Source: an uncultured Carboxylicivirga sp. (GTDB taxonomy: Bacteria; Bacteroidota; Bacteroidia; Bacteroidales; Marinilabiliaceae). Taken from it: a stretch of 64,000 nucleotides of DNA. The notes beneath the pieces were generated by a model that saw only the letters and a list, made by a program, of their open reading frames with translations, was not told where the DNA came from and ran no database searches. Every line of letters starts with the position of its first letter. Position 1 is the stretch's first letter. Location of the stretch: the NCBI GenBank assembly GCA_947491945.1, contig CANLLN010000024.1:1-64000 (forward strand). The letters are read 5' to 3'. A program made the position numbers and the translations under genes. Below are positions 1 to 64,000 of this stretch, one piece after another.

Positions 1-306
1 TACCTAAAGTAAATAATCATGTTTAACTATTTACTTTGATACGTATTTAGTAAACCACAAACTAACGATGCTTTATTCGGCAGCTATTCGTGGGAAATTA
101 TGACTAGCAAGTTGCTAGCCGAGCCACCTTCTCTCTTTGGCCTAAAAGTACAATAGTTATTTCAAGTAATATAAAGGTATTTCGCAAGTTATTAACAGAA
201 CCGATGGATTTGGATCTCCGGCACTCTGCTTCAAAAACTATCTTTAGGGCTCTTTACAACTCTGTGCGTCCATGCTTATGCGTAAGAAATAATAAGTACG
301 GACAAA
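1..306. other. Gene-free left edge
   Basis: No open frame with recognisable protein content is visible on either strand. A 15-bp near-perfect palindrome (CTAGCAA-G-TTGCTAG) lies at 104-118. The stretch follows the 3' end of the first minus-strand gene, so it may hold that operon's terminator, but I see no GC-rich stem followed by a T-run. No RNA gene was recognised. Confidence 0.5.
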
Positions 307-1008
307 CTAATTTTCCTGCTTGGGTTGGCCAAAGGGGATGATTACCCCTACATGGATGACCGAATGGTATTGGCTTGTTGACCCGGCTGCTTTAGAGATG
401 TTCATCAGGCTATTGAAGTAACGGGCGGTGATGGTGATGCCATTGGTTTGTTTAAGTTTTTGTGCAATGCCCACCGTCAGTCCCACATCTATCTTTTTGT
501 AATGGTCCGATACATCGGCTGTGTAGGATAAATCATCGTCATCGAACAGCGATACCGTAAACACATCTTCGGCTTTGGTGATGAGGCTGAACTGTGGCCC
601 CAGCTCAACATAGGTGAGGTTAAAAAGCCGGTGGCGCACCGTGATGGGCAGGCTAAAGCCGGCCATTTTGCGCTTAACGGTGGCGGTTTCGAGCACGGCA
701 TTCAAATCTTCGTTGGGCGTGTCGTAAACCGGAATACCTTTGCTGCCCATCGGAAAGGCATAATACAGCATGGGGTTGAGGTGCCAGCGCTCGTTAAACT
801 TATACAGGAACGACATGCCAATATTCAGGCCGGTATTGGGGCCACGGGCATCCAGGTTGACGATGGAGGAGCGGTTAAGGCCGACTGTTAAGCCAAATTC
901 GAGCTGGTCGTTGGTGAGTTTATCGCCAAAAAACAGAGCGATCAATACCTGGGCCGACAGGGTATTGGTTAGCAAAACAAACAGGAGGATCAGCAAGGGT
1001 TTCTTCAT
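307..1008 (-). CDS. Outer-membrane beta-barrel protein (PorT-like)
   Basis: About 233 residues. The start at 1008 was chosen because MKKPLLILLFVLLTNTLSAQ is a clean signal peptide ending in AQ; the longer frame adds a charged, unlikely N-terminus. The rest alternates short hydrophobic/aromatic strands and polar turns (GLNIGMSFLYKF, ITVRHRLFNLTYVELGPQ), typical of 8-10-stranded barrels of the Bacteroidota outer membrane, with Gly-rich strand starts and a final strand HVGVIIPFG. It is the last gene of the minus-strand sulfatase cluster. The specific function is unknown; a structural or small-solute role is only a guess. Confidence 0.7.
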   Translation of the reverse strand: MKKPLLILLFVLLTNTLSAQVLIALFFGDKLTNDQLEFGLTVGLNRSSIVNLDARGPNTGLNIGMSFLYKFNERWHLNPMLYYAFPMGSKGIPVYDTPNEDLNAVLETATVKRKMAGFSLPITVRHRLFNLTYVELGPQFSLITKAEDVFTVSLFDDDDLSYTADVSDHYKKIDVGLTVGIAQKLKQTNGITITARYFNSLMNISKAAGSTSQYHSVIHVGVIIPFGQPKQEN

Positions 1009-1082
1009 GATATAACTTTTTTTATTGTTGAGCTTTAGAAGCCCATTCACCGGGTGGCCAAAGGGACTACCCGGCGGATGGG

Positions 1083-1547
1083 CTAATGGGTATCGGGGAA
1101 GGGCAGGCCGCCTGCAAGCGCCAGTCGTATTTCACTTAAAATATACATTTCTACCTGGTGAAAGCGCATAGCGGTCACCGGACCACTAGCCTTATTCACC
1201 TTCTTCACATAGGTGTTTAGCAATTTATCGTGTTGCTGTTTGATGGTCAATGCCTGCTTTAAAAAATGAGCGGCCTGTTTGTCAGTCAGGTCTTCGTACT
1301 TTTCGCTATAAGTCATCAGTAGTTCTAAGCGTTTTTGTCCTAGCTCTTTTCGTTTGGTTTCATAGCTGTCGTATAGTGTCCAAAACGCACTCTTTGTTGC
1401 CTCATCTGGTAGCACCACTTCGGCCACCAGGGCTTTTTTCTCCATGCCAAAAATGGATTGAATGTAATCCATTTCCTCTTTGGCCGACTGGGCCGATACA
1501 CTGCCTAAATATAGCAGCAGTGCTAATATTAAAAGACTTGTTCTCAT
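1083..1547 (-). CDS. Small exported helical protein
   Basis: 154 residues beginning with a signal peptide (MRTSLLILALLLYLGSVSAQ). The mature part is highly charged and predicted helical (KRKELGQKRLELLMTYSEKYEDLTDKQAAHFLKQAL), resembling in style the small periplasmic helical proteins of the Spy/CpxP kind, although I cannot identify a family motif. It lies between the DUF1254 gene and the terminal barrel gene and probably belongs to the same cluster, but a REP-like hairpin cluster in the 342-bp gap upstream (1548-1889) may separate transcripts. Function unknown. Confidence 0.6.
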   Translation of the reverse strand: MRTSLLILALLLYLGSVSAQSAKEEMDYIQSIFGMEKKALVAEVVLPDEATKSAFWTLYDSYETKRKELGQKRLELLMTYSEKYEDLTDKQAAHFLKQALTIKQQHDKLLNTYVKKVNKASGPVTAMRFHQVEMYILSEIRLALAGGLPFPDTH

Positions 1548-1584
1548 TGTTTATCGTTTATTCATTAATAACCGATTAAATATA

Positions 1585-1740
1585 TATTCAACCTCGCTGA
1601 GGTTGATTGGTCATTTACATTTCGCTTATCTACAAATATTTATCTCCGCTGGAGATAATAAAATAACTTCGGAGAAGTTGAATGTTTATAGAAATAATAA
1701 ACCTACCCTATTAATAACAATCCCAGCGGGATTGCATATT
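1585..1740. repeat. Cluster of four REP-like hairpins
   Basis: Four short palindromes with trinucleotide loops follow each other: 1589-1605 (CAACCTC-GCT-GAGGTTG), 1641-1657 (TATCTCC-GCT-GGAGATA), 1665-1679 (AACTTC-GGA-GAAGTT) and 1718-1734 (CAATCCC-AGC-GGGATTG). Read on the appropriate strand each is followed by an AT-rich tail such as GAATGTTTATAG. The first two and the last differ in orientation (loop GCT versus AGC), as in mosaic REP clusters. Related hairpins occur near 60.6-60.9 kb. The gene-free gap 1548-1889 holds little else. Confidence 0.7.
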
Positions 1741-1889
1741 ATATAGACGCTTCATTGTTTTTTACATTTTTAATCGGCCTGTAATGATTGTTTTTACATG
1801 GTGCCATTCTGCAGGTCTTGATAAATATTTGTCTGAAAGTATTACGGTCTTCAACCTGAAATGGCAGTATTTAGATCAAGTTTATCAGC

Positions 1890-3290
1890 TTACTTTTTTT
1901 GCACTGCAGGCATGGTGTACAAAGGATCTAATGCCGTTGGCTCGGGCCAGTAAATGCGCGTTTGTAACGAGAATGTTCCATCGTAAGCCGGCAACCAGTT
2001 GGAAACCTTGTCTCTGCCCGGATTTTCCTTTTGGATATACACATCCAATGAGCCATCCTCGTTGAACTGTAATCCTTTGGTGGCACTGCCAATCACATAG
2101 CGATCAATTTCATTGTCTATCAGCAGTTGCTCAGGCAGCTTATACATGGTTAAAGACCAAAATGCTTTTGTCGGCGGTAGTTCATCGGCCTCAAAATGCA
2201 GTTTATAAGCGTGTTTTGAACCATCCAGTTCTTCACTGTCGATATCCAAAGTCGTTTCTGGATAAAAGGCCTCCTCCAAATCGTTGCCCCAAAGCCCGAA
2301 GTAGGCGGCCGCCGCCCGGGTCAGGTACTTCTCTTTCATGGCCTCACGGTTACCGAAAGCACCGGCTATTTGTTGCCAACCATTCTTGCGCATACCCAAT
2401 TGCATTGATGCGTCTATCAACTCCTTGCGGCCTGCATCGATGCCTTCCCTGATGGCCGTGATTATTTCAGATGAAAAATCATCTGTATTGAATGGTTGGC
2501 CTGGTTGGATGCCTATTCTGGCAAATCGCTTAAAAAGCGCTTCTTCCGAAGGATGCATCTTAGCTGTAGCCATTAAGGCATTAACATAGCTAATGAAGTT
2601 TTCGTTTTTTACAGCATTGGGATCGTATGGCGGAATGTCAGGGTTTTCAGGTATAACTGTAGCTTCGGCCATGCCCAGATAGGTATTGAGCGATTGTACG
2701 CTGTATTGATTAATAAGTGCTTTGGCACTTTCAATATCATCGGGGCCAAATACCTGTGTTCTGGCAAGTGCCAGCAGATAGTTGCCTTCCGATTGAATCA
2801 CCTTATTAATGCCTTCCGGTGTTTCGCCTTTCCAATTGGGCCCAACAAACATATAGGCTCCGGCATCAAAGCCTGTTTTACGCGTGCCTACATAGTCGAT
2901 GTTGTGGGTGTACATATCAATGATTTGAAACGAATAATAGCGGCCATCGGTAATGGCAGGCACTGATAATATTTGCGGTTGCTTTGATAAATCGAACCAA
3001 ACAGCCGAGTAGAATGTGTCGTTGTTGGGCCGCACAATTATGGTGTCCTTTGGGCCATTCAACTCAGAGTTGTTGGTGAGTACATTAAATGGCGCCATGT
3101 AGGCTCCTGACTCTGGGTACATGGCCATGGCAAACATCATTTTGTAATGCTCCAGCATGGGGTAGGCATAGATGTAGGCCTCTTTGGCAATTTGTTTGGC
3201 TTCTTGCGGGCTTAATTTTTCGGTTTGTGACTGGCAGGTGGCCGAAAGGAATAACAGGCCGAGCAGACTCAAATGTACTACTTTTTTCAT
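1890..3290 (-). CDS. DUF1254/DUF1214 exported protein
   Basis: 466 residues. An N-terminal export signal (MKKVVHLSLLGLLFLSATC) may end in a lipoprotein cysteine, though the lipobox is imperfect. Residues about 50-190 carry the DUF1254 pattern (YIYAYPMLEHYKMMF, VLTNNSELNGPKDTIIVRPNNDTFYSAVWFDL) and the C-terminal third the DUF1214 pattern (AFWSLTMYKLPEQLLIDNEIDRYVIGS, ending in WPEPTALDP). These paired domains are widespread in bacteria without an assigned reaction. It sits downstream of an arylsulfatase and a small barrel gene, so a joint role in handling an exogenous, perhaps sulfated, compound is plausible but unproven. Confidence 0.85.
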   Translation of the reverse strand: MKKVVHLSLLGLLFLSATCQSQTEKLSPQEAKQIAKEAYIYAYPMLEHYKMMFAMAMYPESGAYMAPFNVLTNNSELNGPKDTIIVRPNNDTFYSAVWFDLSKQPQILSVPAITDGRYYSFQIIDMYTHNIDYVGTRKTGFDAGAYMFVGPNWKGETPEGINKVIQSEGNYLLALARTQVFGPDDIESAKALINQYSVQSLNTYLGMAEATVIPENPDIPPYDPNAVKNENFISYVNALMATAKMHPSEEALFKRFARIGIQPGQPFNTDDFSSEIITAIREGIDAGRKELIDASMQLGMRKNGWQQIAGAFGNREAMKEKYLTRAAAAYFGLWGNDLEEAFYPETTLDIDSEELDGSKHAYKLHFEADELPPTKAFWSLTMYKLPEQLLIDNEIDRYVIGSATKGLQFNEDGSLDVYIQKENPGRDKVSNWLPAYDGTFSLQTRIYWPEPTALDPLYTMPAVQKK

Positions 3291-3312
3291 GTTTAGTTGA
3301 TAATGTGGTGTG

Positions 3313-3771
3313 TCAATGGGCTTTCACGAATTTAACGCCTTCGCCAAAGCGGAAGCGGGCAATAAGTCCCCAGTTGCCTGAATTGAATTTCATGTTATCA
3401 GATAGCATAAAGTGAGGCCGCCAGTCCAGACCAATGGTCAATGGAAAGTCGAACGAATATTCAACGCCAAAATCACCGGCAGCCGCAATGTCTAAGCCAT
3501 CGTAGAAATACAGTTCGGGGCCCACACCGGGATAGAACTTCAGTCCGCTTGGTCCGCTGTTTAATGCAAACAGCAAGTCGAAATAGGCCCCCATTGAAAT
3601 ATTGTTGTCAAAGTATAGAGCGCCATGTAGGCGGGGGGCTTTAGATAGCGGGATGGTCACATCCAGTGCAAAATCATCGCCAAAGCGACCGCCAATCTCC
3701 CAGTTGGACTGGGCTGAGACAGACAATTTGAGAAGTAATAGAATAGGTAGAAGTAATAACTTTGTTTTCAT
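3313..3771 (-). CDS. Small outer-membrane beta-barrel protein
   Basis: About 152 residues from the start at 3771, chosen because MKTKLLLLPILLLLKLSVSAQ is a typical signal peptide; an upstream in-frame start would add 26 unlikely residues. The mature protein has amphipathic beta strands (WEIGGRFGDDFALDVTIPL, LKFYPGVGPELYFYDGLDIAAAGDFGVEY, GLIARFRFGEGV), consistent with an 8-stranded OmpA/OmpW-like barrel. It lies 22 nt upstream of the DUF1254 gene and follows the sulfatase, so co-transcription is likely. Function not known. Confidence 0.65.
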   Translation of the reverse strand: MKTKLLLLPILLLLKLSVSAQSNWEIGGRFGDDFALDVTIPLSKAPRLHGALYFDNNISMGAYFDLLFALNSGPSGLKFYPGVGPELYFYDGLDIAAAGDFGVEYSFDFPLTIGLDWRPHFMLSDNMKFNSGNWGLIARFRFGEGVKFVKAH

Positions 3772-3911
3772 AGTGATGAGTCTTAAGAGCTTTGTATATA
3801 ATAACAAACCTGAATGAGTGGATGTTGTCATTGATAAATAGGTCAGCACATGGTAATGAAAATATGCTGACCTATCTTGTCAATGTCTAATAATTATCTG
3901 GTATCTACTTA

Positions 3912-6305
3912 TTATTCAATATCAAATACCACCTTATGCAACTGCCCTTTGGTGAATTTGAATTTGTCCATATCGGCATACTCTTCATTAACCGGCATAC
4001 CTTCGTCCCGGCCAATATCAAAAGTTTCGTGAGCAGTATATGAACCATATACCGTTGCGGTAATATCCATTTCACCTACTTTCTGGTCGTTGATAAAGAA
4101 TTCAACCAGCGATGGGCCATTGAGTTTAGGTTCCTTCATGGTGTGCTTTAGTGTGATTTTCACATCGCCATAGGGGATGTTGACATTTCCGTCGAAATCG
4201 TGCCAGTACAATCCCAGCGTTGAATAGCTGTACCGGAGTTTTTCATCCTTAATAAACAGTGCCTGGCCACCAATATGTTCTCCGACCGCATAAATCACAC
4301 CCTGGGTAGTATTATCCGCCGTTATGTAAGCATTTATTTCATAATTAGTCGATTTGATTTCAGGGCCGGCCAGTTCTGGTACTCTATACACATTCGGGGT
4401 TAACTCCCAATGTTTTTTTGCCACCCGTTGAGGGTTCGACTCCGGTTGCAGCGGTCTACCTAGTGAACCGCCAACAGGATAAACATCGTACTTATCAGCT
4501 TCAGCCCAGAATAGTTTTTCCAACTCTTTGACTTTTTCAGGATACTGATCAGCCACATTTACTTGCTGAATCGGATCTTCTTTAATGTTGTACAATTCCC
4601 ATTCGGTATTTAGTGGATCGAAATTCGCCATAGCTGCTGGATCCATCGACCAGGGAATGCGATAGGGTTTACCACAAAGACTCCATCCCTCGTGGTACAA
4701 GCCAACAAATCCTAACATTTCAAAATACTGGGTGGGATGATTGGTTTTAGCATCGGCATTGTTCCAGGCATAGGTCAACGATTTTCCGGGATACTCAATT
4801 CGTTTTTGTCCATTTACATAGTCAGGTGCCGGCACACCGGTCACTTCCAATATGGTTGGTACCAGATCGGTGACGTTCTGAAATTGTCGGCGCCACTCGC
4901 CTTTAGCTTTAATGGCTTTAGGGTAGCGGATGGCTGTTGCCGACATGGTGCCCCCAAAGTGTGAAGCCATTTGTTTCGTCCACTGGAATGGGGTAGATGA
5001 GGCATAGGCCCAGGCTACCGAATAGTGGTTGGCCATGTGCGGTCCGCCCCAGGCTTCCAGTCCACCGAATTCTTCCAATTTTTCCAGTTGCTGCTCCATG
5101 GTCAATGGCGGAAATCCATTTTGCATCAGCAGTTCAGAAAATGTTCCTGTGGGGCTTCCTTCTGCCGTGCAGCCATTGTCAGCTGTCAGGTAAATGACGA
5201 GGGTGTTGTCTAATTCACCCATTTTTTCAATATGGTCCACCACACGGCCCACATGGTGATCAACATGCTCTAAGAAAGCTGCATTAACCTCCATCTGCCG
5301 GGCCAGATATGCTTTACCTTCTTCGTTAAAAGAGTCCCATTCGGGAATCGACTCCGGCCATTCCACCATCTCAGCATCTTGGGGTACCAGTCCCAGTTTT
5401 TTTTGGCGTTCCAGTTGTTGTGCCCGGTAAGCGTGCCATCCCTCATCGAACTGGCCTTTGTACTTATCGCGCCACTCCTTAGGTACTTGTATGGGGGCAT
5501 GCACAGCGCCTGGTGTGTAGTACATAAAGAAGGGGGCATCGCGCAAGCCTTTCCAGTTGTCCAGCCACTTAATAGCTTGGTCAGCCATGCCGTGAGACAG
5601 GTGGAAGGTGGAGCCATCCACATTGGTCTTGGGCGTTTCAATAGCCGTGGTATTTTCATACAATAAGGGGTGAAACTGGTTGGTTTCGCCACCCAGGAAG
5701 CCCCAGAAATACTCAAAGCCCCAGATACCTGTTGGCCAGCTTTCGAACGGACCGGCCGGTGAGGCTTCCTCCATAGGGGTATTGTGCCATTTACCGAATG
5801 CGGCTGTGGCATAACCATTGTCGGTTAAAATTTTGGCGATGGAGGGTGTAGTGTAATCAATTTGTGAGTTATAGCCCGGATAACCAGTCGCAAACTCAGA
5901 AATAATGCCGGTACCAATTTGATGAATATTATAACCCGTTAGTAGTGAGCCACGCGTGGGGGAACAAACGGCAGCGACAGACATATGGGTATAACGTATG
6001 CCTTCGTCACCAATGCGGTCGAAAGTGGGGGTCTTCATCACGCCTCCATAAGATGATGCATTGGAATAGCCGGCATCATCCAGCATAACAATCAATACGT
6101 TGGGTGCCCCTTTGGGTGCCTGGGGCTGCCCAATAAAGTCCGGGGTGGATTCGGCCAGTGTTTTACCTTGCACACCCTTCCACTCTTTTTTAGGGTAGGG
6201 GATAGCGTTGCCAGCCTCTTGTGAGGTGTTTTTTTGAGCTTGTGCGCAGGATAGCATGGTGAAGACCATCATTAATCCTGTGATAAATAATAATGTGTTT
6301 TTCAT
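3912..6305 (-). CDS. Arylsulfatase lipoprotein (Cys-type)
   Basis: 797 residues. A signal peptide ends in a lipobox (TMLSC, Cys20), so the enzyme is probably a periplasmic or surface lipoprotein. Sulfatase hallmarks: metal-binding Asp pair in NVLIVMLDDAGYSNASSYGG (about 69-88) and the formylglycine motif CSPTRG with Cys114, which must be oxidised by a maturation enzyme; a Cys-type site in this phylum usually uses the radical-SAM maturase anSME, not present in this window. Further motifs are AAFGKWHN and YLTADNGCTAEGSP. The C-terminal about 160 residues form an extra beta-rich domain. Substrate unknown; length and organisation resemble class S1 arylsulfatases of the A4/AtsA type found with DUF1254 genes. 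Confidence 0.93.
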   Translation of the reverse strand: MKNTLLFITGLMMVFTMLSCAQAQKNTSQEAGNAIPYPKKEWKGVQGKTLAESTPDFIGQPQAPKGAPNVLIVMLDDAGYSNASSYGGVMKTPTFDRIGDEGIRYTHMSVAAVCSPTRGSLLTGYNIHQIGTGIISEFATGYPGYNSQIDYTTPSIAKILTDNGYATAAFGKWHNTPMEEASPAGPFESWPTGIWGFEYFWGFLGGETNQFHPLLYENTTAIETPKTNVDGSTFHLSHGMADQAIKWLDNWKGLRDAPFFMYYTPGAVHAPIQVPKEWRDKYKGQFDEGWHAYRAQQLERQKKLGLVPQDAEMVEWPESIPEWDSFNEEGKAYLARQMEVNAAFLEHVDHHVGRVVDHIEKMGELDNTLVIYLTADNGCTAEGSPTGTFSELLMQNGFPPLTMEQQLEKLEEFGGLEAWGGPHMANHYSVAWAYASSTPFQWTKQMASHFGGTMSATAIRYPKAIKAKGEWRRQFQNVTDLVPTILEVTGVPAPDYVNGQKRIEYPGKSLTYAWNNADAKTNHPTQYFEMLGFVGLYHEGWSLCGKPYRIPWSMDPAAMANFDPLNTEWELYNIKEDPIQQVNVADQYPEKVKELEKLFWAEADKYDVYPVGGSLGRPLQPESNPQRVAKKHWELTPNVYRVPELAGPEIKSTNYEINAYITADNTTQGVIYAVGEHIGGQALFIKDEKLRYSYSTLGLYWHDFDGNVNIPYGDVKITLKHTMKEPKLNGPSLVEFFINDQKVGEMDITATVYGSYTAHETFDIGRDEGMPVNEEYADMDKFKFTKGQLHKVVFDIE

Positions 6306-6336
6306 GTTTTATCGGTTAAGTATGAGTAAATAAATA

Positions 6337-7509
6337 CTAAAAAGCTTCGTTAAAATTAAAATAGAACCCGGTGGTCTCCCGGCCAATACCCACATCAATG
6401 CGCAGGTTCATGCGGGGTTGCACTTCCAGGCGGTAACCTACTCCGAAATTAGGCAACCATTTGGCTTGCTGGTTGTAATCAGCCGATTGTTCAAAATCAA
6501 AGATGGTGCCCGAGCCAATCCATCCTACCATCCCACTTTTACTTGGGGTGCCATCGGTCTTTATAAATTTATGTCGGTATTCGGCTAAAAAATAAAACAG
6601 GCTCTTATCGCGGTAACGGCCCCAGGTATAGCCTCTTAAATCCATTGGTGTGCCCAGTTGGGACATTTCGCCATACGGCACCTCTCCAAAGGTAAACCGG
6701 CCTTTAAGTTGCCAGGCAATGGTGCGTCCTTTGGTGTGATTCACGGCCTGGTATTGCCGGTAGTCGAGGATGTATTGCTGGTAATTATTATCGCTGCCCC
6801 AGCTGCGGCTGTAGAAGGCGGCAATGGCATTCAGGTACATGCCTTCGTAGGCGTTAACCGGTACATCCCGACTGTCATAAATAAATTCGGGACCAAAACC
6901 AAAATTAAAAGGTCGCTCGTTGTACCTGCTATAGTTCTCATCTTGCCGGATTAAGTCGGTTTCTTCGCTTCCCTGCGTATAATTGGCATCAATGAATAGA
7001 CCAGTGTATACGTCCTCCTTTACTTGAAAAAGCACGTCTGTTTTAAACTGAAACCAATTGCGAAAATACTTAGTGGTTGAATCGGATTGCAGCGTTGAAT
7101 AGGCTTTTTGATAGCCAATTCCCCAATAATGGTCGGGCATGGTCTTGTACCAGAAGTCCCCATTGATGCGCAGTTTATCATGGTTCCAGTAGGTGGTGGG
7201 CCGAAGGTTGAAGGTCATGGCTCCGGTTGTACTCACGGCCATCATAAAAGGCATGCTGGAGCGTGGTAAATTAAGGTTGGTTTTACTGTTTCGCCAGCTG
7301 AGAATACCTCCGGCGCCCAGGGTTAATTGCAATTCGGGCGTGTAGCCCGGCCCTGCCAAAGGGGTAATCAGCAATTTGCCGGATTCGATGCGTTCCTGCT
7401 TTTTGAGCTGTCGCAGTGCTTTTTTAGAGGAGAGTGAATCACTTTGTGCAAAGCAGCTCAAGGTGAAAGTAATTACAATGGTTGAAAGTATGGTTTTGAG
7501 CTGTATCAT
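6337..7509 (-). CDS. Omp85/BamA-type outer-membrane barrel
   Basis: 390 residues with a signal peptide (MIQLKTILSTIVITFTLSCFAQ). The body is the surface-antigen/D15 barrel: it has the conserved LRGY motif late in the chain (GTPMDLRGYTWGRYRDKSL), repeated aromatic strands and the C-terminal FYFNFNEAF with a terminal Phe used for outer-membrane assembly. POTRA domains are absent, so it is not BamA or TamA proper but a short, POTRA-less member. Its start ATG overlaps the stop of the preceding barrel gene by one base, indicating translational coupling. Likely an outer-membrane channel or assembly factor for this cluster. Confidence 0.85.
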   Translation of the reverse strand: MIQLKTILSTIVITFTLSCFAQSDSLSSKKALRQLKKQERIESGKLLITPLAGPGYTPELQLTLGAGGILSWRNSKTNLNLPRSSMPFMMAVSTTGAMTFNLRPTTYWNHDKLRINGDFWYKTMPDHYWGIGYQKAYSTLQSDSTTKYFRNWFQFKTDVLFQVKEDVYTGLFIDANYTQGSEETDLIRQDENYSRYNERPFNFGFGPEFIYDSRDVPVNAYEGMYLNAIAAFYSRSWGSDNNYQQYILDYRQYQAVNHTKGRTIAWQLKGRFTFGEVPYGEMSQLGTPMDLRGYTWGRYRDKSLFYFLAEYRHKFIKTDGTPSKSGMVGWIGSGTIFDFEQSADYNQQAKWLPNFGVGYRLEVQPRMNLRIDVGIGRETTGFYFNFNEAF

Positions 7510-8582
7510 TACTCGTTTGTTTGCTTGGAGAACCAGTTTTTACCACGTATGCCAAAACGGTAGTTGAGAGAGAAGAGGCCGGCCGTGCGATCCCCGAAAA
7601 ATTGAGCTTCGGCACGCAGCTGCCAGCGGTAATTAATTTGCCACTGGGCCCCCACCAGCATGTTCCATGGGTTTTCAATTTTTTTATTAAACGAGTAGCG
7701 GATGTACGCATCGTCAATATTTTCGCCCAGTTGCGTTAAGCCATCGTTCAGTTTGGTATAAGGTAGGTAGTATTTTAGTTTATCAGCAGGAGTCAGGTCA
7801 TCGTACCAGCTGTTGAGTTCATGCTGCATTTCAATAATTTTAGCCGGTGCATTGGGTGCCAGTTCCAGTGCGCCAATGGAACCGTCAGTTTCGCCATTGA
7901 AATGGCTGTACATGGCTCCCGTCCAGATGGAAATATTCATTTCGGGCTTTTTTTTAAATCTAAATACCGGTCCTGTGCGTAAGCCGCTTATCAGTACTTT
8001 TGCCGGATCGTCTAATCTGGGGTTATAGTTATAGGTGCGATTTACATCCAGTGAAGCGAATAATGGCCCAACGGCTCCGGCAACCATGGCTCCGTAACCT
8101 ATATAGGTACCGCTCACCTCGGTGGTTACACTAAGCGGGAAGGGTTCCTGAAGGTTTACATTGATGTCAGCTTTTTTTGTTTGGCCAACAATGCCATACA
8201 CATTCAGGAAGGGTAATACCCAGGCATCCACCCGCATATTAAAGGTGCTGGTTTGTGCTTTGATATCATCAAATACAATGAGGTCGCTCACGTCAATCAT
8301 GTTGGGTGCTGAGCCCGAATACTTGCCAAACCCAAGGGCTATATCACTAATCGATAGTTGCTGTTCGCCCACCAGTGCGTTGAACATGATGCCCACGGGA
8401 AAGGGAAGCCGAATATTGGCCTGATGTACTTTATCTCCCAGAATGGGTAGGATAAAAGGATAGCTGCGCTGGAAATAGGCCGAGTCCTTTTTGCTAAAAA
8501 CGGTTGGTGCATTTTGGGCCTTTGCCTCGGCGCTTAAAATGGCTATCAAAAGCAAAAATAACACAGATACTCTCATGGTCAA
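7509..8582 (-). CDS. Outer-membrane protein, first gene of sulfatase cluster
   Basis: 357 residues with a signal peptide (MTMRVSVLFLLLIAILSAEAKAQ). The mature chain is rich in beta strands and ends in RWQLRAEAQFFGDRTAGLFSLNYRFGIRG, a barrel-like C-terminus. I do not recognise a named family. It is the first gene of the run that continues with the Omp85-like barrel (1-base overlap) and the sulfatase (31 nt further). Two barrels upstream of a sulfatase and two barrels downstream suggest a transport role, possibly for the sulfatase substrate or product. A candidate promoter lies about 75 nt upstream. Confidence 0.65.
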   Translation of the reverse strand: MTMRVSVLFLLLIAILSAEAKAQNAPTVFSKKDSAYFQRSYPFILPILGDKVHQANIRLPFPVGIMFNALVGEQQLSISDIALGFGKYSGSAPNMIDVSDLIVFDDIKAQTSTFNMRVDAWVLPFLNVYGIVGQTKKADINVNLQEPFPLSVTTEVSGTYIGYGAMVAGAVGPLFASLDVNRTYNYNPRLDDPAKVLISGLRTGPVFRFKKKPEMNISIWTGAMYSHFNGETDGSIGALELAPNAPAKIIEMQHELNSWYDDLTPADKLKYYLPYTKLNDGLTQLGENIDDAYIRYSFNKKIENPWNMLVGAQWQINYRWQLRAEAQFFGDRTAGLFSLNYRFGIRGKNWFSKQTNE

Positions 8583-8654
8583 TTTGGTTTAAGTTAGTCA
8601 ATACTATCCTTAATCAAAGCAGCTGCTTATCTGAATGGCGAACTGAACAAGGTT

Positions 8655-8703
8655 ATAAACAAATGTACCTAATAGACCTTAGAGAAACTTAGACAGGGGT
8701 GTC
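8655..8703 (-). promoter_or_regulatory. Candidate promoter and TetR operator of sulfatase cluster
   Basis: On the minus strand a TACATTTG box (8660-8667) matches the Bacteroidota -7 element TAnnTTTG. The expected -33 TTTG is only approximated by TTTC. Just upstream, at 8692-8703, is a 12-bp interrupted palindrome GACAGGGGTGTC, a possible binding site for the TetR-type regulator encoded at 8.8-9.4 kb. The position between the regulator and the first cluster gene fits repression, but the operator is a guess. Confidence 0.4.
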
Positions 8704-8752
8704 AGGTTTTTGGTTAATCAACTGGTAGTGAATTCGAAAAAATAAATTATTT

Positions 8753-9397
8753 TTATTCGCTCGTGGTAGAGCATGCTGCAGTGGTAGTATAAATACTGCA
8801 TAAGCCCAAGGTGTTTTCCATGATCTCAGTGGCCAGGTTTATCATGGATTCCACAGAGAGCTGAGAGGTATTTAAGCGGATATACCACACATCAGTTAGT
8901 ATCTTGTAAAATTGTATGATTTCCATATCGGGTTTATCCGTTTCAAAATGTGCTTTAATTAACGGCAGCAGTAACCGGATAGATGTTTCGTTTGTATCGC
9001 TGTATAAGTGGTAATAGGTTTCTATCTCGCAATGCCTGAATAGCTGCTGATGAAATAAAACACTGGTTTTGTAGCGATACATGATTCTGTATAAATCAGG
9101 AATCAGGGTTGTGACTTCTTTCCTCAGTGTATTGTGATATGAGTTAATCTGATATTCGTGGTGCTTAAGCAGGGCTGTTAGCAGATGGTCTTTGTCATCG
9201 AAATGATAATAGAAGGTGGCGCGGGGGAGCTGTGTCTTCTCAGCCAGGGCTTTCAGGCTAAAGTCAGGGCCGTATTCAGCAAAGGCCCGGTAGCCGGCTT
9301 CCAGCCATTTATTGTGTGTATTTCTGCTTTTCACGAGTAGGTTTGTTTGGTTACCACTAAGATAAAACAGAAATACGACAAATGTGCTGTTATTCAC
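8753..9397 (-). CDS. TetR/AcrR-family regulator
   Basis: Up to 214 residues. The N-terminal helix-turn-helix is clear (FSLKALAEKTQLPRATFYYHFDDKDHLLTALL), followed by an all-helical ligand-binding/dimerisation domain with no recognisable family motif. The longest frame starts with GTG at 9397; a second GTG at 9334 gives KSRNTHNKWLEAGYRAF and a more typical TetR length of about 193, so the start is uncertain. It has the same orientation as, and lies upstream of, the sulfatase/outer-membrane cluster, which it probably controls in response to a small molecule. That link rests only on position. Confidence 0.85.
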   Translation of the reverse strand: MNNSTFVVFLFYLSGNQTNLLVKSRNTHNKWLEAGYRAFAEYGPDFSLKALAEKTQLPRATFYYHFDDKDHLLTALLKHHEYQINSYHNTLRKEVTTLIPDLYRIMYRYKTSVLFHQQLFRHCEIETYYHLYSDTNETSIRLLLPLIKAHFETDKPDMEIIQFYKILTDVWYIRLNTSQLSVESMINLATEIMENTLGLCSIYTTTAACSTTSE

Positions 9398-9487
9398 TAA
9401 AGTTTAGAGAAGAGGATGAAAAAATGATAATTAATAGCGATTGCAGGCTACGGATTGCATCTCATAGGGTTTGGGAGTTAATGCACA

Positions 9488-9531
9488 GGCTCGCATCTTG
9501 ATTGTTATACGTGTTATCAAAGCTGCGATCC
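9488..9531. repeat. Dispersed long-stem inverted repeat, copy 1
   Basis: Arms GGCTCGCATCTTGAT (9488-9502) and ATCAAAGCTGCGATCC (9516-9531) are imperfect reverse complements around a 13-nt loop. The core GGATCGCATCTT/AAGATGCGATCC is shared with hairpins at 12585-12631 and 60643-60683. This copy lies between the uvrA 3' end and the tetR gene. Confidence 0.6.
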
Positions 9532-9605
9532 TTTTGTGCACTATGCACCGAGTACTTTGCACTAAGATCGGACTTATGACTATGAACTTCGAGCTCCGAC
9601 TTAAA

Positions 9606-12470
9606 TTACTTCTTCAACTCCTCCCTCAGGTACTTTGCCGTATAGCTTTTCTTGTTTTTAGCCACCTGTTCGGGTGTACCGGCACACAAGAGTTTTCCAC
9701 CAAATCGTCCACCATCCGGACCAATGTCAATTACATGGTCGGCTACCTTAATTACATCCAGGTTGTGTTCAATCACCACCACGGTATTGCCTTTAGCCAC
9801 CAAGCGGTGCAGCACATCCAGCAGTACCCGTATGTCCTCAAAATGGAGGCCGGTGGTTGGCTCATCCAATATGTACATGGTTTGGCCGGTATCGCGTTTG
9901 GCCAGTTCGGCTGCCAGCTTCACGCGCTGACTTTCGCCCCCCGACAGAGTGGTGGATGGCTGCCCCAGGGTGATGTAGCCCAGTCCCACATCCTGCAGCG
10001 TTTTTAGTATTTTCGATAGCTTGGGGATGTGTTGGAAAAACTCAACCGACTGGTTGATGGTCATGTCTAGCACGTCGCTGATGGATTTGCCTTTATAGCG
10101 TACCTCGCAGGTTTCGCGGTTGTAACGGCGACCTCCACAGTCGGGGCACTCCACCATCACATCGGGCAAAAAGTTCATCTCAATCACCTGTACGCCGCCA
10201 CCCTTGCAGGTTTCGCAGCGCCCGCCTGCCACGTTAAAGGAGAAACGGCCGGGTTTGTAGGCGCGTATTTTCGATTCGGGCAGTTCGGCAAACAGTTTTC
10301 TTATCTCATCAAATATCTTGGTGTAGGTGGCCGGGTTCGATCGCGGGGTGCGACCCAGCGGTTTTTGGTCTACATCCACCACTTTATCCAGATGCTCGAG
10401 GCCTTCTACCGATTGAAAGGGTAGCGGATCCTTTACCGCCTTGTAAAAATGCTGGTTGAGAATGGGGTAGAGGGTTTCGTTGATGAGGGTGGATTTGCCA
10501 CTGCCCGAAACGCCGGTTACACAGATTAGTTTACCCAGCGGGAAATCCACATTCACTTTCTGCAGGTTATGGCCACTGGCTCCTTTTATGCTTAGTACTT
10601 TTCCGTTGCCTTTACGGCGTTCTTCAGGAATTGCAATCTTTTTTTTGCCCGTCAGGTAGTCGGCGGTTAGGGAGTTGCTCTGCAGAATTTGCATGGGTGT
10701 GCCCTGTGCCACTACTTCGCCACCATGGCGTCCGGCATGCGGGCCCATATCCACCACGAAGTCGGCCGCCATCATCATGTCATGGTCGTGCTCCACCACC
10801 AGCACACTGTTCCCCGTATCGCGCAGCTGACACAGCGAGTTAATCAGGCGGTGGTTATCGCGCTGATGCAGGCCAATGCTGGGTTCATCCAGTATATAGA
10901 GTACATTCACCAGCTGCGACCCAATTTGTGTGGCCAAACGAATGCGCTGACTTTCACCGCCGGATAGCGTCATGGCACTGCGGTTGAGCGACAGGTACTC
11001 CAAGCCCACATTCATAAGGAAACCCAGGCGGTTGCGTATCTCTTTCAGCACTTCGTAGCCGATGGTTTTTTGCTTCTCGGTCATGCGATCTTCCAGCCCC
11101 TGAAACCATTCGTACAGCAGTCCCAGATCCATCTCGGCCAGTTCGGCAATATTTTTATTGTCTATCTTAAAATGCAGGGCTTCCTTGTTGAGGCGTTGAC
11201 CACCGCATTCGGTACATTGTGTATTTTTAATAAACTGGTTGGCCCATTTGCGAGCCTTCATAGAGGTGTCGTTATCCTGTTGATCAAGAATGTACTTAAT
11301 AACACCCTCGAAGCTTAAATAATAGTTGGAGGATGAGCCGAGGGGGGTATTCTTAAGTGTTAAGGTTTCGCTTGAGCCATGCAGTATGGTGTCCATGGCT
11401 TCGTCGGGTATATTTTTAATGGCGGTATTCAATGTGAAACCATACTTTTCAGCAATGGCCTCTATCTGCCAGAAAATAAGATTGTTTTTGTATTTACCCA
11501 AGGGTGTTATTCCCCCTTTTTTAATGGTCAGGTTGGCATCGGGTACTATCTTATCAAAGTCCACTTCATCCACCGTGCCCAGTCCTTTACATTTAGGGCA
11601 GGCTCCCTGTGGTGAGTTGAAGGAGAAGGAGTGAGGAGCTGGCTCGTTATAAGACAGGCCGGTTGAGGGGCACATCAGCTGACGGCTGTAAAAACGCTGT
11701 TCATCCGTGTCCTTATCAATCAGCATCATAATGCCTTTGCCTTGCTGCATGGCCAGTCCTATACTTTCTTTCAGGCGTTTAATGTCTTTTTTCGCCACGG
11801 CAACACGATCCACTACCACTTCAATAAAGTGCGTTTTGTAGCGATCCAGCTTCATGCCGTGTACCACCTCTTTTATTTCACCGTTCACACGCACATGCAG
11901 AAAACCTTTTTTTCGTATCTGCTCAAACAGCTCTTTGTAATGGCCTTTACGTCCTTTTACCAGTGGAGCGGCGATATAAACCTTGCGACCCTCAAACTGC
12001 TCCAGTATGAAGTGGAGGATTTGATCATCGGTGTATTTCACCATTTTTTCACCCGTTTTATAGGAGTAGGCTTCTCCTGCACGTGCGAAGAATAGGCGCA
12101 GGAAGTCATATATTTCGGTGATGGTACCCACTGTAGAGCGTGGGTTTTTGCCCGTTGTTTTTTGCTCGATGGCGATGACGGGGCTCAGTCCAGTTATTTT
12201 ATCCACATCGGGCCGCTCCATGTTGCCTAAAAACTGCCGGGCATAGGCCGAGAAGGTTTCGATGTATCGCCGTTGTCCCTCCGCATAAATGGTGTCAAAT
12301 GCCAGCGATGATTTACCACTGCCACTCAGGCCGGTAACTACTACCAACTTATTGCGGGGAATGGTAATATCAATGTTTTGCAGATTGTGCACGCGTGCGC
12401 CATAGACATCAATTTGTGCCGTCTCATCTATTGTATCCGGAGTAACTGTATTTGCTTCTTTCACTTTCAT
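9606..12470 (-). CDS. uvrA: Excinuclease ABC subunit A
   Basis: About 954 residues, the DNA damage-recognition ATPase of nucleotide excision repair, which loads UvrB at lesions. Both ABC modules are complete: Walker [10 protein letters not shown] and GVSGSGKST, signatures [12 protein letters not shown] and [12 protein letters not shown], Walker [13 protein letters not shown] and [12 protein letters not shown]. Zinc-binding Cys pairs are visible ([35 protein letters not shown]). The ATG at 12470 is preferred over a TTG at 12488 because that TTG forms part of a TATATTTG promoter box. It is monocistronic as far as can be seen. Confidence 0.97.
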
Positions 12471-12485
12471 CACCTTATGAACACA

Positions 12486-12493
12486 CAAATATA
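12486..12493 (-). promoter_or_regulatory. uvrA -7 promoter box
   Basis: TATATTTG on the minus strand matches the Bacteroidota -7 consensus and lies 15 nt upstream of the uvrA ATG at 12470. No matching TTTG is seen at -33. Its position argues against the longer uvrA reading frame. Confidence 0.5.
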
Positions 12494-12584
12494 GTCATTA
12501 GTTCGGAGGGGAGGGAATGATGAGAGTTCCAAAGATTTCAATGCTGAGGGAGTAGGTGTGAAGCCAGGACTGCGTGTTAAGTGA

Positions 12585-12631
12585 AAGGATCGCATCTTCA
12601 TTTGCTAGACTGTTAGGAAGATGCGATCCTT
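12585..12631. repeat. Dispersed long-stem inverted repeat, copy 2
   Basis: Perfect 15-bp arms AAGGATCGCATCTTC (12585-12599) and GAAGATGCGATCCTT (12617-12631) with a 17-nt loop. It lies in the intergenic region between the transglycosylase stop and uvrA start. The arm sequence recurs at 9.5 and 60.6 kb. No T-run follows, so a terminator role is not obvious. Confidence 0.7.
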
Positions 12632-12719
12632 GATAATAAGTTGATGATCAGGGTATACATATGCTTTGATAAATACCGGACAAGTAAATGGCTGCCTGCG
12701 ATTAATCATCGGTCATTGG

Positions 12720-13718
12720 CTATTTTCCTGCTGTGCTATCTGCTTCTGCTTTCACTGATTTATTCAGGTGTTGTGCCGAGCTTTTGGGCAGTTTGATAGT
12801 GTAGGTTTTCTTATGAGTGTTACTCAGGTAAGCCTCACGCAACCATGGGTTCATGTTTTTCAATTCCTTGTAGTTGGTGCCGTGATCAAGGGCAAAATCA
12901 GCAAAATTTTTAACCCCTTCTTTAATTTCTATTTCGATTGTTTCGATGGCCGGGTAACGATCGGCCTGCTTTACAAAGAAACCATAATCTTCGGCATGAC
13001 TAAGAATTTCTTTAATGGCCAGGATACGATAGACATAACGGCCTGTTTCTTCGCCCAGCAGTAGGTCGTAGTAGGAGTTTACTTTTTGGCGGCTTAGCTG
13101 ACGATTGATACCCGAACGGCCGGCATTATATGCAGCGGCCGAGAGGGTCCAGCTACCATAGTGATCATGCATTTTTTTGAGGTATTTGCAGGCCGCCTCT
13201 GTCGATTTCTCGATGTGATAGCGTTCATCCACCTCACCATTCACTTCCAGTCCATATTCGCGCGCTGTAGCACGCATAAATTGCCACAAGCCCACTGCTC
13301 CTGCAGGTGATTTGGCACGCGGCATAAAACTGCTCTCAATCAGTGAAAGATATTTAAAGTCGTCGGGTACGCCCTGCTCGGCCAATATGGGCTCGATGAT
13401 GGGGAAATAACGGTTGGCACGTTTGATAAATAATATGGTTTGCGACTGCCAGTAGGTGTTTACCAGCAACTCGCGATCGAAGCTTTCTTTTACATCGGTG
13501 CGCATGATGGGCACTTCCTCACCGGCAAAATTCATCGTGCCGGGTATGTCGAGCGATGAAATGGCATAGGTACTTTCAAGGGGGCGGGCTGCCTCTTTGT
13601 TGAGCGGTGCCGGATCCGATGATTGTATAAATAGTTGTGAAACCAAGGTTACTGCAATTATTGCAAGTGAAACCGATAGTAGTTTTGTGTAAATGTTTGT
13701 TTTCATAGCCTCTTTCAT
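12720..13718 (-). CDS. Lytic transglycosylase (MltD/SLT type)
   Basis: About 332 residues with an N-terminal signal or anchor (KLLSVSLAIIAVTLVSQLF). The catalytic SLT domain has the glutamate in LSLIESSFMPRAKSPAGAVG, followed by GLWQFM and AAYNAG, the usual motifs of family 1 transglycosylases that cleave peptidoglycan to 1,6-anhydromuropeptides. A LysM-like or SPOR domain is not evident, so the C-terminal about 80 residues are a short tail. Starts at 13718 and 13706 are both possible; a GTG-like upstream extension to 13742 is less likely. It is alone in its transcription unit. Confidence 0.88.
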   Translation of the reverse strand: MKEAMKTNIYTKLLSVSLAIIAVTLVSQLFIQSSDPAPLNKEAARPLESTYAISSLDIPGTMNFAGEEVPIMRTDVKESFDRELLVNTYWQSQTILFIKRANRYFPIIEPILAEQGVPDDFKYLSLIESSFMPRAKSPAGAVGLWQFMRATAREYGLEVNGEVDERYHIEKSTEAACKYLKKMHDHYGSWTLSAAAYNAGRSGINRQLSRQKVNSYYDLLLGEETGRYVYRILAIKEILSHAEDYGFFVKQADRYPAIETIEIEIKEGVKNFADFALDHGTNYKELKNMNPWLREAYLSNTHKKTYTIKLPKSSAQHLNKSVKAEADSTAGK

Positions 13719-13916
13719 TACCCACTTTTCTAAGGACACCAAAATTAATTTTTCAGTTTAGGAAACCAAAAAACGTGCCGCATTAGTTATTCTGTCTCAT
13801 CCTTTTTTTATTGTGTCTAAACACCTGTTTTTGCACGCTAAGCGGCAGGAATTAAGTTCTTAGACACACGCTTTTTAGTACTACGCGAAGTAAGTGAAAA
13901 TGTTTGCATCTTAAGC

Positions 13917-13950
13917 TAAAAAAGGAGAAGTCTTTCGACTTCTCCTCTAT
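13917..13950 (-). terminator. Terminator of the rnf operon
   Basis: A stem AGGAGAAGT/ACTTCTCCT with a short loop (13923-13946), followed on the minus strand by a T-run (complement of 13917-13923), lies 25-60 nt after the rnfA stop. This is a strong intrinsic terminator. Confidence 0.85.
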
Positions 13951-13974
13951 CTAAATATTATTTCCTTATGAATT

Positions 13975-14547
13975 TTACACGATACCGGCAAAGCCCATAA
14001 AGGCTAAAGCCAAGAGGCCGGCTACCACCAAAGCGATTGGAGTGCCTTTCATGCCTTTGGGTATATCCATCAGATCCAACTGCTCGCGGATACCGGCAAA
14101 GGTGATTAGGGCCAGTCCGAACCCTATGGCATTAGCAGCCGCAAAAACAACCGATTCCACAATGTTAAAGTCCTTCTGAATGGTCATAATGGCCACACCC
14201 AGAATGGCGCAGTTGGTGGTGATCAATGGCAGGAATACACCTAAGGCCTGATAAAGGGGAGGACTCACCTTCTTGAGGATAATCTCTACCAGCTGCACCA
14301 GCGAGGCGATCACCAGGATGAATGAGATGGTTTGCAGATACCCCACACCAAAAGGCTCCAGCACCGCTTTCTGAAGGAAGAAGGTAACAATGGTGGCGAT
14401 GACCATTACAAAGGTCACAGCGCCGGTCATGCCAATACCTGTGGATATCTTTTTAGAGACCCCCAGGAAGGGGCAAATTCCTAAAAACTGGCTCAGTACA
14501 ATGTTGTTAACAAAGATGGCCGATATAACGATTAATACATATTCCAT
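13975..14547 (-). CDS. rnfA: Rnf electron transport complex subunit A
   Basis: 190 residues with six transmembrane helices, starting [20 protein letters not shown] and containing [11 protein letters not shown], the conserved RnfA/NqrE signature around the membrane [2Fe-2S] cysteine. RnfA and RnfE form the paired, inversely oriented core of the complex. It is the last gene of the rnf operon, 3 nt after rnfE, and is followed by the operon terminator. The complex couples reduced ferredoxin oxidation and NAD+ reduction to Na+ or H+ export. Confidence 0.96.
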
Positions 14548-14550
14548 AGC

Positions 14551-15138
14551 TTAGGCCTCCTTTTTTACCTGATTAATAAATGCGATAAGGTAACCCAGTG
14601 CGATAAATGCGCCCGGTGCCAGCACAAATACCAGCATGCCGTAATTTTCGGGATAGATGATGGTGCCAAACAGCTTACCACTACCCAGTAACTCACGTAC
14701 TGACCCCAGGATGGTCAGTGCCATGGCAAAGCCCAGTCCCATGCCCAATCCGTCGATGACAGAAGCACCCAGCTTGTTTTTCGAAGCAAAGGCTTCGGCA
14801 CGGCCCAATACCAGGCAGTTTACTACGATCAGGGGAATAAATAATCCCAATGAATCGAACAGTGCCGGCACGTAGGCTTGCATGGTCATTTCAACGATGG
14901 TTACAAAGGTGGCTATCACTACAATAAATGATGGGATACGCACCTTATCGGGTATAAAATCCTTGATGACAGCCACTACCAGGTTCGACATTACTAATAC
15001 AAAGGTGGTGGCCAGTCCCATGCCCAAGCCATCAATGGCCGATGAGGTAACCCCCAATGTGGGACACATACCTAAGAGAAGGGTAAAAACCGCATTCTCT
15101 TTGAAAAATCCTTTTGAAAAATTACTCCACTGATTCAT
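14551..15138 (-). CDS. rnfE: Rnf electron transport complex subunit E
   Basis: 195 residues, six predicted transmembrane helices. It opens with FSKGFFKENAVFTLLLGMCPTLGVTSSA, the RnfE/NqrD hallmark in which the Cys of GMCPTLGV helps hold the membrane iron-sulfur cluster shared with RnfA. Its ATG overlaps the rnfG stop by 4 nt, so the two are translationally coupled. The C-terminal tail QVKKEA is cytoplasmic-like. Confidence 0.96.
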   Translation of the reverse strand: MNQWSNFSKGFFKENAVFTLLLGMCPTLGVTSSAIDGLGMGLATTFVLVMSNLVVAVIKDFIPDKVRIPSFIVVIATFVTIVEMTMQAYVPALFDSLGLFIPLIVVNCLVLGRAEAFASKNKLGASVIDGLGMGLGFAMALTILGSVRELLGSGKLFGTIIYPENYGMLVFVLAPGAFIALGYLIAFINQVKKEA

Positions 15139-15767
15139 TCTGTACCTCCTTCCTCAACTGAGGTATTATTGTCAGCCTTTGGGCTGCTCTGGTTTTCGCT
15201 ATAGGTTTCGTAGGCCACACGCACGGCATCTAAAAAGGCCCGTGAGCTAATGGTGGCCGCAGTAATGGCATCTACCTCACCGCCATCTTTGGTAATGGTC
15301 AGGTTGTTGGTTTTCGGATGTTTCCCAAGAATATTTTGCTGTCCTTTATCCGCTTTAAACCAATCGTCCATTTTGGTACCCAATCCAGGTGTTTCCTTGT
15401 GTTCGAGCACCTGATAGTTAATCAGTGTACCGTCGGGCTTAAGACCCACCATAATTTTTATGTTACCACCAAAACCTTTATTGGTCATGGATTCAATGGC
15501 TACACCCATTAGTTCATCGCCTTTTTTGGCGGGAAATACTTTTAAAGCAAAGCCTTCTTTGGAGGTGAGTTCATACATTTCATCGCCCGGGTTATTGTCA
15601 AAGCCCGGTACCACCTCTTTGATGGCGGCTTGTTGCTTAGCGGCTTTGGCCGCGGCTATGGGTCCCTTTGTGAGCTCGTACATAAAGCCCAGGGATGTAC
15701 CTGCTATGCCGGTGATGACCAGCAGGGTTAAAACCATATTTTTAAGCGTCGATTCTGTTTTTGCCAT
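15135..15767 (-). CDS. rnfG: Rnf electron transport complex subunit G
   Basis: 210 residues with one N-terminal transmembrane helix (MVLTLLVITGIAGTSLGFMYEL) and a periplasmic FMN-binding domain. The motif DAITAATISSRAFLDAV carries the Thr that ApbE esterifies to FMN; the usual SGAT is AAT here but the T-[IL]-[ST]-S pattern is kept. The acidic C-terminal tail is low complexity. It overlaps rnfE and lies 18 nt after rnfD. Confidence 0.95.
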   Translation of the reverse strand: MAKTESTLKNMVLTLLVITGIAGTSLGFMYELTKGPIAAAKAAKQQAAIKEVVPGFDNNPGDEMYELTSKEGFALKVFPAKKGDELMGVAIESMTNKGFGGNIKIMVGLKPDGTLINYQVLEHKETPGLGTKMDDWFKADKGQQNILGKHPKTNNLTITKDGGEVDAITAATISSRAFLDAVRVAYETYSENQSSPKADNNTSVEEGGTE

Positions 15768-15785
15768 GATTTATCTTTTTCCTGC

Positions 15786-16790
15786 TTAGGCTTTAGCGGT
15801 TTTCACAAGCTCGCCAAAACGCTTTGGTTTCACATATTTATCAATTAGCGGAACGAAGCCATTCATAATCAGGATGGCAAACGAGATTCCTTCGGGGTAG
15901 GCTCCAAATACCCTTATAACCACCGTGATGATACCAATGCCCACACCATATATAATCATGCCTTTTTTCGACATGGGCGAGCTCACATAGTCAGTGGCCA
16001 TAAAGATGGCACCTAGCATTACACCACCCGTTAGGAGGTGAAACAAGGGGCCGGCATACTGATCGGGGCTGCTCAGGTGCAGTAGTCCGGTAAAAGCTGC
16101 TATTGTAACGATGATGGAAGCCGGTATGTGCCAGGTGATTATTTTGCGGATGAGCATATAGGCCAGACCCATCAACAGTGCGGCAGCCGCTATTTCACCG
16201 GCCGAGCCACCCGAGTTACCAAAGAACAGTTCGGTGTAGGAGGGCAGCTTATCCATGATGGCGCTCACACTCTCACCATTGGCTAGCCCTTCTTTCATGA
16301 TCGATAGGGGTGTGGCGCCCGTGGTGGCATCCAAATACTCCAGCTGTATGGTTTGGGGTTTGGGCCACAGGGTCATCTGAACCGGGAAGCTGATCAGCAT
16401 AAATACACGGCCTACCAAGGCTGGGTTAAAGGGATTGTTACCCAATCCGCCAAACGACATTTTACCAATGCCAATGGCCACAAGGCTACCTATAATGATG
16501 ATCCATATCGGTAGGTTGCTGGGGATGTTAAATGCCAATAATAGCCCTGTTAAAGCGGCAGATCCATCCAGGATGGTCGATTCATTTTTTAACAGAAATT
16601 TCTGTATGGCCCATTCAAAAAATACGCATGAAACAACGGCCGTAAGGGTTACCACTACGGCACCCAGTCCGAAGTAATAAAGCGAGGCTGCCAGCGCGGG
16701 AAGAAGGGCTATAATCACCCCATACATGTTTTTCTTCACAGAGTCGCCACTGTGCACATGCGGGGATGGTGATACGATTAACCTATTCAT
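15786..16790 (-). CDS. rnfD: Rnf electron transport complex subunit D
   Basis: 334 residues, a polytopic membrane subunit starting SPSPHVHSGDSVKKNMYGVI, typical for RnfD/NqrB. The motif DATTGATPLS marks the Thr that carries covalent FMN. GGLGNNPFNPALVGRVF is a conserved loop of the family. An 84-nt gap separates it from rnfC, while rnfG follows closely. With RnfG it passes electrons across the membrane. Confidence 0.96.
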   Translation of the reverse strand: MNRLIVSPSPHVHSGDSVKKNMYGVIIALLPALAASLYYFGLGAVVVTLTAVVSCVFFEWAIQKFLLKNESTILDGSAALTGLLLAFNIPSNLPIWIIIIGSLVAIGIGKMSFGGLGNNPFNPALVGRVFMLISFPVQMTLWPKPQTIQLEYLDATTGATPLSIMKEGLANGESVSAIMDKLPSYTELFFGNSGGSAGEIAAAALLMGLAYMLIRKIITWHIPASIIVTIAAFTGLLHLSSPDQYAGPLFHLLTGGVMLGAIFMATDYVSSPMSKKGMIIYGVGIGIITVVIRVFGAYPEGISFAILIMNGFVPLIDKYVKPKRFGELVKTAKA

Positions 16791-16874
16791 CTTTATTAAT
16801 TTTCTTATTTCTTTATCTTTTCTTTAAGTCTGTTTTGACTTTACAAGCACCTTGTAAATGCTGTCAGCCAACAG

Positions 16875-18206
16875 CTATTTTGTTCTGCTGCGCATAATTT
16901 GTCCTACTTTACCTTTTCCAAGGCGGATATAATCCAGCAGCGGACGGTTGGCCGGGCAGGTAAAGCTGCATGAGCCACACTCGATACAATCCATTATCTT
17001 CTCTTCTTCGGCGCGATCCCAAACGGCTTTGTCCGAAACGGTCATCAGCAAGTAGGGTGATAAGCCCATGGGGCATACCGATACGCACTTAGAGCAGCGG
17101 ATACAGGCCTCCATCTTTGCGCGTTTGGCTATTTCTTTAGGCATGATGAGAATACCGGAACTGCCTTTGGTAATGGGCACCTCAGTGGAAACAAGGGCTT
17201 TACCCATCATTGGGCCACCGCCAATTACTTTCCCAGTATCCTGGGGCAGGCCGCCGGCAGCTTCAATCAGCTGATTCATGGGCGTGCCAATGCGAGCCAT
17301 GAAGTTAGAGGGTTTGGTCACCGATTTACCCGTAACGGTTACTACGCGCTCAAACAAGGGCTTGTTCTTTTGCACCGCCTCATACACAGCCAGGGTAGTG
17401 CCTATGTTTTGTACTACGGCACCCACTTCAATGGGTAGCTTACCCGATGGGATTTGGCGACCTATACAGGCGTCGATCAGTTGCTTTTCACCGCCTTGTG
17501 GGTATTGTACTTTTAGGGGCTGAATGCTGATGCCTGCATAGTTTTTGGCCAGTTCGCTCATCTGCTTAATGGCATCGGGCTTGTTATTTTCAATTCCAAT
17601 GATGGCGCGATCCACCTTCAGGGCTTTCATAAGAATTTGCGTGCCCACCATTATCTCATCGCCCTTTTCTATCATCAGCTGATGATCGGCTGTTAGGTAA
17701 GGCTCACACTCAACGCCGTTTAGTATGAGTACTTCGCAGGTTTTACCCGGAGGCACTGATAGCTTAACATGGGCGGGGAAGGTAGCACCTCCCAAACCCA
17801 CAATACCGGCGTCGCCTATCTTTTTAATGATTTCTTCGGGGCTTGCTGTTATTTCCGTTTTTAAGTCTTCTGAGCGATCAATGCTAGCATCCCACTCATC
17901 GCCTTCAGTCTTAATGATGATAGCTTTGCGCTTATAGCCACTGGCATCCAGTATATCATCTATTTTAAAGACTTTACCAGATACAGGTGAGTGGATATTG
18001 GCGGATACGAATCCGCTTGACTTGGCAATTAACTGACCCACTTTTACTTCATCGCCCTTTTTTACGATGGGTTCTGATGGTGCTCCAATATGTTGGGCAA
18101 TAGGAACCGAAACTTGCTCGGGAACGGGCAAGACTGCAATCTTCTGACCGGCCGAGAATTTGTTTTCTGCCGGGTGAACCCCTCCTAATGAGAATGTTTT
18201 TAACAC
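16875..18206 (-). CDS. rnfC: Rnf electron transport complex subunit C
   Basis: 443 residues, the peripheral NADH/FMN-binding subunit. It begins with the RnfC leader region (LGGVHPAENK), has a Gly-rich nucleotide site in GDAGIVGLGGATFPAHVKL and ends with two [4Fe-4S] ferredoxin motifs, CIRCSKCVSVCPMG and CIECGSCSFTCPANRPL. The long Ala/Glu-rich C-terminal extension of enterobacterial RsxC is absent, as usual in this phylum. A 110-nt gap separates it from rnfB. Confidence 0.96.
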   Translation of the reverse strand: MLKTFSLGGVHPAENKFSAGQKIAVLPVPEQVSVPIAQHIGAPSEPIVKKGDEVKVGQLIAKSSGFVSANIHSPVSGKVFKIDDILDASGYKRKAIIIKTEGDEWDASIDRSEDLKTEITASPEEIIKKIGDAGIVGLGGATFPAHVKLSVPPGKTCEVLILNGVECEPYLTADHQLMIEKGDEIMVGTQILMKALKVDRAIIGIENNKPDAIKQMSELAKNYAGISIQPLKVQYPQGGEKQLIDACIGRQIPSGKLPIEVGAVVQNIGTTLAVYEAVQKNKPLFERVVTVTGKSVTKPSNFMARIGTPMNQLIEAAGGLPQDTGKVIGGGPMMGKALVSTEVPITKGSSGILIMPKEIAKRAKMEACIRCSKCVSVCPMGLSPYLLMTVSDKAVWDRAEEEKIMDCIECGSCSFTCPANRPLLDYIRLGKGKVGQIMRSRTK

Positions 18207-18316
18207 GATTGGTCCTCCTATTTTATAATGTTTTTAATTCCTTTAATTCTTTCAAGACTATTCGCTGATAGCTTTTGGTTATTGTGTCTTCTGACTTCGT
18301 ACGCCGGACTTGCTGT

Positions 18317-19177
18317 TTACTCCGCTTTGGCTTCCGCAGGTTTTTCCACCTTGGGTTTTGGGGGTGGAAAGTTAACGATGTGGATGGCATTTGTCGGACA
18401 TTCTGCAACGCATTTGCGGCATAGCTTACACTTGTTGTAATCGATGTAAGCCAGGTTGTTTTCTACCGTGATGGCATCGAAAGGACAAATCTTCTGACAC
18501 TTCTTACAGCCAATACAAGCCGCCGAACATGCTTTTTTAGCGGCAGCGCCTTTGTCGGTGTTCACGCACGATACAAAGATGCGACGGTTCTTAGGTCCTT
18601 TCTTGCGCAACTCAATGATGTTTTTCGGGCAGGCATCCACACAGGCGCCACACGATACACAGTTGTCTTCAATAATTACCGGCAGTCCGGTTTCTTTGTC
18701 CATATACATGGCATTAAAGGCACAGGCATCCACACATTCGCCCAACCCCAGGCATCCGTTTGAACAGCCTGTATCGCCGCCATATAAGGATGAAGCGATG
18801 GTACAGGATGTAGCGCCATCGTACTCGGCAATGCGCGGACGGTTTTCACAGGTTCCATTACAGCGCACGACAGCAACCATGGGGTCGGCAGCTTTTACCT
18901 CCTTACCAAGGATTTCGGCAGCGGCCTTCATGGTGTCAGCACCACCTACCGGACAGTTTAGCGCGCTGATGTCATCCGACTTAACCATGGCTTCGGCGAA
19001 GGCACGACAGCCTGGAAAACCACAACCACCGCAGTTGGCAGCCGGAAGTACTTCCTCCACCTGATCGATGCGCGGATCTTCAAAAACCTTAAATTTTTGC
19101 GCTACAAAATAAAGTATGATGGCGGCCAATGCCCCCAAAACACCTAACGAGATTATAGTTATCAGAACAACATTCAT
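18317..19177 (-). CDS. rnfB: Rnf electron transport complex subunit B
   Basis: 286 residues. One N-terminal membrane helix ([24 protein letters not shown]) is followed by the Fe-S motif [16 protein letters not shown] with a further Cys downstream, then by Cys clusters including [46 protein letters not shown] and [16 protein letters not shown]. This is the ferredoxin-accepting subunit with several [4Fe-4S] clusters. Its ATG overlaps the stop of the RseC-like gene (4 nt), tying the two together. The C-terminus is a short Pro/Lys/Glu tail. Confidence 0.96.
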
Positions 19178-19605
19178 GATTCGTTGATTTGATGTTTTAT
19201 AGTAAATGAAAAAGTTCGTGTAAGCTTATCTTTTAAAAGATAAATGACGGCGTAATACGGAAGTAGAATAAAAAGGGCAAGACCACCGGCCAGTAACTCA
19301 TTGTTAGTAGTAAAGTAGGTACCACTTAGTGTAAGCAGCATGAGGATAATGGGATAGATGTAAGCCAGTAACACTGCCTTTGGAGCCAGCGATTTTCTGC
19401 CCATAAGAATGACTTTTTGCCCTACCGTAAAATTACCCTTTACCTCGTAAATGTCGATGAGTTTATCTTGCAAGTCGGCCGCGGTGCATGAACCTTTTGC
19501 ATGGCACGATGCACATGCCGATTCATTGACGATCCTGACTTTGATCAGTTGTGAAGATACTGCTTCTACAACGCCCTCGTGCTCTATGTAATCTATATCT
19601 GCCAT
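19174..19605 (-). CDS. RseC/MucC-like membrane protein, first gene of rnf operon
   Basis: About 143 residues from an ATG at 19605 ([20 protein letters not shown]). It has the RseC pattern: an N-terminal beta domain with [10 protein letters not shown] (Cys motif of the SoxR-reducing/RseC family) and two membrane helices ([43 protein letters not shown]). In other bacteria RseC is linked to sigma-E control or SoxR reduction, and in the Bacteroidota the gene regularly leads rnf operons. A TTG at 19647 would lengthen the frame but lies across the promoter. Confidence 0.9.
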
Positions 19606-19618
19606 ACGCGTAGGCTGA

Positions 19619-19647
19619 CAAAAGTAACGAAGTATTAGAATTGTCAA
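19619..19647 (-). promoter_or_regulatory. rnf operon promoter
   Basis: On the minus strand ATTG, an 18-nt spacer and TACTTTTG (complement of 19619-19626) fit the Bacteroidota promoter pattern with one slightly short spacer. It lies 13 nt upstream of the RseC-like ATG, giving a very short leader. Confidence 0.55.
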
Positions 19648-19850
19648 TGCTACGCTTTGGTATTTGTATTTAGAATGAATTAAAATAACATACGGATACT
19701 GGCTTTAATACCCTATTGCTAAGTTGTATTGATGAGTTATAGTCTGTAAATAGTTGGCCGTAAAAGCATTATAAAGAAAAAAATCTGTAATCAAGAAGCC
19801 TTGTTGCTAAACACAGAATGAGATGACCTGGGGAGAGATGATTACTACTA

Positions 19851-21893
19851 TCATAGGGTCAGGTGCAGACCCAGATACCAATGTAAGGGCGATGCCGGAT
19901 AATAATAGCGGGGTAGCTTATTACCAAAGGAAGGAGCATTGATAAGTACCATGGAGGCGTAGTGTTTGTTTAGGGCGTTGTTGAGCCCGAGGTACACATG
20001 TAGCCTTGCGGAGGGGAATTTAAAGGACTGATTGATTTTTGCGTTCAGCACGCCGTAATCTTCGTAGCGGAGGTTGTTGCTGTCGTTCAGAAACTGGCTG
20101 CCCCGGTGTCGGTAGTCAACGTTAAGGCTGGTGTTATTAATCGCATAGCGGGCACGTCCAAACACATCGTAGGTGGGAATGCCGGGCAGGTGCCTGCCTG
20201 CATAATCATTTCCAGCGTCAGTAAAAGTGACAAAGGTGTTGACCGAATGTGTAAAGGAGCTGGATAGTAATAGCTCGTGGCCGTGGGATAATTCTAAGCG
20301 GTGTTGCGCCAGCATCTCAATGCCTCTGTGCTTTGTTTTGCCGGCATTGACACCATAAAAGATGGCTTCGCTCTCCCGTTTTGTAACCAGTAAATTGCGC
20401 ATCCACATTCCATAGGCGGTCAGTTCTAATTGGGTATTTTTATTGGGTGATGCGTAACGCCAGCCGATGTCCAGATGATATCCTTCCTCCGGTTTTACAG
20501 TGGCATTGAAGCTGCCATCGGGCATCTGTGCCTCTTCCACCGAAGGTGCTGAAAAACCATGTCCGGCCGCAAGATAGATATTCATCACAGGCCGTAATTG
20601 ATAGTTAAGTCCAATGCGCGGAGAGGCAATCAGCGGATATTGGTGTCGGATAAAATCGCCGGTTTTGGAATGCTCAATGCGATACTGCGTTTTATTGAGA
20701 TTAAAGGCCATTTGTAAAATCAGTTTATCCCTTATGCTTTGTTCAGCAAGCAGAAAGAGATTCACATAACTGCGTTTTAGCTCTAGCCTGCTCAGCTGAT
20801 TGCCAAAGTCTTCATCATCGGTACTGAATAGTGCGAGGGTGTTGTACTCGAGCATAGCTTCCACACCCCCTTTGAGTTTGAACGAACCCTTTTCAAAGCT
20901 CAACTGATCACGAAGGCCGATGGTGTGCCTTGTGTCGCTCAGTTGATTGAAGGGGCGGAGTTCATCCAGGTCAGATGCTGAGAAGAAGATATTTGCTGAA
21001 TGATAGAGCGAGGATGAAAACTGGGTGGATAAGCCGGTGCTTACAAGGTGACGGCCTGACTTTTCGTATCCGCCAATGGCCTGCCATGCATCAGCTGCCT
21101 TTTCGGGTCTTTCGTTAAAGTCGATGCTGTCCAGTGAGCTGGGTATTTGACCATACAGATGCCGGTAGCTATATAGGTAGTTCACTTGGCTTTTGCCCAT
21201 TAAGTATTTTCCCTTTAGGGTGATGTTGTATCGTCTGTATTCACTGTTTTGGCGATAGCCACGGGTGGATAATTGCTGAGCGGTAATAAGAGTTCTGCTT
21301 TTGGGCGAGTTGAAGTTGAGGGACAGTTGGTTGGTGAGTGTTGAGAACCGTCCAATTTCACTATTCACCATAAGTTGCTGCCTGGTGTTAGGGGACGGCC
21401 AGGGATGTATAAGAATGACGCCTCCAAGGCCTGCGCCGTAAAGTGCTGAAGATGGACCTTTCAGTACTTGTATTGCATTGATATCGTTGAGGGCGATGTC
21501 TTCAATGGCCGTAACACCATCGCCGTCGGTCATGGGTACATTGCCCCAGTAGGCCTTAATACGATTACTATTATAAGGTGTTCTGGAGCCAATGCCACGG
21601 ATGGTAATGCGATTGGTGCTTAAGGTACCCTGTTGCATTAACACACCCGGCATTTGGTTAATGTATTCGGCTATGTTAAAGCTGTTAGCTGATTGCAAGC
21701 TTAACGAGTCGAGGGATGAAATACTACCCGGCCAATCTTCAGGGGAGCCTACAAGGGAGCTGGCACGAATGCTTACTTCATCCAGACTGTGATGGATGGT
21801 GTCGCCTGAATTATCGCTTGTAGCAGGGTTCTGCGACAGCCCCTGAATGGCACTGAATACAGCAATGACTAATAAGTATAAGCGCATAGGCAA
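19851..21893 (-). CDS. TonB-dependent receptor, candidate PQQ importer
   Basis: 680 residues. After a signal peptide there is a plug domain (IAEYINQMPGVLMQQGTLSTNRITIRGIG as two adjoining segments, with VLKGPSSALYGAGLGGVI) and a 22-strand type barrel ending in LHWYLGLHLTL. No carboxypeptidase-regulatory N-terminal extension is present, so it is a classical receptor and not a SusC. It begins 2 nt after the stop of a PQQ sugar dehydrogenase gene. E. coli PqqU (YncD) is a receptor for the cofactor PQQ; by context this one may do the same. The sequence alone cannot show the ligand. Confidence 0.9.
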   Translation of the reverse strand: MPMRLYLLVIAVFSAIQGLSQNPATSDNSGDTIHHSLDEVSIRASSLVGSPEDWPGSISSLDSLSLQSANSFNIAEYINQMPGVLMQQGTLSTNRITIRGIGSRTPYNSNRIKAYWGNVPMTDGDGVTAIEDIALNDINAIQVLKGPSSALYGAGLGGVILIHPWPSPNTRQQLMVNSEIGRFSTLTNQLSLNFNSPKSRTLITAQQLSTRGYRQNSEYRRYNITLKGKYLMGKSQVNYLYSYRHLYGQIPSSLDSIDFNERPEKAADAWQAIGGYEKSGRHLVSTGLSTQFSSSLYHSANIFFSASDLDELRPFNQLSDTRHTIGLRDQLSFEKGSFKLKGGVEAMLEYNTLALFSTDDEDFGNQLSRLELKRSYVNLFLLAEQSIRDKLILQMAFNLNKTQYRIEHSKTGDFIRHQYPLIASPRIGLNYQLRPVMNIYLAAGHGFSAPSVEEAQMPDGSFNATVKPEEGYHLDIGWRYASPNKNTQLELTAYGMWMRNLLVTKRESEAIFYGVNAGKTKHRGIEMLAQHRLELSHGHELLLSSSFTHSVNTFVTFTDAGNDYAGRHLPGIPTYDVFGRARYAINNTSLNVDYRHRGSQFLNDSNNLRYEDYGVLNAKINQSFKFPSARLHVYLGLNNALNKHYASMVLINAPSFGNKLPRYYYPASPLHWYLGLHLTL

Positions 21894-21895
21894 AT

Positions 21896-23317
21896 TTACA
21901 AGGGGACGAGTCGGTATATTTTTCCCGGTTTTTCCACGGCAATGTAGATGTAGCCATCCGGACTCATCTCCACATTGCGCACACGACCAATTCCTTCCAG
22001 TAGTTTTTCTTCGTGCACCACTTTGTCGCCTTCCAGCACCACACGGTGCAGGTATTCGAAGCGCAGTGATCCGGTTAAGATATTATTTTTCCAGTTGGGA
22101 TATCGATCTCCTTTCACAAAGGTCATCCCACAGGGGGCAATGCTGGGCACCCAATAGTGCAAGGGTTGCTCCATGCCGGCGCGTGCGGTGTCGTTGGTGA
22201 AAATAGTGCCGTTATAATTGATGCCAAATGAAATGAGCGGCCATCCGTAGTTTTTGCCGGCCTCAATAATGTTAATTTCATCGCCACCTTTGGGGCCATG
22301 CTCATCGGTCCAGATGCGACCCGTAACAGGATGCATGCACAAGCCCTGAGGGTTGCGATGGCCATAGGAGTAGATGCTGGGTTGTGCATCTTTGGTAGCT
22401 ACGAAAGGGTTGTCGCTGGGTATGCGGCCATCGTCGTGTATGCGATGGACTTTACCACAGTCGTTATCCAGTGCCTGCGGGTAACGGTCGCGTTCGCCAC
22501 GATCGCCCACCGAGAAATAGAGGTAGCCCTCCTTGTCAAATTCCAGCTTACAGCCGTAGTGGTGCCTCTTATCCGTCAGGGGTAAGGCCTGAAAGATTAC
22601 CTCCTTGTTGGTCAATTGATTGTCGATCAACTGAGCCCGCATGATGGCTGTGTTACCCTTGCTTTTATCCTTAGCATCGGGTGCCGAGTAAGCCAGGTAA
22701 ATCCAGCCGTTGTCTTCGTATTGGGGGTGCAGTTCCAGATCGAGTAAACCGCCCTGCCCCCGCGCTATTACCTCCGGTGTATTGTCAATAATAATGGCTT
22801 GGTGGCCTTGCCTGTAGTGCAACAGTTGGCCGTTGCGCTCTGAAATGAGTAGGCTCCCATCCGGCATAAATTCAAGACCCCAGGGGACATCCAGTCCATC
22901 AAGCACTAATTCAAGGCGAAATTTTTGCTCCTCGCTTTCATGTACTTCACCTTTATCACTTCGATCAGCCACTTCATCTTTATGCTGATTGGCCAACGTA
23001 ATAACATAGTCGCTCAGCTCATTAATCTGCTCATCGCTGAGACCATTGCCAAACGGGGGCATGCCAAAGGCATTTCTTCCGTGTTTTATGCTCTTGAATA
23101 TTTCCTCCTTTGAATTGCCAAAAAGCCATTGGCGGTTGATGAATGATGATTTTTTATCGTTATGACAGCTAATACAGTAGGTTTTGTATAACTGTGCTGT
23201 TTTATCACTAGTGGTGGCTTGCTTGTCAGCCTTAGCAGTGCAGCCTATCGTGCTACCTATTATGCTGCTGATTAAAAATGGAAGAATGGTGATTGGTATT
23301 ATCAAATATCGTTTCAT
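21896..23317 (-). CDS. Cytochrome c-PQQ sugar dehydrogenase fusion
   Basis: 473 residues. An N-terminal signal, possibly lipoprotein (STIGC, Cys26), precedes a cytochrome c domain with CISCH (48-52) and a Met ligand in AFGMPPFG. Residues about 130-473 are the GSDH six-bladed propeller: VPWGLEFMPDGSLLISERNG, RGQGGLLDLELHPQY (active-site His), SVGDRGERDRYPQALDN and YGHRNPQGLCMHPVTG, as in soluble PQQ-dependent aldose sugar dehydrogenases of the YliI type. Oxidation of an aldose could thus feed electrons through the attached heme to the periplasmic chain. No pqq biosynthesis gene is in the window. The TonB receptor follows by 2 nt. Confidence 0.93.
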   Translation of the reverse strand: MKRYLIIPITILPFLISSIIGSTIGCTAKADKQATTSDKTAQLYKTYCISCHNDKKSSFINRQWLFGNSKEEIFKSIKHGRNAFGMPPFGNGLSDEQINELSDYVITLANQHKDEVADRSDKGEVHESEEQKFRLELVLDGLDVPWGLEFMPDGSLLISERNGQLLHYRQGHQAIIIDNTPEVIARGQGGLLDLELHPQYEDNGWIYLAYSAPDAKDKSKGNTAIMRAQLIDNQLTNKEVIFQALPLTDKRHHYGCKLEFDKEGYLYFSVGDRGERDRYPQALDNDCGKVHRIHDDGRIPSDNPFVATKDAQPSIYSYGHRNPQGLCMHPVTGRIWTDEHGPKGGDEINIIEAGKNYGWPLISFGINYNGTIFTNDTARAGMEQPLHYWVPSIAPCGMTFVKGDRYPNWKNNILTGSLRFEYLHRVVLEGDKVVHEEKLLEGIGRVRNVEMSPDGYIYIAVEKPGKIYRLVPL

Positions 23318-23415
23318 ATGGAGATTGTTGGTGCTGATGTTTTAACAAACATCTGTTGATATTGTTATGGCGCTGGTGCATGTGTGAAATAGCATTGTTG
23401 GGGGAAGGTCTTTCC

Positions 23416-24129
23416 TTATTTCTGGGGATGCAACACAAAGACCCTTGCACCTGTGTGATCCATGGTAGTACATTGGCTGTGCCAAATTCTGTTGCCCAGA
23501 TCAAGCTCTTCTTCAGCCAGCTTCCATCCACCCAAGGGCCTCAGGGCGTTGCGTGCTTCGTTGAAGGAAATGTAGTGATGCACAGGGCCATCCTCGCGGC
23601 TAAAGGCGCCAGTTGATAGGTGTACAACTTGCTTTTGACTGCTTAGTCGGTGTCCTGTAAATACTCTTGCGTGATTATTGGGTAGATTGGGATTAGGATG
23701 ATCGGACCAAGTGCCTGAATAGCGGAATAACCATTTGCCATCAACATACGCAAAGTATCGTGTTGAGGAGCCTGATCGCACGTTCCAGCCATTGCTTATG
23801 AGAAATTGCTCTATATTTTTTGAGGCTTCCAATTCGTCATTGGCGCGCAAGTCGATCCAGATAATATTAATGGGCTCCAGTATATCCGGATTATACCAGT
23901 TGAGCCAGTTGGCGATGGCATTTTCTTTCAAGGCTTTCTTTTTGAACATCCACAGCCCAATAGAAGCCTCCAGGGTGTCTTCTTCCAAATAATTAATGCT
24001 AATGTTTTTCGTTAAGGCAAGATCAGGGGCATATGTTTTTGAGGACGGCTTCACATAATCGTTGGCGCAACCATTGTAGATGATTGCGATAAATGTGATG
24101 GGTAAAAAGTACCTGAGGTTCATCATCAT
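23416..24129 (-). CDS. Lipoprotein of unknown function
   Basis: 237 residues. Signal peptide MNLRYFLPITFIAIIYNGC points to lipidation of the Cys, although the lipobox (YNGC) is not ideal. The mature part has many Trp and His (WLNWYNPDILEPINIIW, GKWLFRYSGTWSDHPNPN, GPVHHYISF, GNRIWHSQCTTMDHTG) and no family I recognise. Three consecutive ATG codons start the frame. It lies 98 nt upstream of the PQQ dehydrogenase gene in the same direction and may be part of that transcript. Confidence 0.6.
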   Translation of the reverse strand: MMMNLRYFLPITFIAIIYNGCANDYVKPSSKTYAPDLALTKNISINYLEEDTLEASIGLWMFKKKALKENAIANWLNWYNPDILEPINIIWIDLRANDELEASKNIEQFLISNGWNVRSGSSTRYFAYVDGKWLFRYSGTWSDHPNPNLPNNHARVFTGHRLSSQKQVVHLSTGAFSREDGPVHHYISFNEARNALRPLGGWKLAEEELDLGNRIWHSQCTTMDHTGARVFVLHPQK

Positions 24130-24354
24130 CTATTTTAATATTCGTGGAAAAAATAGAAAACAAATAGCAAGCTGGCGATAAAGGTGTGAGCGCTGTACCT
24201 GAGTTCGAACCCTTATAAATATAAACATTATTTTAATTGTAAACAAGGGTGTGCGTGTTTGTAGCTTTAACTAATTCGTGTAATTTTACGATAGGGTTTA
24301 TTATTAGTGCGAAGACCTTAAAATTAATGAGTAATACATATTTATCGGAAAGCT

Positions 24355-25302
24355 ATGAAGATTGCAATTATAGGAAGCGGGGGTGTAGGTGGATACTTTG
24401 GTGCTAAGTTGGCGCAAGCGGGTAATGACGTTACTTTCGTGGCTCGGGGAGCGCATTTAAAAGCCATCCGGGATAAGGGATTGTTGGTAAAGAGTATTAA
24501 AGGAGATATACACATTGCCGATGCACAGGCCACTGAGCGCATCTGGGATATTGACAAGGCCGATTTGGTTTTGACGGCTGTTAAGGCCTGGCAGGTGAAA
24601 GATATTAGGGATGAGGTAAAGCAAATACTGCATGATAGCAGTATCGTATTACCGCTGCAAAATGGTGTTATGGCTGCCGATGAGTTGGCCGAAGTGATAC
24701 CCGGTAAACATGTTATGGGTGGCTTGTGTCGCATTTTTAGCCTGATAGAAGCACCGGGGGTGGTCCATCATGTTGGTTTTAAGCCCGAGATTGTATTTGG
24801 CGAACGCAGTGGTGTGCACTCATCGCGTATGGATACATTAAGCCGCCTTTTTGAGCAGGCAGGCATAGCCCATAAGGCATCGCACGACATTGAAGCCGAT
24901 GTATGGAAGAAGTTTATTTTTATTTGCACCAGCGCCTTGTTGGCTGTTACAAAAACCAGTTATGGTGAACTGCGCGATTTGAAAGAGACTCGAGAGATGA
25001 TGGTGAGTTTGTTGAATGAAATCTATGCCGTGTCGCAGAAAAAAGGGGTGTCCATCAAAGCCGATTTTATTGAGAAGACGATAGCGGTGATTGACGCTGT
25101 GGACTATGATGCAACCTCTTCCTTAACACGAGACGTGTGGGCGGGTAAACCATCGGAAATTGAATATCAGAATGGAACGGTTGTTAAACTGGCAGAGCGA
25201 TATGGAGTGGATGTGCCGCTCAACCGCTTTATCTATAATTGTATATTGCCCATGGAATTGAAGGCGAGAGGGGAATTTGAGCGCCGTTCTAACAAACAAT
25301 AA
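24355..25302 (+). CDS. panE: 2-dehydropantoate 2-reductase (ketopantoate reductase family)
   Basis: 315 residues. The Rossmann motif GSGGVGGYFGAKLAQAG at the N-terminus binds NADPH; VLPLQNGV and GGLCRIFS follow the family pattern, and the C-terminal helical domain contains SLTRDVWAGKPSEIEYQNG, close to the ApbA/PanE signature with the substrate-binding region. The enzyme would reduce ketopantoate to pantoate for coenzyme A synthesis, although many family members act on other 2-oxoacids. It is the first gene of a short plus-strand run with the SMR transporter. Confidence 0.88.
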   Translation: MKIAIIGSGGVGGYFGAKLAQAGNDVTFVARGAHLKAIRDKGLLVKSIKGDIHIADAQATERIWDIDKADLVLTAVKAWQVKDIRDEVKQILHDSSIVLPLQNGVMAADELAEVIPGKHVMGGLCRIFSLIEAPGVVHHVGFKPEIVFGERSGVHSSRMDTLSRLFEQAGIAHKASHDIEADVWKKFIFICTSALLAVTKTSYGELRDLKETREMMVSLLNEIYAVSQKKGVSIKADFIEKTIAVIDAVDYDATSSLTRDVWAGKPSEIEYQNGTVVKLAERYGVDVPLNRFIYNCILPMELKARGEFERRSNKQ

Positions 25303-25371
25303 CTATCAGAGGTGGCAACTTTTGCCTGTAAGGTTTGTGTTGTGAGTCTTTATGTTTTGATAATAATCTAA

Positions 25372-25698
25372 ATGAATTGGATACTATTAATTATTGCCGG
25401 ATTATTTGAAGTGGCCTTTGCGGCTTGTCTTGGAAAAGCCAAGGAAGCCACTGGCATCGATGCAGTTTATTGGTACATTGGTTTTCTTATTTGTCTGGCA
25501 ATAAGTATGCTTTTACTTGTAAAAGTAACGCAGCATCTGGCCATTGGAACAGCTTATGCGGTTTGGACAGGAATTGGCGCCGTAGGAACAGTTTTGCTTG
25601 GTATTTTGCTTTTCAATGAACCGGCTACATTTTGGCGTCTTTTTTTTATTACTACTTTGATCGTCTCAATTATTGGTTTGAAAGTAGTATCGCAATAA
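25372..25698 (+). CDS. Small multidrug resistance (SMR) family transporter
   Basis: 108 residues and four transmembrane helices. The membrane-embedded Glu of the first helix is present (LLIIAGLFEVAFAACLGKA), as are the helix-3 features GTAYAVWTGIGAVGTVLLG and the helix-4 start. The GLFEVAFA/AYAVWTGIGAVG pattern is closest to the SugE/Gdx branch, which exports guanidinium, but a quaternary-ammonium role cannot be excluded. It ends 8 nt before the convergent pgl gene. Confidence 0.9.
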   Translation: MNWILLIIAGLFEVAFAACLGKAKEATGIDAVYWYIGFLICLAISMLLLVKVTQHLAIGTAYAVWTGIGAVGTVLLGILLFNEPATFWRLFFITTLIVSIIGLKVVSQ

Positions 25699-25706
25699 TC
25701 AACTTG

Positions 25707-26414
25707 TCAGGGCCTTATTTTCGCAGCCGCTTCTTTATCCATAAGCCAAATTGTTTTGTTGGAATCTACCAAGGCGGCTGGGTAGTGTCTGTAATCGCCT
25801 CTCTGATTGATGATTTCATCTGCCTTTTCGGCCTTGTTGGCACCGGTTACCAAAAAGAAAATATTTTTACTATTGTTGATGACGGAACCGGTCAGGCTCA
25901 CCCTGTTTTGACCGCTTACGGGATGTTGCGCCAGTACCGCAATGCTGTTGCTGTCCCATAAGTGTATCTGATGCGGAAAGATAGAGGCTGTATGTCCGTC
26001 GTCGCCCATGCCCAGCATCATAATGTCAAATTGAGGCCAACCGTTTACTGTGGGTACATATTCCTCAATGGCATTGGTGTAGTCCACCAGGGCATCCTGC
26101 AAAGATAGTTCTCCTTTGACCCTGAAGATGTTAACTGCGCGTGTTTTTACATGATCGAAGAGATGCTCGCGTATCATGCCAAAATTACTTTCCGGATGAT
26201 GGGGGGCCACGCAGCGCTCATCGCCCCAAAAGAATTTTAATCGGGTCCAGTCAATGGCCTTGGCATAACGGTGAGCCAGCACATCGAAGATGGCTTTGGG
26301 CGTGCTGCCGCCCGACAGTGCAATGCATAGATCGGGCTTTTGGCGTGTGGCTTCAAGTAAGAACTCCCCGAAATATTGGGCCAGTTGTTGTTTGGTGTCA
26401 AATATCTTTATCAT
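25707..26414 (-). CDS. pgl: 6-phosphogluconolactonase
   Basis: 235 residues of the DevB/NagB-like fold: CIALSGGSTPKAIFDVL, FFWGDERCVAPHHPESNFGMIREHLF and MMLGMGDDGHTASIFPH carry the conserved Ser/Gly phosphate loop, acidic and His residues. It hydrolyses 6-phosphogluconolactone made by the upstream zwf product in the oxidative pentose phosphate route. It lies 27 nt after zwf, so the two form one operon; gnd is not present. Confidence 0.95.
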   Translation of the reverse strand: MIKIFDTKQQLAQYFGEFLLEATRQKPDLCIALSGGSTPKAIFDVLAHRYAKAIDWTRLKFFWGDERCVAPHHPESNFGMIREHLFDHVKTRAVNIFRVKGELSLQDALVDYTNAIEEYVPTVNGWPQFDIMMLGMGDDGHTASIFPHQIHLWDSNSIAVLAQHPVSGQNRVSLTGSVINNSKNIFFLVTGANKAEKADEIINQRGDYRHYPAALVDSNKTIWLMDKEAAAKIRP

Positions 26415-26441
26415 CTTTACCTTAATTTACTTCTATCCTTG

Positions 26442-27971
26442 TTACAACTCACAATAATTGCCGTCATTGGCCAGGTTTTTACAGGGGTAGCGCCAGGTTA
26501 TATCTTCTTCTTCAATTAGATTATCAGATACATCGGGGCCCCAGGTGCCGGCCGGATAGCCGTGAACCGGTATGCTATCGTCTTTTTTCCAAGCCTTTAG
26601 GATGGGGTCTACGAAGCGCCAGGCAGCCTCTACGGCATCGCCACGGTGATACAAGGTGCTGTCGCCCAGCATACAGTCCAGCAGCAAACGCTCGTAGGCA
26701 CTGGGTAGATAAGTATCAGAAAGGTCGCTGTAATGAAAGTCCATGTTTACGTTCTGTACCTTAAAGCCGGCACCCGGCACCTTCATACCAAATTTCAATA
26801 ACACGCCTTCGTCGGGCTGAATGCGGATGACCAGCTGGTTGTAGTTCTTACTGATATTGGCATCGTTGACAAACAGGTGATGCGGCGTTGATTTAAAGTG
26901 TATCACAATTTCAGTAACACGGGTAGGCAGCATCTTGCCACTGCGGATGTAAAAAGGTACATCGGCCCAGCGCCAGTTGTCAATAAACAGCTTGATGGCG
27001 GCGAAAGTTTCAGTGCGTGAATCAGGTGCCACACCGGTTTCATCGCGATATCCCTTTACCGCTTCGCCTTTAATGTGTGATGCCGTGTACTGTCCACGAA
27101 TGGCATATTTACTCACTTCTTCTTCCTTTATTGGGCGTAGCGAGTGAAATACTTTGGCTATTTCATTGCGGATATTGTATGAGTCAATAAGGGTAGGGGG
27201 CTCCATGGCGACTAATCCCACCAGCAGCAGCAAGTGATTTTGAATCATATCGCGCAGGGCACCCGATCCTTCGTAATAACCGCCACGCATGCCCACGCCA
27301 ATATTTTCAGCACCGGTTATTTCTACATGGTGGATGTAATTGCGGTTCCAGAGTGGTTCGAAGATACCGTTAGAGAAGCGGGTGACCAAGAGGTTCTGAA
27401 CCGTTTCTTTACCCAGGTAGTGGTCGATGCGGTAAATCTGCTCCTCATGAAAGCTGTTGAGTAAATCTGCATTGAGTTTCTGCGCAGTTTCAAGGTCGTA
27501 GCCGAAGGGTTTTTCAACAATAAGGCGCCTGAAGCCCTGTGATTCGTCGGTGAGCCCTTGCTTGGCCAGTTGCGCCGGTATTATTTCATACATACTGGGT
27601 GGGGTAGCCATGTAAAAGATAATGTTGTTGTCAGTCTGACAGGCTTCATCCAGTTCGCGCAGTTTTCCTTTCAGCAGGCAATATTCATCCGGTTCCTTGG
27701 TGTCGAATGAGAAATAGTGCAATTTCTCCAAATATTGATTGAGCTTTCCATCATCCGACGGCTTATTGAGTGCAAACTGTTGTATGCCCTCCTTCATTTT
27801 TTTTCTAAAAGCCCGGTTGCCAAGTTCGGTTCGTCCAAGTCCCAGTATGGCGAATTTTTCGGGTAACAGCCCTTGGTTAAAGAGATCAAAAACGGCGGGT
27901 ACCAGCTTGCGGTAGGTAAGGTCGCCCGAAGCGCCAAAGATGACAAGTATATGATTTTTTGCTTGATGCAT
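26442..27971 (-). CDS. zwf: Glucose-6-phosphate 1-dehydrogenase
   Basis: About 509 residues from the ATG at 27971. The N-terminal nucleotide fold has FGASGDLTYRKL and the active-site motif RIDHYLGKETVQNLLV is intact, with GVGMRGGYYEGSGALRDM further on. It makes 6-phosphogluconolactone and NADPH. A TTG at 27992 would extend the frame by seven residues; the ATG gives a normal family N-terminus (MHQAKNHILVIFGASGD). It is followed by pgl. Confidence 0.97.
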   Translation of the reverse strand: MHQAKNHILVIFGASGDLTYRKLVPAVFDLFNQGLLPEKFAILGLGRTELGNRAFRKKMKEGIQQFALNKPSDDGKLNQYLEKLHYFSFDTKEPDEYCLLKGKLRELDEACQTDNNIIFYMATPPSMYEIIPAQLAKQGLTDESQGFRRLIVEKPFGYDLETAQKLNADLLNSFHEEQIYRIDHYLGKETVQNLLVTRFSNGIFEPLWNRNYIHHVEITGAENIGVGMRGGYYEGSGALRDMIQNHLLLLVGLVAMEPPTLIDSYNIRNEIAKVFHSLRPIKEEEVSKYAIRGQYTASHIKGEAVKGYRDETGVAPDSRTETFAAIKLFIDNWRWADVPFYIRSGKMLPTRVTEIVIHFKSTPHHLFVNDANISKNYNQLVIRIQPDEGVLLKFGMKVPGAGFKVQNVNMDFHYSDLSDTYLPSAYERLLLDCMLGDSTLYHRGDAVEAAWRFVDPILKAWKKDDSIPVHGYPAGTWGPDVSDNLIEEEDITWRYPCKNLANDGNYCEL

Positions 27972-28059
27972 ATTCTGTGGTGTTATAATCAATGAAAATC
28001 ACCTGCAAGATAGTAAACAGGCCTTCATTTTAACAAGTGCTGCGTTGGTATTGTTTGCT

Positions 28060-30693
28060 TTAATTGATGTTGATGCCTACTCTGAAGCCCCATCGTGCAT
28101 AACGGCCGTCTTCAAAACCGGCAAATACACCGGTGCTGCCAATCAGGAAGATTTGGTTCAGACTGTAACCCACTTCAGCATAGTTTTTATAGTGAGGCTG
28201 TGTCAGGTAACTTGCATATAAGTTTTCGGTCCACAGGCGGTTGCTGAGTACAGGTAAAAATTTAAGCAGCAGATAGGGTGTTGTGTAGGATGCATGAGCC
28301 TGGGCATACCATTCGTTGGTGCTATGGCGATAGTCGTCTAGCAGCATATAAGCGTTTTCCCACGATTTAAAATTAACCGGTATCTCCGATGTGTTAAAAT
28401 GCCTGAAACGCGAAAAATGCATCTGTCTGTTTCGTGTGAAATAACCGGCACCTACCTGCCAGTTGAAGGCGTTGGATATGCCCCATTCTTTTTTCTGTGA
28501 TACCTCACCACTGATTTGTTCATAGTCGGCATCGCTGCCTAATAAATTATTTATGCCGCGTTGATACTTTAGCCTGATTGTAGGGTACCTGGAGCCCACG
28601 TTGTATTTTCGTCCTTTGTAAATACGATAGCGCATCCGGGGCGTGTAGCTTATTTCAGCGGAAGTGAAAAGATCTGCCTGACCTACTAAGTGCTCGGGTC
28701 TTAGTTCATCATTGGGAGGAATGTTAAGCGCATAATCTTTATCATTATTAATAATTGACCAGTTGGTGTGGTTTTTCAGGGGCTTGTATGAACTGTAGGA
28801 AGCCCTTAGACGGACGCGCATACCATGTACAGGTTCAAAAGAACCATTGATGGCTGCATAATCCTTCTGATATAATTTCATATAATGATCTTTAAAAAGC
28901 AAAGACGAGAACATGTTTAAGGTACGGTCGATGCCATATTGGCCATTGAAGTCTTGGCTTTGCTGACCGCCGGATAATCCAATGTTAGCACGGCTTTTCT
29001 TACCAAAGTTATACCGTGCCTTGGCTTTCCACAATACCTTTTTACGGGCAAAGGCATACGATATCTTAGGTTCAAGGTTCAGGGAGCGAAATGAGTCCAC
29101 TTGGTGACGCAGTGTTAAACCTTGCGCATAACTCCAGCCGTCAACGGCATTAAAATCAATCTGACTCAGGCCTATTAAGCCATCATAGGAGATGCGGGTG
29201 GCCGAGTCTTTCGCATAAAAAGTATGTCCACTAAGGAAGCCACCAGAGACTTTGCTAAACAGAGATCTTCCTTTTTTTACGCTCCCAATTGTGTCAGTTT
29301 CAATTGTGGCCAGTTTAATAGAGTCTTTTATTTCAAAGCTACGCAATTCATCACGGGTAAGAGGGATGGGGCGCATGCTTTCCCAGTAGCTCGAATCTCG
29401 CTTAATGCTATCTTTCTTGTGTGTTACCTTGTAGGTGTTTTTTATTTCAAGTGTTTCCTCTTTAGCCGCTTCTTCTTTGCGCGATTCTTTTTCGATCAGG
29501 CGCGAGAGTTTTATCATATCGCGGTTCGATAACTCTTCCTTAGCCAATAGCTCTTCCATCTTCTTTTGCTGGCGGGTCATTTCTTCGTGCTGCCTGGCCT
29601 GTTGTTCAGCGGCTTCTTCCGCTGCATATTGCTTCATAAGGGAGGATGGTACGGGTAGTTGCGTATTGAGTTTTATATCATCGTACTTGACTGATCCGGC
29701 ATAGCGAAAATCAGCCTTCACACCCATTATTGATGCTTTTAGATGGAAATGGTGACTGATGGGCAGCCACGAGCGCTCTTTGACCGGTGCATATACTTGC
29801 TTAATGTTTATAGTGCCGAAAAAAGCCTTGTTAGTTACATCAATAGAATGAATGTTCCACAGCTTATCAACGATGTAAATATACCCGCTGTAGGTTTGCT
29901 GACTCTTGCGTTTGGGCACAACCTTAATTTTGTTGACAGCCACATCGCCTTCATAGAAAAAGCCTTCATAAACATATTTGTAATGCGAAAAGGCATTGGG
30001 TGCCAGCGGTGAAATGGCCATATCCTGATGGGGTTCGTAAAAGCTGTAGGTGATGTAAGCTATCACATGTTCTTCTTCAGGATCCGGGAAGGTAGAACGC
30101 GATGAAATGACAGTGTGGTTGTAGGAGTCGGGAGCTGTAAAGGCGATCTCATTTAGCGATTCCATGGTGTAGGTTTTGCCTTCCTCAATGATGAGTTCGT
30201 TATCTTCTAACTCAGCATTCATCATTTTCTCAATCAGTTTGGGTATTTTCTTCATCAGTAAACTGCCCTTGAGGTATACTTCCGCACTGTATTGCTCCGT
30301 TTGGCGTTGGTAATAAGGGGCAAGGCTTATTGCTTTTCGCATAATGGGATAGGCCGGATCCTCACCGCCGGAATAGACCCGTACTTCTTTAATTCGGTAC
30401 GCTTGTTTTTTAAGAATAATGTTGTTGGTAATGTATGTGTTGTTAATATTAACCATTAGCTCTGTTTTTTGAAAACCCAGACCTTGAAAGATGATCGTAT
30501 ACTTGCCAGCGGGCAATTGAATTTCGTATTCACCCAGTTCATTGGTAGTTGTACCGCTAGTGGTTTCTTTTAGGTAGATGGTAGCAAAGGGTATGGTATT
30601 TCCGGCTTCGTCTGTCACGGTTCCTTTTACGCCTTGGGCAAATATTAAGGACGGAAGCATTAACAGGAGCCCAACAAGATAACTTTTGCTCAT
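28060..30693 (-). CDS. DUF5686 outer-membrane protein with CarboxypepD-like domain
   Basis: 877 residues. The signal peptide (MSKSYLVGLLLMLPSLIFAQ) leads into a carboxypeptidase-regulatory-like beta domain (GVKGTVTDEAGNTIPFATIYLKE and ATTNELGEYEIQLPAGKYT pattern) and then the long DUF5686 region ending in barrel-like strands (FAGFEDGRYARWGFRVGININ). A charged, coiled-coil-like stretch rich in Glu/Lys and Gln occurs around residues 350-420. The family is common in the Bacteroidota outer membrane and has no proven function. It is a single gene with about 180 bp upstream. Confidence 0.85.
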   Translation of the reverse strand: MSKSYLVGLLLMLPSLIFAQGVKGTVTDEAGNTIPFATIYLKETTSGTTTNELGEYEIQLPAGKYTIIFQGLGFQKTELMVNINNTYITNNIILKKQAYRIKEVRVYSGGEDPAYPIMRKAISLAPYYQRQTEQYSAEVYLKGSLLMKKIPKLIEKMMNAELEDNELIIEEGKTYTMESLNEIAFTAPDSYNHTVISSRSTFPDPEEEHVIAYITYSFYEPHQDMAISPLAPNAFSHYKYVYEGFFYEGDVAVNKIKVVPKRKSQQTYSGYIYIVDKLWNIHSIDVTNKAFFGTINIKQVYAPVKERSWLPISHHFHLKASIMGVKADFRYAGSVKYDDIKLNTQLPVPSSLMKQYAAEEAAEQQARQHEEMTRQQKKMEELLAKEELSNRDMIKLSRLIEKESRKEEAAKEETLEIKNTYKVTHKKDSIKRDSSYWESMRPIPLTRDELRSFEIKDSIKLATIETDTIGSVKKGRSLFSKVSGGFLSGHTFYAKDSATRISYDGLIGLSQIDFNAVDGWSYAQGLTLRHQVDSFRSLNLEPKISYAFARKKVLWKAKARYNFGKKSRANIGLSGGQQSQDFNGQYGIDRTLNMFSSLLFKDHYMKLYQKDYAAINGSFEPVHGMRVRLRASYSSYKPLKNHTNWSIINNDKDYALNIPPNDELRPEHLVGQADLFTSAEISYTPRMRYRIYKGRKYNVGSRYPTIRLKYQRGINNLLGSDADYEQISGEVSQKKEWGISNAFNWQVGAGYFTRNRQMHFSRFRHFNTSEIPVNFKSWENAYMLLDDYRHSTNEWYAQAHASYTTPYLLLKFLPVLSNRLWTENLYASYLTQPHYKNYAEVGYSLNQIFLIGSTGVFAGFEDGRYARWGFRVGININ

Positions 30694-30870
30694 AGGATTA
30701 GCATTACAGGTTTGGTTTAAGTTGAATAACTGAATACATGTTCAGTTAATAGGTTTAACTAAATTATATATTTTATCGAACGCTATTAATAAAATAGCAC
30801 CCAATGAATAATAATTTCATTGTAAGGCGAACTGAAGTCAATAAAGGTTACAGAAGGGCGTGAAGTTTTT
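30694..30870. other. Gene-free stretch upstream of the DUF5686 gene
   Basis: 177 bp that follow the DUF481-like gene in the direction of transcription and precede the DUF5686 gene. The sequence is AT-rich. I see no hairpin with a T-run and no promoter with both boxes, so whether the two genes share a transcript is open. Confidence 0.35.
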
Positions 30871-31632
30871 TTAGAAGCTCAGGCTGAATGAATTGTTGAT
30901 GGTGTAAAACAAGGGATCCACCTCGGGCGGTACCAAATTATCATAGTCCAGCCGCACGTAAAGCGCAAAAGCAAACTTCTTCGTAATCTTTACATTGAAG
31001 CGTGTCTCGCTCCAGATGCGGAAATCAGCCGGATCGGAATAGTCCGGTTCGTAATAGGTGCTGTGCGATATAGAGGCATTGGGAGCCATTTTCCAATCGG
31101 TTGAGAGCATGGAGCTAAATTTAACCAGGCTTTTGCGACGTTGGTAATCACTGGTCTCAAACAGTTCATTTAGGTAAATGGTGTAGGCTACTATAAATAA
31201 TGAGAATTTATCTTTATCGGCTATGTTAAAACGTGGTCCACCGCCAAATACGTGACGGTGCTTTAGTTGTTTTACCCGGTTGTACTGATATTGGTAAAAG
31301 GCCTCGGCAATAATAATTTTGTCGGGCACCCAATAGTTATATTTAAACATAAGGCCGCCATTGTTCATGTTGCGTTTGTCATCGACCTTACTAAAGCTTA
31401 CATCGGTTGAAAATAAGTAAGTATTATCGTTGTCGTTATACTGCAGCTTAAGGCGCGACATGAGTTGAGTCATATCAGTAGTAGTATGCACAAAATTAAG
31501 GCCTACATTAACATCCCCCTGAAAGCCCTTGTTGGGATTTTTGGTGCGGCGCTTGTCAATGCTTACAATTTGTGTCATCGCAAGTGTGCTGATACAGGAA
31601 ACAAGCAAAAGCGTAAGTAGTTTTTTGTACAT
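30871..31632 (-). CDS. DUF481-like outer-membrane protein
   Basis: About 253 residues from the ATG at 31632 (signal MYKKLLTLLLVSCISTLAMTQ). The mature chain is a run of amphipathic strands (GDVNVGLNFVHTTTDMTQL, LMFKYNYWVPDKIIIAEAFYQYQY, FGGGPRFNIADKDKFSLFIVA) ending in FYTINNSFSLSF with terminal Phe, in the style of DUF481 barrels. A GTG at 31650 would extend the frame. Function unknown; it is divergent from the aminotransferase gene. Confidence 0.75.
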   Translation of the reverse strand: MYKKLLTLLLVSCISTLAMTQIVSIDKRRTKNPNKGFQGDVNVGLNFVHTTTDMTQLMSRLKLQYNDNDNTYLFSTDVSFSKVDDKRNMNNGGLMFKYNYWVPDKIIIAEAFYQYQYNRVKQLKHRHVFGGGPRFNIADKDKFSLFIVAYTIYLNELFETSDYQRRKSLVKFSSMLSTDWKMAPNASISHSTYYEPDYSDPADFRIWSETRFNVKITKKFAFALYVRLDYDNLVPPEVDPLFYTINNSFSLSF

Positions 31633-31752
31633 ACAAAGCAATTTTTGCACAAAAATAGGTTTTCTCCTGACATAAGAAAATATGGCCTATACTTGCCCGT
31701 AAGTGGATTATTAAAAATGCATAAAATCATGAATTTTCTACCGCTTAAAATT

Positions 31753-31760
31753 TACATTTG
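31753..31760 (+). promoter_or_regulatory. -7 box of the aminotransferase gene
   Basis: TACATTTG matches the Bacteroidota -7 consensus and lies 39 nt upstream of the ATG at 31800. No clear TTTG is at the expected -33 position. Confidence 0.45.
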
Positions 31761-31799
31761 TGAGTAGTTAATTTTATCAATCGAAAAAAAACCTACACA

Positions 31800-32999
31800 A
31801 TGCCTAATATTTCTACAAGAGGACAACAGATGCCTGCTTCGCCCATTCGCAAGCTCGTACCTTTCGCGGAAGCCGCAAAGAGCAGGGGAACAAAGGTGTA
31901 TCACTTAAATATTGGCCAGCCCGATATTAAAACACCGGAAGTGGCGCTTGATGCCATTCGTAATATCGATCTGAAGGTGGTTGAATATAGTCATTCGGCT
32001 GGTATTGAAACTTATCGTAAAAAATTGGCCGGCATGTATCGTAGCATTGATATACCGGTTGATGAAAATGAGATATTAATAACAGCGGGTGGATCAGAAG
32101 CCATTACCTTTGCCTTTTTAAGCTGCCTTAACCCTGGTGATGAGGTAATTATACCAGAACCTTTCTATGCCAACTATAATGGTTTTGCTGTATCTGCCGG
32201 CCTTGTGGTAAAACCCATTCGTTCATATATTGATGAAGGTTTTGCCCTACCCGCCATCGAAGAGTTTGAAAGGTTGATAGGTCCTAAAACAAAGGGTATT
32301 GTTATTTGTAATCCCAATAATCCAACCGGCTATCTTTATTCCCAGGACGAGATGGATCAGCTGAAGCAGCTTGTGTTAAAGCATGATTTATATCTCTTTT
32401 CCGATGAGGTATATCGTGAGTTTTGCTATGATGGAGAGAAGCATATCTCGGCCATGCATCTCAAGGGAATTGAAGATAACGTGGTTATGTTCGACTCTGT
32501 TTCAAAGCGTTATAGTGAGTGTGGTGTGCGCATTGGTGCTCTGGTAACCAAAAATAAAGCCATTGTGGAAACAGCGCTTAAGTTTGGGCAGGCGCGTCTG
32601 AGTCCTCCGGGCTTTGGTCAGATTGCAGCTGAGGCCTCGCTCGACACTCCCCGGGAGTATTTCGAGGAAGTTTATCAGGAGTATATCGATCGTCGTAATT
32701 TTCTGGTGGAAGGGCTCAATAGAATAGAGGGTGTTTACACCCCTATGCCCAAAGGTGCTTTTTATACGGTGGCCAAGCTGCCCATCGATGATTCTGATGT
32801 TTTTTGTCAGTGGATTTTAAGCGATTTTTCCTACAAAGGACAATCGGTGATGATGGCGCCAGCCTCGGGTTTTTATAGTACGCCCGGTGCCGGTAAAGAT
32901 GAGGTACGCATCGCCTATGTGTTGAATAAGGAAGACCTGGCAAATGCCCTTGAAACACTCGAGGCTGCCCTGAAAGCTTATCCGGGGCGCACCTGTTAG
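31800..32999 (+). CDS. Class I PLP-dependent aminotransferase
   Basis: 399 residues. Motifs of fold-type I aminotransferases are complete: AGGSEAITFAFLSCLNPGDEV (cofactor loop), NPNNPTGYLYS, SDEVYREFCYDG and DSVSKRYSECGVRIG with the Schiff-base Lys. Family resemblance is to aspartate/aromatic-type subgroup I-gamma enzymes (MPNISTRGQQMPASPIRKLVP at the start). The exact amino donor cannot be read from the sequence. It stands alone and is followed by its own terminator. Confidence 0.93.
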   Translation: MPNISTRGQQMPASPIRKLVPFAEAAKSRGTKVYHLNIGQPDIKTPEVALDAIRNIDLKVVEYSHSAGIETYRKKLAGMYRSIDIPVDENEILITAGGSEAITFAFLSCLNPGDEVIIPEPFYANYNGFAVSAGLVVKPIRSYIDEGFALPAIEEFERLIGPKTKGIVICNPNNPTGYLYSQDEMDQLKQLVLKHDLYLFSDEVYREFCYDGEKHISAMHLKGIEDNVVMFDSVSKRYSECGVRIGALVTKNKAIVETALKFGQARLSPPGFGQIAAEASLDTPREYFEEVYQEYIDRRNFLVEGLNRIEGVYTPMPKGAFYTVAKLPIDDSDVFCQWILSDFSYKGQSVMMAPASGFYSTPGAGKDEVRIAYVLNKEDLANALETLEAALKAYPGRTC

Positions 33000-33024
33000 G
33001 TGTTTACAATATAAAATATTTTAC

Positions 33025-33072
33025 AAATGGGTAATAGGCAGTTACAAGCTGCTTATTGCCCATTTTATTTTT
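33025..33072 (+). terminator. Terminator after the aminotransferase gene
   Basis: A 17-bp stem with G-U pairs (arms 33025-33041 and about 33049-33065) is followed by TTTATTTTTAG. It lies 26 nt after the aminotransferase stop and just before the promoter of the permease gene. Confidence 0.75.
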
Positions 33073-33120
33073 AGCGGGTAATGTGCTCACTTTTTCTAAC
33101 TTTGCATAAAACTCAGCACA

Positions 33121-34365
33121 TTGAATTTCGAACTTTTTGTAGCAAGAAAAATAGCGAGCGGCGGATTGGCCGGAAAAAAGCTTGCCGGACCTGTGATTAA
33201 AGTGGCTACCCTGGGCATTGTCCTGGGTATGGTGGTGATGATATTGTCTCTGGCTGTTGGCTTTGGCTTTAAGCGCGAAATACGCCAAAAGATAAGCGGG
33301 TTTGCCTCTCATATTCAAATCATGAGCTATGATTATAACTACTCGCCCGATACTAACCCAATACATGCCGATGAGGAGCTTGAACAGCAGGTAAGTGCGC
33401 TGAAAGGAGTCGAATATATTCAGCGGTTTGCTACCAAACCGGGCATAATCAAGGCAGAAGCGGCCATTCAGGGGGTGGTGCTAAAGGGTGTTGATGCCCA
33501 TTATAACTGGTCGTTTATCCGCTCTATCCTGGTTGAAGGTCGACTTCCACAGTTCAGTGATTCAACTCGTTCGGATGAGGCATTGCTATCGGCCACACTG
33601 GCCAATATGCTTGATGTTGGAGTGGGCGATCGGATTCGAATGTATTTTGTGCAGAATAATATACGGCAGCGTCTGTTTACCATTACCGGCATTTATAATT
33701 CCCATTTTCCCGAATACGATAAGGTGTATGCCTTTGTTGATATTCAACATATTCAGCGTTTGAATGGATGGGATGAGCAGCAGATATCGGGTTACGAAAT
33801 AGGCTTGGATGATTTTGATAAGATGCAGGCGGTAAACGATGAAATTTACTACCTCACCAGTGCCCGCATAGAGGACGATGGTACCATGCTTCGTAATCGA
33901 ACCATCGAACAGGTGCAACCACAAATTTTCGGCTGGCTCAACCTTTTGGATACCAACGTTTATGTTATTCTCGTGCTGATTATGCTGGTGGCCAGTTTTA
34001 ACATGATTTCCGGGCTGTTGATCCTTATTCTTGAACGTACCAATATGATTGGTATCCTCAAAGCTATTGGCGCTGAAGACTGGAAGCTGCGCAAGGTATT
34101 TATCTATTTATCGGGTTTTATTATTGGTCGGGGTTTGCTGTGGGGCAATGTAATAGGTGTGCTGCTGTGTGTAGTGCAGAAATACACCGGACTGATTAGT
34201 CTCGACCCAGAGAACTACTATCTTACTACAGTTCCTATTGCTATTAATTTCTGGCACCTCCTCTTGCTCAATGCCGGCGTATTACTGGTGACCATGAGTA
34301 TGATGCTTGGGCCTTCATATCTGGTGTCGCGCATACTACCTGTTAAGGCCATTCGGTTTAACTAA
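33121..34365 (+). CDS. LolC/E-like ABC transporter permease (FtsX family)
   Basis: 414 residues with a TTG start. N-terminal LFVARKIASGGLAGKKLAGPVIKVATL is followed by a first transmembrane helix, a periplasmic MacB-type domain (residues about 60-250) and three C-terminal helices including MLVASFNMISGLLILILERTNMIGILKAIGA, the FtsX/LolE signature. Such proteins extract lipoproteins from the inner membrane with LolD. No ATPase gene is adjacent. The TTG start is supported by a TAACTTTG box at 33097-33104, only 16 nt upstream, which leaves no room for a longer leader. Confidence 0.9.
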   Translation: MNFELFVARKIASGGLAGKKLAGPVIKVATLGIVLGMVVMILSLAVGFGFKREIRQKISGFASHIQIMSYDYNYSPDTNPIHADEELEQQVSALKGVEYIQRFATKPGIIKAEAAIQGVVLKGVDAHYNWSFIRSILVEGRLPQFSDSTRSDEALLSATLANMLDVGVGDRIRMYFVQNNIRQRLFTITGIYNSHFPEYDKVYAFVDIQHIQRLNGWDEQQISGYEIGLDDFDKMQAVNDEIYYLTSARIEDDGTMLRNRTIEQVQPQIFGWLNLLDTNVYVILVLIMLVASFNMISGLLILILERTNMIGILKAIGAEDWKLRKVFIYLSGFIIGRGLLWGNVIGVLLCVVQKYTGLISLDPENYYLTTVPIAINFWHLLLLNAGVLLVTMSMMLGPSYLVSRILPVKAIRFN

Positions 34366-34749
34366 ATGCGTATTGTTCGATAAAGAACTCCATATGTTCG
34401 AAAACGTACACTAATAAATTTCTCAAAATTGTCTAATGTTAAGAATACATTTTTTAATAGTCGCTTCTATGTGATGGTAATTCACTGTATCTGTGATTTA
34501 TACCATTCTTGTAATTCTCTGTGTTATCTATTGGTTAATGATTTATGGATATTGGCATGATCGTTGTGTTCTGGAAAGCTATACTTAAAAAAAGGTTTAA
34601 GTTAATAAATGGGACAAATAGCCGGGAACGCCCGGCTTTTTTAGTGCTCAATTTTTTATGGGAGTCTGGCTGGTATAAATGGTCGGAAATACTTATATTA
34701 TTAGGGAACAAACAATTGATTCCTCGGGTTTCTTTTAAAAAATGTATGT
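34366..34749. other. Gene-free stretch with an orphan terminator
   Basis: Between the permease stop and the NUDIX start I see no convincing gene; small open frames here are AT-rich and interrupted by the terminator at 34621-34642. A GTTC/GAAC half-palindrome occurs near 34375-34390. The stretch could encode a small RNA ending at the terminator. Confidence 0.5.
34621..34642 (+). terminator. Intrinsic terminator without an obvious gene
   Basis: Perfect stem GCCGGG-AACG-CCCGGC at 34621-34636 followed by TTTTTT (34637-34642). It is 256 nt after the permease stop and 108 nt before the NUDIX ATG, so it either ends a long 3' untranslated region or an independent short transcript. Confidence 0.85.
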
Positions 34750-35430
34750 ATGAAGCTGGAGATTGAACAACTGGCAGCTGCATTGGAGCAGCCGCTTCCC
34801 GGATTAGCTGCGCAAAAGCTTATGTCGCCCTCGGTACGTTTTACCGGCAATATGAAGTATGATGGATCAGGGGCACGCAAAAGTAGTGTGCTTATTTTGC
34901 TGTATAAAAAAGAAGGGGAGTGGATGATTCCTCTTATTCAGCGACCGCAGTACAATGGGGCGCATAGCGGGCAGGTGAGTTTCCCGGGGGGGAAATTCGA
35001 ACAGGGAGATCGTTCAATGCTTGATACGGCCCTGCGGGAAGCCTATGAAGAGGTGGGGGTGAATCGTCATCACCTGCGTTTTGTTCGTCAGTTAAGTACC
35101 CTTTATATACCCAACTCAAACTTTTTGGTTTATCCACAGGTGTGTGTCACTCACACTGTGCCTTCTTTTATTCCCGACCGGCGCGAAGTGGAGGCTGTTA
35201 TAGAAGCCCCGGTGCGTTATCTGCTGTCGCCGGGCACTGTGCGTCATTTTACACGTACCATCAACGGTACACGGGTAGAGGCTCCCTTCTATCCGGTAGA
35301 TGATTACGTTGTGTGGGGTGCCACAGCAATGATGCTCAGTGAATTTCTGACCCTTATGCAGCCTTGTCCGCTCTTTGCTAATCGGCAATCACATTCTTGT
35401 AATGCGTATAACGTTCCAGAATGTCATTGA
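34750..35430 (+). CDS. CoA-type NUDIX hydrolase
   Basis: 226 residues. The CoA-pyrophosphatase signature precedes the Nudix box: LIQRPQYNGAHSGQVSFPGG, then KFEQGDRSMLDTALREAYEEVGV with the REAYEEVG catalytic helix. Enzymes of this subgroup cleave coenzyme A and acyl-CoA to 4'-phosphopantetheine and 3',5'-ADP. The last 53 nt overlap the 3' end of the convergent mltF gene; the final residues (about 17) are encoded in this overlap and are not part of the fold. Confidence 0.92.
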   Translation: MKLEIEQLAAALEQPLPGLAAQKLMSPSVRFTGNMKYDGSGARKSSVLILLYKKEGEWMIPLIQRPQYNGAHSGQVSFPGGKFEQGDRSMLDTALREAYEEVGVNRHHLRFVRQLSTLYIPNSNFLVYPQVCVTHTVPSFIPDRREVEAVIEAPVRYLLSPGTVRHFTRTINGTRVEAPFYPVDDYVVWGATAMMLSEFLTLMQPCPLFANRQSHSCNAYNVPECH

Positions 35431-36790
35431 CGTAATGATAAGGTTCCTCGCCACGACAATAGCCATGTCTTACCACCGGATCGTTATAAAATGCGGGCTT
35501 TGATTTGTTAAGCAGATAGTAGTCCACATTATCGTCCCATATATACGGGTTTTTATTGTTTTTACGAGCCAGGCGCATAGCATCTTCCACGTGGCCGGGA
35601 CCTACATTGTAGGAGGCGAGTACAAATTTAAGGCGCTCTTCAGGGTCTGTTATCTCATCGGCAAAACGCTTATCGAGCCATATCAGGAATTTGAGGCCTC
35701 CCTGTATATTATCCTGGGGCGATGTGATCTCTTCTACACCAAATGTTGCGGCTGTTTGTGGCATAAGCTGCATGAGTCCCACCGCGCCGGCCCAACTTTC
35801 TACTTCCGGTAAAAAGCGTGACTCCTGATAAATGAGTGCGGCCACCAGACGCCAATCAAAGTTATGCTTGGCACTCTCCTCCTTAATAAGGGCATCAAAG
35901 GCCGATACACGACCACTTTTAATGGAGTGGAAGCGCGAATTGGTGAGGTAGTTAGTGCGTCTGTTAATATAATATTTGCGATAAATACGTTGATATTGAT
36001 TGGTTTTTTTGAAACTGATGAGCCAGTTGTCCACCACATCTTTTAGGTTGGTAGCATTGGGACGCACTGCCCAGGCTATTTTTTGGGGGAAACTTACCGC
36101 TGTTTCGACATCAATATTTTTATAGAAATTGAGGTTGATACGTGCCAGGTTTTCGTCGCACACCGTATACGGAATTTCACCACTTGCCACCAGGGATATA
36201 AGCTGCTCTACCTCGTACTTGGGTATTTCAACAACATGAATGGTGTCTCCAATCTCATTGGCCAGACTCTTCAATCGGGTTACATAGGCTGAATTTTCCT
36301 GCACATAAATGGTTTTTCCAGCCAAATCGAGCTGATTGCGAATGAGTGGCGTCGTTGAAGGGTTTCCATTTTTATCATGCGTCTGTTGCACCAATACCTG
36401 GCGGGTTTCGCAATGGGGCTCGGTGAAAGCTACCCGATGGCTCCTGTCGCGCGTAATTGTAAGGTTGGTGGCTATCAGATCTACTTCACCTTGCAACAGG
36501 TCTTTAAAGTTCTCATCCACATTGTTCGATACCACAATCTCTAATTTCAGCCCTAAAGTGTTGCTAAAGGCCTGAAGCAGTTCCAGCTGATAGCCCAATG
36601 GACGTCCTCTGTACACAAAGTAATTGGTGGAGTTGTAATCGGTTACCACGCGTATTTTACCGCGCTTTATAATGTCATCCAAATCGATGGATGCGATTTC
36701 CACGGGTGCTTTGGCGCTCTTTTTTTTGTCCTTGGGCTGACATCCCCAAACGCCAATAAGCACCATTAATAGCAGAGTAAATCGTTGCAT
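35378..36790 (-). CDS. mltF: Membrane-bound lytic transglycosylase F
   Basis: 470 residues. Lipoprotein signal (LLMVLIGVWGC, Cys17). Residues about 35-260 form a periplasmic solute-binding (SBP_bac_3) domain: GKIRVVTDYNSTNYFVYRGRPLGYQLELL; the C-terminal half is an SLT domain with the catalytic Glu in ALIYQESRFLPEVESWAGAVG, then GLMQLMPQTAATFGV and ASYNVGPGHVEDA. This two-domain build is that of MltF, which trims peptidoglycan and senses muropeptides. A TACCTTTA box lies about 25 nt upstream. Confidence 0.95.
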   Translation of the reverse strand: MQRFTLLLMVLIGVWGCQPKDKKKSAKAPVEIASIDLDDIIKRGKIRVVTDYNSTNYFVYRGRPLGYQLELLQAFSNTLGLKLEIVVSNNVDENFKDLLQGEVDLIATNLTITRDRSHRVAFTEPHCETRQVLVQQTHDKNGNPSTTPLIRNQLDLAGKTIYVQENSAYVTRLKSLANEIGDTIHVVEIPKYEVEQLISLVASGEIPYTVCDENLARINLNFYKNIDVETAVSFPQKIAWAVRPNATNLKDVVDNWLISFKKTNQYQRIYRKYYINRRTNYLTNSRFHSIKSGRVSAFDALIKEESAKHNFDWRLVAALIYQESRFLPEVESWAGAVGLMQLMPQTAATFGVEEITSPQDNIQGGLKFLIWLDKRFADEITDPEERLKFVLASYNVGPGHVEDAMRLARKNNKNPYIWDDNVDYYLLNKSKPAFYNDPVVRHGYCRGEEPYHYVNDILERYTHYKNVIAD

Positions 36791-36857
36791 AACACCGGTT
36801 TTAATTTGCTGTAAAGGTAATGCTTTATGTTGATAAATAACAACTTAGCTTGTTTTG

Positions 36858-38882
36858 TTAGTCATAGAAATTCCAGGATACGCCAAATTTAAGGCTACGT
36901 GGGTTGCCCGGATATTGATAAGTGGTGTAATAAGGTGCCTGGGGATAACCCTGATTCACATGGTCGAATTTAACGTAGATACGAGCCCGTTTCAGCTGTA
37001 GGTTAAGAAAGGCATCCACAAAGGGGTAATTACCTACTTTTTCATTGAGCTGATTTACAAACATAGCGTTTGCCGGCATGTATTTGGGTGCGTAATATTC
37101 AGTATTATAGCGCACATCAAAGCCTATTTGAAAGTGCAATACTTTAAATAGCGTATTCTGGTAGTAGGTGGAGTTATAAAGCGCTAATAGTGGCACGGGT
37201 ATATAGGTTTCATCGCTTGTGTATTGTGCAATTACATCATTGACGCAATGCACACGCCCCCAGATAAAATGCTTTTTCAGGCGTGCGTTTAGTACTTGTA
37301 ATACCGTGTTAGTTTGGTTGGGAGTACCATCTTCCTGCCAGTAGATGTGCTGAGTAACCAGGTTAGCACCTCCGCTCAGCTCAAAGCGGCGTGAGGGGAT
37401 GCGAAAGCCGGCCTGCACACGTACGTTTTTCACCTGTTTGAAATCCTCCGACCATTGCAGGTGGTTGGAATAGTATTGGTTTTCAAATAGCTCGGGCTGA
37501 CGAAGGTAAATGCCGCCATTGGCAAAAAAACCGGCCGTGTCACGGGCTATTCTGAAGGATGAGTTGAGCTGTCCGGTAATTTCTGAGTCGCCGGCGCGGT
37601 AGCCTTGGAAATATAATTTTACGCCGGCATTCCACCAGAAGTTCTTACCCAGGTTCTTGAATATTTGTCCGCCAATGGCTGAGGTAACCAGCGTGGTGTC
37701 GCGCGTTTGGTAATGGGGCACGTCATTCCCGTTTTCATCTTCACGCCAGCTTGTTTGCCCCGGAAACTTATACATCATCACATCGTTGACCAGGTAGGCA
37801 CGCAGGCCAAAACGCAACAAAGAGTTGGCTTCCTCATTAAATTTTATTTGAAAGGTATTGCGAAGGTTGCGGTAGGTAGCGCTGTCGCGCGTTTGCAAAG
37901 AGTCGCGGTAGATATTTGGGTAAAAGGGAGTGTCGGTAATGTAAAAACTCTCCAGCTCATCAATGTTATATCGACGGTTTGCCTGATCGTATTGCAGGGT
38001 GTGAAACACGGTGCTTACCGGCAATTTGGTGGTGGTAGAATCTGTTTCTCTCACACTGATGTTGCCGATGGATAGCGAGTGATTGTAAAAAAGTTGTATG
38101 TTATTGATCTTATGGCTGGTGTTTTTTGCAAAATGCATGGGCACTTCCTTGGGATCCAGCTGTGTCCAGTCGGTGTTGTCAACATTCAGGTTAATACCGC
38201 CATTTTCCTGGTTGTTAATGGAGGCGTAGATAAAGGCCATTTGCATATTGTAGCGCTGTCCGTTGTAGCTACTCCAGAACTTGAAATTCTGGTTCTCGGC
38301 CTTTTGTCCCTGATACAGGCCCACTGATGAGCGAAGTTGATATTGTATACCTACGTTGGTTTTACGATTAATATTTTGGGTAAAAAGGGCGCTTACAGCT
38401 TCTTCTGAAAACCGTTTGGGGCCACCAAAATGATAGCTTAGGTTAACGTAGGGAGTTTTGGTGTTGTAAAAGTTGAGTGTTTGAGGTTGGGGCAGATAGG
38501 CTAAAAAGGAGTTGTAGAACATATATCCATAATGACGCTGTTGTTCGTCAAAAATCATGGACTGATGAGCCGTGTTCATATTTCCCAGCCATACCTGTGC
38601 AATGCTCTTTTTAAAGATGGGGTTGTAGACCTGGTAACCATTACTAAGGGTGTCTACGGCTACTGTATCGCTAAAAGTAAAGTCGTCCTTGAGGCGCCAG
38701 GTACGCACGTCGGGGGCTATAAATTCTCCTGCGTCCGATGTCTCACCTGTATTATTGGCTGTCTGTCCGCCTCTGTTCATCTGACCTGGGCCGGCGCTAA
38801 TGGTACGCTGGGCAAGTCCTGATGCTGCAATCAGTAAATTAAGAACGAGTAGTAGAAGGCTTTTATTGAGCTTAAATTCCAT
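36858..38882 (-). CDS. Putative porin of the Bacteroidota type
   Basis: About 674 residues from the ATG at 38882 (MEFKLNKSLLLLVLNLLIAASGLAQ). The chain is almost entirely amphipathic strand and loop, with features of the 'putative porin' family of this phylum (WLGNMNTAHQSMIFDEQQRHYGYMF, YVNLSYHFGG, RARIYVKFDHVNQG, ending LKFGVSWNFYD). It is expected in the outer membrane. Function and substrate are unknown. A short 67-nt gap leads to the mltF gene in the upstream direction of the genome map. Confidence 0.8.
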   Translation of the reverse strand: MEFKLNKSLLLLVLNLLIAASGLAQRTISAGPGQMNRGGQTANNTGETSDAGEFIAPDVRTWRLKDDFTFSDTVAVDTLSNGYQVYNPIFKKSIAQVWLGNMNTAHQSMIFDEQQRHYGYMFYNSFLAYLPQPQTLNFYNTKTPYVNLSYHFGGPKRFSEEAVSALFTQNINRKTNVGIQYQLRSSVGLYQGQKAENQNFKFWSSYNGQRYNMQMAFIYASINNQENGGINLNVDNTDWTQLDPKEVPMHFAKNTSHKINNIQLFYNHSLSIGNISVRETDSTTTKLPVSTVFHTLQYDQANRRYNIDELESFYITDTPFYPNIYRDSLQTRDSATYRNLRNTFQIKFNEEANSLLRFGLRAYLVNDVMMYKFPGQTSWREDENGNDVPHYQTRDTTLVTSAIGGQIFKNLGKNFWWNAGVKLYFQGYRAGDSEITGQLNSSFRIARDTAGFFANGGIYLRQPELFENQYYSNHLQWSEDFKQVKNVRVQAGFRIPSRRFELSGGANLVTQHIYWQEDGTPNQTNTVLQVLNARLKKHFIWGRVHCVNDVIAQYTSDETYIPVPLLALYNSTYYQNTLFKVLHFQIGFDVRYNTEYYAPKYMPANAMFVNQLNEKVGNYPFVDAFLNLQLKRARIYVKFDHVNQGYPQAPYYTTYQYPGNPRSLKFGVSWNFYD

Positions 38883-38998
38883 ATTGTAGGAGCAATTCAT
38901 TTACGATAATTGTACACAGACAGGTCCTTTTTAAACCAAAGGCAAATATAGATAAAAAGTTTTCAAATGAGTGAAAGTGCTTTGGGACTAAAAAGACG

Positions 38999-39110
38999 CG
39001 GGTGTCTTGCAACGCTCAGCGCCATTGTCAAAGAATCAAAAGCGGTGACCGTTGGTTACCGCTTTTGATCGTGTATGACTTTGTGCATCAAACTGCGTTG
39101 TGAGACACCC
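38999..39110 (-). terminator. Nested hairpin, compound terminator after der
   Basis: Outer arms 39000-39015 and 39095-39110 pair over 14 of 16 positions; inside, 39034-39050 pairs with 39053-39070 (ATCAAAAGCGGT core), with a CAAAG/CTTTG step between. On the minus strand the structure ends in GTCTTTTTAG. It starts 8 nt after the der stop. Its length is more than a simple terminator needs, so it may also be a stable RNA or a mobile palindrome. Confidence 0.7.
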
Positions 39111-39117
39111 TTTCTCT

Positions 39118-40422
39118 TTATTTTTTTCGCAGAACAATATTCACCTGCACACCATTAAAGTTCCAGTTTTCGCGGATTTTATTTTCCAGAAAACGCTTGT
39201 AGGGATCTTTGATGTATTGGGGCAGGTTACAGAAGAACGCAAAAGTGGGCGATTGCGTAGGTAGCTGCGTTATGTATTTTATCTTGATGTACTTTCCCTT
39301 TGTTGATGGGGGTGGGTACTTCTCGATAAGAGGCAATAGTGTTTCGTTCAGCTTTGAGGTGGTAATCTTCGTCTCTTTGTTTTCGTACACTTGCAGCGCT
39401 GCTTCAATGGCTTTGTGAATGCGTTGCTTGGTAATGGCCGATGTAAATATGATTGGGAAATCGGTGTAAGGCGCCATGGCATCGCGCACCATTGCTTCAA
39501 ATTTCTTCACCGTGTGTGTATCTTTCTCAATCAGATCCCACTTATTAACCAGCACTACAATGCCTTTTTTATTGCGTTGAATAAGGTTAAATATCTTTTG
39601 ATCCTGTGTTTCAAAGCCGCGTGTAGCATCAATCATCAGCATACATACATCAGCGTTTTCAATGGCACGGATGGCGCGCATTACAGAATAAAACTCCAGG
39701 TCTTCATGTACGCGTGATTTCTTGCGAAGGCCAGCTGTATCAACCAGATAAAAATCGTGTCCAAACTTATTGTAACGTGTAAAAATGGAATCGCGCGTGG
39801 TGCCTGATATGGGTGTTACAATATTGCGTTCTTCACCAATAAAAGCATTGATAATGGAGGATTTACCGGCGTTGGGACGCCCCACGATGGTAAATTTAGG
39901 CAATTCCAGCATCTCCTCGTTTTCCTTTTTGGGAAACAAGTCAACCAATTTATCCAGAAAATCGCCGGTGCCGGCTCCATTCACAGCAGAGATGGGATAC
40001 AGATGCTCGAGACCGAGCGCATAGAAATAGCTCGATTCGGTGATGCGTTCATTGTTATCCACCTTGTTAACTACCAGTAGAACGGGTTTTTGTGAGCGGC
40101 GCAGTACATCGGCCACCCCTTCATCATAATCCGTAATGCCTGTGGTTACATCCACCACAAACACGATGATGTCTGCCTCTTCAATGGCAATTAGCACTTG
40201 TCGGCGTATGGCCTCTTCAAATATATCATCGGAGTTGGTTGCATAGCCCCCGGTGTCGATCACCGAAAAATCAACGCCATTCCAGAAAGCCTTTCCATAC
40301 AGGCGGTCGCGTGTAACACCGGCCTCCTCATTGACAATGGCCTGACGAGTACCTGTTAAACGGTTAAAGAGTGTTGACTTACCCACATTCGGACGGCCAA
40401 CAATTGCAACGATATTTCCCAT
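39118..40422 (-). CDS. der: Ribosome-associated GTPase Der (EngA)
   Basis: 434 residues with two tandem GTPase domains: G1 GRPNVGKST near residue 8 and GRPNAGKSS about residue 182, G3 DTGGY and [11 protein letters not shown], and G4 NKVD and NKWD. The C-terminal KH-like domain ends the protein. It acts in maturation of the large ribosomal subunit. A TACCTTTG -7 box lies at 40454-40461. Confidence 0.97.
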
Positions 40423-40453
40423 GTTGATTTTACTTTTTATTTTTTCGGGGCTG

Positions 40454-40461
40454 CAAAGGTA
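40454..40461 (-). promoter_or_regulatory. der -7 promoter box
   Basis: TACCTTTG on the minus strand, 31 nt upstream of the der ATG, fits the Bacteroidota -7 consensus; so der can be transcribed separately from era, which ends 52 nt further upstream. Confidence 0.5.
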
Positions 40462-40513
40462 GTTAAACTCCTGCTTTACACCAATCTTTATTTTGCGACT
40501 TGCGCCGATTTAT

Positions 40514-41398
40514 CTATTTCAGTTCGTAGCCATGCCCCCGTAGGAAGTTATCCTTGTCGCGCCAGTCTTTACTTACTTTTACATAGGTGCTTAGGTGAAC
40601 TTTCTTCTTAAAGAATCCTTCCAGATCCTTGCGAGCCTCAATGCCCACCCACTTCAACTTAACGCCCTTGTGTCCAATGATGATGCCTTTTTGTGATTCG
40701 CGGGCCACATGAATAATGGCACGTATCTCAATGCGATCACCCTCTTCCTTAAATTCTTCCACTTCTACTTCTACCGAGTAGGGTATCTCTTTCTTGTATT
40801 GCACCAATATCTTCTCACGAATAATTTCGGCCACAAAAAAGCGCTCTGATTTATCTGTCAATGATTCTTTGTCAAAGTAGGGGGGAGAGTCGGGTAAAAG
40901 CTCAATGATACGATCCATTAGGTTTTGCACATTAAACTTATGCAAGGCCGACATGGGGAATACTTCTGCATTGGGTAATTGTTGCTTCCAGAAGTCCATC
41001 AGATCGTCCAGCTTGGCCTGATCAATTAAATCAATTTTATTAACCACCAGTAAAACCGGTATGTCGGTTTTTTGTACCGAGCTTAGGAAATCATCATTCT
41101 TATCGGGCTTTTCAAAGGTGTCGGTCACATACAAAATAATGTCCGCGTCTGTCAAGGCCGATTTGGAAAACTTAAGCATCGATTCTTGCAGCTTATAGTT
41201 GGGTTTTAGTACCCCGGGAGTATCCGAGAAAACAATTTGATACTCGGGTTTATTAACGATGCCGAATATACGGTGTCGGGTTGTTTGAGCCTTGGAGGTG
41301 ATAATCGATAAACGTTCGCCAACCAATTCGTTGGACAATGTTGATTTGCCAACATTGGGGTTTCCAACAATATTTACAAAGCCTGCTTTATGTGTCAT
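40514..41398 (-). CDS. era: GTPase Era
   Basis: 294 residues from the ATG at 41398; the longer frame would add 33 residues unlike Era. G1 [17 protein letters not shown], the switch ITSKAQTTRHRIFGI, G3 DTPGVLKPNYKL and G4 NKIDLID are present, and the C-terminal KH domain (GIIIGHKGVKLKWVGIEARKDLEGFF) binds the 3' end of 16S rRNA. A role in 30S assembly is well known. It precedes der in the same direction. Confidence 0.97.
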   Translation of the reverse strand: MTHKAGFVNIVGNPNVGKSTLSNELVGERLSIITSKAQTTRHRIFGIVNKPEYQIVFSDTPGVLKPNYKLQESMLKFSKSALTDADIILYVTDTFEKPDKNDDFLSSVQKTDIPVLLVVNKIDLIDQAKLDDLMDFWKQQLPNAEVFPMSALHKFNVQNLMDRIIELLPDSPPYFDKESLTDKSERFFVAEIIREKILVQYKKEIPYSVEVEVEEFKEEGDRIEIRAIIHVARESQKGIIIGHKGVKLKWVGIEARKDLEGFFKKKVHLSTYVKVSKDWRDKDNFLRGHGYELK

Positions 41399-41666
41399 TT
41401 CTTTTCTTATGTTTCTGGCTGCGAAGATACGATAAATTGAACAACTTATAAATCTCCATGAGTGCACTCGTTTACTGCCTAAAATTATGGTGGGCATGGA
41501 GTGGGTATATTGTTTCTTTTAAACGAAAGCAATGAGGCAGTAGGGAGGATGATGAAGTCGCTTAATGCGTTTGCCCCAGGCTTTGTAGTAGTTGTTTTTC
41601 TATTTTATATGAATAATGTATTTTCGCAGCTGATTTAAGTTAGAATTCTACATTAAAAATTATTAG

Positions 41667-42251
41667 ATGAACAAAGTTAGTTATGCCCTTGGAATGAACC
41701 TGGCGCAAAATCTTAAAGCCTCAGGTATCGCAACAATTGAATTTTCAGAATTTACAAAAGGGCTGGAGGCTGCTTTTGAAGGTAAGGAAACGCAGATGTC
41801 AGCCGACGAAGCGAACCAAACCTTGCAGCAGTTTTTTGGTGAGTTACAAGCCAAGCAGGCCGAGGCAGCTATTCAGGCCGGTAAAGAGTTTTTAGCTGAG
41901 AATGCTAAGAAGGAAGGTGTTGTAACCCTGGAAAGCGGCTTGCAGTACGAAGTAATTAAGGAAGGAACAGGTGAGAAGCCAACAGCTACCGACCAGGTAG
42001 AGTGTCACTACCACGGTACGCTTATCGATGGCAGCGTTTTTGATAGTTCAGTGCAGCGGGGCGAGCCTGCTACTTTCCCTGTGAATGGTGTTATACAAGG
42101 ATGGGTGGAAGCCTTGCAAATGATGCCGGTGGGCAGTAAATGGCGCCTTACTGTGCCTTCTGATCTGGCTTATGGTGAGCGCGGTGCCGGACAGCACATC
42201 GGTCCCCACACAACCCTAATCTTTGAAGTGGAGCTGTTAGCGATTAAGTAA
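41667..42251 (+). CDS. Cytosolic FKBP-type peptidyl-prolyl isomerase
   Basis: 194 residues without a signal peptide. An N-terminal dimerisation-like domain (KVSYALGMNLAQNLKAS, DEANQTLQQFF) resembles FkpA/Mip, and the C-terminal FKBP domain contains the active-site residues (VECHYHGTLIDGSVFDSSVQRG, VIQGWVEALQMMPVGSKWRL, YGERGAGQHIGPHTTLIFEVELL). It catalyses proline cis-trans isomerisation during folding. The next gene encodes a lipoprotein paralogue 31 nt downstream, so the pair is a tandem duplication split between compartments. A TATTTTCG box lies at 41619-41626. Confidence 0.93.
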   Translation: MNKVSYALGMNLAQNLKASGIATIEFSEFTKGLEAAFEGKETQMSADEANQTLQQFFGELQAKQAEAAIQAGKEFLAENAKKEGVVTLESGLQYEVIKEGTGEKPTATDQVECHYHGTLIDGSVFDSSVQRGEPATFPVNGVIQGWVEALQMMPVGSKWRLTVPSDLAYGERGAGQHIGPHTTLIFEVELLAIK

Positions 42252-42282
42252 GACTAACATATAAATTCAAAACTGTTTAAAA

Positions 42283-43104
42283 ATGAAAGTGACAAATCTA
42301 CTAACTGCTTTTGCCTTAGGTTTATTGGTAATGGCATCGTGCACAAAAGTTCCCAACACGGGAAAAATGGAGTTTAGCAATCAAACAGACAGTGTGAGTT
42401 ACGCATTGGGTTATTTGCAGGCTGCCAACCTGAAGAAGCAGTTTCAGCACTGGCCTTTAGAGGTAGACTCCGCAACGCGTGTGCAGTTAGCAAAAACCCT
42501 GGGTAAGGCGGAAGTAAAAAAAGCCAACCTTGAACACCTTGAAGGCATGTTTAACGAAATTGATGAAGCCACTTTTATGAAAGGTTTTATGAATGAGTTT
42601 GCCTATAGTAAGTCGTATTTCACTGAGATGAATGCCGATATGTACTTGCGCAAGGTGATGGAAGAGAACCGCAAGGTAAAAGAGGCAGAGCGTGCTGAGA
42701 AAGCGGCTGCTAACCTGGCCGAGGGGCAGAAATTTCTTGAGGACAATGCCAAGCGTGCCGAGGTAAAAACAACGGCCTCAGGTCTTCAGTACGAGGTACT
42801 GAAAGAAGGCAAGGGCGCTGTGGCTACCAAAAGCGATCGTGTGAAGTGTCAGTACCACGGCACATTGATTGATGGTACGGTGTTTGACAGCTCGGTGGAG
42901 CGTAAGGATACGGCGCAGTTTGCTGTAACCGGCGTTATCAAGGGTTGGACTGAGGCTTTGCAGCTGATGCCTGAAGGTAGTAAATGGCGTTTGTACATTC
43001 CTGCCGACCTGGCCTATGGTGAGCGTGGATCAGGTGCTAAGATTGGCCCTAATTCAACACTTATCTTCGACCTGGATTTAATTGAGGTGGTGAAGAAAAA
43101 GTAA
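42283..43104 (+). CDS. FKBP-type peptidyl-prolyl isomerase lipoprotein
   Basis: 273 residues. Signal peptide and lipobox (LLVMASC) put the protein at a membrane in the envelope. The N-terminal domain repeats the Mip/FkpA pattern (DSVSYALGYLQAANLKKQF) with a larger insert (residues about 60-130), and the FKBP domain (VKCQYHGTLIDGTVFDSSVERK, GWTEALQLMPEGSKWRLYIPA, YGERGSGAKIGPNSTLIFDLDL) is nearly the same as in the upstream gene. It likely assists folding of exported proteins. Terminated by a strong hairpin. Confidence 0.94.
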   Translation: MKVTNLLTAFALGLLVMASCTKVPNTGKMEFSNQTDSVSYALGYLQAANLKKQFQHWPLEVDSATRVQLAKTLGKAEVKKANLEHLEGMFNEIDEATFMKGFMNEFAYSKSYFTEMNADMYLRKVMEENRKVKEAERAEKAAANLAEGQKFLEDNAKRAEVKTTASGLQYEVLKEGKGAVATKSDRVKCQYHGTLIDGTVFDSSVERKDTAQFAVTGVIKGWTEALQLMPEGSKWRLYIPADLAYGERGSGAKIGPNSTLIFDLDLIEVVKKK

Positions 43105-43118
43105 TGCTTTAGCGTATA

Positions 43119-43168
43119 AAAATAAGGAAAAGGGATTTGTAAATATTACAAATCCCTTTTCTTATTTA
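43119..43168 (+). terminator. Terminator after the FKBP pair
   Basis: A 20-bp stem (arms 43120-43140 and 43146-43165, core AAAGGGATTTGT/ACAAATCCCTTT) lies 15 nt after the stop codon. The flanking A- and T-runs make it usable in both directions. Confidence 0.8.
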
Positions 43169-43373
43169 TGCTTATGGCTGTTAGCTTCCTGATGGCTGCG
43201 GTTGATGCCTTCTCGTTCATAGTGGTGCACGGTGAGCGCACTTCGTGGTTTTCTATCTTTAGCGGAGGGTGATCGCTCAACTTCCTACCCTCATGATCTT
43301 CAGGGAGGTTATCGATAGATGGGGAGCTCTAATGTGCTAAATTGTATTTGCCCTACTCGGTTCAGCTCTTTTG

Positions 43374-44336
43374 CTATAGTTCTATTTCTTCTCCCAAATG
43401 CTCGTCACGGGCTTTTTCATAAACCAGCTTGGCCGCAAATAAATCAAAGATACCCTGACCCACGGTTTTGAATAATCGTGTTTCACGAAAACCTAACTCG
43501 TTGGGCTGTTCAATAAGTGTTGCCAGATGTTTTACCTGCTCCGGTTTTACAAGCTCGTTCTTCAGTGGATAAATAAGGTCGCCGCTCTCGTCAATGCCAT
43601 GCTCGGCATCAATCCATATACTGTCTATCAGGCGAAATAGAGAATCAGGAAGCTCTCTCATTTCAGGGCGGTAGGAGCCCACACTGATAAAGCACTTGCC
43701 CAGTATCAGATCCTCCAGGTTTGGAATAATGGGCTCGGTAGCACCTGTGGCAGTGGCTACTATCTCGCTGTTAACCACTACTTGTTGAGCATCTTCACAC
43801 AGTGCCACATCTACATTGGGGCATTTATCGCCCATGAAACTTATAAAGTTACTGATGGTCTGCGGTGATTGGTCATATACATACACGCGTTCCAGATCGC
43901 GTTCATGGCAGGCCATCCAGGCAATGTGTTGGCCTTGCTCACCACCACCAATTATGCCCAGTGTGGTTGCCAATGGATCGGACAGGTGACGAATGCCCAC
44001 ACAGGCAACAGCGGCAGTTCGCATGGCTGTTAGCTTGGCACCATTCAGCAACGCAATGACTTCACCAGTGGCTCCATCATTGAGCATCACTGTTCCATTA
44101 ATGGCATTTTTTCCATGTTGCTCATTGCCGGGAAAAACGGTCAGTAGCTTGGTGGTAAATATGTCGGGGCCAACAGATGGCATTAATAGCAGACTGTTGC
44201 CGTTGATGTCGTGGTGGGTTCGTTTGGGAGTGAAATAGTCCCGGTCGCAGGAGGCTTTCAGGGCTAATTCCATGATGTCAATCCACAAAGTGGGTTCGGC
44301 TATTTGCTCAATTATTGGTGCAGAGAGAATTCGCAT
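43374..44336 (-). CDS. Ornithine cyclodeaminase/mu-crystallin family protein
   Basis: 320 residues. A central Rossmann motif LGIIGGGEQGQHIAWMA binds NAD(P), and the N-terminal part contains SLLLMPSVGPDIFTTKLLTVFPGN and GEVIALLNGAKLTAMRTAAVACVG, the family signature with the substrate-binding Arg. Members are ornithine or lysine cyclodeaminases, or alanine dehydrogenases and reductases of imino acids; which one applies cannot be told. It stands alone and is convergent with the FKBP genes. Confidence 0.87.
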   Translation of the reverse strand: MRILSAPIIEQIAEPTLWIDIMELALKASCDRDYFTPKRTHHDINGNSLLLMPSVGPDIFTTKLLTVFPGNEQHGKNAINGTVMLNDGATGEVIALLNGAKLTAMRTAAVACVGIRHLSDPLATTLGIIGGGEQGQHIAWMACHERDLERVYVYDQSPQTISNFISFMGDKCPNVDVALCEDAQQVVVNSEIVATATGATEPIIPNLEDLILGKCFISVGSYRPEMRELPDSLFRLIDSIWIDAEHGIDESGDLIYPLKNELVKPEQVKHLATLIEQPNELGFRETRLFKTVGQGIFDLFAAKLVYEKARDEHLGEEIEL

Positions 44337-44624
44337 AATTCTGGTTAAAATGCTATTGATCGTTCTTTTTCAATGTCTTCAACGGTTTTTGGTAGCGGTT
44401 TACTCAGTAATCAACAATTGTTTTCTGTGGATTAAAAAGATCTTCCTCGTTACGGCAACCATCAAGGTCTTTTGTAATCTTCAAGTTTATTGAAATTTAA
44501 GAAATCTCGCAAATGCTTTTTTAACTTTGTAAAGAGCAATTTATTAATTTATCTTATATCAGCGTCTCTGCTGCCTTAAGTTATTTAAACCCCGGTGGAA
44601 TACATTAGAATTGAATAGGCAAAC

Positions 44625-44726
44625 TTAGCTTTTGATACAATCTCTGATTGTTTCTTCTAATAGTTGAATGTTTTCTTCACTATAACCAGTTTTGTAATAA
44701 ACAATCTCTCCATTTTTAATGATCAA
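44625..44726 (-). pseudogene. Remnant of a thioredoxin-like protein
   Basis: A 33-codon open stretch, readable from a TTG at 44726 to a stop at 44625, encodes LIIKNGEIVYYKTGYS and then EENIQLLEETIRDCIKS. This looks like the C-terminal beta-hairpin and last helix of a thioredoxin/TlpA-fold domain (F-[LI]-I-x-x-G-x-I-V...G). The catalytic CxxC part is absent upstream, where the terminator of the barrel gene lies instead. It is therefore probably a leftover of a deletion. Identification rests on a short match. Confidence 0.4.
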
Positions 44727-44730
44727 AAAT

Positions 44731-44763
44731 ATAAAAAAAAAGCTCGACGAATTGCCGAGTTTT
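44731..44763 (-). terminator. Terminator of the small barrel gene
   Basis: Stem CTCGAC/GCCGAG with loop GAATT (44743-44759, one G-U pair) followed on the minus strand by a 9-nt T-run. It lies 21 nt after the stop of the barrel gene. Confidence 0.8.
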
Positions 44764-44783
44764 AAGGTTAATTGGGGTGTAGT

Positions 44784-45269
44784 CTAAAATTTGTATCGTG
44801 CACTAATCGATAAACCCATGTTGAAGTTGTGGTTTGTTGGACCAAATCCAAACTGGGGCATGGTGTCCAAACTCAGGTTAATGGGTACTTCCACAAAGTT
44901 GTATTCAATACCTATTTGACCACCCAGGCCAAAGTATGCACCAGAATCGCCTTTGCCGTCATAATCATTGTCGTAATTCCAGGAGCCTAGAGATACGGCC
45001 GGCCCTGCATACCAGTTAAAACCACTCTCGATATCCCACAACCACTGATAGGCACCCGAAAGGATGAAACCATTTCCATCATTGGCACTGTTAAAGCCAA
45101 AATCAATCTCCAGGCGGTTGTAGTTGGAGAGTTTATACTGATAGCTAACCTGGGAGCCAAAGGTGTTGCCTGCTCCCAGTCGAATACCAATGGCATGTGG
45201 GGTATTACCTTGTGCGTGGCTTAGTAATGCCACAACGCATAGTGCTAATGTTACAAAGTGCTTTTTCAT
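44784..45269 (-). CDS. Small outer-membrane beta-barrel protein
   Basis: 161 residues. Signal peptide MKKHFVTLALCVVALLSHAQG, then eight or so amphipathic strands (HAIGIRLGAGNTFGSQVSYQY, NGFILSGAYQWLWDIESGFNWYAGP, YFGLGGQIGIEYNFVEVPINL) ending in GLSISARYKF. Typical of OmpA/OmpW-sized Bacteroidota barrel proteins. Function unknown. Followed by a clear terminator. Confidence 0.8.
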   Translation of the reverse strand: MKKHFVTLALCVVALLSHAQGNTPHAIGIRLGAGNTFGSQVSYQYKLSNYNRLEIDFGFNSANDGNGFILSGAYQWLWDIESGFNWYAGPAVSLGSWNYDNDYDGKGDSGAYFGLGGQIGIEYNFVEVPINLSLDTMPQFGFGPTNHNFNMGLSISARYKF

Positions 45270-45633
45270 TTGTAATATACGTTAAAGTGTAAGATTTACA
45301 TTATAAATTTCTTATTGCGCCCTGGGGTGATTAATCATAAAACCTTGTGATTCAATGTTTTTGTGGATTCACCTTTGTTTTAATAAGGTGTGCATCCATG
45401 GCTATGTTACAAAAACCCTAAGCCGGCTCTGTTGACTTGATGTGGTTCAGTTTGTTAAAGTCAATTGATTGCAATTGGGCAAGTATGTCAGTCAATTTTG
45501 CCTGTGCATACTCAGCGCTTTATTCAGACGGACAAAAGTAATATTTTTTTGTCTTAGTGATGCCGGATATTGCTATTTAAGGTTGTTTCTAAATTATAAG
45601 CTGCTTGGCTCTGGTTCATTCAACCTAGGATCA
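45270..45633. other. Gene-free stretch upstream of the small barrel gene
   Basis: No gene is seen. A TACTTTTG box on the minus strand (complement of 45533-45540) could start a transcript with a leader of about 260 nt before the barrel gene; no -33 match is evident. No riboswitch or hairpin of note was found. Confidence 0.4.
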
Positions 45634-48156
45634 TCACCTTTCGCCTGGCGGCCTGTTTTGTTGAAGCGTTTTTTCCAGTTCTTCATCCCGCCTTTGTAGT
45701 TCCTGTTTTTGACTGAGCAAAATGGCTGTTCGCTGTGTTATTTTGCGCTGCAATAGATTTCGTGTTTTAAGCAATTGACGGATACGTATGCCCATGATGC
45801 TTAGGATGAGCATGATCAAGCTGCTGATTAGAAGAATATAAAACCATTGACTGTTATCCCATTTAGCCCGTTTAATGATCGTCAGATTCCTGCCAGCTGT
45901 TTCGATTGGTTGCAGGCTGCTGTCAAGTGGATAAATGCTGAGGCGGTAGTGGCCGGGTGTCAGCTTTACAAAGGTGATGTCACCATTTGTATAATGCATT
46001 TTGCCTTTGCCATTCGCATCCTCAAGTTGGTAAGCCACTTGTGGGGGTTCATTACTGCTGTAATCAATAGGGTTTACACGCAGGCTAAATAGTTCAATGT
46101 GATGAGGAATAATCAGTTCATCCGTAAAGTTAATGTGTTGCACTAACGGATCATTATCACTAATATCCATGCCCGGCTTGATAGATGTATTATCCACTTT
46201 AAGATCATGGAGGAAGAGTAGAGGGCTGTTAGTTTGGGTAAGGTAGTCCGATGGGGTAATGACATTAAAGCCATGGGTGCCACCGAAAAGAAGTTGGCCA
46301 TTGCTCAGCCGGCAGGCTGCAGCTGGTTGAAATGCTTTGCCTTGTACATTTCTGCTGTTGACACTTTCCGGGTTGTGTCCATTGGCAGCATAGCGATAAA
46401 GACCCTGGTTGCTGCTGAGCCACAGGTGATGTCCGGCTTCAATAATACTCAATATGGACGCTTTAGAGAGAATCGAATGGGCAAGTTCAAAAGTGGCCTG
46501 CTCCTCATTAAAGCGCCAAAGCCCCCGGTCGCTGGCAACGTAGGTGCTTGAATCACTTGTTAAGCAGGTATAATAACACTTGCCCGCCATAGGCAATGGA
46601 AAAATTTCGCCTGTTCCTTCTGTAGTGTTGATGCGCCACATTCCCTTATTGGAGCTGGCCAGCCATACGCTATTGGCGTCGATGGATTGAATATGCAGAA
46701 AGTCTTGCTGGTCATATTCACTGTCATGGTACAAGTGTATTTTCTCTAAGTTATTATTGCTAAATTTATAAAGACCGTCTCTATGTGCGGCGATATACAA
46801 TAGTGTGTCGCTGACACAATGTATGTGACGAATAAAGTTACTGTTTAGATTACTTTTTGTGCTATTAGTGTTCAAAATGTGGTTTTTGGCAAAATCTATG
46901 GAGTAGAAGCCTTTGCCTTTTGTGCCTACATACACTTGGTTTAGCTTTTTGTTGCCGGTGAGTGTGGTGATGGATGTCTGTTCAAAAAGTTTTAGAATTC
47001 GCTTTTGAAAGGGCGTGGGGTCCACTTTGTGATACTGCTCATTTAACAGAGCCATGCCCGCTTCAGTGCCTACCCAGATATTATGATATTCATCTTCGCA
47101 GAAGCCTGTAATAAAGGAGCTGGGCAGTAGTTCACCGCCAGGGATGTGCTCTATGCCATCGTGCTTGTAGCTGGCCATGCTAAAGCCAGTTTTGTAATAA
47201 CCTATCCACAGCATGCCCTCCCGATCAATCACCAGGCTTTTCAGCTTATTCTTAAACGTGTTATCTAGGTGTGGAGACTTGATATGGATATATTCATTGG
47301 TGTTGTTAATAATGTGCAGGCCCTGGCTTTCGGTAGCGATGAAGAGACCATAGTCGGGGTGATGGCTGATGCCTGTGATCTGCGCACTAGAGAGGAGCGT
47401 TAGTTCCTCGGGAAGTTTCTGAAGCTGATAGTTTTCATCCAGCCGTAGAAGTCCGTTTTGTTGGGTGGCCACCCAGTAAGCATTATCGACTTTGAGCACT
47501 TTGTTAATGTCTTGAATAGGCAGAGGGATCTCCCCCCTTTTATCATAAGTACCACTCTGCTCGTTTAGCTCCACAATTTCGCCGGCATGGGTAAAGAGGC
47601 AAAGTAGGTGGTTCTCCAGTGAGAAGATAGCCCGTATGTCTGGCGCACCTCTGGTTAACACCTCTTCAAAGGTATAGTGGATGAGGCTCGTATCGACCAC
47701 TTGCACAAGACCCTTTGTGCTGCCTGCCCAAAGCTGTTTATTAATGGACGACAGGATGTTGATGTAGGTCTTACTGATGTCTGTTTTGTTTTGTGATGTT
47801 TTAATTCTCCTGTGTGTACCTGTTTTTATATCTACCTGAATGAGTCCCTGACCCCAGGTGCCGAGCCATATGGTTTGGTTTTGCCCTTCGATAATGGATT
47901 TTACCGGTGTGTTAAGGCTAAAAAGCGAATCATTCACAAAATGGCTGAGGGGAATGAACTCATGTCCCGTAAACAGATCCATGCCGCCATTGGTACCAAT
48001 CCATATCATGCCATCGGAGGTACGATGAAAGCAGTGTATGGTGCCGTCCGATAGGCCATGGTTAAGGTTGTAGGATTGAAACTTCATCCGGGGAACACCG
48101 TTTAAGGGGTACTGCATCACAAGCAGTATTAGCAGACATAAAGGGCGGTAGCGCAT
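45634..48156 (-). CDS. Two-component-type propeller sensor without kinase domain
   Basis: 840 residues. A signal peptide is followed by many Reg_prop beta-propeller repeats (DGMIWIGTNGGMDLF, QTIWLGTWGQGLIQVD, EGMLWIGYYKTG, HNIWVGTEAGMALL, NSVWLASSNKGMW, HHLWLSSNQGLYRY), then a Y_Y_Y-type domain (VAYQLEDANGKGKMHYTNGDITFVKLTPGHYRLSIY), one transmembrane helix (WFYILLISSLIMLILSIMGI) and a coiled coil that ends at the stop. In hybrid two-component systems a histidine kinase would follow; here there is none, and the codons after the stop show no continuation. It follows the DJ-1 gene by 13 nt. Confidence 0.9.
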   Translation of the reverse strand: MRYRPLCLLILLVMQYPLNGVPRMKFQSYNLNHGLSDGTIHCFHRTSDGMIWIGTNGGMDLFTGHEFIPLSHFVNDSLFSLNTPVKSIIEGQNQTIWLGTWGQGLIQVDIKTGTHRRIKTSQNKTDISKTYINILSSINKQLWAGSTKGLVQVVDTSLIHYTFEEVLTRGAPDIRAIFSLENHLLCLFTHAGEIVELNEQSGTYDKRGEIPLPIQDINKVLKVDNAYWVATQQNGLLRLDENYQLQKLPEELTLLSSAQITGISHHPDYGLFIATESQGLHIINNTNEYIHIKSPHLDNTFKNKLKSLVIDREGMLWIGYYKTGFSMASYKHDGIEHIPGGELLPSSFITGFCEDEYHNIWVGTEAGMALLNEQYHKVDPTPFQKRILKLFEQTSITTLTGNKKLNQVYVGTKGKGFYSIDFAKNHILNTNSTKSNLNSNFIRHIHCVSDTLLYIAAHRDGLYKFSNNNLEKIHLYHDSEYDQQDFLHIQSIDANSVWLASSNKGMWRINTTEGTGEIFPLPMAGKCYYTCLTSDSSTYVASDRGLWRFNEEQATFELAHSILSKASILSIIEAGHHLWLSSNQGLYRYAANGHNPESVNSRNVQGKAFQPAAACRLSNGQLLFGGTHGFNVITPSDYLTQTNSPLLFLHDLKVDNTSIKPGMDISDNDPLVQHINFTDELIIPHHIELFSLRVNPIDYSSNEPPQVAYQLEDANGKGKMHYTNGDITFVKLTPGHYRLSIYPLDSSLQPIETAGRNLTIIKRAKWDNSQWFYILLISSLIMLILSIMGIRIRQLLKTRNLLQRKITQRTAILLSQKQELQRRDEELEKTLQQNRPPGER

Positions 48157-48169
48157 GGCGTTGTAGGGA

Positions 48170-48721
48170 TTATGTTTTTACTAACATCTTTTTTGCTAAC
48201 TCATTGGCGAGCTCAGGGGAGCACAGGGTACGGATCAGGTTGAGGGCGAAGGGCATGGCTGAACCAATACCATTGGCTGTTATAATGTGGCCGTCGATTA
48301 TAGAAGCATCGTTGGTGATGGTGGCGCCTTTAAGGTGTTTTTCAAATCCGGGATAGCAAACTGCTTTTTTATTTTGCAACAGGCCTAACTCTCCCAGTAT
48401 GAGTGGAGCTGCACAGATTGCTCCCAATATTTTATTACGATCGGCAAAGTCAATAATTAATTGTCTTAATGCTGCATGTGCATTCAGATTATTGGTGCCG
48501 GGCATGCCACCGGGCAGTATCAGGGCATCGTAGGTGTTGAAGTTTATGGATTCAAAAAGCGCATCGGCTACGACGGGTATATCATGGGCACCCTTCACAG
48601 TGGCCTGTCCTGTAATGGATACGGTGGTGACCTCAATACCGGCTCTTCTTAATACATCAACGGGGGTAAGGGCTTCTACTTCTTCAAAGCCCTCGGCTAA
48701 AAATACGGCAACTTGCTTCAT
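48170..48721 (-). CDS. DJ-1/PfpI family protein
   Basis: 183 residues. The nucleophile elbow GAICAAP contains Cys103 and the family Glu near the start is present (FLAEGFEEVEALTPVDVLRRAG). This is the YajL/ThiJ-like subgroup, implicated in oxidative stress protection or glyoxal detoxification; the claimed deglycase activity is disputed. It is upstream of, and probably co-transcribed with, the propeller sensor gene. Confidence 0.93.
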   Translation of the reverse strand: MKQVAVFLAEGFEEVEALTPVDVLRRAGIEVTTVSITGQATVKGAHDIPVVADALFESINFNTYDALILPGGMPGTNNLNAHAALRQLIIDFADRNKILGAICAAPLILGELGLLQNKKAVCYPGFEKHLKGATITNDASIIDGHIITANGIGSAMPFALNLIRTLCSPELANELAKKMLVKT

Positions 48722-49084
48722 AATATCGTGTTACTTGATAATCACAAATCTAATGAAATAAAAAATGGGGTGCTTAATCAATTATCGTTCATCTTGCAAA
48801 AAAAAGGTATTGGTAATCGGATTGTTAAAGCCGCTTCCGGCTTGTCAGCCATGTTTATACAACTGTCGCCCCTTCGGGCTTGGACGTTGGTGTCATTGTC
48901 ATCCGGAAAGCCGCAGATTTTCTCTGCAGGGGAATTACATGATGAATTGAGGATGAGAGTAATAAACAAAAAAAACAACTGCAACGCAATTGAATATTAT
49001 GGGGTAAGAAAACGACAAAGGCCGCAAAGCTACGGGAGATTAAACCCGGTAACTTGCGGCCTCTGTGGTATCTTAGATTAATTC
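48722..49084. other. Gene-free stretch between rho and DJ-1 genes
   Basis: It holds the rho terminator (49018-49062) and the DJ-1 promoter region. Short open frames on both strands begin with weak codons and have no family match; one minus-strand frame (48778-48984) looks vaguely lipoprotein-like but starts with TTG. Confidence 0.5.
49018..49062 (-). terminator. rho gene terminator
   Basis: Arms AGGCCGCAAAG (49018-49028) and CTTGCGGCCT (49053-49062), with a second inner pairing CGGG/CCCG, form a long hairpin followed on the minus strand by TTTGTCGTTTTCTT. It lies just after the rho stop codon. Confidence 0.75.
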
Positions 49085-50809
49085 TTATCCGTCATTCATC
49101 GAAATCAGGAATTCTTCGTTTGACTTGGTCTTACGCATTCTGTCATGCAGAAATTCCATGGCTTCAACGGCCGTCATATCTGACAGGTAGTTACGCAGTA
49201 TCCAAATGCGGTTCATCATCTCCTGATCCATCAACAGGTCTTCACGACGTGTGCTTGACAGATTGACATCCACTGCAGGGAAGATACGCTTGTTAGACAG
49301 GCGACGGTCGAGCTGCAGCTCCATGTTACCCGTTCCCTTAAATTCTTCGAAGATCACCTCGTCCATTTTCGATCCCGTCTCAGTCAATGCTGTGGCAATG
49401 ATGGTTAATGATCCACCTTTCTCGATATTACGGGCCGCACCAAAGAAACGCTTTGGACGGTGCAGGGCATTGGCATCAACACCACCCGACAGTACCTTGC
49501 CCGATGCAGGTGATACAGTGTTATAGGCACGTGCCAGGCGCGTAATAGAGTCTAACAGTACCACTACATCATGTCCGCATTCTACCATGCGCTTGGCTTT
49601 TTCTAGCACAATATTGGCCACTTTCACATGACGCTCGGCCGGCTCATCAAAGGTTGATGATACCACTTCGGCATTAACGCTGCGTGCCATGTCAGTTACT
49701 TCCTCGGGGCGCTCGTCGATCAGCAGAATGATCATATAAACCTCGGGGTGGTTGGCGGCAATGGCGTTGGCCACATCTTTTAGTAATACCGTTTTACCGG
49801 TCTTGGGCTGTGCCACAATCAGTCCGCGCTGTCCTTTACCAATGGGCGAAAACATATCCACCACACGCGATGACAGGTTGGCTTTGGGGCCTGTTGTCAG
49901 GTCAAATTTCTCATCGGGGAAGATGGGCGTGAGGTGATCGAAAGGCACCCGATCGCGCACATAGGCAGGCTGACGTCCATTGATCTGCTCCACCTTAATC
50001 AGTGGGAAATATTTCTCGCCTTCTTTAGGCGGACGGATGGTGCCCAATACGCTGTCGCCTGTCTTCAGGCCGAAAAGCTTAATTTGCGAGGCCGACACAT
50101 AAATATCGTCGGGTGAATTCAAGTAGTTGTAATCCGATGAACGCAGGAAGCCATAGCCGTCAGGCATAATCTCCAGTACGCCAGATGCAGAGATAATACC
50201 TTCAAACTCATATTGCTTGTCATTGCGATCCTGCTGGCGGCGATTATGGTCACGTCCCTTATCATTCTGGTAGCGGCGCTTACTACTATCATCCTGCTGA
50301 CGGTTATCGCGTGGCTGATTTTCTTTTTCTTTCTCTTTTTCTTCGCGGCGGCGGGGTTCACGTTGCTCACGTGGAGTCTCTGTTTTCTCTTCTTTAGCGA
50401 CAGGTGTCTCTGTCTTTTCAACGGTTGGTTTTTCCACCGCTTTTTCTATACGAGCTTCCTGCTTGTCTTTTTTAGGTGTTTCCTTAGTCTCGGGTGACTT
50501 TTCGGCTTTTGCCGGAGCCTCTTCTTTGGGGGAGATGGCATCAGCAGCTTCGGCAATCTTTGATTTTACGGATGAGGCAACAGGGCCTTCATTGCGTTGG
50601 GTACGTGGTCGTTTGCTGCGGGGTTTCTTTTCGGCTGGTTTTTCTTTTTTGGGCTTCTTATCGCCCGATACCTGGATGGCTTGTTCGTCAAGAATCTTGT
50701 ATACCAAGTCTTGCTTTTTGTAGGACTCAACGCGTTTTACATTGAGTTCTTTGGCTATTTGACGCAACTCGGTCAATAGCTTCTTGTTCAGTTCGAGTAT
50801 ATCGTACAT
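49085..50809 (-). CDS. rho: Transcription termination factor Rho
   Basis: 574 residues. The N-terminal RHO_N domain ([20 protein letters not shown]) is followed by a Bacteroidota-type insertion of about 170 residues rich in Lys, Glu, Arg and Pro, then the RNA-binding cold-shock domain ([20 protein letters not shown]) and the RecA-like ATPase: Walker [15 protein letters not shown], Walker [17 protein letters not shown], and the Q-loop region. It terminates transcripts by translocating on RNA. It has its own promoter with a leader of about 110 nt. Confidence 0.97.
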
Positions 50810-50896
50810 AACTATATCAACAATATTTTAAGAAATATCTTCTGGATTAATTTTGTCTTTGAATGATCCTGTTCGAAAGTTATAATAAGGATTGAG

Positions 50897-50909
50897 CACC
50901 TGACAGGTG
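50897..50909 (-). promoter_or_regulatory. Palindrome in the rho leader
   Basis: CACCTG-A-CAGGTG is a perfect 13-bp palindrome about 88 nt upstream of the rho start and 17 nt downstream of its -7 box, i.e. near the 5' end of the leader. It may be a protein binding site or a small hairpin in the rho leader mRNA. Confidence 0.45.
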
Positions 50910-50925
50910 TCAACATTAGTTGTTG

Positions 50926-50956
50926 CAAATCTATGGAAAGTTTGCCTACATGCAAA
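50926..50956 (-). promoter_or_regulatory. rho promoter, perfect Bacteroidota consensus
   Basis: On the minus strand TTTG (complement of 50953-50956), a 19-nt spacer and TAGATTTG (complement of 50926-50933) fit the consensus exactly. The start of transcription would be about 50920. Confidence 0.8.
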
Positions 50957-51111
50957 ATTTTTTTATTAAATATATGAAATGTCTGTATTTTTTTAATTGT
51001 CAATCACTTTGTCATTACAAAAAAAAAAGGCAATTTTAATTATCCTTAAGAACAAAAAACTTAGCACCCGCGTTGATATAATAAATCAGAACCAAACATA
51101 ACTGATTCGAT

Positions 51112-51978
51112 ATGAGACAACTTAAAATTACCAAACAGGTAACTAATCGTGAAACGCCCTCCCTTGATAAATACTTGCATGAGATAGGAAAAGTGAAGTT
51201 GCTGACGGCCGAGGAGGAAGTGTTGTTGGCAAAGAAGATACGGAAGGGAGATAATAAGGCGCTGGAGCGCTTAATTAATGCGAATCTGCGTTTTGTGGTG
51301 TCGGTGTCGAAGCAGTATCAGAATCAGGGTCTGAGTCTGCCTGATTTAATTAATGAAGGTAACTTGGGCTTGATCAAAGCCGCCCAACGTTTTGATGAAA
51401 CACGTGGGTTTAAATTTATCAGTTATGCCGTGTGGTGGATTCGTCAGTCCATCTTGCAGGCTTTAGCTGAGCAGGCGCGCATCGTGCGTTTGCCCCTTAA
51501 TAAAATTGGTTCCATAAATAAAGTGAACAATGCTTTTGCGCGGCTGGAGCAGGATTTTCAGCGTGAGCCCACAGCCGAGGAGATTGCCAGTATCTTAGAG
51601 ATTGCACCCAAGGAGGTGAAAGAGGCTTTGAAAGTGTCATCGCGTCACCTGTCCATGGATGCGCCCCTTAGGAAGGACGAGGATAATACCCTTTATGATG
51701 TGTTGCTGTCCAATGACTCGCTGAGTCCCGATACGCATCTGCTTGATGACTCTCTGCGTCAGGAGATTGATCGCTCGCTGGCTACTTTGTCAACGCGCGA
51801 GTCGGATATTATTAAGCTGTATTATGGTTTAAGTGGTGAACCGCCCTATTCACTGGAGGAGATCGGTAAATTATTTAACCTGACACGGGAGCGCGTACGA
51901 CAGATTAAAGAGAAGGCCATTAAGCGTTTAAAGAATACATACCGCAGTAAGATACTGCGTTCTTTCCTGGGGCAATAA
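51112..51978 (+). CDS. rpoD: Primary sigma factor (RpoD-type)
   Basis: 288 residues, the short housekeeping sigma factor of this phylum without region 1.1. Region 1.2 ([20 protein letters not shown]), region 2 ([59 protein letters not shown]), region 3 and region 4 ([39 protein letters not shown]) are all complete. It recognises the TTTG/TAnnTTTG promoters seen throughout the window. The gene is divergent from rho, with a 302-bp spacer. Confidence 0.96.
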
Positions 51979-52021
51979 TTAAAATGTGTAAAATATCACA
52001 CAGGGTTTCTGTAATGTGTTG

Positions 52022-52029
52022 TATTTTTG
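52022..52029 (+). promoter_or_regulatory. rpe -7 promoter box
   Basis: TATTTTTG, 37 nt upstream of the chosen rpe ATG at 52067; a TTTC lies about 19 nt before it. It supports the short rpe frame over one starting at 52016. Confidence 0.5.
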
Positions 52030-52066
52030 CAACGCATTTTTTTATTCATACAAGAAGCATAGTAAA

Positions 52067-52723
52067 ATGAAACATTTTATAGCACCATCGCTGTTGGCGG
52101 CCGATTTTAGCAACCTTAAAAAGGATGTAGAGATGATTAATAACAGTGAGGCTGATTGGTTTCACCTGGATATTATGGATGGTGTTTTTGTACCCAATAT
52201 ATCCTTTGGTATTCCTGTTTTAGAGTCTATTAAGCCACTGGCACAAAAGCCTTTTGATGTGCACCTGATGATTGTGCAGCCCGAGCGCTATATCGAGCCT
52301 TTTAAGAAGGCGGGAGCCGATTTATTCAATGTACATTATGAGGCCAGTCCCCACCTGCATCGTACCGTGCAAAGCGTGCATGCGGCTGATATGAAGGCCG
52401 GTGTGACCTTGAATCCGCATACCCCGGTGTCGGTATTGGAAGATATCATTGCAGAATTGGACTTGGTACTACTTATGTCGGTTAACCCTGGCTTTGGCGG
52501 ACAGAAGTTTATTAAGAATACCTTCAATAAAGTGGAGCAGTTAAAAGAACTGGTGCTAAGAAAGAACAGTCGTGCACTTATTCAGGTGGATGGCGGTGTA
52601 GATAACACCAATGCTGCAGAACTGGTAAAAAAAGGTGCCGACGTGTTAGTGGCAGGTAGTTATGTATTCAAATCACCCAATCCACAAGACACGATTAAAG
52701 GACTCAAAGAGCTAGAATTTTAG
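52067..52723 (+). CDS. rpe: Ribulose-phosphate 3-epimerase
   Basis: 218 residues of TIM-barrel fold, starting MKHFIAPSLLAADFSNLKKD. Conserved motifs: WFHLDIMDGVFVPNISFG, HLMIVQPERYIEPF, VLLMSVNPGFGGQKFI and QVDGGVDNTN, which carry the metal-binding His and Asp and the phosphate loop. It interconverts ribulose 5-phosphate and xylulose 5-phosphate and works with zwf and pgl elsewhere in the window. The longer frame from 52016 runs through the promoter and is not used. Confidence 0.96.
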   Translation: MKHFIAPSLLAADFSNLKKDVEMINNSEADWFHLDIMDGVFVPNISFGIPVLESIKPLAQKPFDVHLMIVQPERYIEPFKKAGADLFNVHYEASPHLHRTVQSVHAADMKAGVTLNPHTPVSVLEDIIAELDLVLLMSVNPGFGGQKFIKNTFNKVEQLKELVLRKNSRALIQVDGGVDNTNAAELVKKGADVLVAGSYVFKSPNPQDTIKGLKELEF

Positions 52724-52740
52724 CTAGTTGAAGAGTTTAT

Positions 52741-53145
52741 GAGTTGAAGAGCTGAAAAATTGGGGAACTGAGGAACTGATAAGTTGGGGATATGACATGT
52801 GACTATAACAAACTAGTAGTCAATGATTGAAATAATAAACCAACCTTTCCCCCTTGGCGAAGGGGGCTGGACCATAAGTTTTTTTCAGTGCTTATAGATT
52901 CGGGGGATTGGGTCTTGCAGAATTGACAAATCGGAAAAATTGCCGAACTGTAAAGTTTGTTGAGGAGTTTAAAAGTTGAAGAACTGGTGAGTCGAAAAAT
53001 TGGTAAACTGGTGAGTTGAGGATGTGACTTGCAGTTGCAATAAGCTAGTAATCAATGATAGGGATGATAAATTAACCGTTCCCCCTTGGCGAAGGGGGCC
53101 TGTTTGTTAGATTTTACGGTGTTTATCGATTCGGGGGATTGTTTC
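52741..53145 (+). repeat. Interspersed repeat, pair A (two direct copies)
   Basis: Two copies of about 180 bp (52741-52915 and 52962-53145). Each has a degenerate GAGTTGAAGAACTGG-type stretch, a middle part with CTAGTA-TCAATGAT, a hairpin CCCCCTTGGCGAAGGGGG (52849-52866 and 53081-53098) and a GATTCGGGGGATTG tail. The copies differ at many positions. Together with the reversed pair at 57.6-58.1 kb they bracket the methyltransferase-to-QueF-like region. The remaining gap 53146-53449 holds no gene. Confidence 0.8.
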
Positions 53146-53400
53146 TTAGTGTTTCGGAATTTCAGGCAACTTAATGAGTTGAAGGTGGCTTAAATGGATC
53201 TTCGATGGGGCCCAAACGTGGCTAATAGCTTGCTTGAACGATGCTTCTTCGGTATTTTGTCGATTCCATAGGAGCCGAAGGAGAGTCGCAGAGCCGAATA
53301 AGTCCCGAACAATTCCCGCAGTGGACCCGAAGCAAGCACGGAGCAGGGAGCCTGCATCATCGGACATTGCACAAAAATACTTGCTCTTTAACCGAACATC

Positions 53401-53431
53401 TTGGACGTCATCATTATCTATGTTATTTTTG
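53401..53431 (+). promoter_or_regulatory. Promoter of the methyltransferase gene
   Basis: TTG (53401-53403), a 20-nt spacer and TATTTTTG (53424-53431) agree with the Bacteroidota consensus; the ATG follows 18 nt later. Confidence 0.6.
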
Positions 53432-53449
53432 TGCCACAGGAATTGAATT

Positions 53450-54175
53450 ATGGGAGAGAAGAATTTAGTGGATCCATTGGGGCAGGCGGCCTTGGATTAT
53501 TTGAACGGTAAGCGCAATCTGAAAATTACCGTGCAGTCTAATATTGTGGAGGACGATGTGTTGCCTGTTGATTATTTGTTCAGGAGCTTTGCTGAAATGC
53601 CGCCCCTGGAGCAGAAAGCTTTACTTCATTGCAGAGGAAGCGTGCTGGATGTCGGCGGAGGCGTTGGTTCGCATACCCTGGAACTGAAGCAGCGAGGACA
53701 TGCGGTTACCCTGCTCGATACCTCGCGGGGCTGTTGTCAGGTGGCACAGCAACGGGGACTCATAAACGTTATTAACGAAGATTTTTATCAGCTGCCGGCC
53801 GATAGGAAATACGATACCTTGCTGTTGATGATGAATGGGATAGGTATTGTCGCTGCCATCGATCATCTGCCTGTGTTCTTTGCCAAGGCACGCGCTCTAT
53901 TGAACACAAACGGACAAATACTGTTAGATAGTTCGGACCTGCGTTACCTATACATTGATGAGGATAGCTACTGTGCACCCGATGAGGAACAGTACTACGG
54001 TGAGGTGATGTACACCATGCAATATGGAAAGCATAAAACACCGGCCTTCGAGTGGCTGTTTATCGATCCGGTATTGCTGACACGTGTTGCTCGGGAGAAT
54101 GGCTTTGCTTGTGAGGTATTAGCCGAAGGTGATCATTATGACTATCTGGCACGACTTACTCTTATCGAAAAATAA
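53450..54175 (+). CDS. Class I SAM-dependent methyltransferase
   Basis: 241 residues. Motif I SVLDVGGGVGSHTLELKQRG binds S-adenosylmethionine, followed by the acidic residue in HAVTLLDTSRGCC and motif IV-like YDTLLLMMNGIGIVAAIDHL. The N-terminal about 60 residues (LDYLNGKRNLKITVQSNIVE) and the C-terminal part with FEWLFIDPVLLTRVARENGF do not identify a substrate. Similar enzymes act on small molecules or unknown targets. It sits between pair A of the repeats and the AT-rich secreted-protein unit, with its own promoter. Confidence 0.85.
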   Translation: MGEKNLVDPLGQAALDYLNGKRNLKITVQSNIVEDDVLPVDYLFRSFAEMPPLEQKALLHCRGSVLDVGGGVGSHTLELKQRGHAVTLLDTSRGCCQVAQQRGLINVINEDFYQLPADRKYDTLLLMMNGIGIVAAIDHLPVFFAKARALLNTNGQILLDSSDLRYLYIDEDSYCAPDEEQYYGEVMYTMQYGKHKTPAFEWLFIDPVLLTRVARENGFACEVLAEGDHYDYLARLTLIEK

Positions 54176-54356
54176 GATTAAGTTACCTAAAGAATGGCCG
54201 TATTCATCAAACAAGCTAAAACGGCTGGTGTCTAATAAGGTATAAAAGGTGTTAAACCAATCGAAATGATTATCTTTCGACTTATTTGGGGTCTCATTCG
54301 ATGCCTTGTGCATCTCCTGGGGCGCACAAATGCTTAACTTGATTAAACCTAAAACC

Positions 54357-56654
54357 ATGAAGTACTTTTACAAATTAACAATAATCATCGTCTTTTGCCT
54401 CTTCAGTCATTTGGGGTTTGGGCAGGTTCAATATACACCAAATTATCCTTCTTTGGTAGAAAAAAGCACCTCAACAGCGACTTTTGCTACGAATTTGACG
54501 CAGGGAGGATATGTGACATTGTTTATTATAAAAGAAGCTACAGATGTTAAGCCAACAATACAGGAAGTAATTAATTTAACGGATCCAGAATCGACAACAT
54601 TGCCAGTTGGTTTTTATGGTGAGGTCACAGTTCCTGGTCGTGGAGGAGCAGGAAATGACTATTTTTTGTATGCTGAAAATTTAACTCAAAATACTAGTTA
54701 TGTAGCCTATTTGGTTACGGTAGATTTAGGGTATGTGGGAAGTGCTATTGAGCAAACAGAACCTTCGGAGATTGCTTTCACAACTGATGCGATTATCCCC
54801 CCACCAAGCATCACTGCACTTTCTCCGCCAGATGATTCGCAGGGTGTGGATATGAATGCGCCTTTGAGTATTACTTTTGATCAGGATATCGTGTTGGGAA
54901 CGGGTAGTCTAATTGTTGAAGGAGCAAATGGTAGTGTTGAGTCTTTTTTACCTGTTGAAGTTATGGTATCAGGGAACACTTTAACTGTTCTTGATCATAA
55001 GAAATTCGAAGCAAAGACAGATTACTATGTTACAATGAATGATGGTTTTGTAAAGTCTGCAACTGACAGTGTGTCATTTCCGGGCTTTAGCGATGCAACC
55101 ACCTGGAACTTTACTACGGTGCAGCAGTGTACGTGGAAGGGGACTAACTCAAGCAGTTGGAGTGATCCTGCTAACTGGGATAAACCCTTTGAGCCCAATG
55201 CGAATGTAATTATACCCTCTAACGTTTCCTTTTCAGCCACTTTAAGTGGTACAGCCGTGGTTAACGATCTTACTATAGAATATGGAGGACGGTTAATTGT
55301 TAATGACAATGCACAGCTTGATATCACAGGAAGTTTGAACTTAAATTCTGATCTAAATAGTAATGCCGACCTTATCATTTTAGGCAGTGGCGCTGTTACT
55401 TCAGAAGATGTATGTGTTAAACAGGTAATAAGTAGTGGTAACCGTTTGTATTATACTGCAGTTCCGGTTAATGGTATGTCGCTTGATCAAATTCCTAATA
55501 GTTTTCTATTGTATTATTGGGATAATGCGACCGGTGATTGGCTGACTGAATCGGGAAACGCTGCCTTGGAGGTCGGAAAGGGATATATTTATGCGGGAGA
55601 TGCACAGACACTGAGTTTTAAAGGACTTATTCATTCGGCACCCAAAAGTATTGAAATTAAGCGAGGTAAAAGTGTAGGGTGGAATTTGATAGGTAACCCT
55701 TACACTTGTGCTATTGATTGGCGGTATGTTGGTCGATCATCCGGCGCCGTCGAAAATGCTTTCTGGATCTATGACAATCAAAATGATAACTACGGCGCCT
55801 ATAATGCCCCTTTGGGTGCGGGCACCAATATTGAGTCTCCGCTTATTCCCTCTAATCACGCTTTTTGGGTAAAAGTAGCTCCTTCATCAGTTACCGGTAC
55901 CGAGAGTGTGTCATTTGACGATGACTGTAAAAACTATGTGAATAATTCCTATTTAAAGTCTACTGAGTCGCGCTTGTTTCCACGTCTTAGGTTGTCGGCA
56001 ATTAACGGTGTGTACAAGGATGAACTTGTTATTGCTTTTGGAGATGGTCTTGTTGACCCTACCGAGTTTAAAACAACTAAATACTTTACTACATCGGATA
56101 ACTTTGTTCAGCCTTATATTGCTGAAGACGAGGCGAAGTATTGCATTTATGGTTTGAGTCCCATTGAGCAAAGTGATGTAATCGTTCCTCTTTCTCTACA
56201 AGTTCCATCTACCGGTACTTTTACCTTAAGACGCATTGAATTAACGAATATAGATGAAACTACGGATGTTTATCTTGAGGATAGGGGTGCCGGAGATGTA
56301 CCCGTAATTGTTGATCTTAAAAAAGAGGCTTCCTATTCATTCTCAGCTGATAAGGGTGATTGTCAGGGGCGTTTTCAAATTCGATTTGCCCCCGCCGAAG
56401 CTACAGGAATAGAAGATGAATTAAATGAAAGTTCATCAATTGTTATTCGCAGCATTAATAATACTTTGCTAATTGAGAACTTGCCTTTGTTAGAGAATGT
56501 TATTAGCGTTTATACGCTTTCGGGCAATAAGCTTGTTGAAACTTCAACTGCATCATCTAGTTATTCTTGTGCACTAACAACTTCTGGTATTTATCTTGTG
56601 CAAGTTAAAGATGCGAATGGAATGGTAACAACGCGAAAAGTATTTGTAAACTAA
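54357..56654 (+). CDS. T9SS-exported protein with Big_5 domain
   Basis: About 765 residues from the ATG at 54357 (signal MKYFYKLTIIIVFCLFSHLGFGQ). Residues about 145-255 form an SbsA/Big_5 Ig-like domain (PPSITALSPPDDSQGVDMNA, PLSITFDQDIVLGTG). It continues with a W-rich beta region (WKGTNSSSWSDPANWDKPFE) and ends with a T9SS type A sorting domain (VISVYTLSGNKLVETSTASS, GIYLVQVKDANGMVTTRKVF). It is therefore secreted through the type IX system and probably surface-attached. Function unknown. Its base composition is visibly more AT-rich than that of its neighbours, which hints at transfer. Confidence 0.88.
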   Translation: MKYFYKLTIIIVFCLFSHLGFGQVQYTPNYPSLVEKSTSTATFATNLTQGGYVTLFIIKEATDVKPTIQEVINLTDPESTTLPVGFYGEVTVPGRGGAGNDYFLYAENLTQNTSYVAYLVTVDLGYVGSAIEQTEPSEIAFTTDAIIPPPSITALSPPDDSQGVDMNAPLSITFDQDIVLGTGSLIVEGANGSVESFLPVEVMVSGNTLTVLDHKKFEAKTDYYVTMNDGFVKSATDSVSFPGFSDATTWNFTTVQQCTWKGTNSSSWSDPANWDKPFEPNANVIIPSNVSFSATLSGTAVVNDLTIEYGGRLIVNDNAQLDITGSLNLNSDLNSNADLIILGSGAVTSEDVCVKQVISSGNRLYYTAVPVNGMSLDQIPNSFLLYYWDNATGDWLTESGNAALEVGKGYIYAGDAQTLSFKGLIHSAPKSIEIKRGKSVGWNLIGNPYTCAIDWRYVGRSSGAVENAFWIYDNQNDNYGAYNAPLGAGTNIESPLIPSNHAFWVKVAPSSVTGTESVSFDDDCKNYVNNSYLKSTESRLFPRLRLSAINGVYKDELVIAFGDGLVDPTEFKTTKYFTTSDNFVQPYIAEDEAKYCIYGLSPIEQSDVIVPLSLQVPSTGTFTLRRIELTNIDETTDVYLEDRGAGDVPVIVDLKKEASYSFSADKGDCQGRFQIRFAPAEATGIEDELNESSSIVIRSINNTLLIENLPLLENVISVYTLSGNKLVETSTASSSYSCALTTSGIYLVQVKDANGMVTTRKVFVN

Positions 56655-56684
56655 ACGAATTATTGTTTACTTCGTACATTGATA

Positions 56685-56867
56685 ATGAGACTAAAGAAAC
56701 GACCATATAGTAAACCGGTAATTGAATATTACACAATTGATGCAGATATCTCGTTGGTGCTGATGTCCTATGGTGATGAAACTAAACCACCACCACCGCC
56801 ACCGAAACCAACTGCAGCTCAATCCCTTCAGGATAATCCTTTCGAAGAAAATACTTTCAATCAATAA
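56685..56867 (+). CDS. 60-residue proline-rich microprotein
   Basis: 60 residues: MRLKKRPYSKPVIEYYTIDA, DISLVLMSYGDETKPPPPPP and KPTAAQSLQDNPFEENTFNQ. The ATG at 56685 is preferred to a TTG at 56679. The basic N-terminus with YSKPVIEYYTIDADISLVLMS, the six-proline run and the C-terminal NPFEENTFNQ have the look of a class of small Bacteroidota proteins that accompany T9SS-exported genes; that comparison is from memory. It lies 30 nt after the T9SS gene and just before a strong terminator, so the two form an operon. Possible roles: peptide precursor, adaptor or secretion partner; none is shown. Confidence 0.65.
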   Translation: MRLKKRPYSKPVIEYYTIDADISLVLMSYGDETKPPPPPPKPTAAQSLQDNPFEENTFNQ

Positions 56868-56869
56868 CA

Positions 56870-56898
56870 ATAAAGGCGACCCCAGGGTCGCCTTTATC
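56870..56898 (+). terminator. Terminator of the T9SS-microprotein operon
   Basis: Perfect stem ATAAAGGCGACCC-CAG-GGTCGCCTTTAT immediately after the microprotein stop codon. A-runs and T-runs on both sides allow termination in either direction. Confidence 0.85.
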
Positions 56899-57012
56899 AT
56901 TCTGCTCAAGCTTTTTTATTCTTCTTTCAAATAATCTAACCCTCTCTTATCTAATCGTCTATTAGTCTAAGATCTATACGACTACTCGTCTATTTTCTAA
57001 CAGTCTAATCAT

Positions 57013-57453
57013 CTACATCGTCACGCTCCAGGTGTCTTCCAGGTTATTTTTCCAGTCGCTGAATTTCTCATCGCCACCACGTACCTTCCAGTCTGAGTCA
57101 ACAGTTAGCTTTGAGCTGATGCCACCACGCGGGTTACATACCATGGTCAGGCGGATGCGCTCGGGATCGTAAGCTTCCACCAAGTGGTCGTAAAACACAT
57201 TAATCAGGCGTTCGTAAGATACGGTGATGTTACGCAGGTGATACACATATTCCTTCAGCGATTTAAGCTCTATGATGCGCTTCTTGGGGTAGAAGGTGAT
57301 AAACACATCGGCAAAATCGGGTTGATTCTTCACCCCCAGGAAGGTAAATTCAGGTATTTTAATTTTAATCTCGTAGGCCTGTCCTGTCGGGTTGGGCAAA
57401 GACTTTAGGATGGATGCATCAATGTCTTTGTACGTCAATACTTTTTGTTCCAT
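57013..57453 (-). CDS. QueF-like protein lacking the catalytic cysteine
   Basis: 146 residues from the ATG at 57453. The fold pattern of preQ0 reductase (QueF) is clear: QPDFADVFITFYPKKRIIEL, then KSLKEYVYHLRNITVSYERL, and RLTMVCNPRGGISSKL at the end. In QueF the motif FTSLCPxTGQPD carries the nucleophilic Cys; here the stretch reads FTFLGVKNQPD, so the Cys is replaced (G/L) and one residue is missing, while the downstream Asp is kept. The nitrile reductase reaction needs the Cys thioimide, so the enzyme is probably not an active preQ0 reductase or acts on something else. Upstream in-frame codons to 57546 are not a likely start. Confidence 0.85.
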   Translation of the reverse strand: MEQKVLTYKDIDASILKSLPNPTGQAYEIKIKIPEFTFLGVKNQPDFADVFITFYPKKRIIELKSLKEYVYHLRNITVSYERLINVFYDHLVEAYDPERIRLTMVCNPRGGISSKLTVDSDWKVRGGDEKFSDWKNNLEDTWSVTM

Positions 57454-57650
57454 TAAAATGTAATTTTGGTTTCTTGTTTTGCTATGAACAACAAAAATAG
57501 TGATTATCCTGAGAAAATGACCTTTGCATGTGGGATGTTTATTCAAGCTTACTCTGCAAGCTAAGTTGTTCTGTCCACATATTAAGGTTGATTTTTAACC
57601 CGCAGAGGGAGTGTTATAGCAACAAAACAGGAGAGGTATAGAGTCAATTT

Positions 57651-58130
57651 TGTAAGCCTCAATCCCCCCAACACTATAAACATTGAAAATACTTATTGAA
57701 CCGCCCCCTTCGGCAAAGGGGAAAGGTTGGCTGGTTGTTTAAATCAATTATTACTAGCCTCTTACAGTCGCATGCCATATTCTCAACTCATCAGTTCCCC
57801 AGTTCACCAATTTTTTAGCTCTTCAACTCCTCAACTAACTTTGCAGTTCACCAGTTCACCGATTCTTCAATTCTCCAGTTCATCAACTTTTAAACTCCTC
57901 AACCAGTTCACCAGTTTTTTCGATTCGTAAGTTTCGTAAGCCCCAATCCCCCGACACTATAAACACAGAAAAAACTTATTGATCCGTCCCCCTTCGCCAA
58001 GGGGGAAAGGTTGGTTTATTATTTAAATCAATTATTACTAGTCTTTTACAGTAGTATGTCATATTCCCAACTCACCAGTTCCCCAGTTTCCCAATTTTTT
58101 CAGCCCTTCAACTTTTAAACGCCTCAACTT
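57651..58130 (-). repeat. Interspersed repeat, pair B (two copies, inverted)
   Basis: Two copies (57651-57838 and 57941-58130) of the element found at 52741-53145, in opposite orientation. The reverse complement of each shares the AACTG/TTGAAGAG degenerate stretch, the TAGTAAT/CAATTATT middle, the hairpin CCCCCTTCGCCAAGGGGG (57988-58005; variant at 57704-57721) and the GGGGGATTGGGG tail. Confidence 0.8.
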
Positions 58131-58149
58131 CTATGCAGTTCCTTATCCA

Positions 58150-58214
58150 TCCCCATCCCACTGCCTTCGGCAGCGTACTTCCCCTTGCTCTCAAAAGCAA
58201 AGGGAAGAGGGGGC
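58150..58214. repeat. 65-bp two-hairpin repeat, copy 1
   Basis: The unit CCCCATCCCACTGCC...GGCAGCGTACTTCCCCTT...AAGGGAAGAGGGGG (58150-58214) contains two adjoining hairpins. A second copy is at 60683-60748, sharing GTACTTCCCCTT and AAAGGGAAGAGGGGG. Confidence 0.65.
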
Positions 58215-58336
58215 AGCTTACAATTCAATCGTCTCATCAGCTTTTAATTCGTTCAACTCCTAAACTCTTCAACCAGTTGCCCAGTTTTCATTAATCCAAT
58301 TCCATGCCTTTAGTCGCTAATATTGGCTTTTTTGAC

Positions 58337-58344
58337 TAATTTTG
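58337..58344 (+). promoter_or_regulatory. rlmD -7 promoter box
   Basis: TAATTTTG matches the -7 consensus and overlaps the first codons of the longest open frame (TTG at 58323). The GTG at 58365, 20 nt downstream, therefore is the likely start. Confidence 0.55.
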
Positions 58345-58364
58345 CGCTCGAAAAACGATATAAA

Positions 58365-59774
58365 GTGGGACGATCTCGAAAAAGTAAACCTTTACTAAAA
58401 AAGGTAACGATTACCGATGTGGCCGCCGAGGGTAAGGCGATGTGCCGTGTTGACGACCGTGTGGTATTTGTTCAAAAGGCAGTGCCGGGCGATGTGGTAG
58501 ATGTGCAGGTAACTAAAAAGAGGCGCAGTTACTACGAAGGCTTTCCAGTATTTTTTCATGAGTACAGCAGTATTCGTCAGGAGCCTTTTTGCGATCATTT
58601 TGGTGTGTGTGGTGGCTGTAAGTGGCAGGCGTTACCCTACGATCATCAGCTGAAGTATAAAGAACGTGAAGTGCTTAATAACCTGTCGCGCATTGGAAAA
58701 GTAGCGTTGCCCGAAGCGCTTCCTATTCTGGGATCAGAAAAAATACGTTTTTATCGCAATAAGCTGGAATTTACCTTCTCTAATAACCGATGGCTGTCGG
58801 AGGAAGAGCTACAAAGCGGAGAAGTGATAACCCACCGTAATGGTGTGGGCTTTCACATTCCTGGTATGTTCGATAAGGTGGAGGATGTTACAAAATGTTA
58901 CCTGCAAAAGGATCCGTCCAATGCCATTCGTATGGCCATTAAAGATTACGCCCTGGAGCATGGTCTTACTTTCTTCGATTTAAAGAAGCAAGAGGGCTTT
59001 TTACGTACCCTGATTATTCGTACCAGTTCAACCAATGAGCTGATGGTGATCCTTACAATGTTTCATGAGGATGAAGAGAATCGTGTAGCTTTGTTAAATC
59101 ATATTAAGGATGCTTTCCCTGAAATAACGTCGCTGATGTATGTGATCAACACCAAGAAGAATGATACCATTACTGATCAGGATATTGTATTGTTCAACGG
59201 TCGCGATCATATTTTTGAAGAGATGGAGGGGCTGAAGTTTAAGATTGGTCCTAAGTCTTTCTACCAGACCAATTCGGAGCAGGCCTATGAGCTGTATAAG
59301 ATCACGCGCAATTTTGCCGCCATACAGCCCCATGAGGTGGTGTACGATTTATATACCGGTACCGGTACAATCGCTAACTTTGTGGCGCGTCAGGCCAAGA
59401 AAGTAATAGGTGTTGAGTATGTACCCGAAGCTATTGAGGATGCCTGTGTTAACTCGGCTATTAATAAAATTGAAAACACAAGTTTCTTTGCCGGTGACAT
59501 GAAGGATGTGCTGAATTTCGATTTCATTGAAAAGCATGGTCAACCTGATGTGATGATCGTGGATCCACCGCGTGCCGGCATGCATGCCGATGTGGTGCAG
59601 ACCATTATCAATGCCGCACCAGATCGTATTGTTTATGTGAGTTGTAACTCAGCCACACAGGCGCGCGATATCAATTTGCTTGATGTGCGATATAAGGTAA
59701 CACGTGTTCAGCCGGTAGATATGTTCCCGCACACCCACCATGTGGAAAATGTAGTGCTACTGGATCGTAAATAA
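58365..59774 (+). CDS. rlmD: 23S rRNA (uracil-5-)-methyltransferase RlmD-type
   Basis: About 469 residues from the GTG at 58365 (MGRSRKSKPLLKKVTITDVA). A TRAM domain (VDDRVVFVQKAVPGDVVDVQ) is followed by the [4Fe-4S] motif CDHFGVCGGCKWQ, motif I YDLYTGTGTIANFVARQAKK and the catalytic Cys in YVSCNSATQARDI, with DPPRAGMH. This is the RumA/RlmD family that methylates uridine in 23S rRNA; family members in this phylum may differ in target site. It is alone and convergent with the Crp/Fnr gene. Confidence 0.93.
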   Translation: MGRSRKSKPLLKKVTITDVAAEGKAMCRVDDRVVFVQKAVPGDVVDVQVTKKRRSYYEGFPVFFHEYSSIRQEPFCDHFGVCGGCKWQALPYDHQLKYKEREVLNNLSRIGKVALPEALPILGSEKIRFYRNKLEFTFSNNRWLSEEELQSGEVITHRNGVGFHIPGMFDKVEDVTKCYLQKDPSNAIRMAIKDYALEHGLTFFDLKKQEGFLRTLIIRTSSTNELMVILTMFHEDEENRVALLNHIKDAFPEITSLMYVINTKKNDTITDQDIVLFNGRDHIFEEMEGLKFKIGPKSFYQTNSEQAYELYKITRNFAAIQPHEVVYDLYTGTGTIANFVARQAKKVIGVEYVPEAIEDACVNSAINKIENTSFFAGDMKDVLNFDFIEKHGQPDVMIVDPPRAGMHADVVQTIINAAPDRIVYVSCNSATQARDINLLDVRYKVTRVQPVDMFPHTHHVENVVLLDRK

Positions 59775-59786
59775 TATAAGATTACC

Positions 59787-59826
59787 CATCGGATGACTAT
59801 TTATTTGCATGAATAGTCATCCGGTG
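59787..59826. repeat. ATCGGATGA palindrome, copy 1
   Basis: Arms CATCGGATGACTAT and ATAGTCATCCGGTG with a 12-nt loop; lies 12 nt after the rlmD stop and 23 nt before the stop of the convergent crp-type gene. Copies 2 and 3 are at 60971-61011 and 63694-63742. Confidence 0.7.
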
Positions 59827-59849
59827 TATAAGGTTTTGTATTGATTTGT

Positions 59850-60542
59850 CTATCCCAGTGTGCTTAGTTTTTCAAGTAAGTCGCGTCGCAGCAGTGTTAT
59901 TCTATGCTTATCCAGCTTAATTATGCCATCATGGTGTAACTGTTGCAAAATTTTATTCACACTTTCTTTTGAGCTAATGGCCAGTTCGGCCAACTCTTTT
60001 CGACTAAGCAGGTTCATCACATCGTTTTTAAAACCCGGACCGGTCAGGTACAGGATGGTCGAGGCTAATTTACCATAGTTGTTGCGTGTACTGTTAGTGG
60101 CCAGCTGTTGGTATATAAAAGCATAGTTGGTGGCTGTCATGGACATCATAAACTCACACCAACGCCTGTTTAAAAGGCCAACTTTAGTAAGCCAGTCGCG
60201 GTTGATGAAGCAAACTTTACAGTCGCTGAGGGCTACCAGTGAAAAAGGATAACGAGCTGCCTTTATAAGTTCAGGCAGGGCGATAAACTGTCCCGGTTCC
60301 AGTATATTTAGGATAACATTCTTTTCGTTTCGCCCTTCCAGTACCTTCTTTACGATTCCCTCTTTTAAGAAAGCCACTTGCGAAACAAAACTGTCCTGCT
60401 TAAGCACCGTATCTCCCAATTTTAATGAAATCTCGCTTATGTTATTTTTCAGCTCTTCCTCTTCTATATCATTCTCAAGATCGCACAGGCAGTTGTGGTT
60501 ACACTGTTTGCACGATGTGCTGTTTCTACAAAAATTCATCAT
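59850..60542 (-). CDS. Crp/Fnr-family regulator with Cys-rich N-terminus
   Basis: About 230 residues from ATG 60542 (another ATG at 60539 and a longer frame to 60575 exist). Cys-rich start MMNFCRNSTSCKQCNHNCLC suggests a metal or Fe-S site as in FNR-type oxygen sensors. Then the cyclic-nucleotide-binding-like beta roll (LKLGDTVLKQDSFVSQVAFL, LNILEPGQFIALPEL) and a winged helix (LLSRKELAELAISSKESVNK, ILQQLHHDGIIKL). No cAMP-binding Arg motif is evident, so a redox or anaerobiosis signal is more likely. Convergent with rlmD. Confidence 0.88.
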   Translation of the reverse strand: MMNFCRNSTSCKQCNHNCLCDLENDIEEEELKNNISEISLKLGDTVLKQDSFVSQVAFLKEGIVKKVLEGRNEKNVILNILEPGQFIALPELIKAARYPFSLVALSDCKVCFINRDWLTKVGLLNRRWCEFMMSMTATNYAFIYQQLATNSTRNNYGKLASTILYLTGPGFKNDVMNLLSRKELAELAISSKESVNKILQQLHHDGIIKLDKHRITLLRRDLLEKLSTLG

Positions 60543-60642
60543 AAAATCAAATGATATTATACGAATTGAATGCATTTGGTTACATTTTGGTAGTATTTTA
60601 TTTTCTTTCTGATCCCGCCGGGATCAAATATCAGTATTTTCA

Positions 60643-60683
60643 GGATCGCATCTTATTGCCATTATGTAATTAAGCTGCGATCC
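60643..60683. repeat. Dispersed long-stem inverted repeat, copy 3
   Basis: Arms GGATCGCATCTTA (60643-60655) and TAAGCTGCGATCC (60671-60683) pair with one mismatch around a 15-nt loop. The core is the same as in the copies near 9.5 and 12.6 kb, some 48 kb away. It abuts the 65-bp two-hairpin repeat. Confidence 0.65.
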
Positions 60684-60748
60684 CCATCCCAACACCTTTG
60701 GCGTTGTACTTCCCCTTCCGCTCAAGCGCAAAGGGAAGAGGGGGGGGA
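60683..60748. repeat. 65-bp two-hairpin repeat, copy 2
   Basis: Parallels 58150-58214: CCCCATCCCAACACC, GGCGTTGTACTTCCCCTT and AAAGGGAAGAGGGGG are shared. Each hairpin loop differs, and the stems keep pairing (CAACACC/GGCGTTG versus CTGCC/GGCAG), suggesting compensating changes. Confidence 0.65.
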
Positions 60749-61113
60749 TGTTGCGCTTTTAGCTGCATATACCACTTTTAAGTAAGAAGTGTATGTTTTT
60801 ATCAATCAATAAAGGTTTAGATGATTTTTCTTGTGATCCCGGCGGGATCAAATATCAATAGCCACAGGTGCTAACCTATGGTGTTTATCGTTCATTATTT
60901 ACCAACCCCGGAGTGGGTTGAATGTTGGTAATAACACCTTTGTTTACAGGGTTGCAGTGTTGTATTACTTATCGGATGACTGAGGAAACAAACTGTAATT
61001 AGTCATCCGATCAGTATTTTCGGGGTAACATCGTGAGTAGTGCCTGGAATGGAGTTTAAAAGGGTAAGGACGTAAAAATACCTGCTGCATCAGGTAATCT
61101 TACTCTGAGATGT

Positions 61114-61146
61114 TTTGATCCTTATTACCGTGGGTATTTATTTTTG
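61114..61146 (+). promoter_or_regulatory. Chemoreceptor gene promoter
   Basis: TTTG (61114-61117), a 21-nt spacer and TATTTTTG (61139-61146) agree with the Bacteroidota consensus. The ATG at 61237 lies about 90 nt downstream. Confidence 0.7.
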
Positions 61147-61236
61147 TAGGCACTTTACCTGACATGCAGAAATCACAAAGGTTTCTCGTGTTAATCCGAA
61201 TATTTATTGAATAGAAATCTTAAAAAAGTAGAAAGT

Positions 61237-63306
61237 ATGGCTCACACCGCAGCGGAGGGAAAAAATAATTTTTATCAGCAGTTTGTACGACGTTTTAATG
61301 ATTTGAACCTGGGTTTTAAACTGGGAATAGGCTTTGGAGTTTTAATAGTTATCAGTTTAATCATTGGGCTTTTGGCAGTGTTTAATATGGCAACAGTGGC
61401 TGATGAATCGGAACTGTTGGCAAAAGAATTTGTGCCCGAAGTTAAAATAGCCAGTGAATTGCGCAAGGCGGCCAACCGCGCCATGCGTGATGTTAGTTGT
61501 TATATTTACACCGAGGAGAAGCACTTCTATAATAATGCAGAGAGTGAAATTGCCGATATTAAAAAGGCTTTGATTGACGGGAACAAACTGGTGACCGGTG
61601 CCGAGCGACTGGATACTCTGGAGGCCAATCTTAAAGTGGCTGAAGCGACTGCTAATGCTTTTGTTGGTCTCGTGAATCAGACGGTGGAGGTTAACGCCCG
61701 AATGGCTGAGGCACGCACTGTTATGGATGAGTCGGCCCACGAATATATGCTTAATTGTCATGCCTACCTGAAGGAGCAAAATAAGAAGATGCTTAGTGAG
61801 ATAAAAGCTGGCAGTACAACACCTGATCGCTTGAGGAAAATTGAGTTAATCACTGAAATTATTAATCTGGGAAATGAAGTGCGTGTAGGAAACTTTAAGT
61901 CACAGGCCATTCGCGACCCCGAAATTTTTGAGCAGGCACTTGCTTCTTTTTCCCGTGTTTATGATGATTTGAAAATTATTAGACGCTATACTACTATGCG
62001 TTATGATATTGTGGCGTTGAATAATATTAGGCAGGAAGCGGAGCATTATCAAGGTGCTATGGAGCAATTTATAAGTGACTGGCAGAGGAGGGAAGAGTTG
62101 GCTGACAAAAGTAGCAAAGCCGGTATGGACTTTGTTATGAGTTGTGCTGCTACAGCCGAAGATGGATTGCGTGAAACACAAGATATGGCGTCTTCTAGTG
62201 CTTCGAGTCTGCGGATGTCCAACTCCATAATGATTACCGGTTTATTACTGGCTTTGATTGTGGGGGTTACATTTGCTTTTTTGCTGATGCGTATAATTAC
62301 CACACCTTTGAGTAAGGGGCTTATCTATGCTCGTCAGTTGGCGCAGGGTGACTTGGGTGCCACTATTGATGTTCAGCAAAAGGATGAAATTGGCCAGTTG
62401 ACGGATGCTATGGCCAATATGGGAGCAAAGTTAAAGGAGATTGTATCGAGCATCGTCAATGGGGCCAATAATATTGCTACAGCCAGTCAGCAGATGAGCA
62501 GTACTTCGCAAAACCTGAGTCAGGGCGCTAGTGAGCAAGCTTCGTCGGTAGAGGAAGTGAGCAGCAGCATGGAAGAAATGGCGGCCAATATTAATAGCAA
62601 TGCTCAAAATGCCAATGAGACTAAGGATATAGCCTTTGCTGCAGCCAGCGGAATTAAAGAAGGAGGAGAGGCAACAGAGAATACTGTCCAGAGTATGCGT
62701 ACTATCGCTGAGAAGTTGGCGATTATTGATGATATCTCTTTCCAAACGAATATACTGGCATTAAATGCAGCAGTGGAGGCTGCACGTGCCGGTGAGCAAG
62801 GGCGTGGTTTTGCAGTGGTAGCTGCAGAGGTGCGAAAATTGGCTGAACGCAGTAAGTTATCGGCGCAGGAAATAGATTCGGTATTAAAAAATGGCTCGCG
62901 TGTGGCGCAGGAAGCAGCTGCTAAACTTCAGCAGTTGGCGCCGGAAATTAGTAAGACCTCCGGACTGGTTGAAGAGATTGCCTCGGCCAGTAAGGAACAG
63001 GATATGGGTGCCGATCAGGTTAATAAGGCCATGCAGCAACTCAATACTATCACCCAACAAAATGCTGCTGCATCGGAAGAGATGGCTACCGGTGCTGAAG
63101 AGTTATACACACAAGCCGAGCAGTTGAAGGAAATTGTTTCTTTCTTCAATATTGGTGATGCTGTCAAGGAATATCATACAAGGTCTCAGCGTAAGGTGGA
63201 GGTGGAGCACACGCCAACTGAAGAGTCAAACATGTCGAAGCCGCAAAAAGAGGCTGTATGTTTCGATATGGGGCGCAATGGGGATAATGAGTTTGAAACC
63301 TTTTAA
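61237..63306 (+). CDS. Methyl-accepting chemotaxis protein
   Basis: 689 residues from the ATG at 61237; an in-frame TTG at 61207 is less likely. Membrane helix 1 ([20 protein letters not shown]), a large, wholly helical periplasmic region of about 250 residues resembling an HBM-type sensor domain, membrane helix 2 ([20 protein letters not shown]), HAMP ([20 protein letters not shown]) and the signalling hairpin with [20 protein letters not shown]. The C-terminus carries a 45-residue charged tail. It would report to a CheA/CheW system, none of whose genes lie here. The CheY-like gene follows by 4 nt. Confidence 0.94.
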
Positions 63307-63310
63307 TTGT

Positions 63311-63682
63311 ATGTCTCATAAAGTATTAGTTGTTGATGATTCAGAAGTGAGTCTTTATCTAATAAAGGCCATCTTTAATGACGATGATAGGATAGAAGTG
63401 TTAATGGAGAATGACAGTACACGTGCTCTTGAAACCATTAAACGTGAAAAGCCCAAAGTGTGTATTCTTGATTTGATGATGCCGGTAATAGATGGTTTTC
63501 AGCTTCTGAAAGCGATTAAGGCTGAGCTGACGCTTGCACAGCTGCCTATTGTGGTCATTACGGCCAAGCAGGATAGTTTATCCTTTAATCGGATGAAGGC
63601 TCTTGGGGTACAAGCCTATTTTACCAAACCCATTGAGATGCAGGAAGTAATATCCTGCGTTAAAAAGTTAGTGGATCTTTAA
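63311..63682 (+). CDS. CheY-like single-domain response regulator
   Basis: 123 residues, a stand-alone receiver domain: acidic pocket in VLVVDDSEVSLYLI, phospho-acceptor Asp in VCILDLMMPVIDG, Thr in PIVVITAK and Lys in AYFTKPIEM. There is no output domain. It starts 4 nt after the chemoreceptor stop and is therefore co-transcribed; it may be the response regulator for that receptor or a gliding/adaptation signal. A hairpin (63694-63742) follows. Confidence 0.94.
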   Translation: MSHKVLVVDDSEVSLYLIKAIFNDDDRIEVLMENDSTRALETIKREKPKVCILDLMMPVIDGFQLLKAIKAELTLAQLPIVVITAKQDSLSFNRMKALGVQAYFTKPIEMQEVISCVKKLVDL

Positions 63683-63693
63683 TTCAGTATATT

Positions 63694-63742
63694 ACTCATC
63701 GGATGATTAATTAGTAGTAAATAAACCAATCATCCGATGAGT
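63694..63742. repeat. ATCGGATGA palindrome, copy 3
   Basis: Perfect 15-bp arms ACTCATCGGATGATT (63694-63708) and AATCATCCGATGAGT (63728-63742). It lies between convergent genes (response regulator and nspC), like copy 1. Confidence 0.75.
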
Positions 63743-63751
63743 TCAATATTT

Positions 63752-64000
63752 CTAGCTTAATCGGTTTTTGTAATCCTCATAACCGAATTCTTTCACGATA
63801 GATAGTCCGGTGTTATCATTCCATATTGCTATGGCGGGATGAGGTACGCCGTTAAACATGGTGGTTTTCACCATGGTATAGTGAATCATATCCTCAAAAA
63901 TAACTTTATCACCCGGCTTCAGGGCATTGTCAAACGACCAGTATTCCATGTAATCACCTGCCAGGCAGCTGTTACCACCCAACCGGTAGATGTGCTTTCC
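63752..64000 (-). CDS. nspC: Carboxynorspermidine decarboxylase, C-terminal part
   Basis: Only the last 82 residues lie in the window; the gene continues beyond the right edge. They contain KHIYRLGGNSCLAGDYMEYW, then SFDNALKPGDKVIFEDMIHY and TMVKTTMFNGVPHPAIAIW, the conserved C-terminus of the PLP-dependent NspC family (the SCLAGD Cys is a substrate-binding, active-site residue from the partner subunit). It decarboxylates carboxynorspermidine or carboxyspermidine in the alternative polyamine route. Stop at 63752-63754. Confidence 0.9.
   Translation of the reverse strand, partial: GKHIYRLGGNSCLAGDYMEYWSFDNALKPGDKVIFEDMIHYTMVKTTMFNGVPHPAIAIWNDNTGLSIVKEFGYEDYKNRLS

Follow-up and report, generated by a model that had tools for sequence, protein, structure and literature searches.

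The closest described counterparts of the locus analysed here are, for its receptor, PqqU (YncD) of Escherichia coli K-12 and the PqqU proteins of Bacteroidota and, for its enzyme, E. coli YliI (Asd, PDB 2g8s), a soluble aldose sugar dehydrogenase. A 2022 study by Hantke and Friz reportedly also deals with PqqU as the TonB-dependent PQQ importer of E. coli K-12. Munder et al. (2025, PMC12124388) describe PqqU in that role and recognise it by the signature Y/F/W99-R304-R365, a three-residue rule by which 206 Bacteroidota genomes carry it. PqqU in Bacteroidota without PQQ synthesis is already published there, with no PQQ biosynthesis genes reported among the Bacteroidota carriers. A predicted PQQ dehydrogenase is given for 67% of PqqU carriers, and so about a third are without one (PMC12124388). 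The quinoproteins were sought with PF01011, PF13360, PF13570 and the HMM of Diamond et al., and PF07995 is unmentioned in the main text of that paper (PMC12124388).

The window, a stretch of 64,000 nt from an uncultured Carboxylicivirga sp., holds on its minus strand what the initial annotation had described as a cytochrome c-PQQ sugar dehydrogenase fusion gene followed after 2 nt by a TonB-dependent receptor gene, with a lipoprotein gene upstream as a possible third member.

21896..23317, minus strand: heme c-GSDH fusion (PF13442 and PF07995), a predicted lipoprotein and YliI/Asd-like aldose sugar dehydrogenase
21894..21895, minus strand: intergenic gap of 2 nt, or 8 nt with the ATG start, read from the sequence
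19851..21893, minus strand: TonB-dependent receptor with Plug and beta-barrel domains, its clade lying beside PqqU; start TTG at 21893 or ATG at 21887
23416..24129, minus strand: upstream ORF, once proposed as a lipoprotein and judged outside the unit; no family match, no relative in the 125 loci searched

The order of fusion gene and receptor gene was borne out, and the two are probably co-transcribed. The 2-nt gap holds only for the TTG start of the receptor; with an in-frame ATG that lies 6 nt downstream the gap becomes 8 nt and the signal peptide, in our view, improves. The upstream ORF was dropped from the unit because it has neither a family (zero Pfam or NCBIfam matches at E <= 0.001) nor a relative (zero at E <= 0.01 in 125 loci, 30 of them with flanks of only 1.5 kb).

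The enzyme (473 aa) consists of a Cytochrome_CBB3 domain (residues 39-105; PF13442, 2.5e-12) and a GSDH domain (residues 142-469; PF07995, 2.2e-127) that passes its cut-off with 425.4 bits against 25; its single CxxCH motif is at residue 48, and by our own reading the N-terminus carries a putative lipobox. TIGR03606 (PQQ-dependent glucose/sorbosone dehydrogenase) is its best NCBIfam model, yet stays below the cut-off (141.9 versus 434.55 bits). In an alignment to 5min, equivalents of soluble GDH Q76, H144, R228, N229, G247 and P248, which we take to be the residues binding PQQ and Ca2+, are all present, and across 52 aligned enzyme rows H, R, N, G and P recur in 52/52 and Q in 51/52, with one gap. 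No second PF07995 gene was found in the genome besides that of the window, and the quinoprotein alcohol dehydrogenase model scored no higher there than 31.5 of 480 bits.

In-house synthesis of PQQ was considered and rejected on searches with weak controls. PqqC gave no match in the genome, which alone proves nothing because none of 14 control genomes gave a signal. The best PqqE match had 60.2 bits against a cut-off of 381.35, exceeded in 0/10 genomes; all 14 controls gave PqqE matches, none of them over the cut-off. One PqqD-like gene does score above its cut-off and adjoins a kinase-like gene rather than pqq genes, its neighbours presumably being, from their translations, a TsaD-like and a kinase-like gene. 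The supposed absence of pqqA-E is thus borne out only in part, in searches that covered PqqC, PqqD and PqqE and, within the limits of these controls, for PqqC and for PqqE above cut-off.

The receptor (Pfam Plug and TonB_dep_Rec domains) is linked to PqqU by several comparisons. The PqqU equivalog NF041535 is its best NCBIfam model among the matches listed (8.9e-36), with 123.4 bits and thus below the cut-off of 1200. A PDB sequence search returned 6v81 and 9c4o first, at 6e-25, the next receptor being at 2e-10 and FoxA entries coming after PqqU. With an AF2 model of the receptor (pLDDT 88.2, pTM 0.85), Foldseek also ranked PqqU first, at 8.9e-45 compared with 2.1e-33 for FhuA, and a fold comparison placed 9c4o (PqqU with PQQ) at the top with Z 45.4 and 20% identity, 617 residues superposing at an rmsd of 1.7 Å. 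The first non-PqqU match, FecA, has a Z of 38.2, about 7 Z units lower; the fold is common to all TonB receptors, among which PqqU is the nearest solved structure. Within its own genome the receptor is the best match of the PqqU model, in two pieces of 63.8 and 61.4 bits, followed by a gene with 30.2. In the phylum, matches at E <= 1e-15 occur in 272/395 genomes, many far above the window receptor (best 415.6 bits), and the model's cut-off is reached in 0/395. A relative of the receptor is also encoded in Carboxylicivirga mesophila (L056).

The published signature is kept only in part. Y106 (window query numbering) aligns to Y99, leaving the aromatic position occupied as in PqqU. At the R304 position, by sequence alignment, the window has S in both the large and the small alignment, and R occurs in 6/89 and 5/27 other clade members; at the R365 position, in a gappy region, it has L in the large alignment and a gap in the small one, with R in 0/117 clade members. 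The full signature is found in 0/117 clade members versus 25/30 closer PqqU relatives. All 117 clade members have instead an invariant E..R pair in the signature region, and the K274 position is E in the window, in 54/89 other clade members and in 17/27 more, K in 28/89 and 10/27, and Q in 7/89. Window E310 and R312 pair with Q310 and I312 in the small alignment and with Q308 and Q310 in the large one (E. coli PqqU numbering), and because of this difference it is unproven that R312 faces PQQ. Comparison with PqqU, which the initial annotation had recommended, therefore confirmed the nearest kinship by sequence and fold and not the identity; since two of the three signature residues and the NCBIfam cut-off failed, we call the receptor PqqU-like. 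In a tree of 77 rows (thinned from 90, out of 121 joint rows and 7 outgroup rows), the window clade and PqqU each form one clade (support 100 and 99) and lie together at support 93. The branch joining them rests on the 7 outgroup rows, 5 flagged as long, and many rows are of odd composition; provisionally, the window clade would be the sister of PqqU.

The pairing of receptor and enzyme recurs in other genomes, as conservation of the pair would require. Among the best 80 of 463 related loci, chosen by similarity and not at random, a GSDH-family gene lies within 1500 nt of the receptor in 57, upstream on the same strand in 55, divergent in 1 and downstream in 1; 51 of these enzymes are close GSDH, 5 belong to a distant type and 1 is a fragment (in L072 the GSDH is reduced to a fragment). 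In 20/80 of the same loci GSDH does not adjoin the receptor. Evenly drawn genomes gave linkage in 16/27 loci, with 5 close GSDH and 11 of the distant type, and within the order Bacteroidales linkage was found in 6/10, two of the six with the distant enzyme. The counts of 57/80 and 16/27 are weaker than they look, because the distant Flavobacterium-type enzymes make up 5/57 and 11/16. Much of the linkage outside Bacteroidales, as well as that in L043 and L044, involves such distant GSDH-fold proteins, with putative PQQ use. Flavobacterium-type enzymes scan as weak GSDH plus DUF7133 rather than as soluble-GDH-like, with a PVC-type model below its cut-off; they keep a GLRNP- or GIRNP-like motif, and PQQ use by them is unproven. 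The enzymes of L043 and L044 are weaker still.

In the 149 Bacteroidales genomes GSDH is present in 18 and the receptor in 10, all 10 within the 18 (hypergeometric 4e-11, kinship ignored). A PF07995 gene is present in 21 of 24 genomes with a receptor taken as unlinked, and none is shown in 3. Signature-positive PqqU also lies beside GSDH in two genomes: G242 repeats the layout of the window pair, its enzyme being a heme c-GSDH, and in G402 the two genes are divergent. PqqU proper seldom adjoins GSDH, with 1 case among the 30 best matches (1.5 kb flanks) and 0 in 7 loci re-read with flanks of 4-6 kb (L187-L193). As a test of cofactor versus substrate through linkage to other quinoproteins, Gcd was sought in 95 loci and gave no match; one YncE-like ORF occurs among them, in L073.

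We consider it probable that the locus is a two-gene unit of PQQ scavenging and use, its receptor importing PQQ for the enzyme. On the cell surface the receptor would bind PQQ, and TonB would drive the transfer of PQQ into the periplasm, where the lipoprotein dehydrogenase would take it up with Ca2+ and oxidise aldoses at C1, electrons presumably passing to the heme c of the same enzyme and from there into respiration. PQQ import is favoured because PqqU is the best NCBIfam, PDB sequence and PDB fold match, because linkage and co-occurrence with GSDH recur, because signature-positive PqqU adjoins GSDH in G242 and G402, because no PF07995 gene other than that of the window turned up in the genome and the Y99 equivalent is kept, and because most genomes with a receptor taken as unlinked (21/24) have a PF07995 gene. 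It is weakened by the absence of R304 and R365, by the many phylum genes that outscore the receptor on the PqqU model, by the unlinked loci (20 of the best 80 of 463) and the 3/24 genomes without PF07995, and by the rarity of GSDH beside PqqU proper, and the share of distant enzymes among linked loci lowers our confidence further. The coupling of PQQ uptake to aldose oxidation first proposed for this DNA is supported overall; neither a complete pqq pathway, sought through PqqC, PqqD and PqqE, nor receptor homologues linked mostly to other substrates, such as siderophores, were seen.

Linkage to one enzyme family would also agree with a small sugar-use locus in which the receptor imports not the cofactor but what the dehydrogenase oxidises, either an oligosaccharide or a sugar acid, and many TonB receptors of Bacteroidota serve glycan uptake. 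We regard this as improbable, since the SusC/RagA model TIGR04056 scores only 49.9 bits on the receptor, below its cut-off of 368.25, the three neighbouring genes scanned include no SusD, the nearest kin is PqqU and not a glycan receptor, and signature-positive PqqU has the same GSDH neighbour in two genomes; simple aldoses, moreover, normally cross via porins. Even less credible is a receptor for ferric siderophores or other metal chelates standing beside the dehydrogenase by chance. The siderophore receptor model TIGR01783 does come near PqqU's 123.4 bits, with 100.6, and FoxA and FecA are next by PDB sequence and by fold, but that score is below the cut-off of 223.5, no siderophore genes were found among the neighbours scanned, and chance fits poorly with GSDH-family linkage in 57 of the best 80 of 463 loci and co-occurrence in 10/10 receptor genomes of the order.

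A variant compatible with PQQ import, and one we think rather unlikely, is that PQQ is taken up as a Ca2+ or lanthanide complex, as the E that the window and most other clade members have at the K274 position might indicate. Munder et al. modelled a metal at that glutamate and suggested a metal complex for PqqU carrying it (PMC12124388), but their co-transport is a modelling proposal with low metal confidence, and the K and Q found at this position in other members speak against it. Somewhat less doubtful, and still tentative, is a second class of PQQ importers beside PqqU, with relocated carboxylate-binding arginines, in which the clade-conserved R312 and R505 (window query) would replace R304, R365 and R536, the E at the K274 position would allow PQQ-metal uptake in many members, and PQQ would be delivered to the dehydrogenase encoded next door.

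No published account of the clade and its GSDH linkage was found in the open-licence literature, preprints and supplements lying outside that search. The receptor-GSDH pairing may mark a PQQ importer family missed by the published recognition rule. If the clade imports PQQ, the three-residue rule undercounts importers; if it is a second class, the signature misses it and PQQ scavenging in Bacteroidota is wider than counted. PF07995 enzymes, absent from the families named in the search of Munder et al. (PMC12124388), would then be clients of the receptor clade. Conserved gene linkage also offers a testable handle on the ligand specificity of TonB receptors, for which sequence alone rarely suffices.

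Bacteroidota PqqU proteins (Munder et al., PMC12124388) resemble the receptor as presumed PQQ importers in the same phylum, but were selected by a signature that is found in 0/117 clade members. E. coli PqqU matches the receptor best in profile, sequence and fold comparisons and shares Y99 and 617 residues superposed at 1.7 Å; the window receptor differs from it in its 20% identity, in S for R304, L for R365 and E for K274 and in the clade-wide E..R pair, and its gene adjoins GSDH whereas E. coli pqqU adjoins yncE. With E. coli YliI the GSDH part of the enzyme has 40% identity over 346 columns and the same putative PQQ/Ca2+ residues. Compared with YliI, the window enzyme is extended by a heme c domain and, at its N-terminus, by a lipobox-like signal.

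The receptor gene lies directly downstream of the enzyme gene on the same (minus) strand:

21896-23317, minus strand: enzyme of 473 aa combining heme c and GSDH domains
19851-21893, minus strand: TonB-dependent receptor of 680 aa

The junction reads stop codon, 2 bases, TTG, CCT, ATG, and the 2-nt gap of the initial annotation holds if the receptor starts at TTG, but widens to 8 nt if translation begins at ATG, the start that we consider likelier (receptor residues are numbered here from the query at 19851-21890, TTG codon excluded). Next downstream is an RseC-like gene (19174-19647; PF04246), followed on the minus strand (14551-19177) by genes that we take to resemble an Rnf electron-transport operon. 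A ketopantoate reductase-like gene (24355-25302, plus strand; TIGR00745 over cut-off) is transcribed away from the pair.

The enzyme carries a single CxxCH and, in our reading of its N-terminus, a putative lipobox-like signal. Profile searches matched it to PF07995 (2.2e-127) and detected no other PF07995 gene in its genome, where the quinoprotein alcohol dehydrogenase model scored at most 31.5 of 480 bits. Over its GSDH part it shares 40% identity with E. coli YliI, and its top PDB matches are 7cdy and 2g8s. In an alignment of 52 rows (the window, 50 ORFs of related loci and YliI), the equivalents of soluble glucose dehydrogenase H144, R228, N229, G247 and P248 are invariant (52/52), and that of Q76 is kept in 51 rows, with a gap in the remaining one.

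Conservation of the pair was borne out. Among the best 80 of 463 receptor relatives, 57 are linked to a GSDH-family ORF (within 1500 nt), placed upstream on the same strand in 55, divergently in one and downstream in one; 20 loci are unlinked and three lack the upstream sequence. By type, the 57 from these best 80 of 463 comprise 51 close GSDHs (two truncated at contig ends), five distant proteins of Flavobacterium type and one fragment. At locus L108 the GSDH is upstream on the same strand, 1000 nt from the receptor. In evenly drawn Bacteroidota genomes the receptor occurs in 28 of 395, and 16 of the 27 non-window loci show GSDH-family genes when 1.5 kb flanks are read (5 close, 11 distant); here close GSDHs also occur in convergent and downstream arrangements. 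Within Bacteroidales, linkage is seen in six of ten receptor genomes, in G013 and G040 only via weak, distant matches.

The association extends to whole genomes. PF07995 is present in 18 of 149 Bacteroidales genomes and the receptor in 10, all inside the 18 (the G013 match is weak, at 1e-7); across the phylum PF07995 is present in 274 of 395, including, as checked by eye, all 28 receptor genomes. The chance of such co-occurrence, with kinship uncorrected, is 4e-11 for the order and 2e-5 for the phylum. PF07995 was also found in 21 of 24 genomes whose loci were taken as unlinked, a set that includes L124, where linkage to a distant enzyme was later recognised.

Where receptors are unlinked, representative neighbours belong to unrelated families. 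At six loci of Proteiniphilum-type and related genomes (L113, L117, L118, L123, L125, L132) the receptor has no adjoining GSDH; dicarboxylate symporter or manganese efflux pump genes lie nearby, and all six genomes have PF07995 elsewhere. At Flavobacterium-type loci (L101, L104, L124, L133, L135, L194-L198, L203, L205-L207, L210, L212) the receptor is paired with a distant GSDH-fold protein, which in L101 shows weak PF07995 and DUF7133 matches; this linkage hints that the distant protein may use PQQ.

The earlier proposal to compare the receptor with PqqU, the E. coli PQQ importer (YncD), yielded kinship by profile, PDB sequence and fold, tempered by a score below the model cut-off and an incomplete signature. 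PqqU is the top NCBIfam model (8.9e-36), followed by a siderophore model at 100.6 bits, but the receptor scores 123.4 bits against a PqqU cut-off of 1200. It is the top PqqU-model match within its own genome; in the phylum a match at E <= 1e-15 turns up in 272 of 395 genomes, with many of these matches far above the window's score and none of the 395 over the cut-off. In the PDB sequence search YncD/PqqU comes first (6.4e-25 and 1.2e-24), followed by 6i96 (2.1e-10), a FoxA structure labelled CntO in the chain list. With an AF2 model of the receptor (61 rows, pLDDT 88.2), Foldseek ranks PqqU with PQQ first (8.9e-45); because the fold is common to all TonB receptors, only the margin is informative between a Z of 45.4 for PqqU with PQQ (rmsd 1.7 over 617 residues), 41.9 for apo PqqU and 38.2 for FecA. 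In the tree the receptor's clade provisionally branches next to PqqU. The rows nearest to the receptor, at most 55% identical, suggest that the source organism belongs to Carboxylicivirga or is closely related to it.

In Munder et al. (PMC12124388) PqqU is recognised through Y/F/W99, R304 and R365, and Q308 and Q310 are among the PQQ-site residues tested. At these three signature positions the window's receptor reads Y, S and L in the joint alignment. None of 117 clade members has the full signature, in a set that joins 27 receptors of the evenly drawn genomes to the window's own and 89 relatives; an aromatic residue at 99 is found in 116, R304 in 11 and R365 in none. An E310/R312 pair is invariant in the clade (117/117), opposite PqqU Q308 and Q310 in the large alignment and Q310 and I312 in the small one, and R505, which aligns near PqqU R536, is conserved at 99%. 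R312 and R505 may stand in for the lost signature arginines. Among Bacteroidota, the 30 top matches to the PqqU model divide into 25 with all three signature residues and five with none. The receptors of L157, L158, L159, L169 and L173, strong PqqU-model matches with S99, K304 and I or V365, form a separate clade in the tree and perhaps have a different ligand.

Two signature-positive PqqU receptors have a GSDH neighbour: in genome G242 a heme c-GSDH lies directly upstream, laid out as in the window, and in G402 the GSDH is divergent. Both are independent support for the proposed coupling of PQQ uptake to its use. Linkage is nevertheless much weaker in PqqU proper, since G242's is the sole GSDH neighbour among the 30 best matches (1.5 kb flanks) and none was found at seven other PqqU loci re-read with longer flanks.

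The supposed absence of pqqA-E from the genome was upheld in part. Profile searches for PqqC, PqqD and PqqE gave no PqqC match, the control being silent too, and no PqqE over the cut-off, but a PqqD-like gene is present away from the pair:

Genome G000, contig C2, 164801-165013 (L001:1396-1725): small PqqD-like gene

The ORF after it carries a GTGKST motif, and the PqqD-like gene with this kinase-like ORF presumably represents the arrangement of peptide-modification clusters, not of PQQ synthesis. Taken together with the 206 Bacteroidota PqqU genomes for which the published study reports no PQQ biosynthesis (PMC12124388), these results suggest that PQQ import would be required, provided that the enzyme works with PQQ. 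The principle is already known, whereas the clade, its altered residues and its GSDH linkage were not found in the literature searched. The receptor is a PQQ-importer-like protein with PQQ as its putative ligand, of a clade beyond the published PqqU signature and linked to a likely client enzyme.
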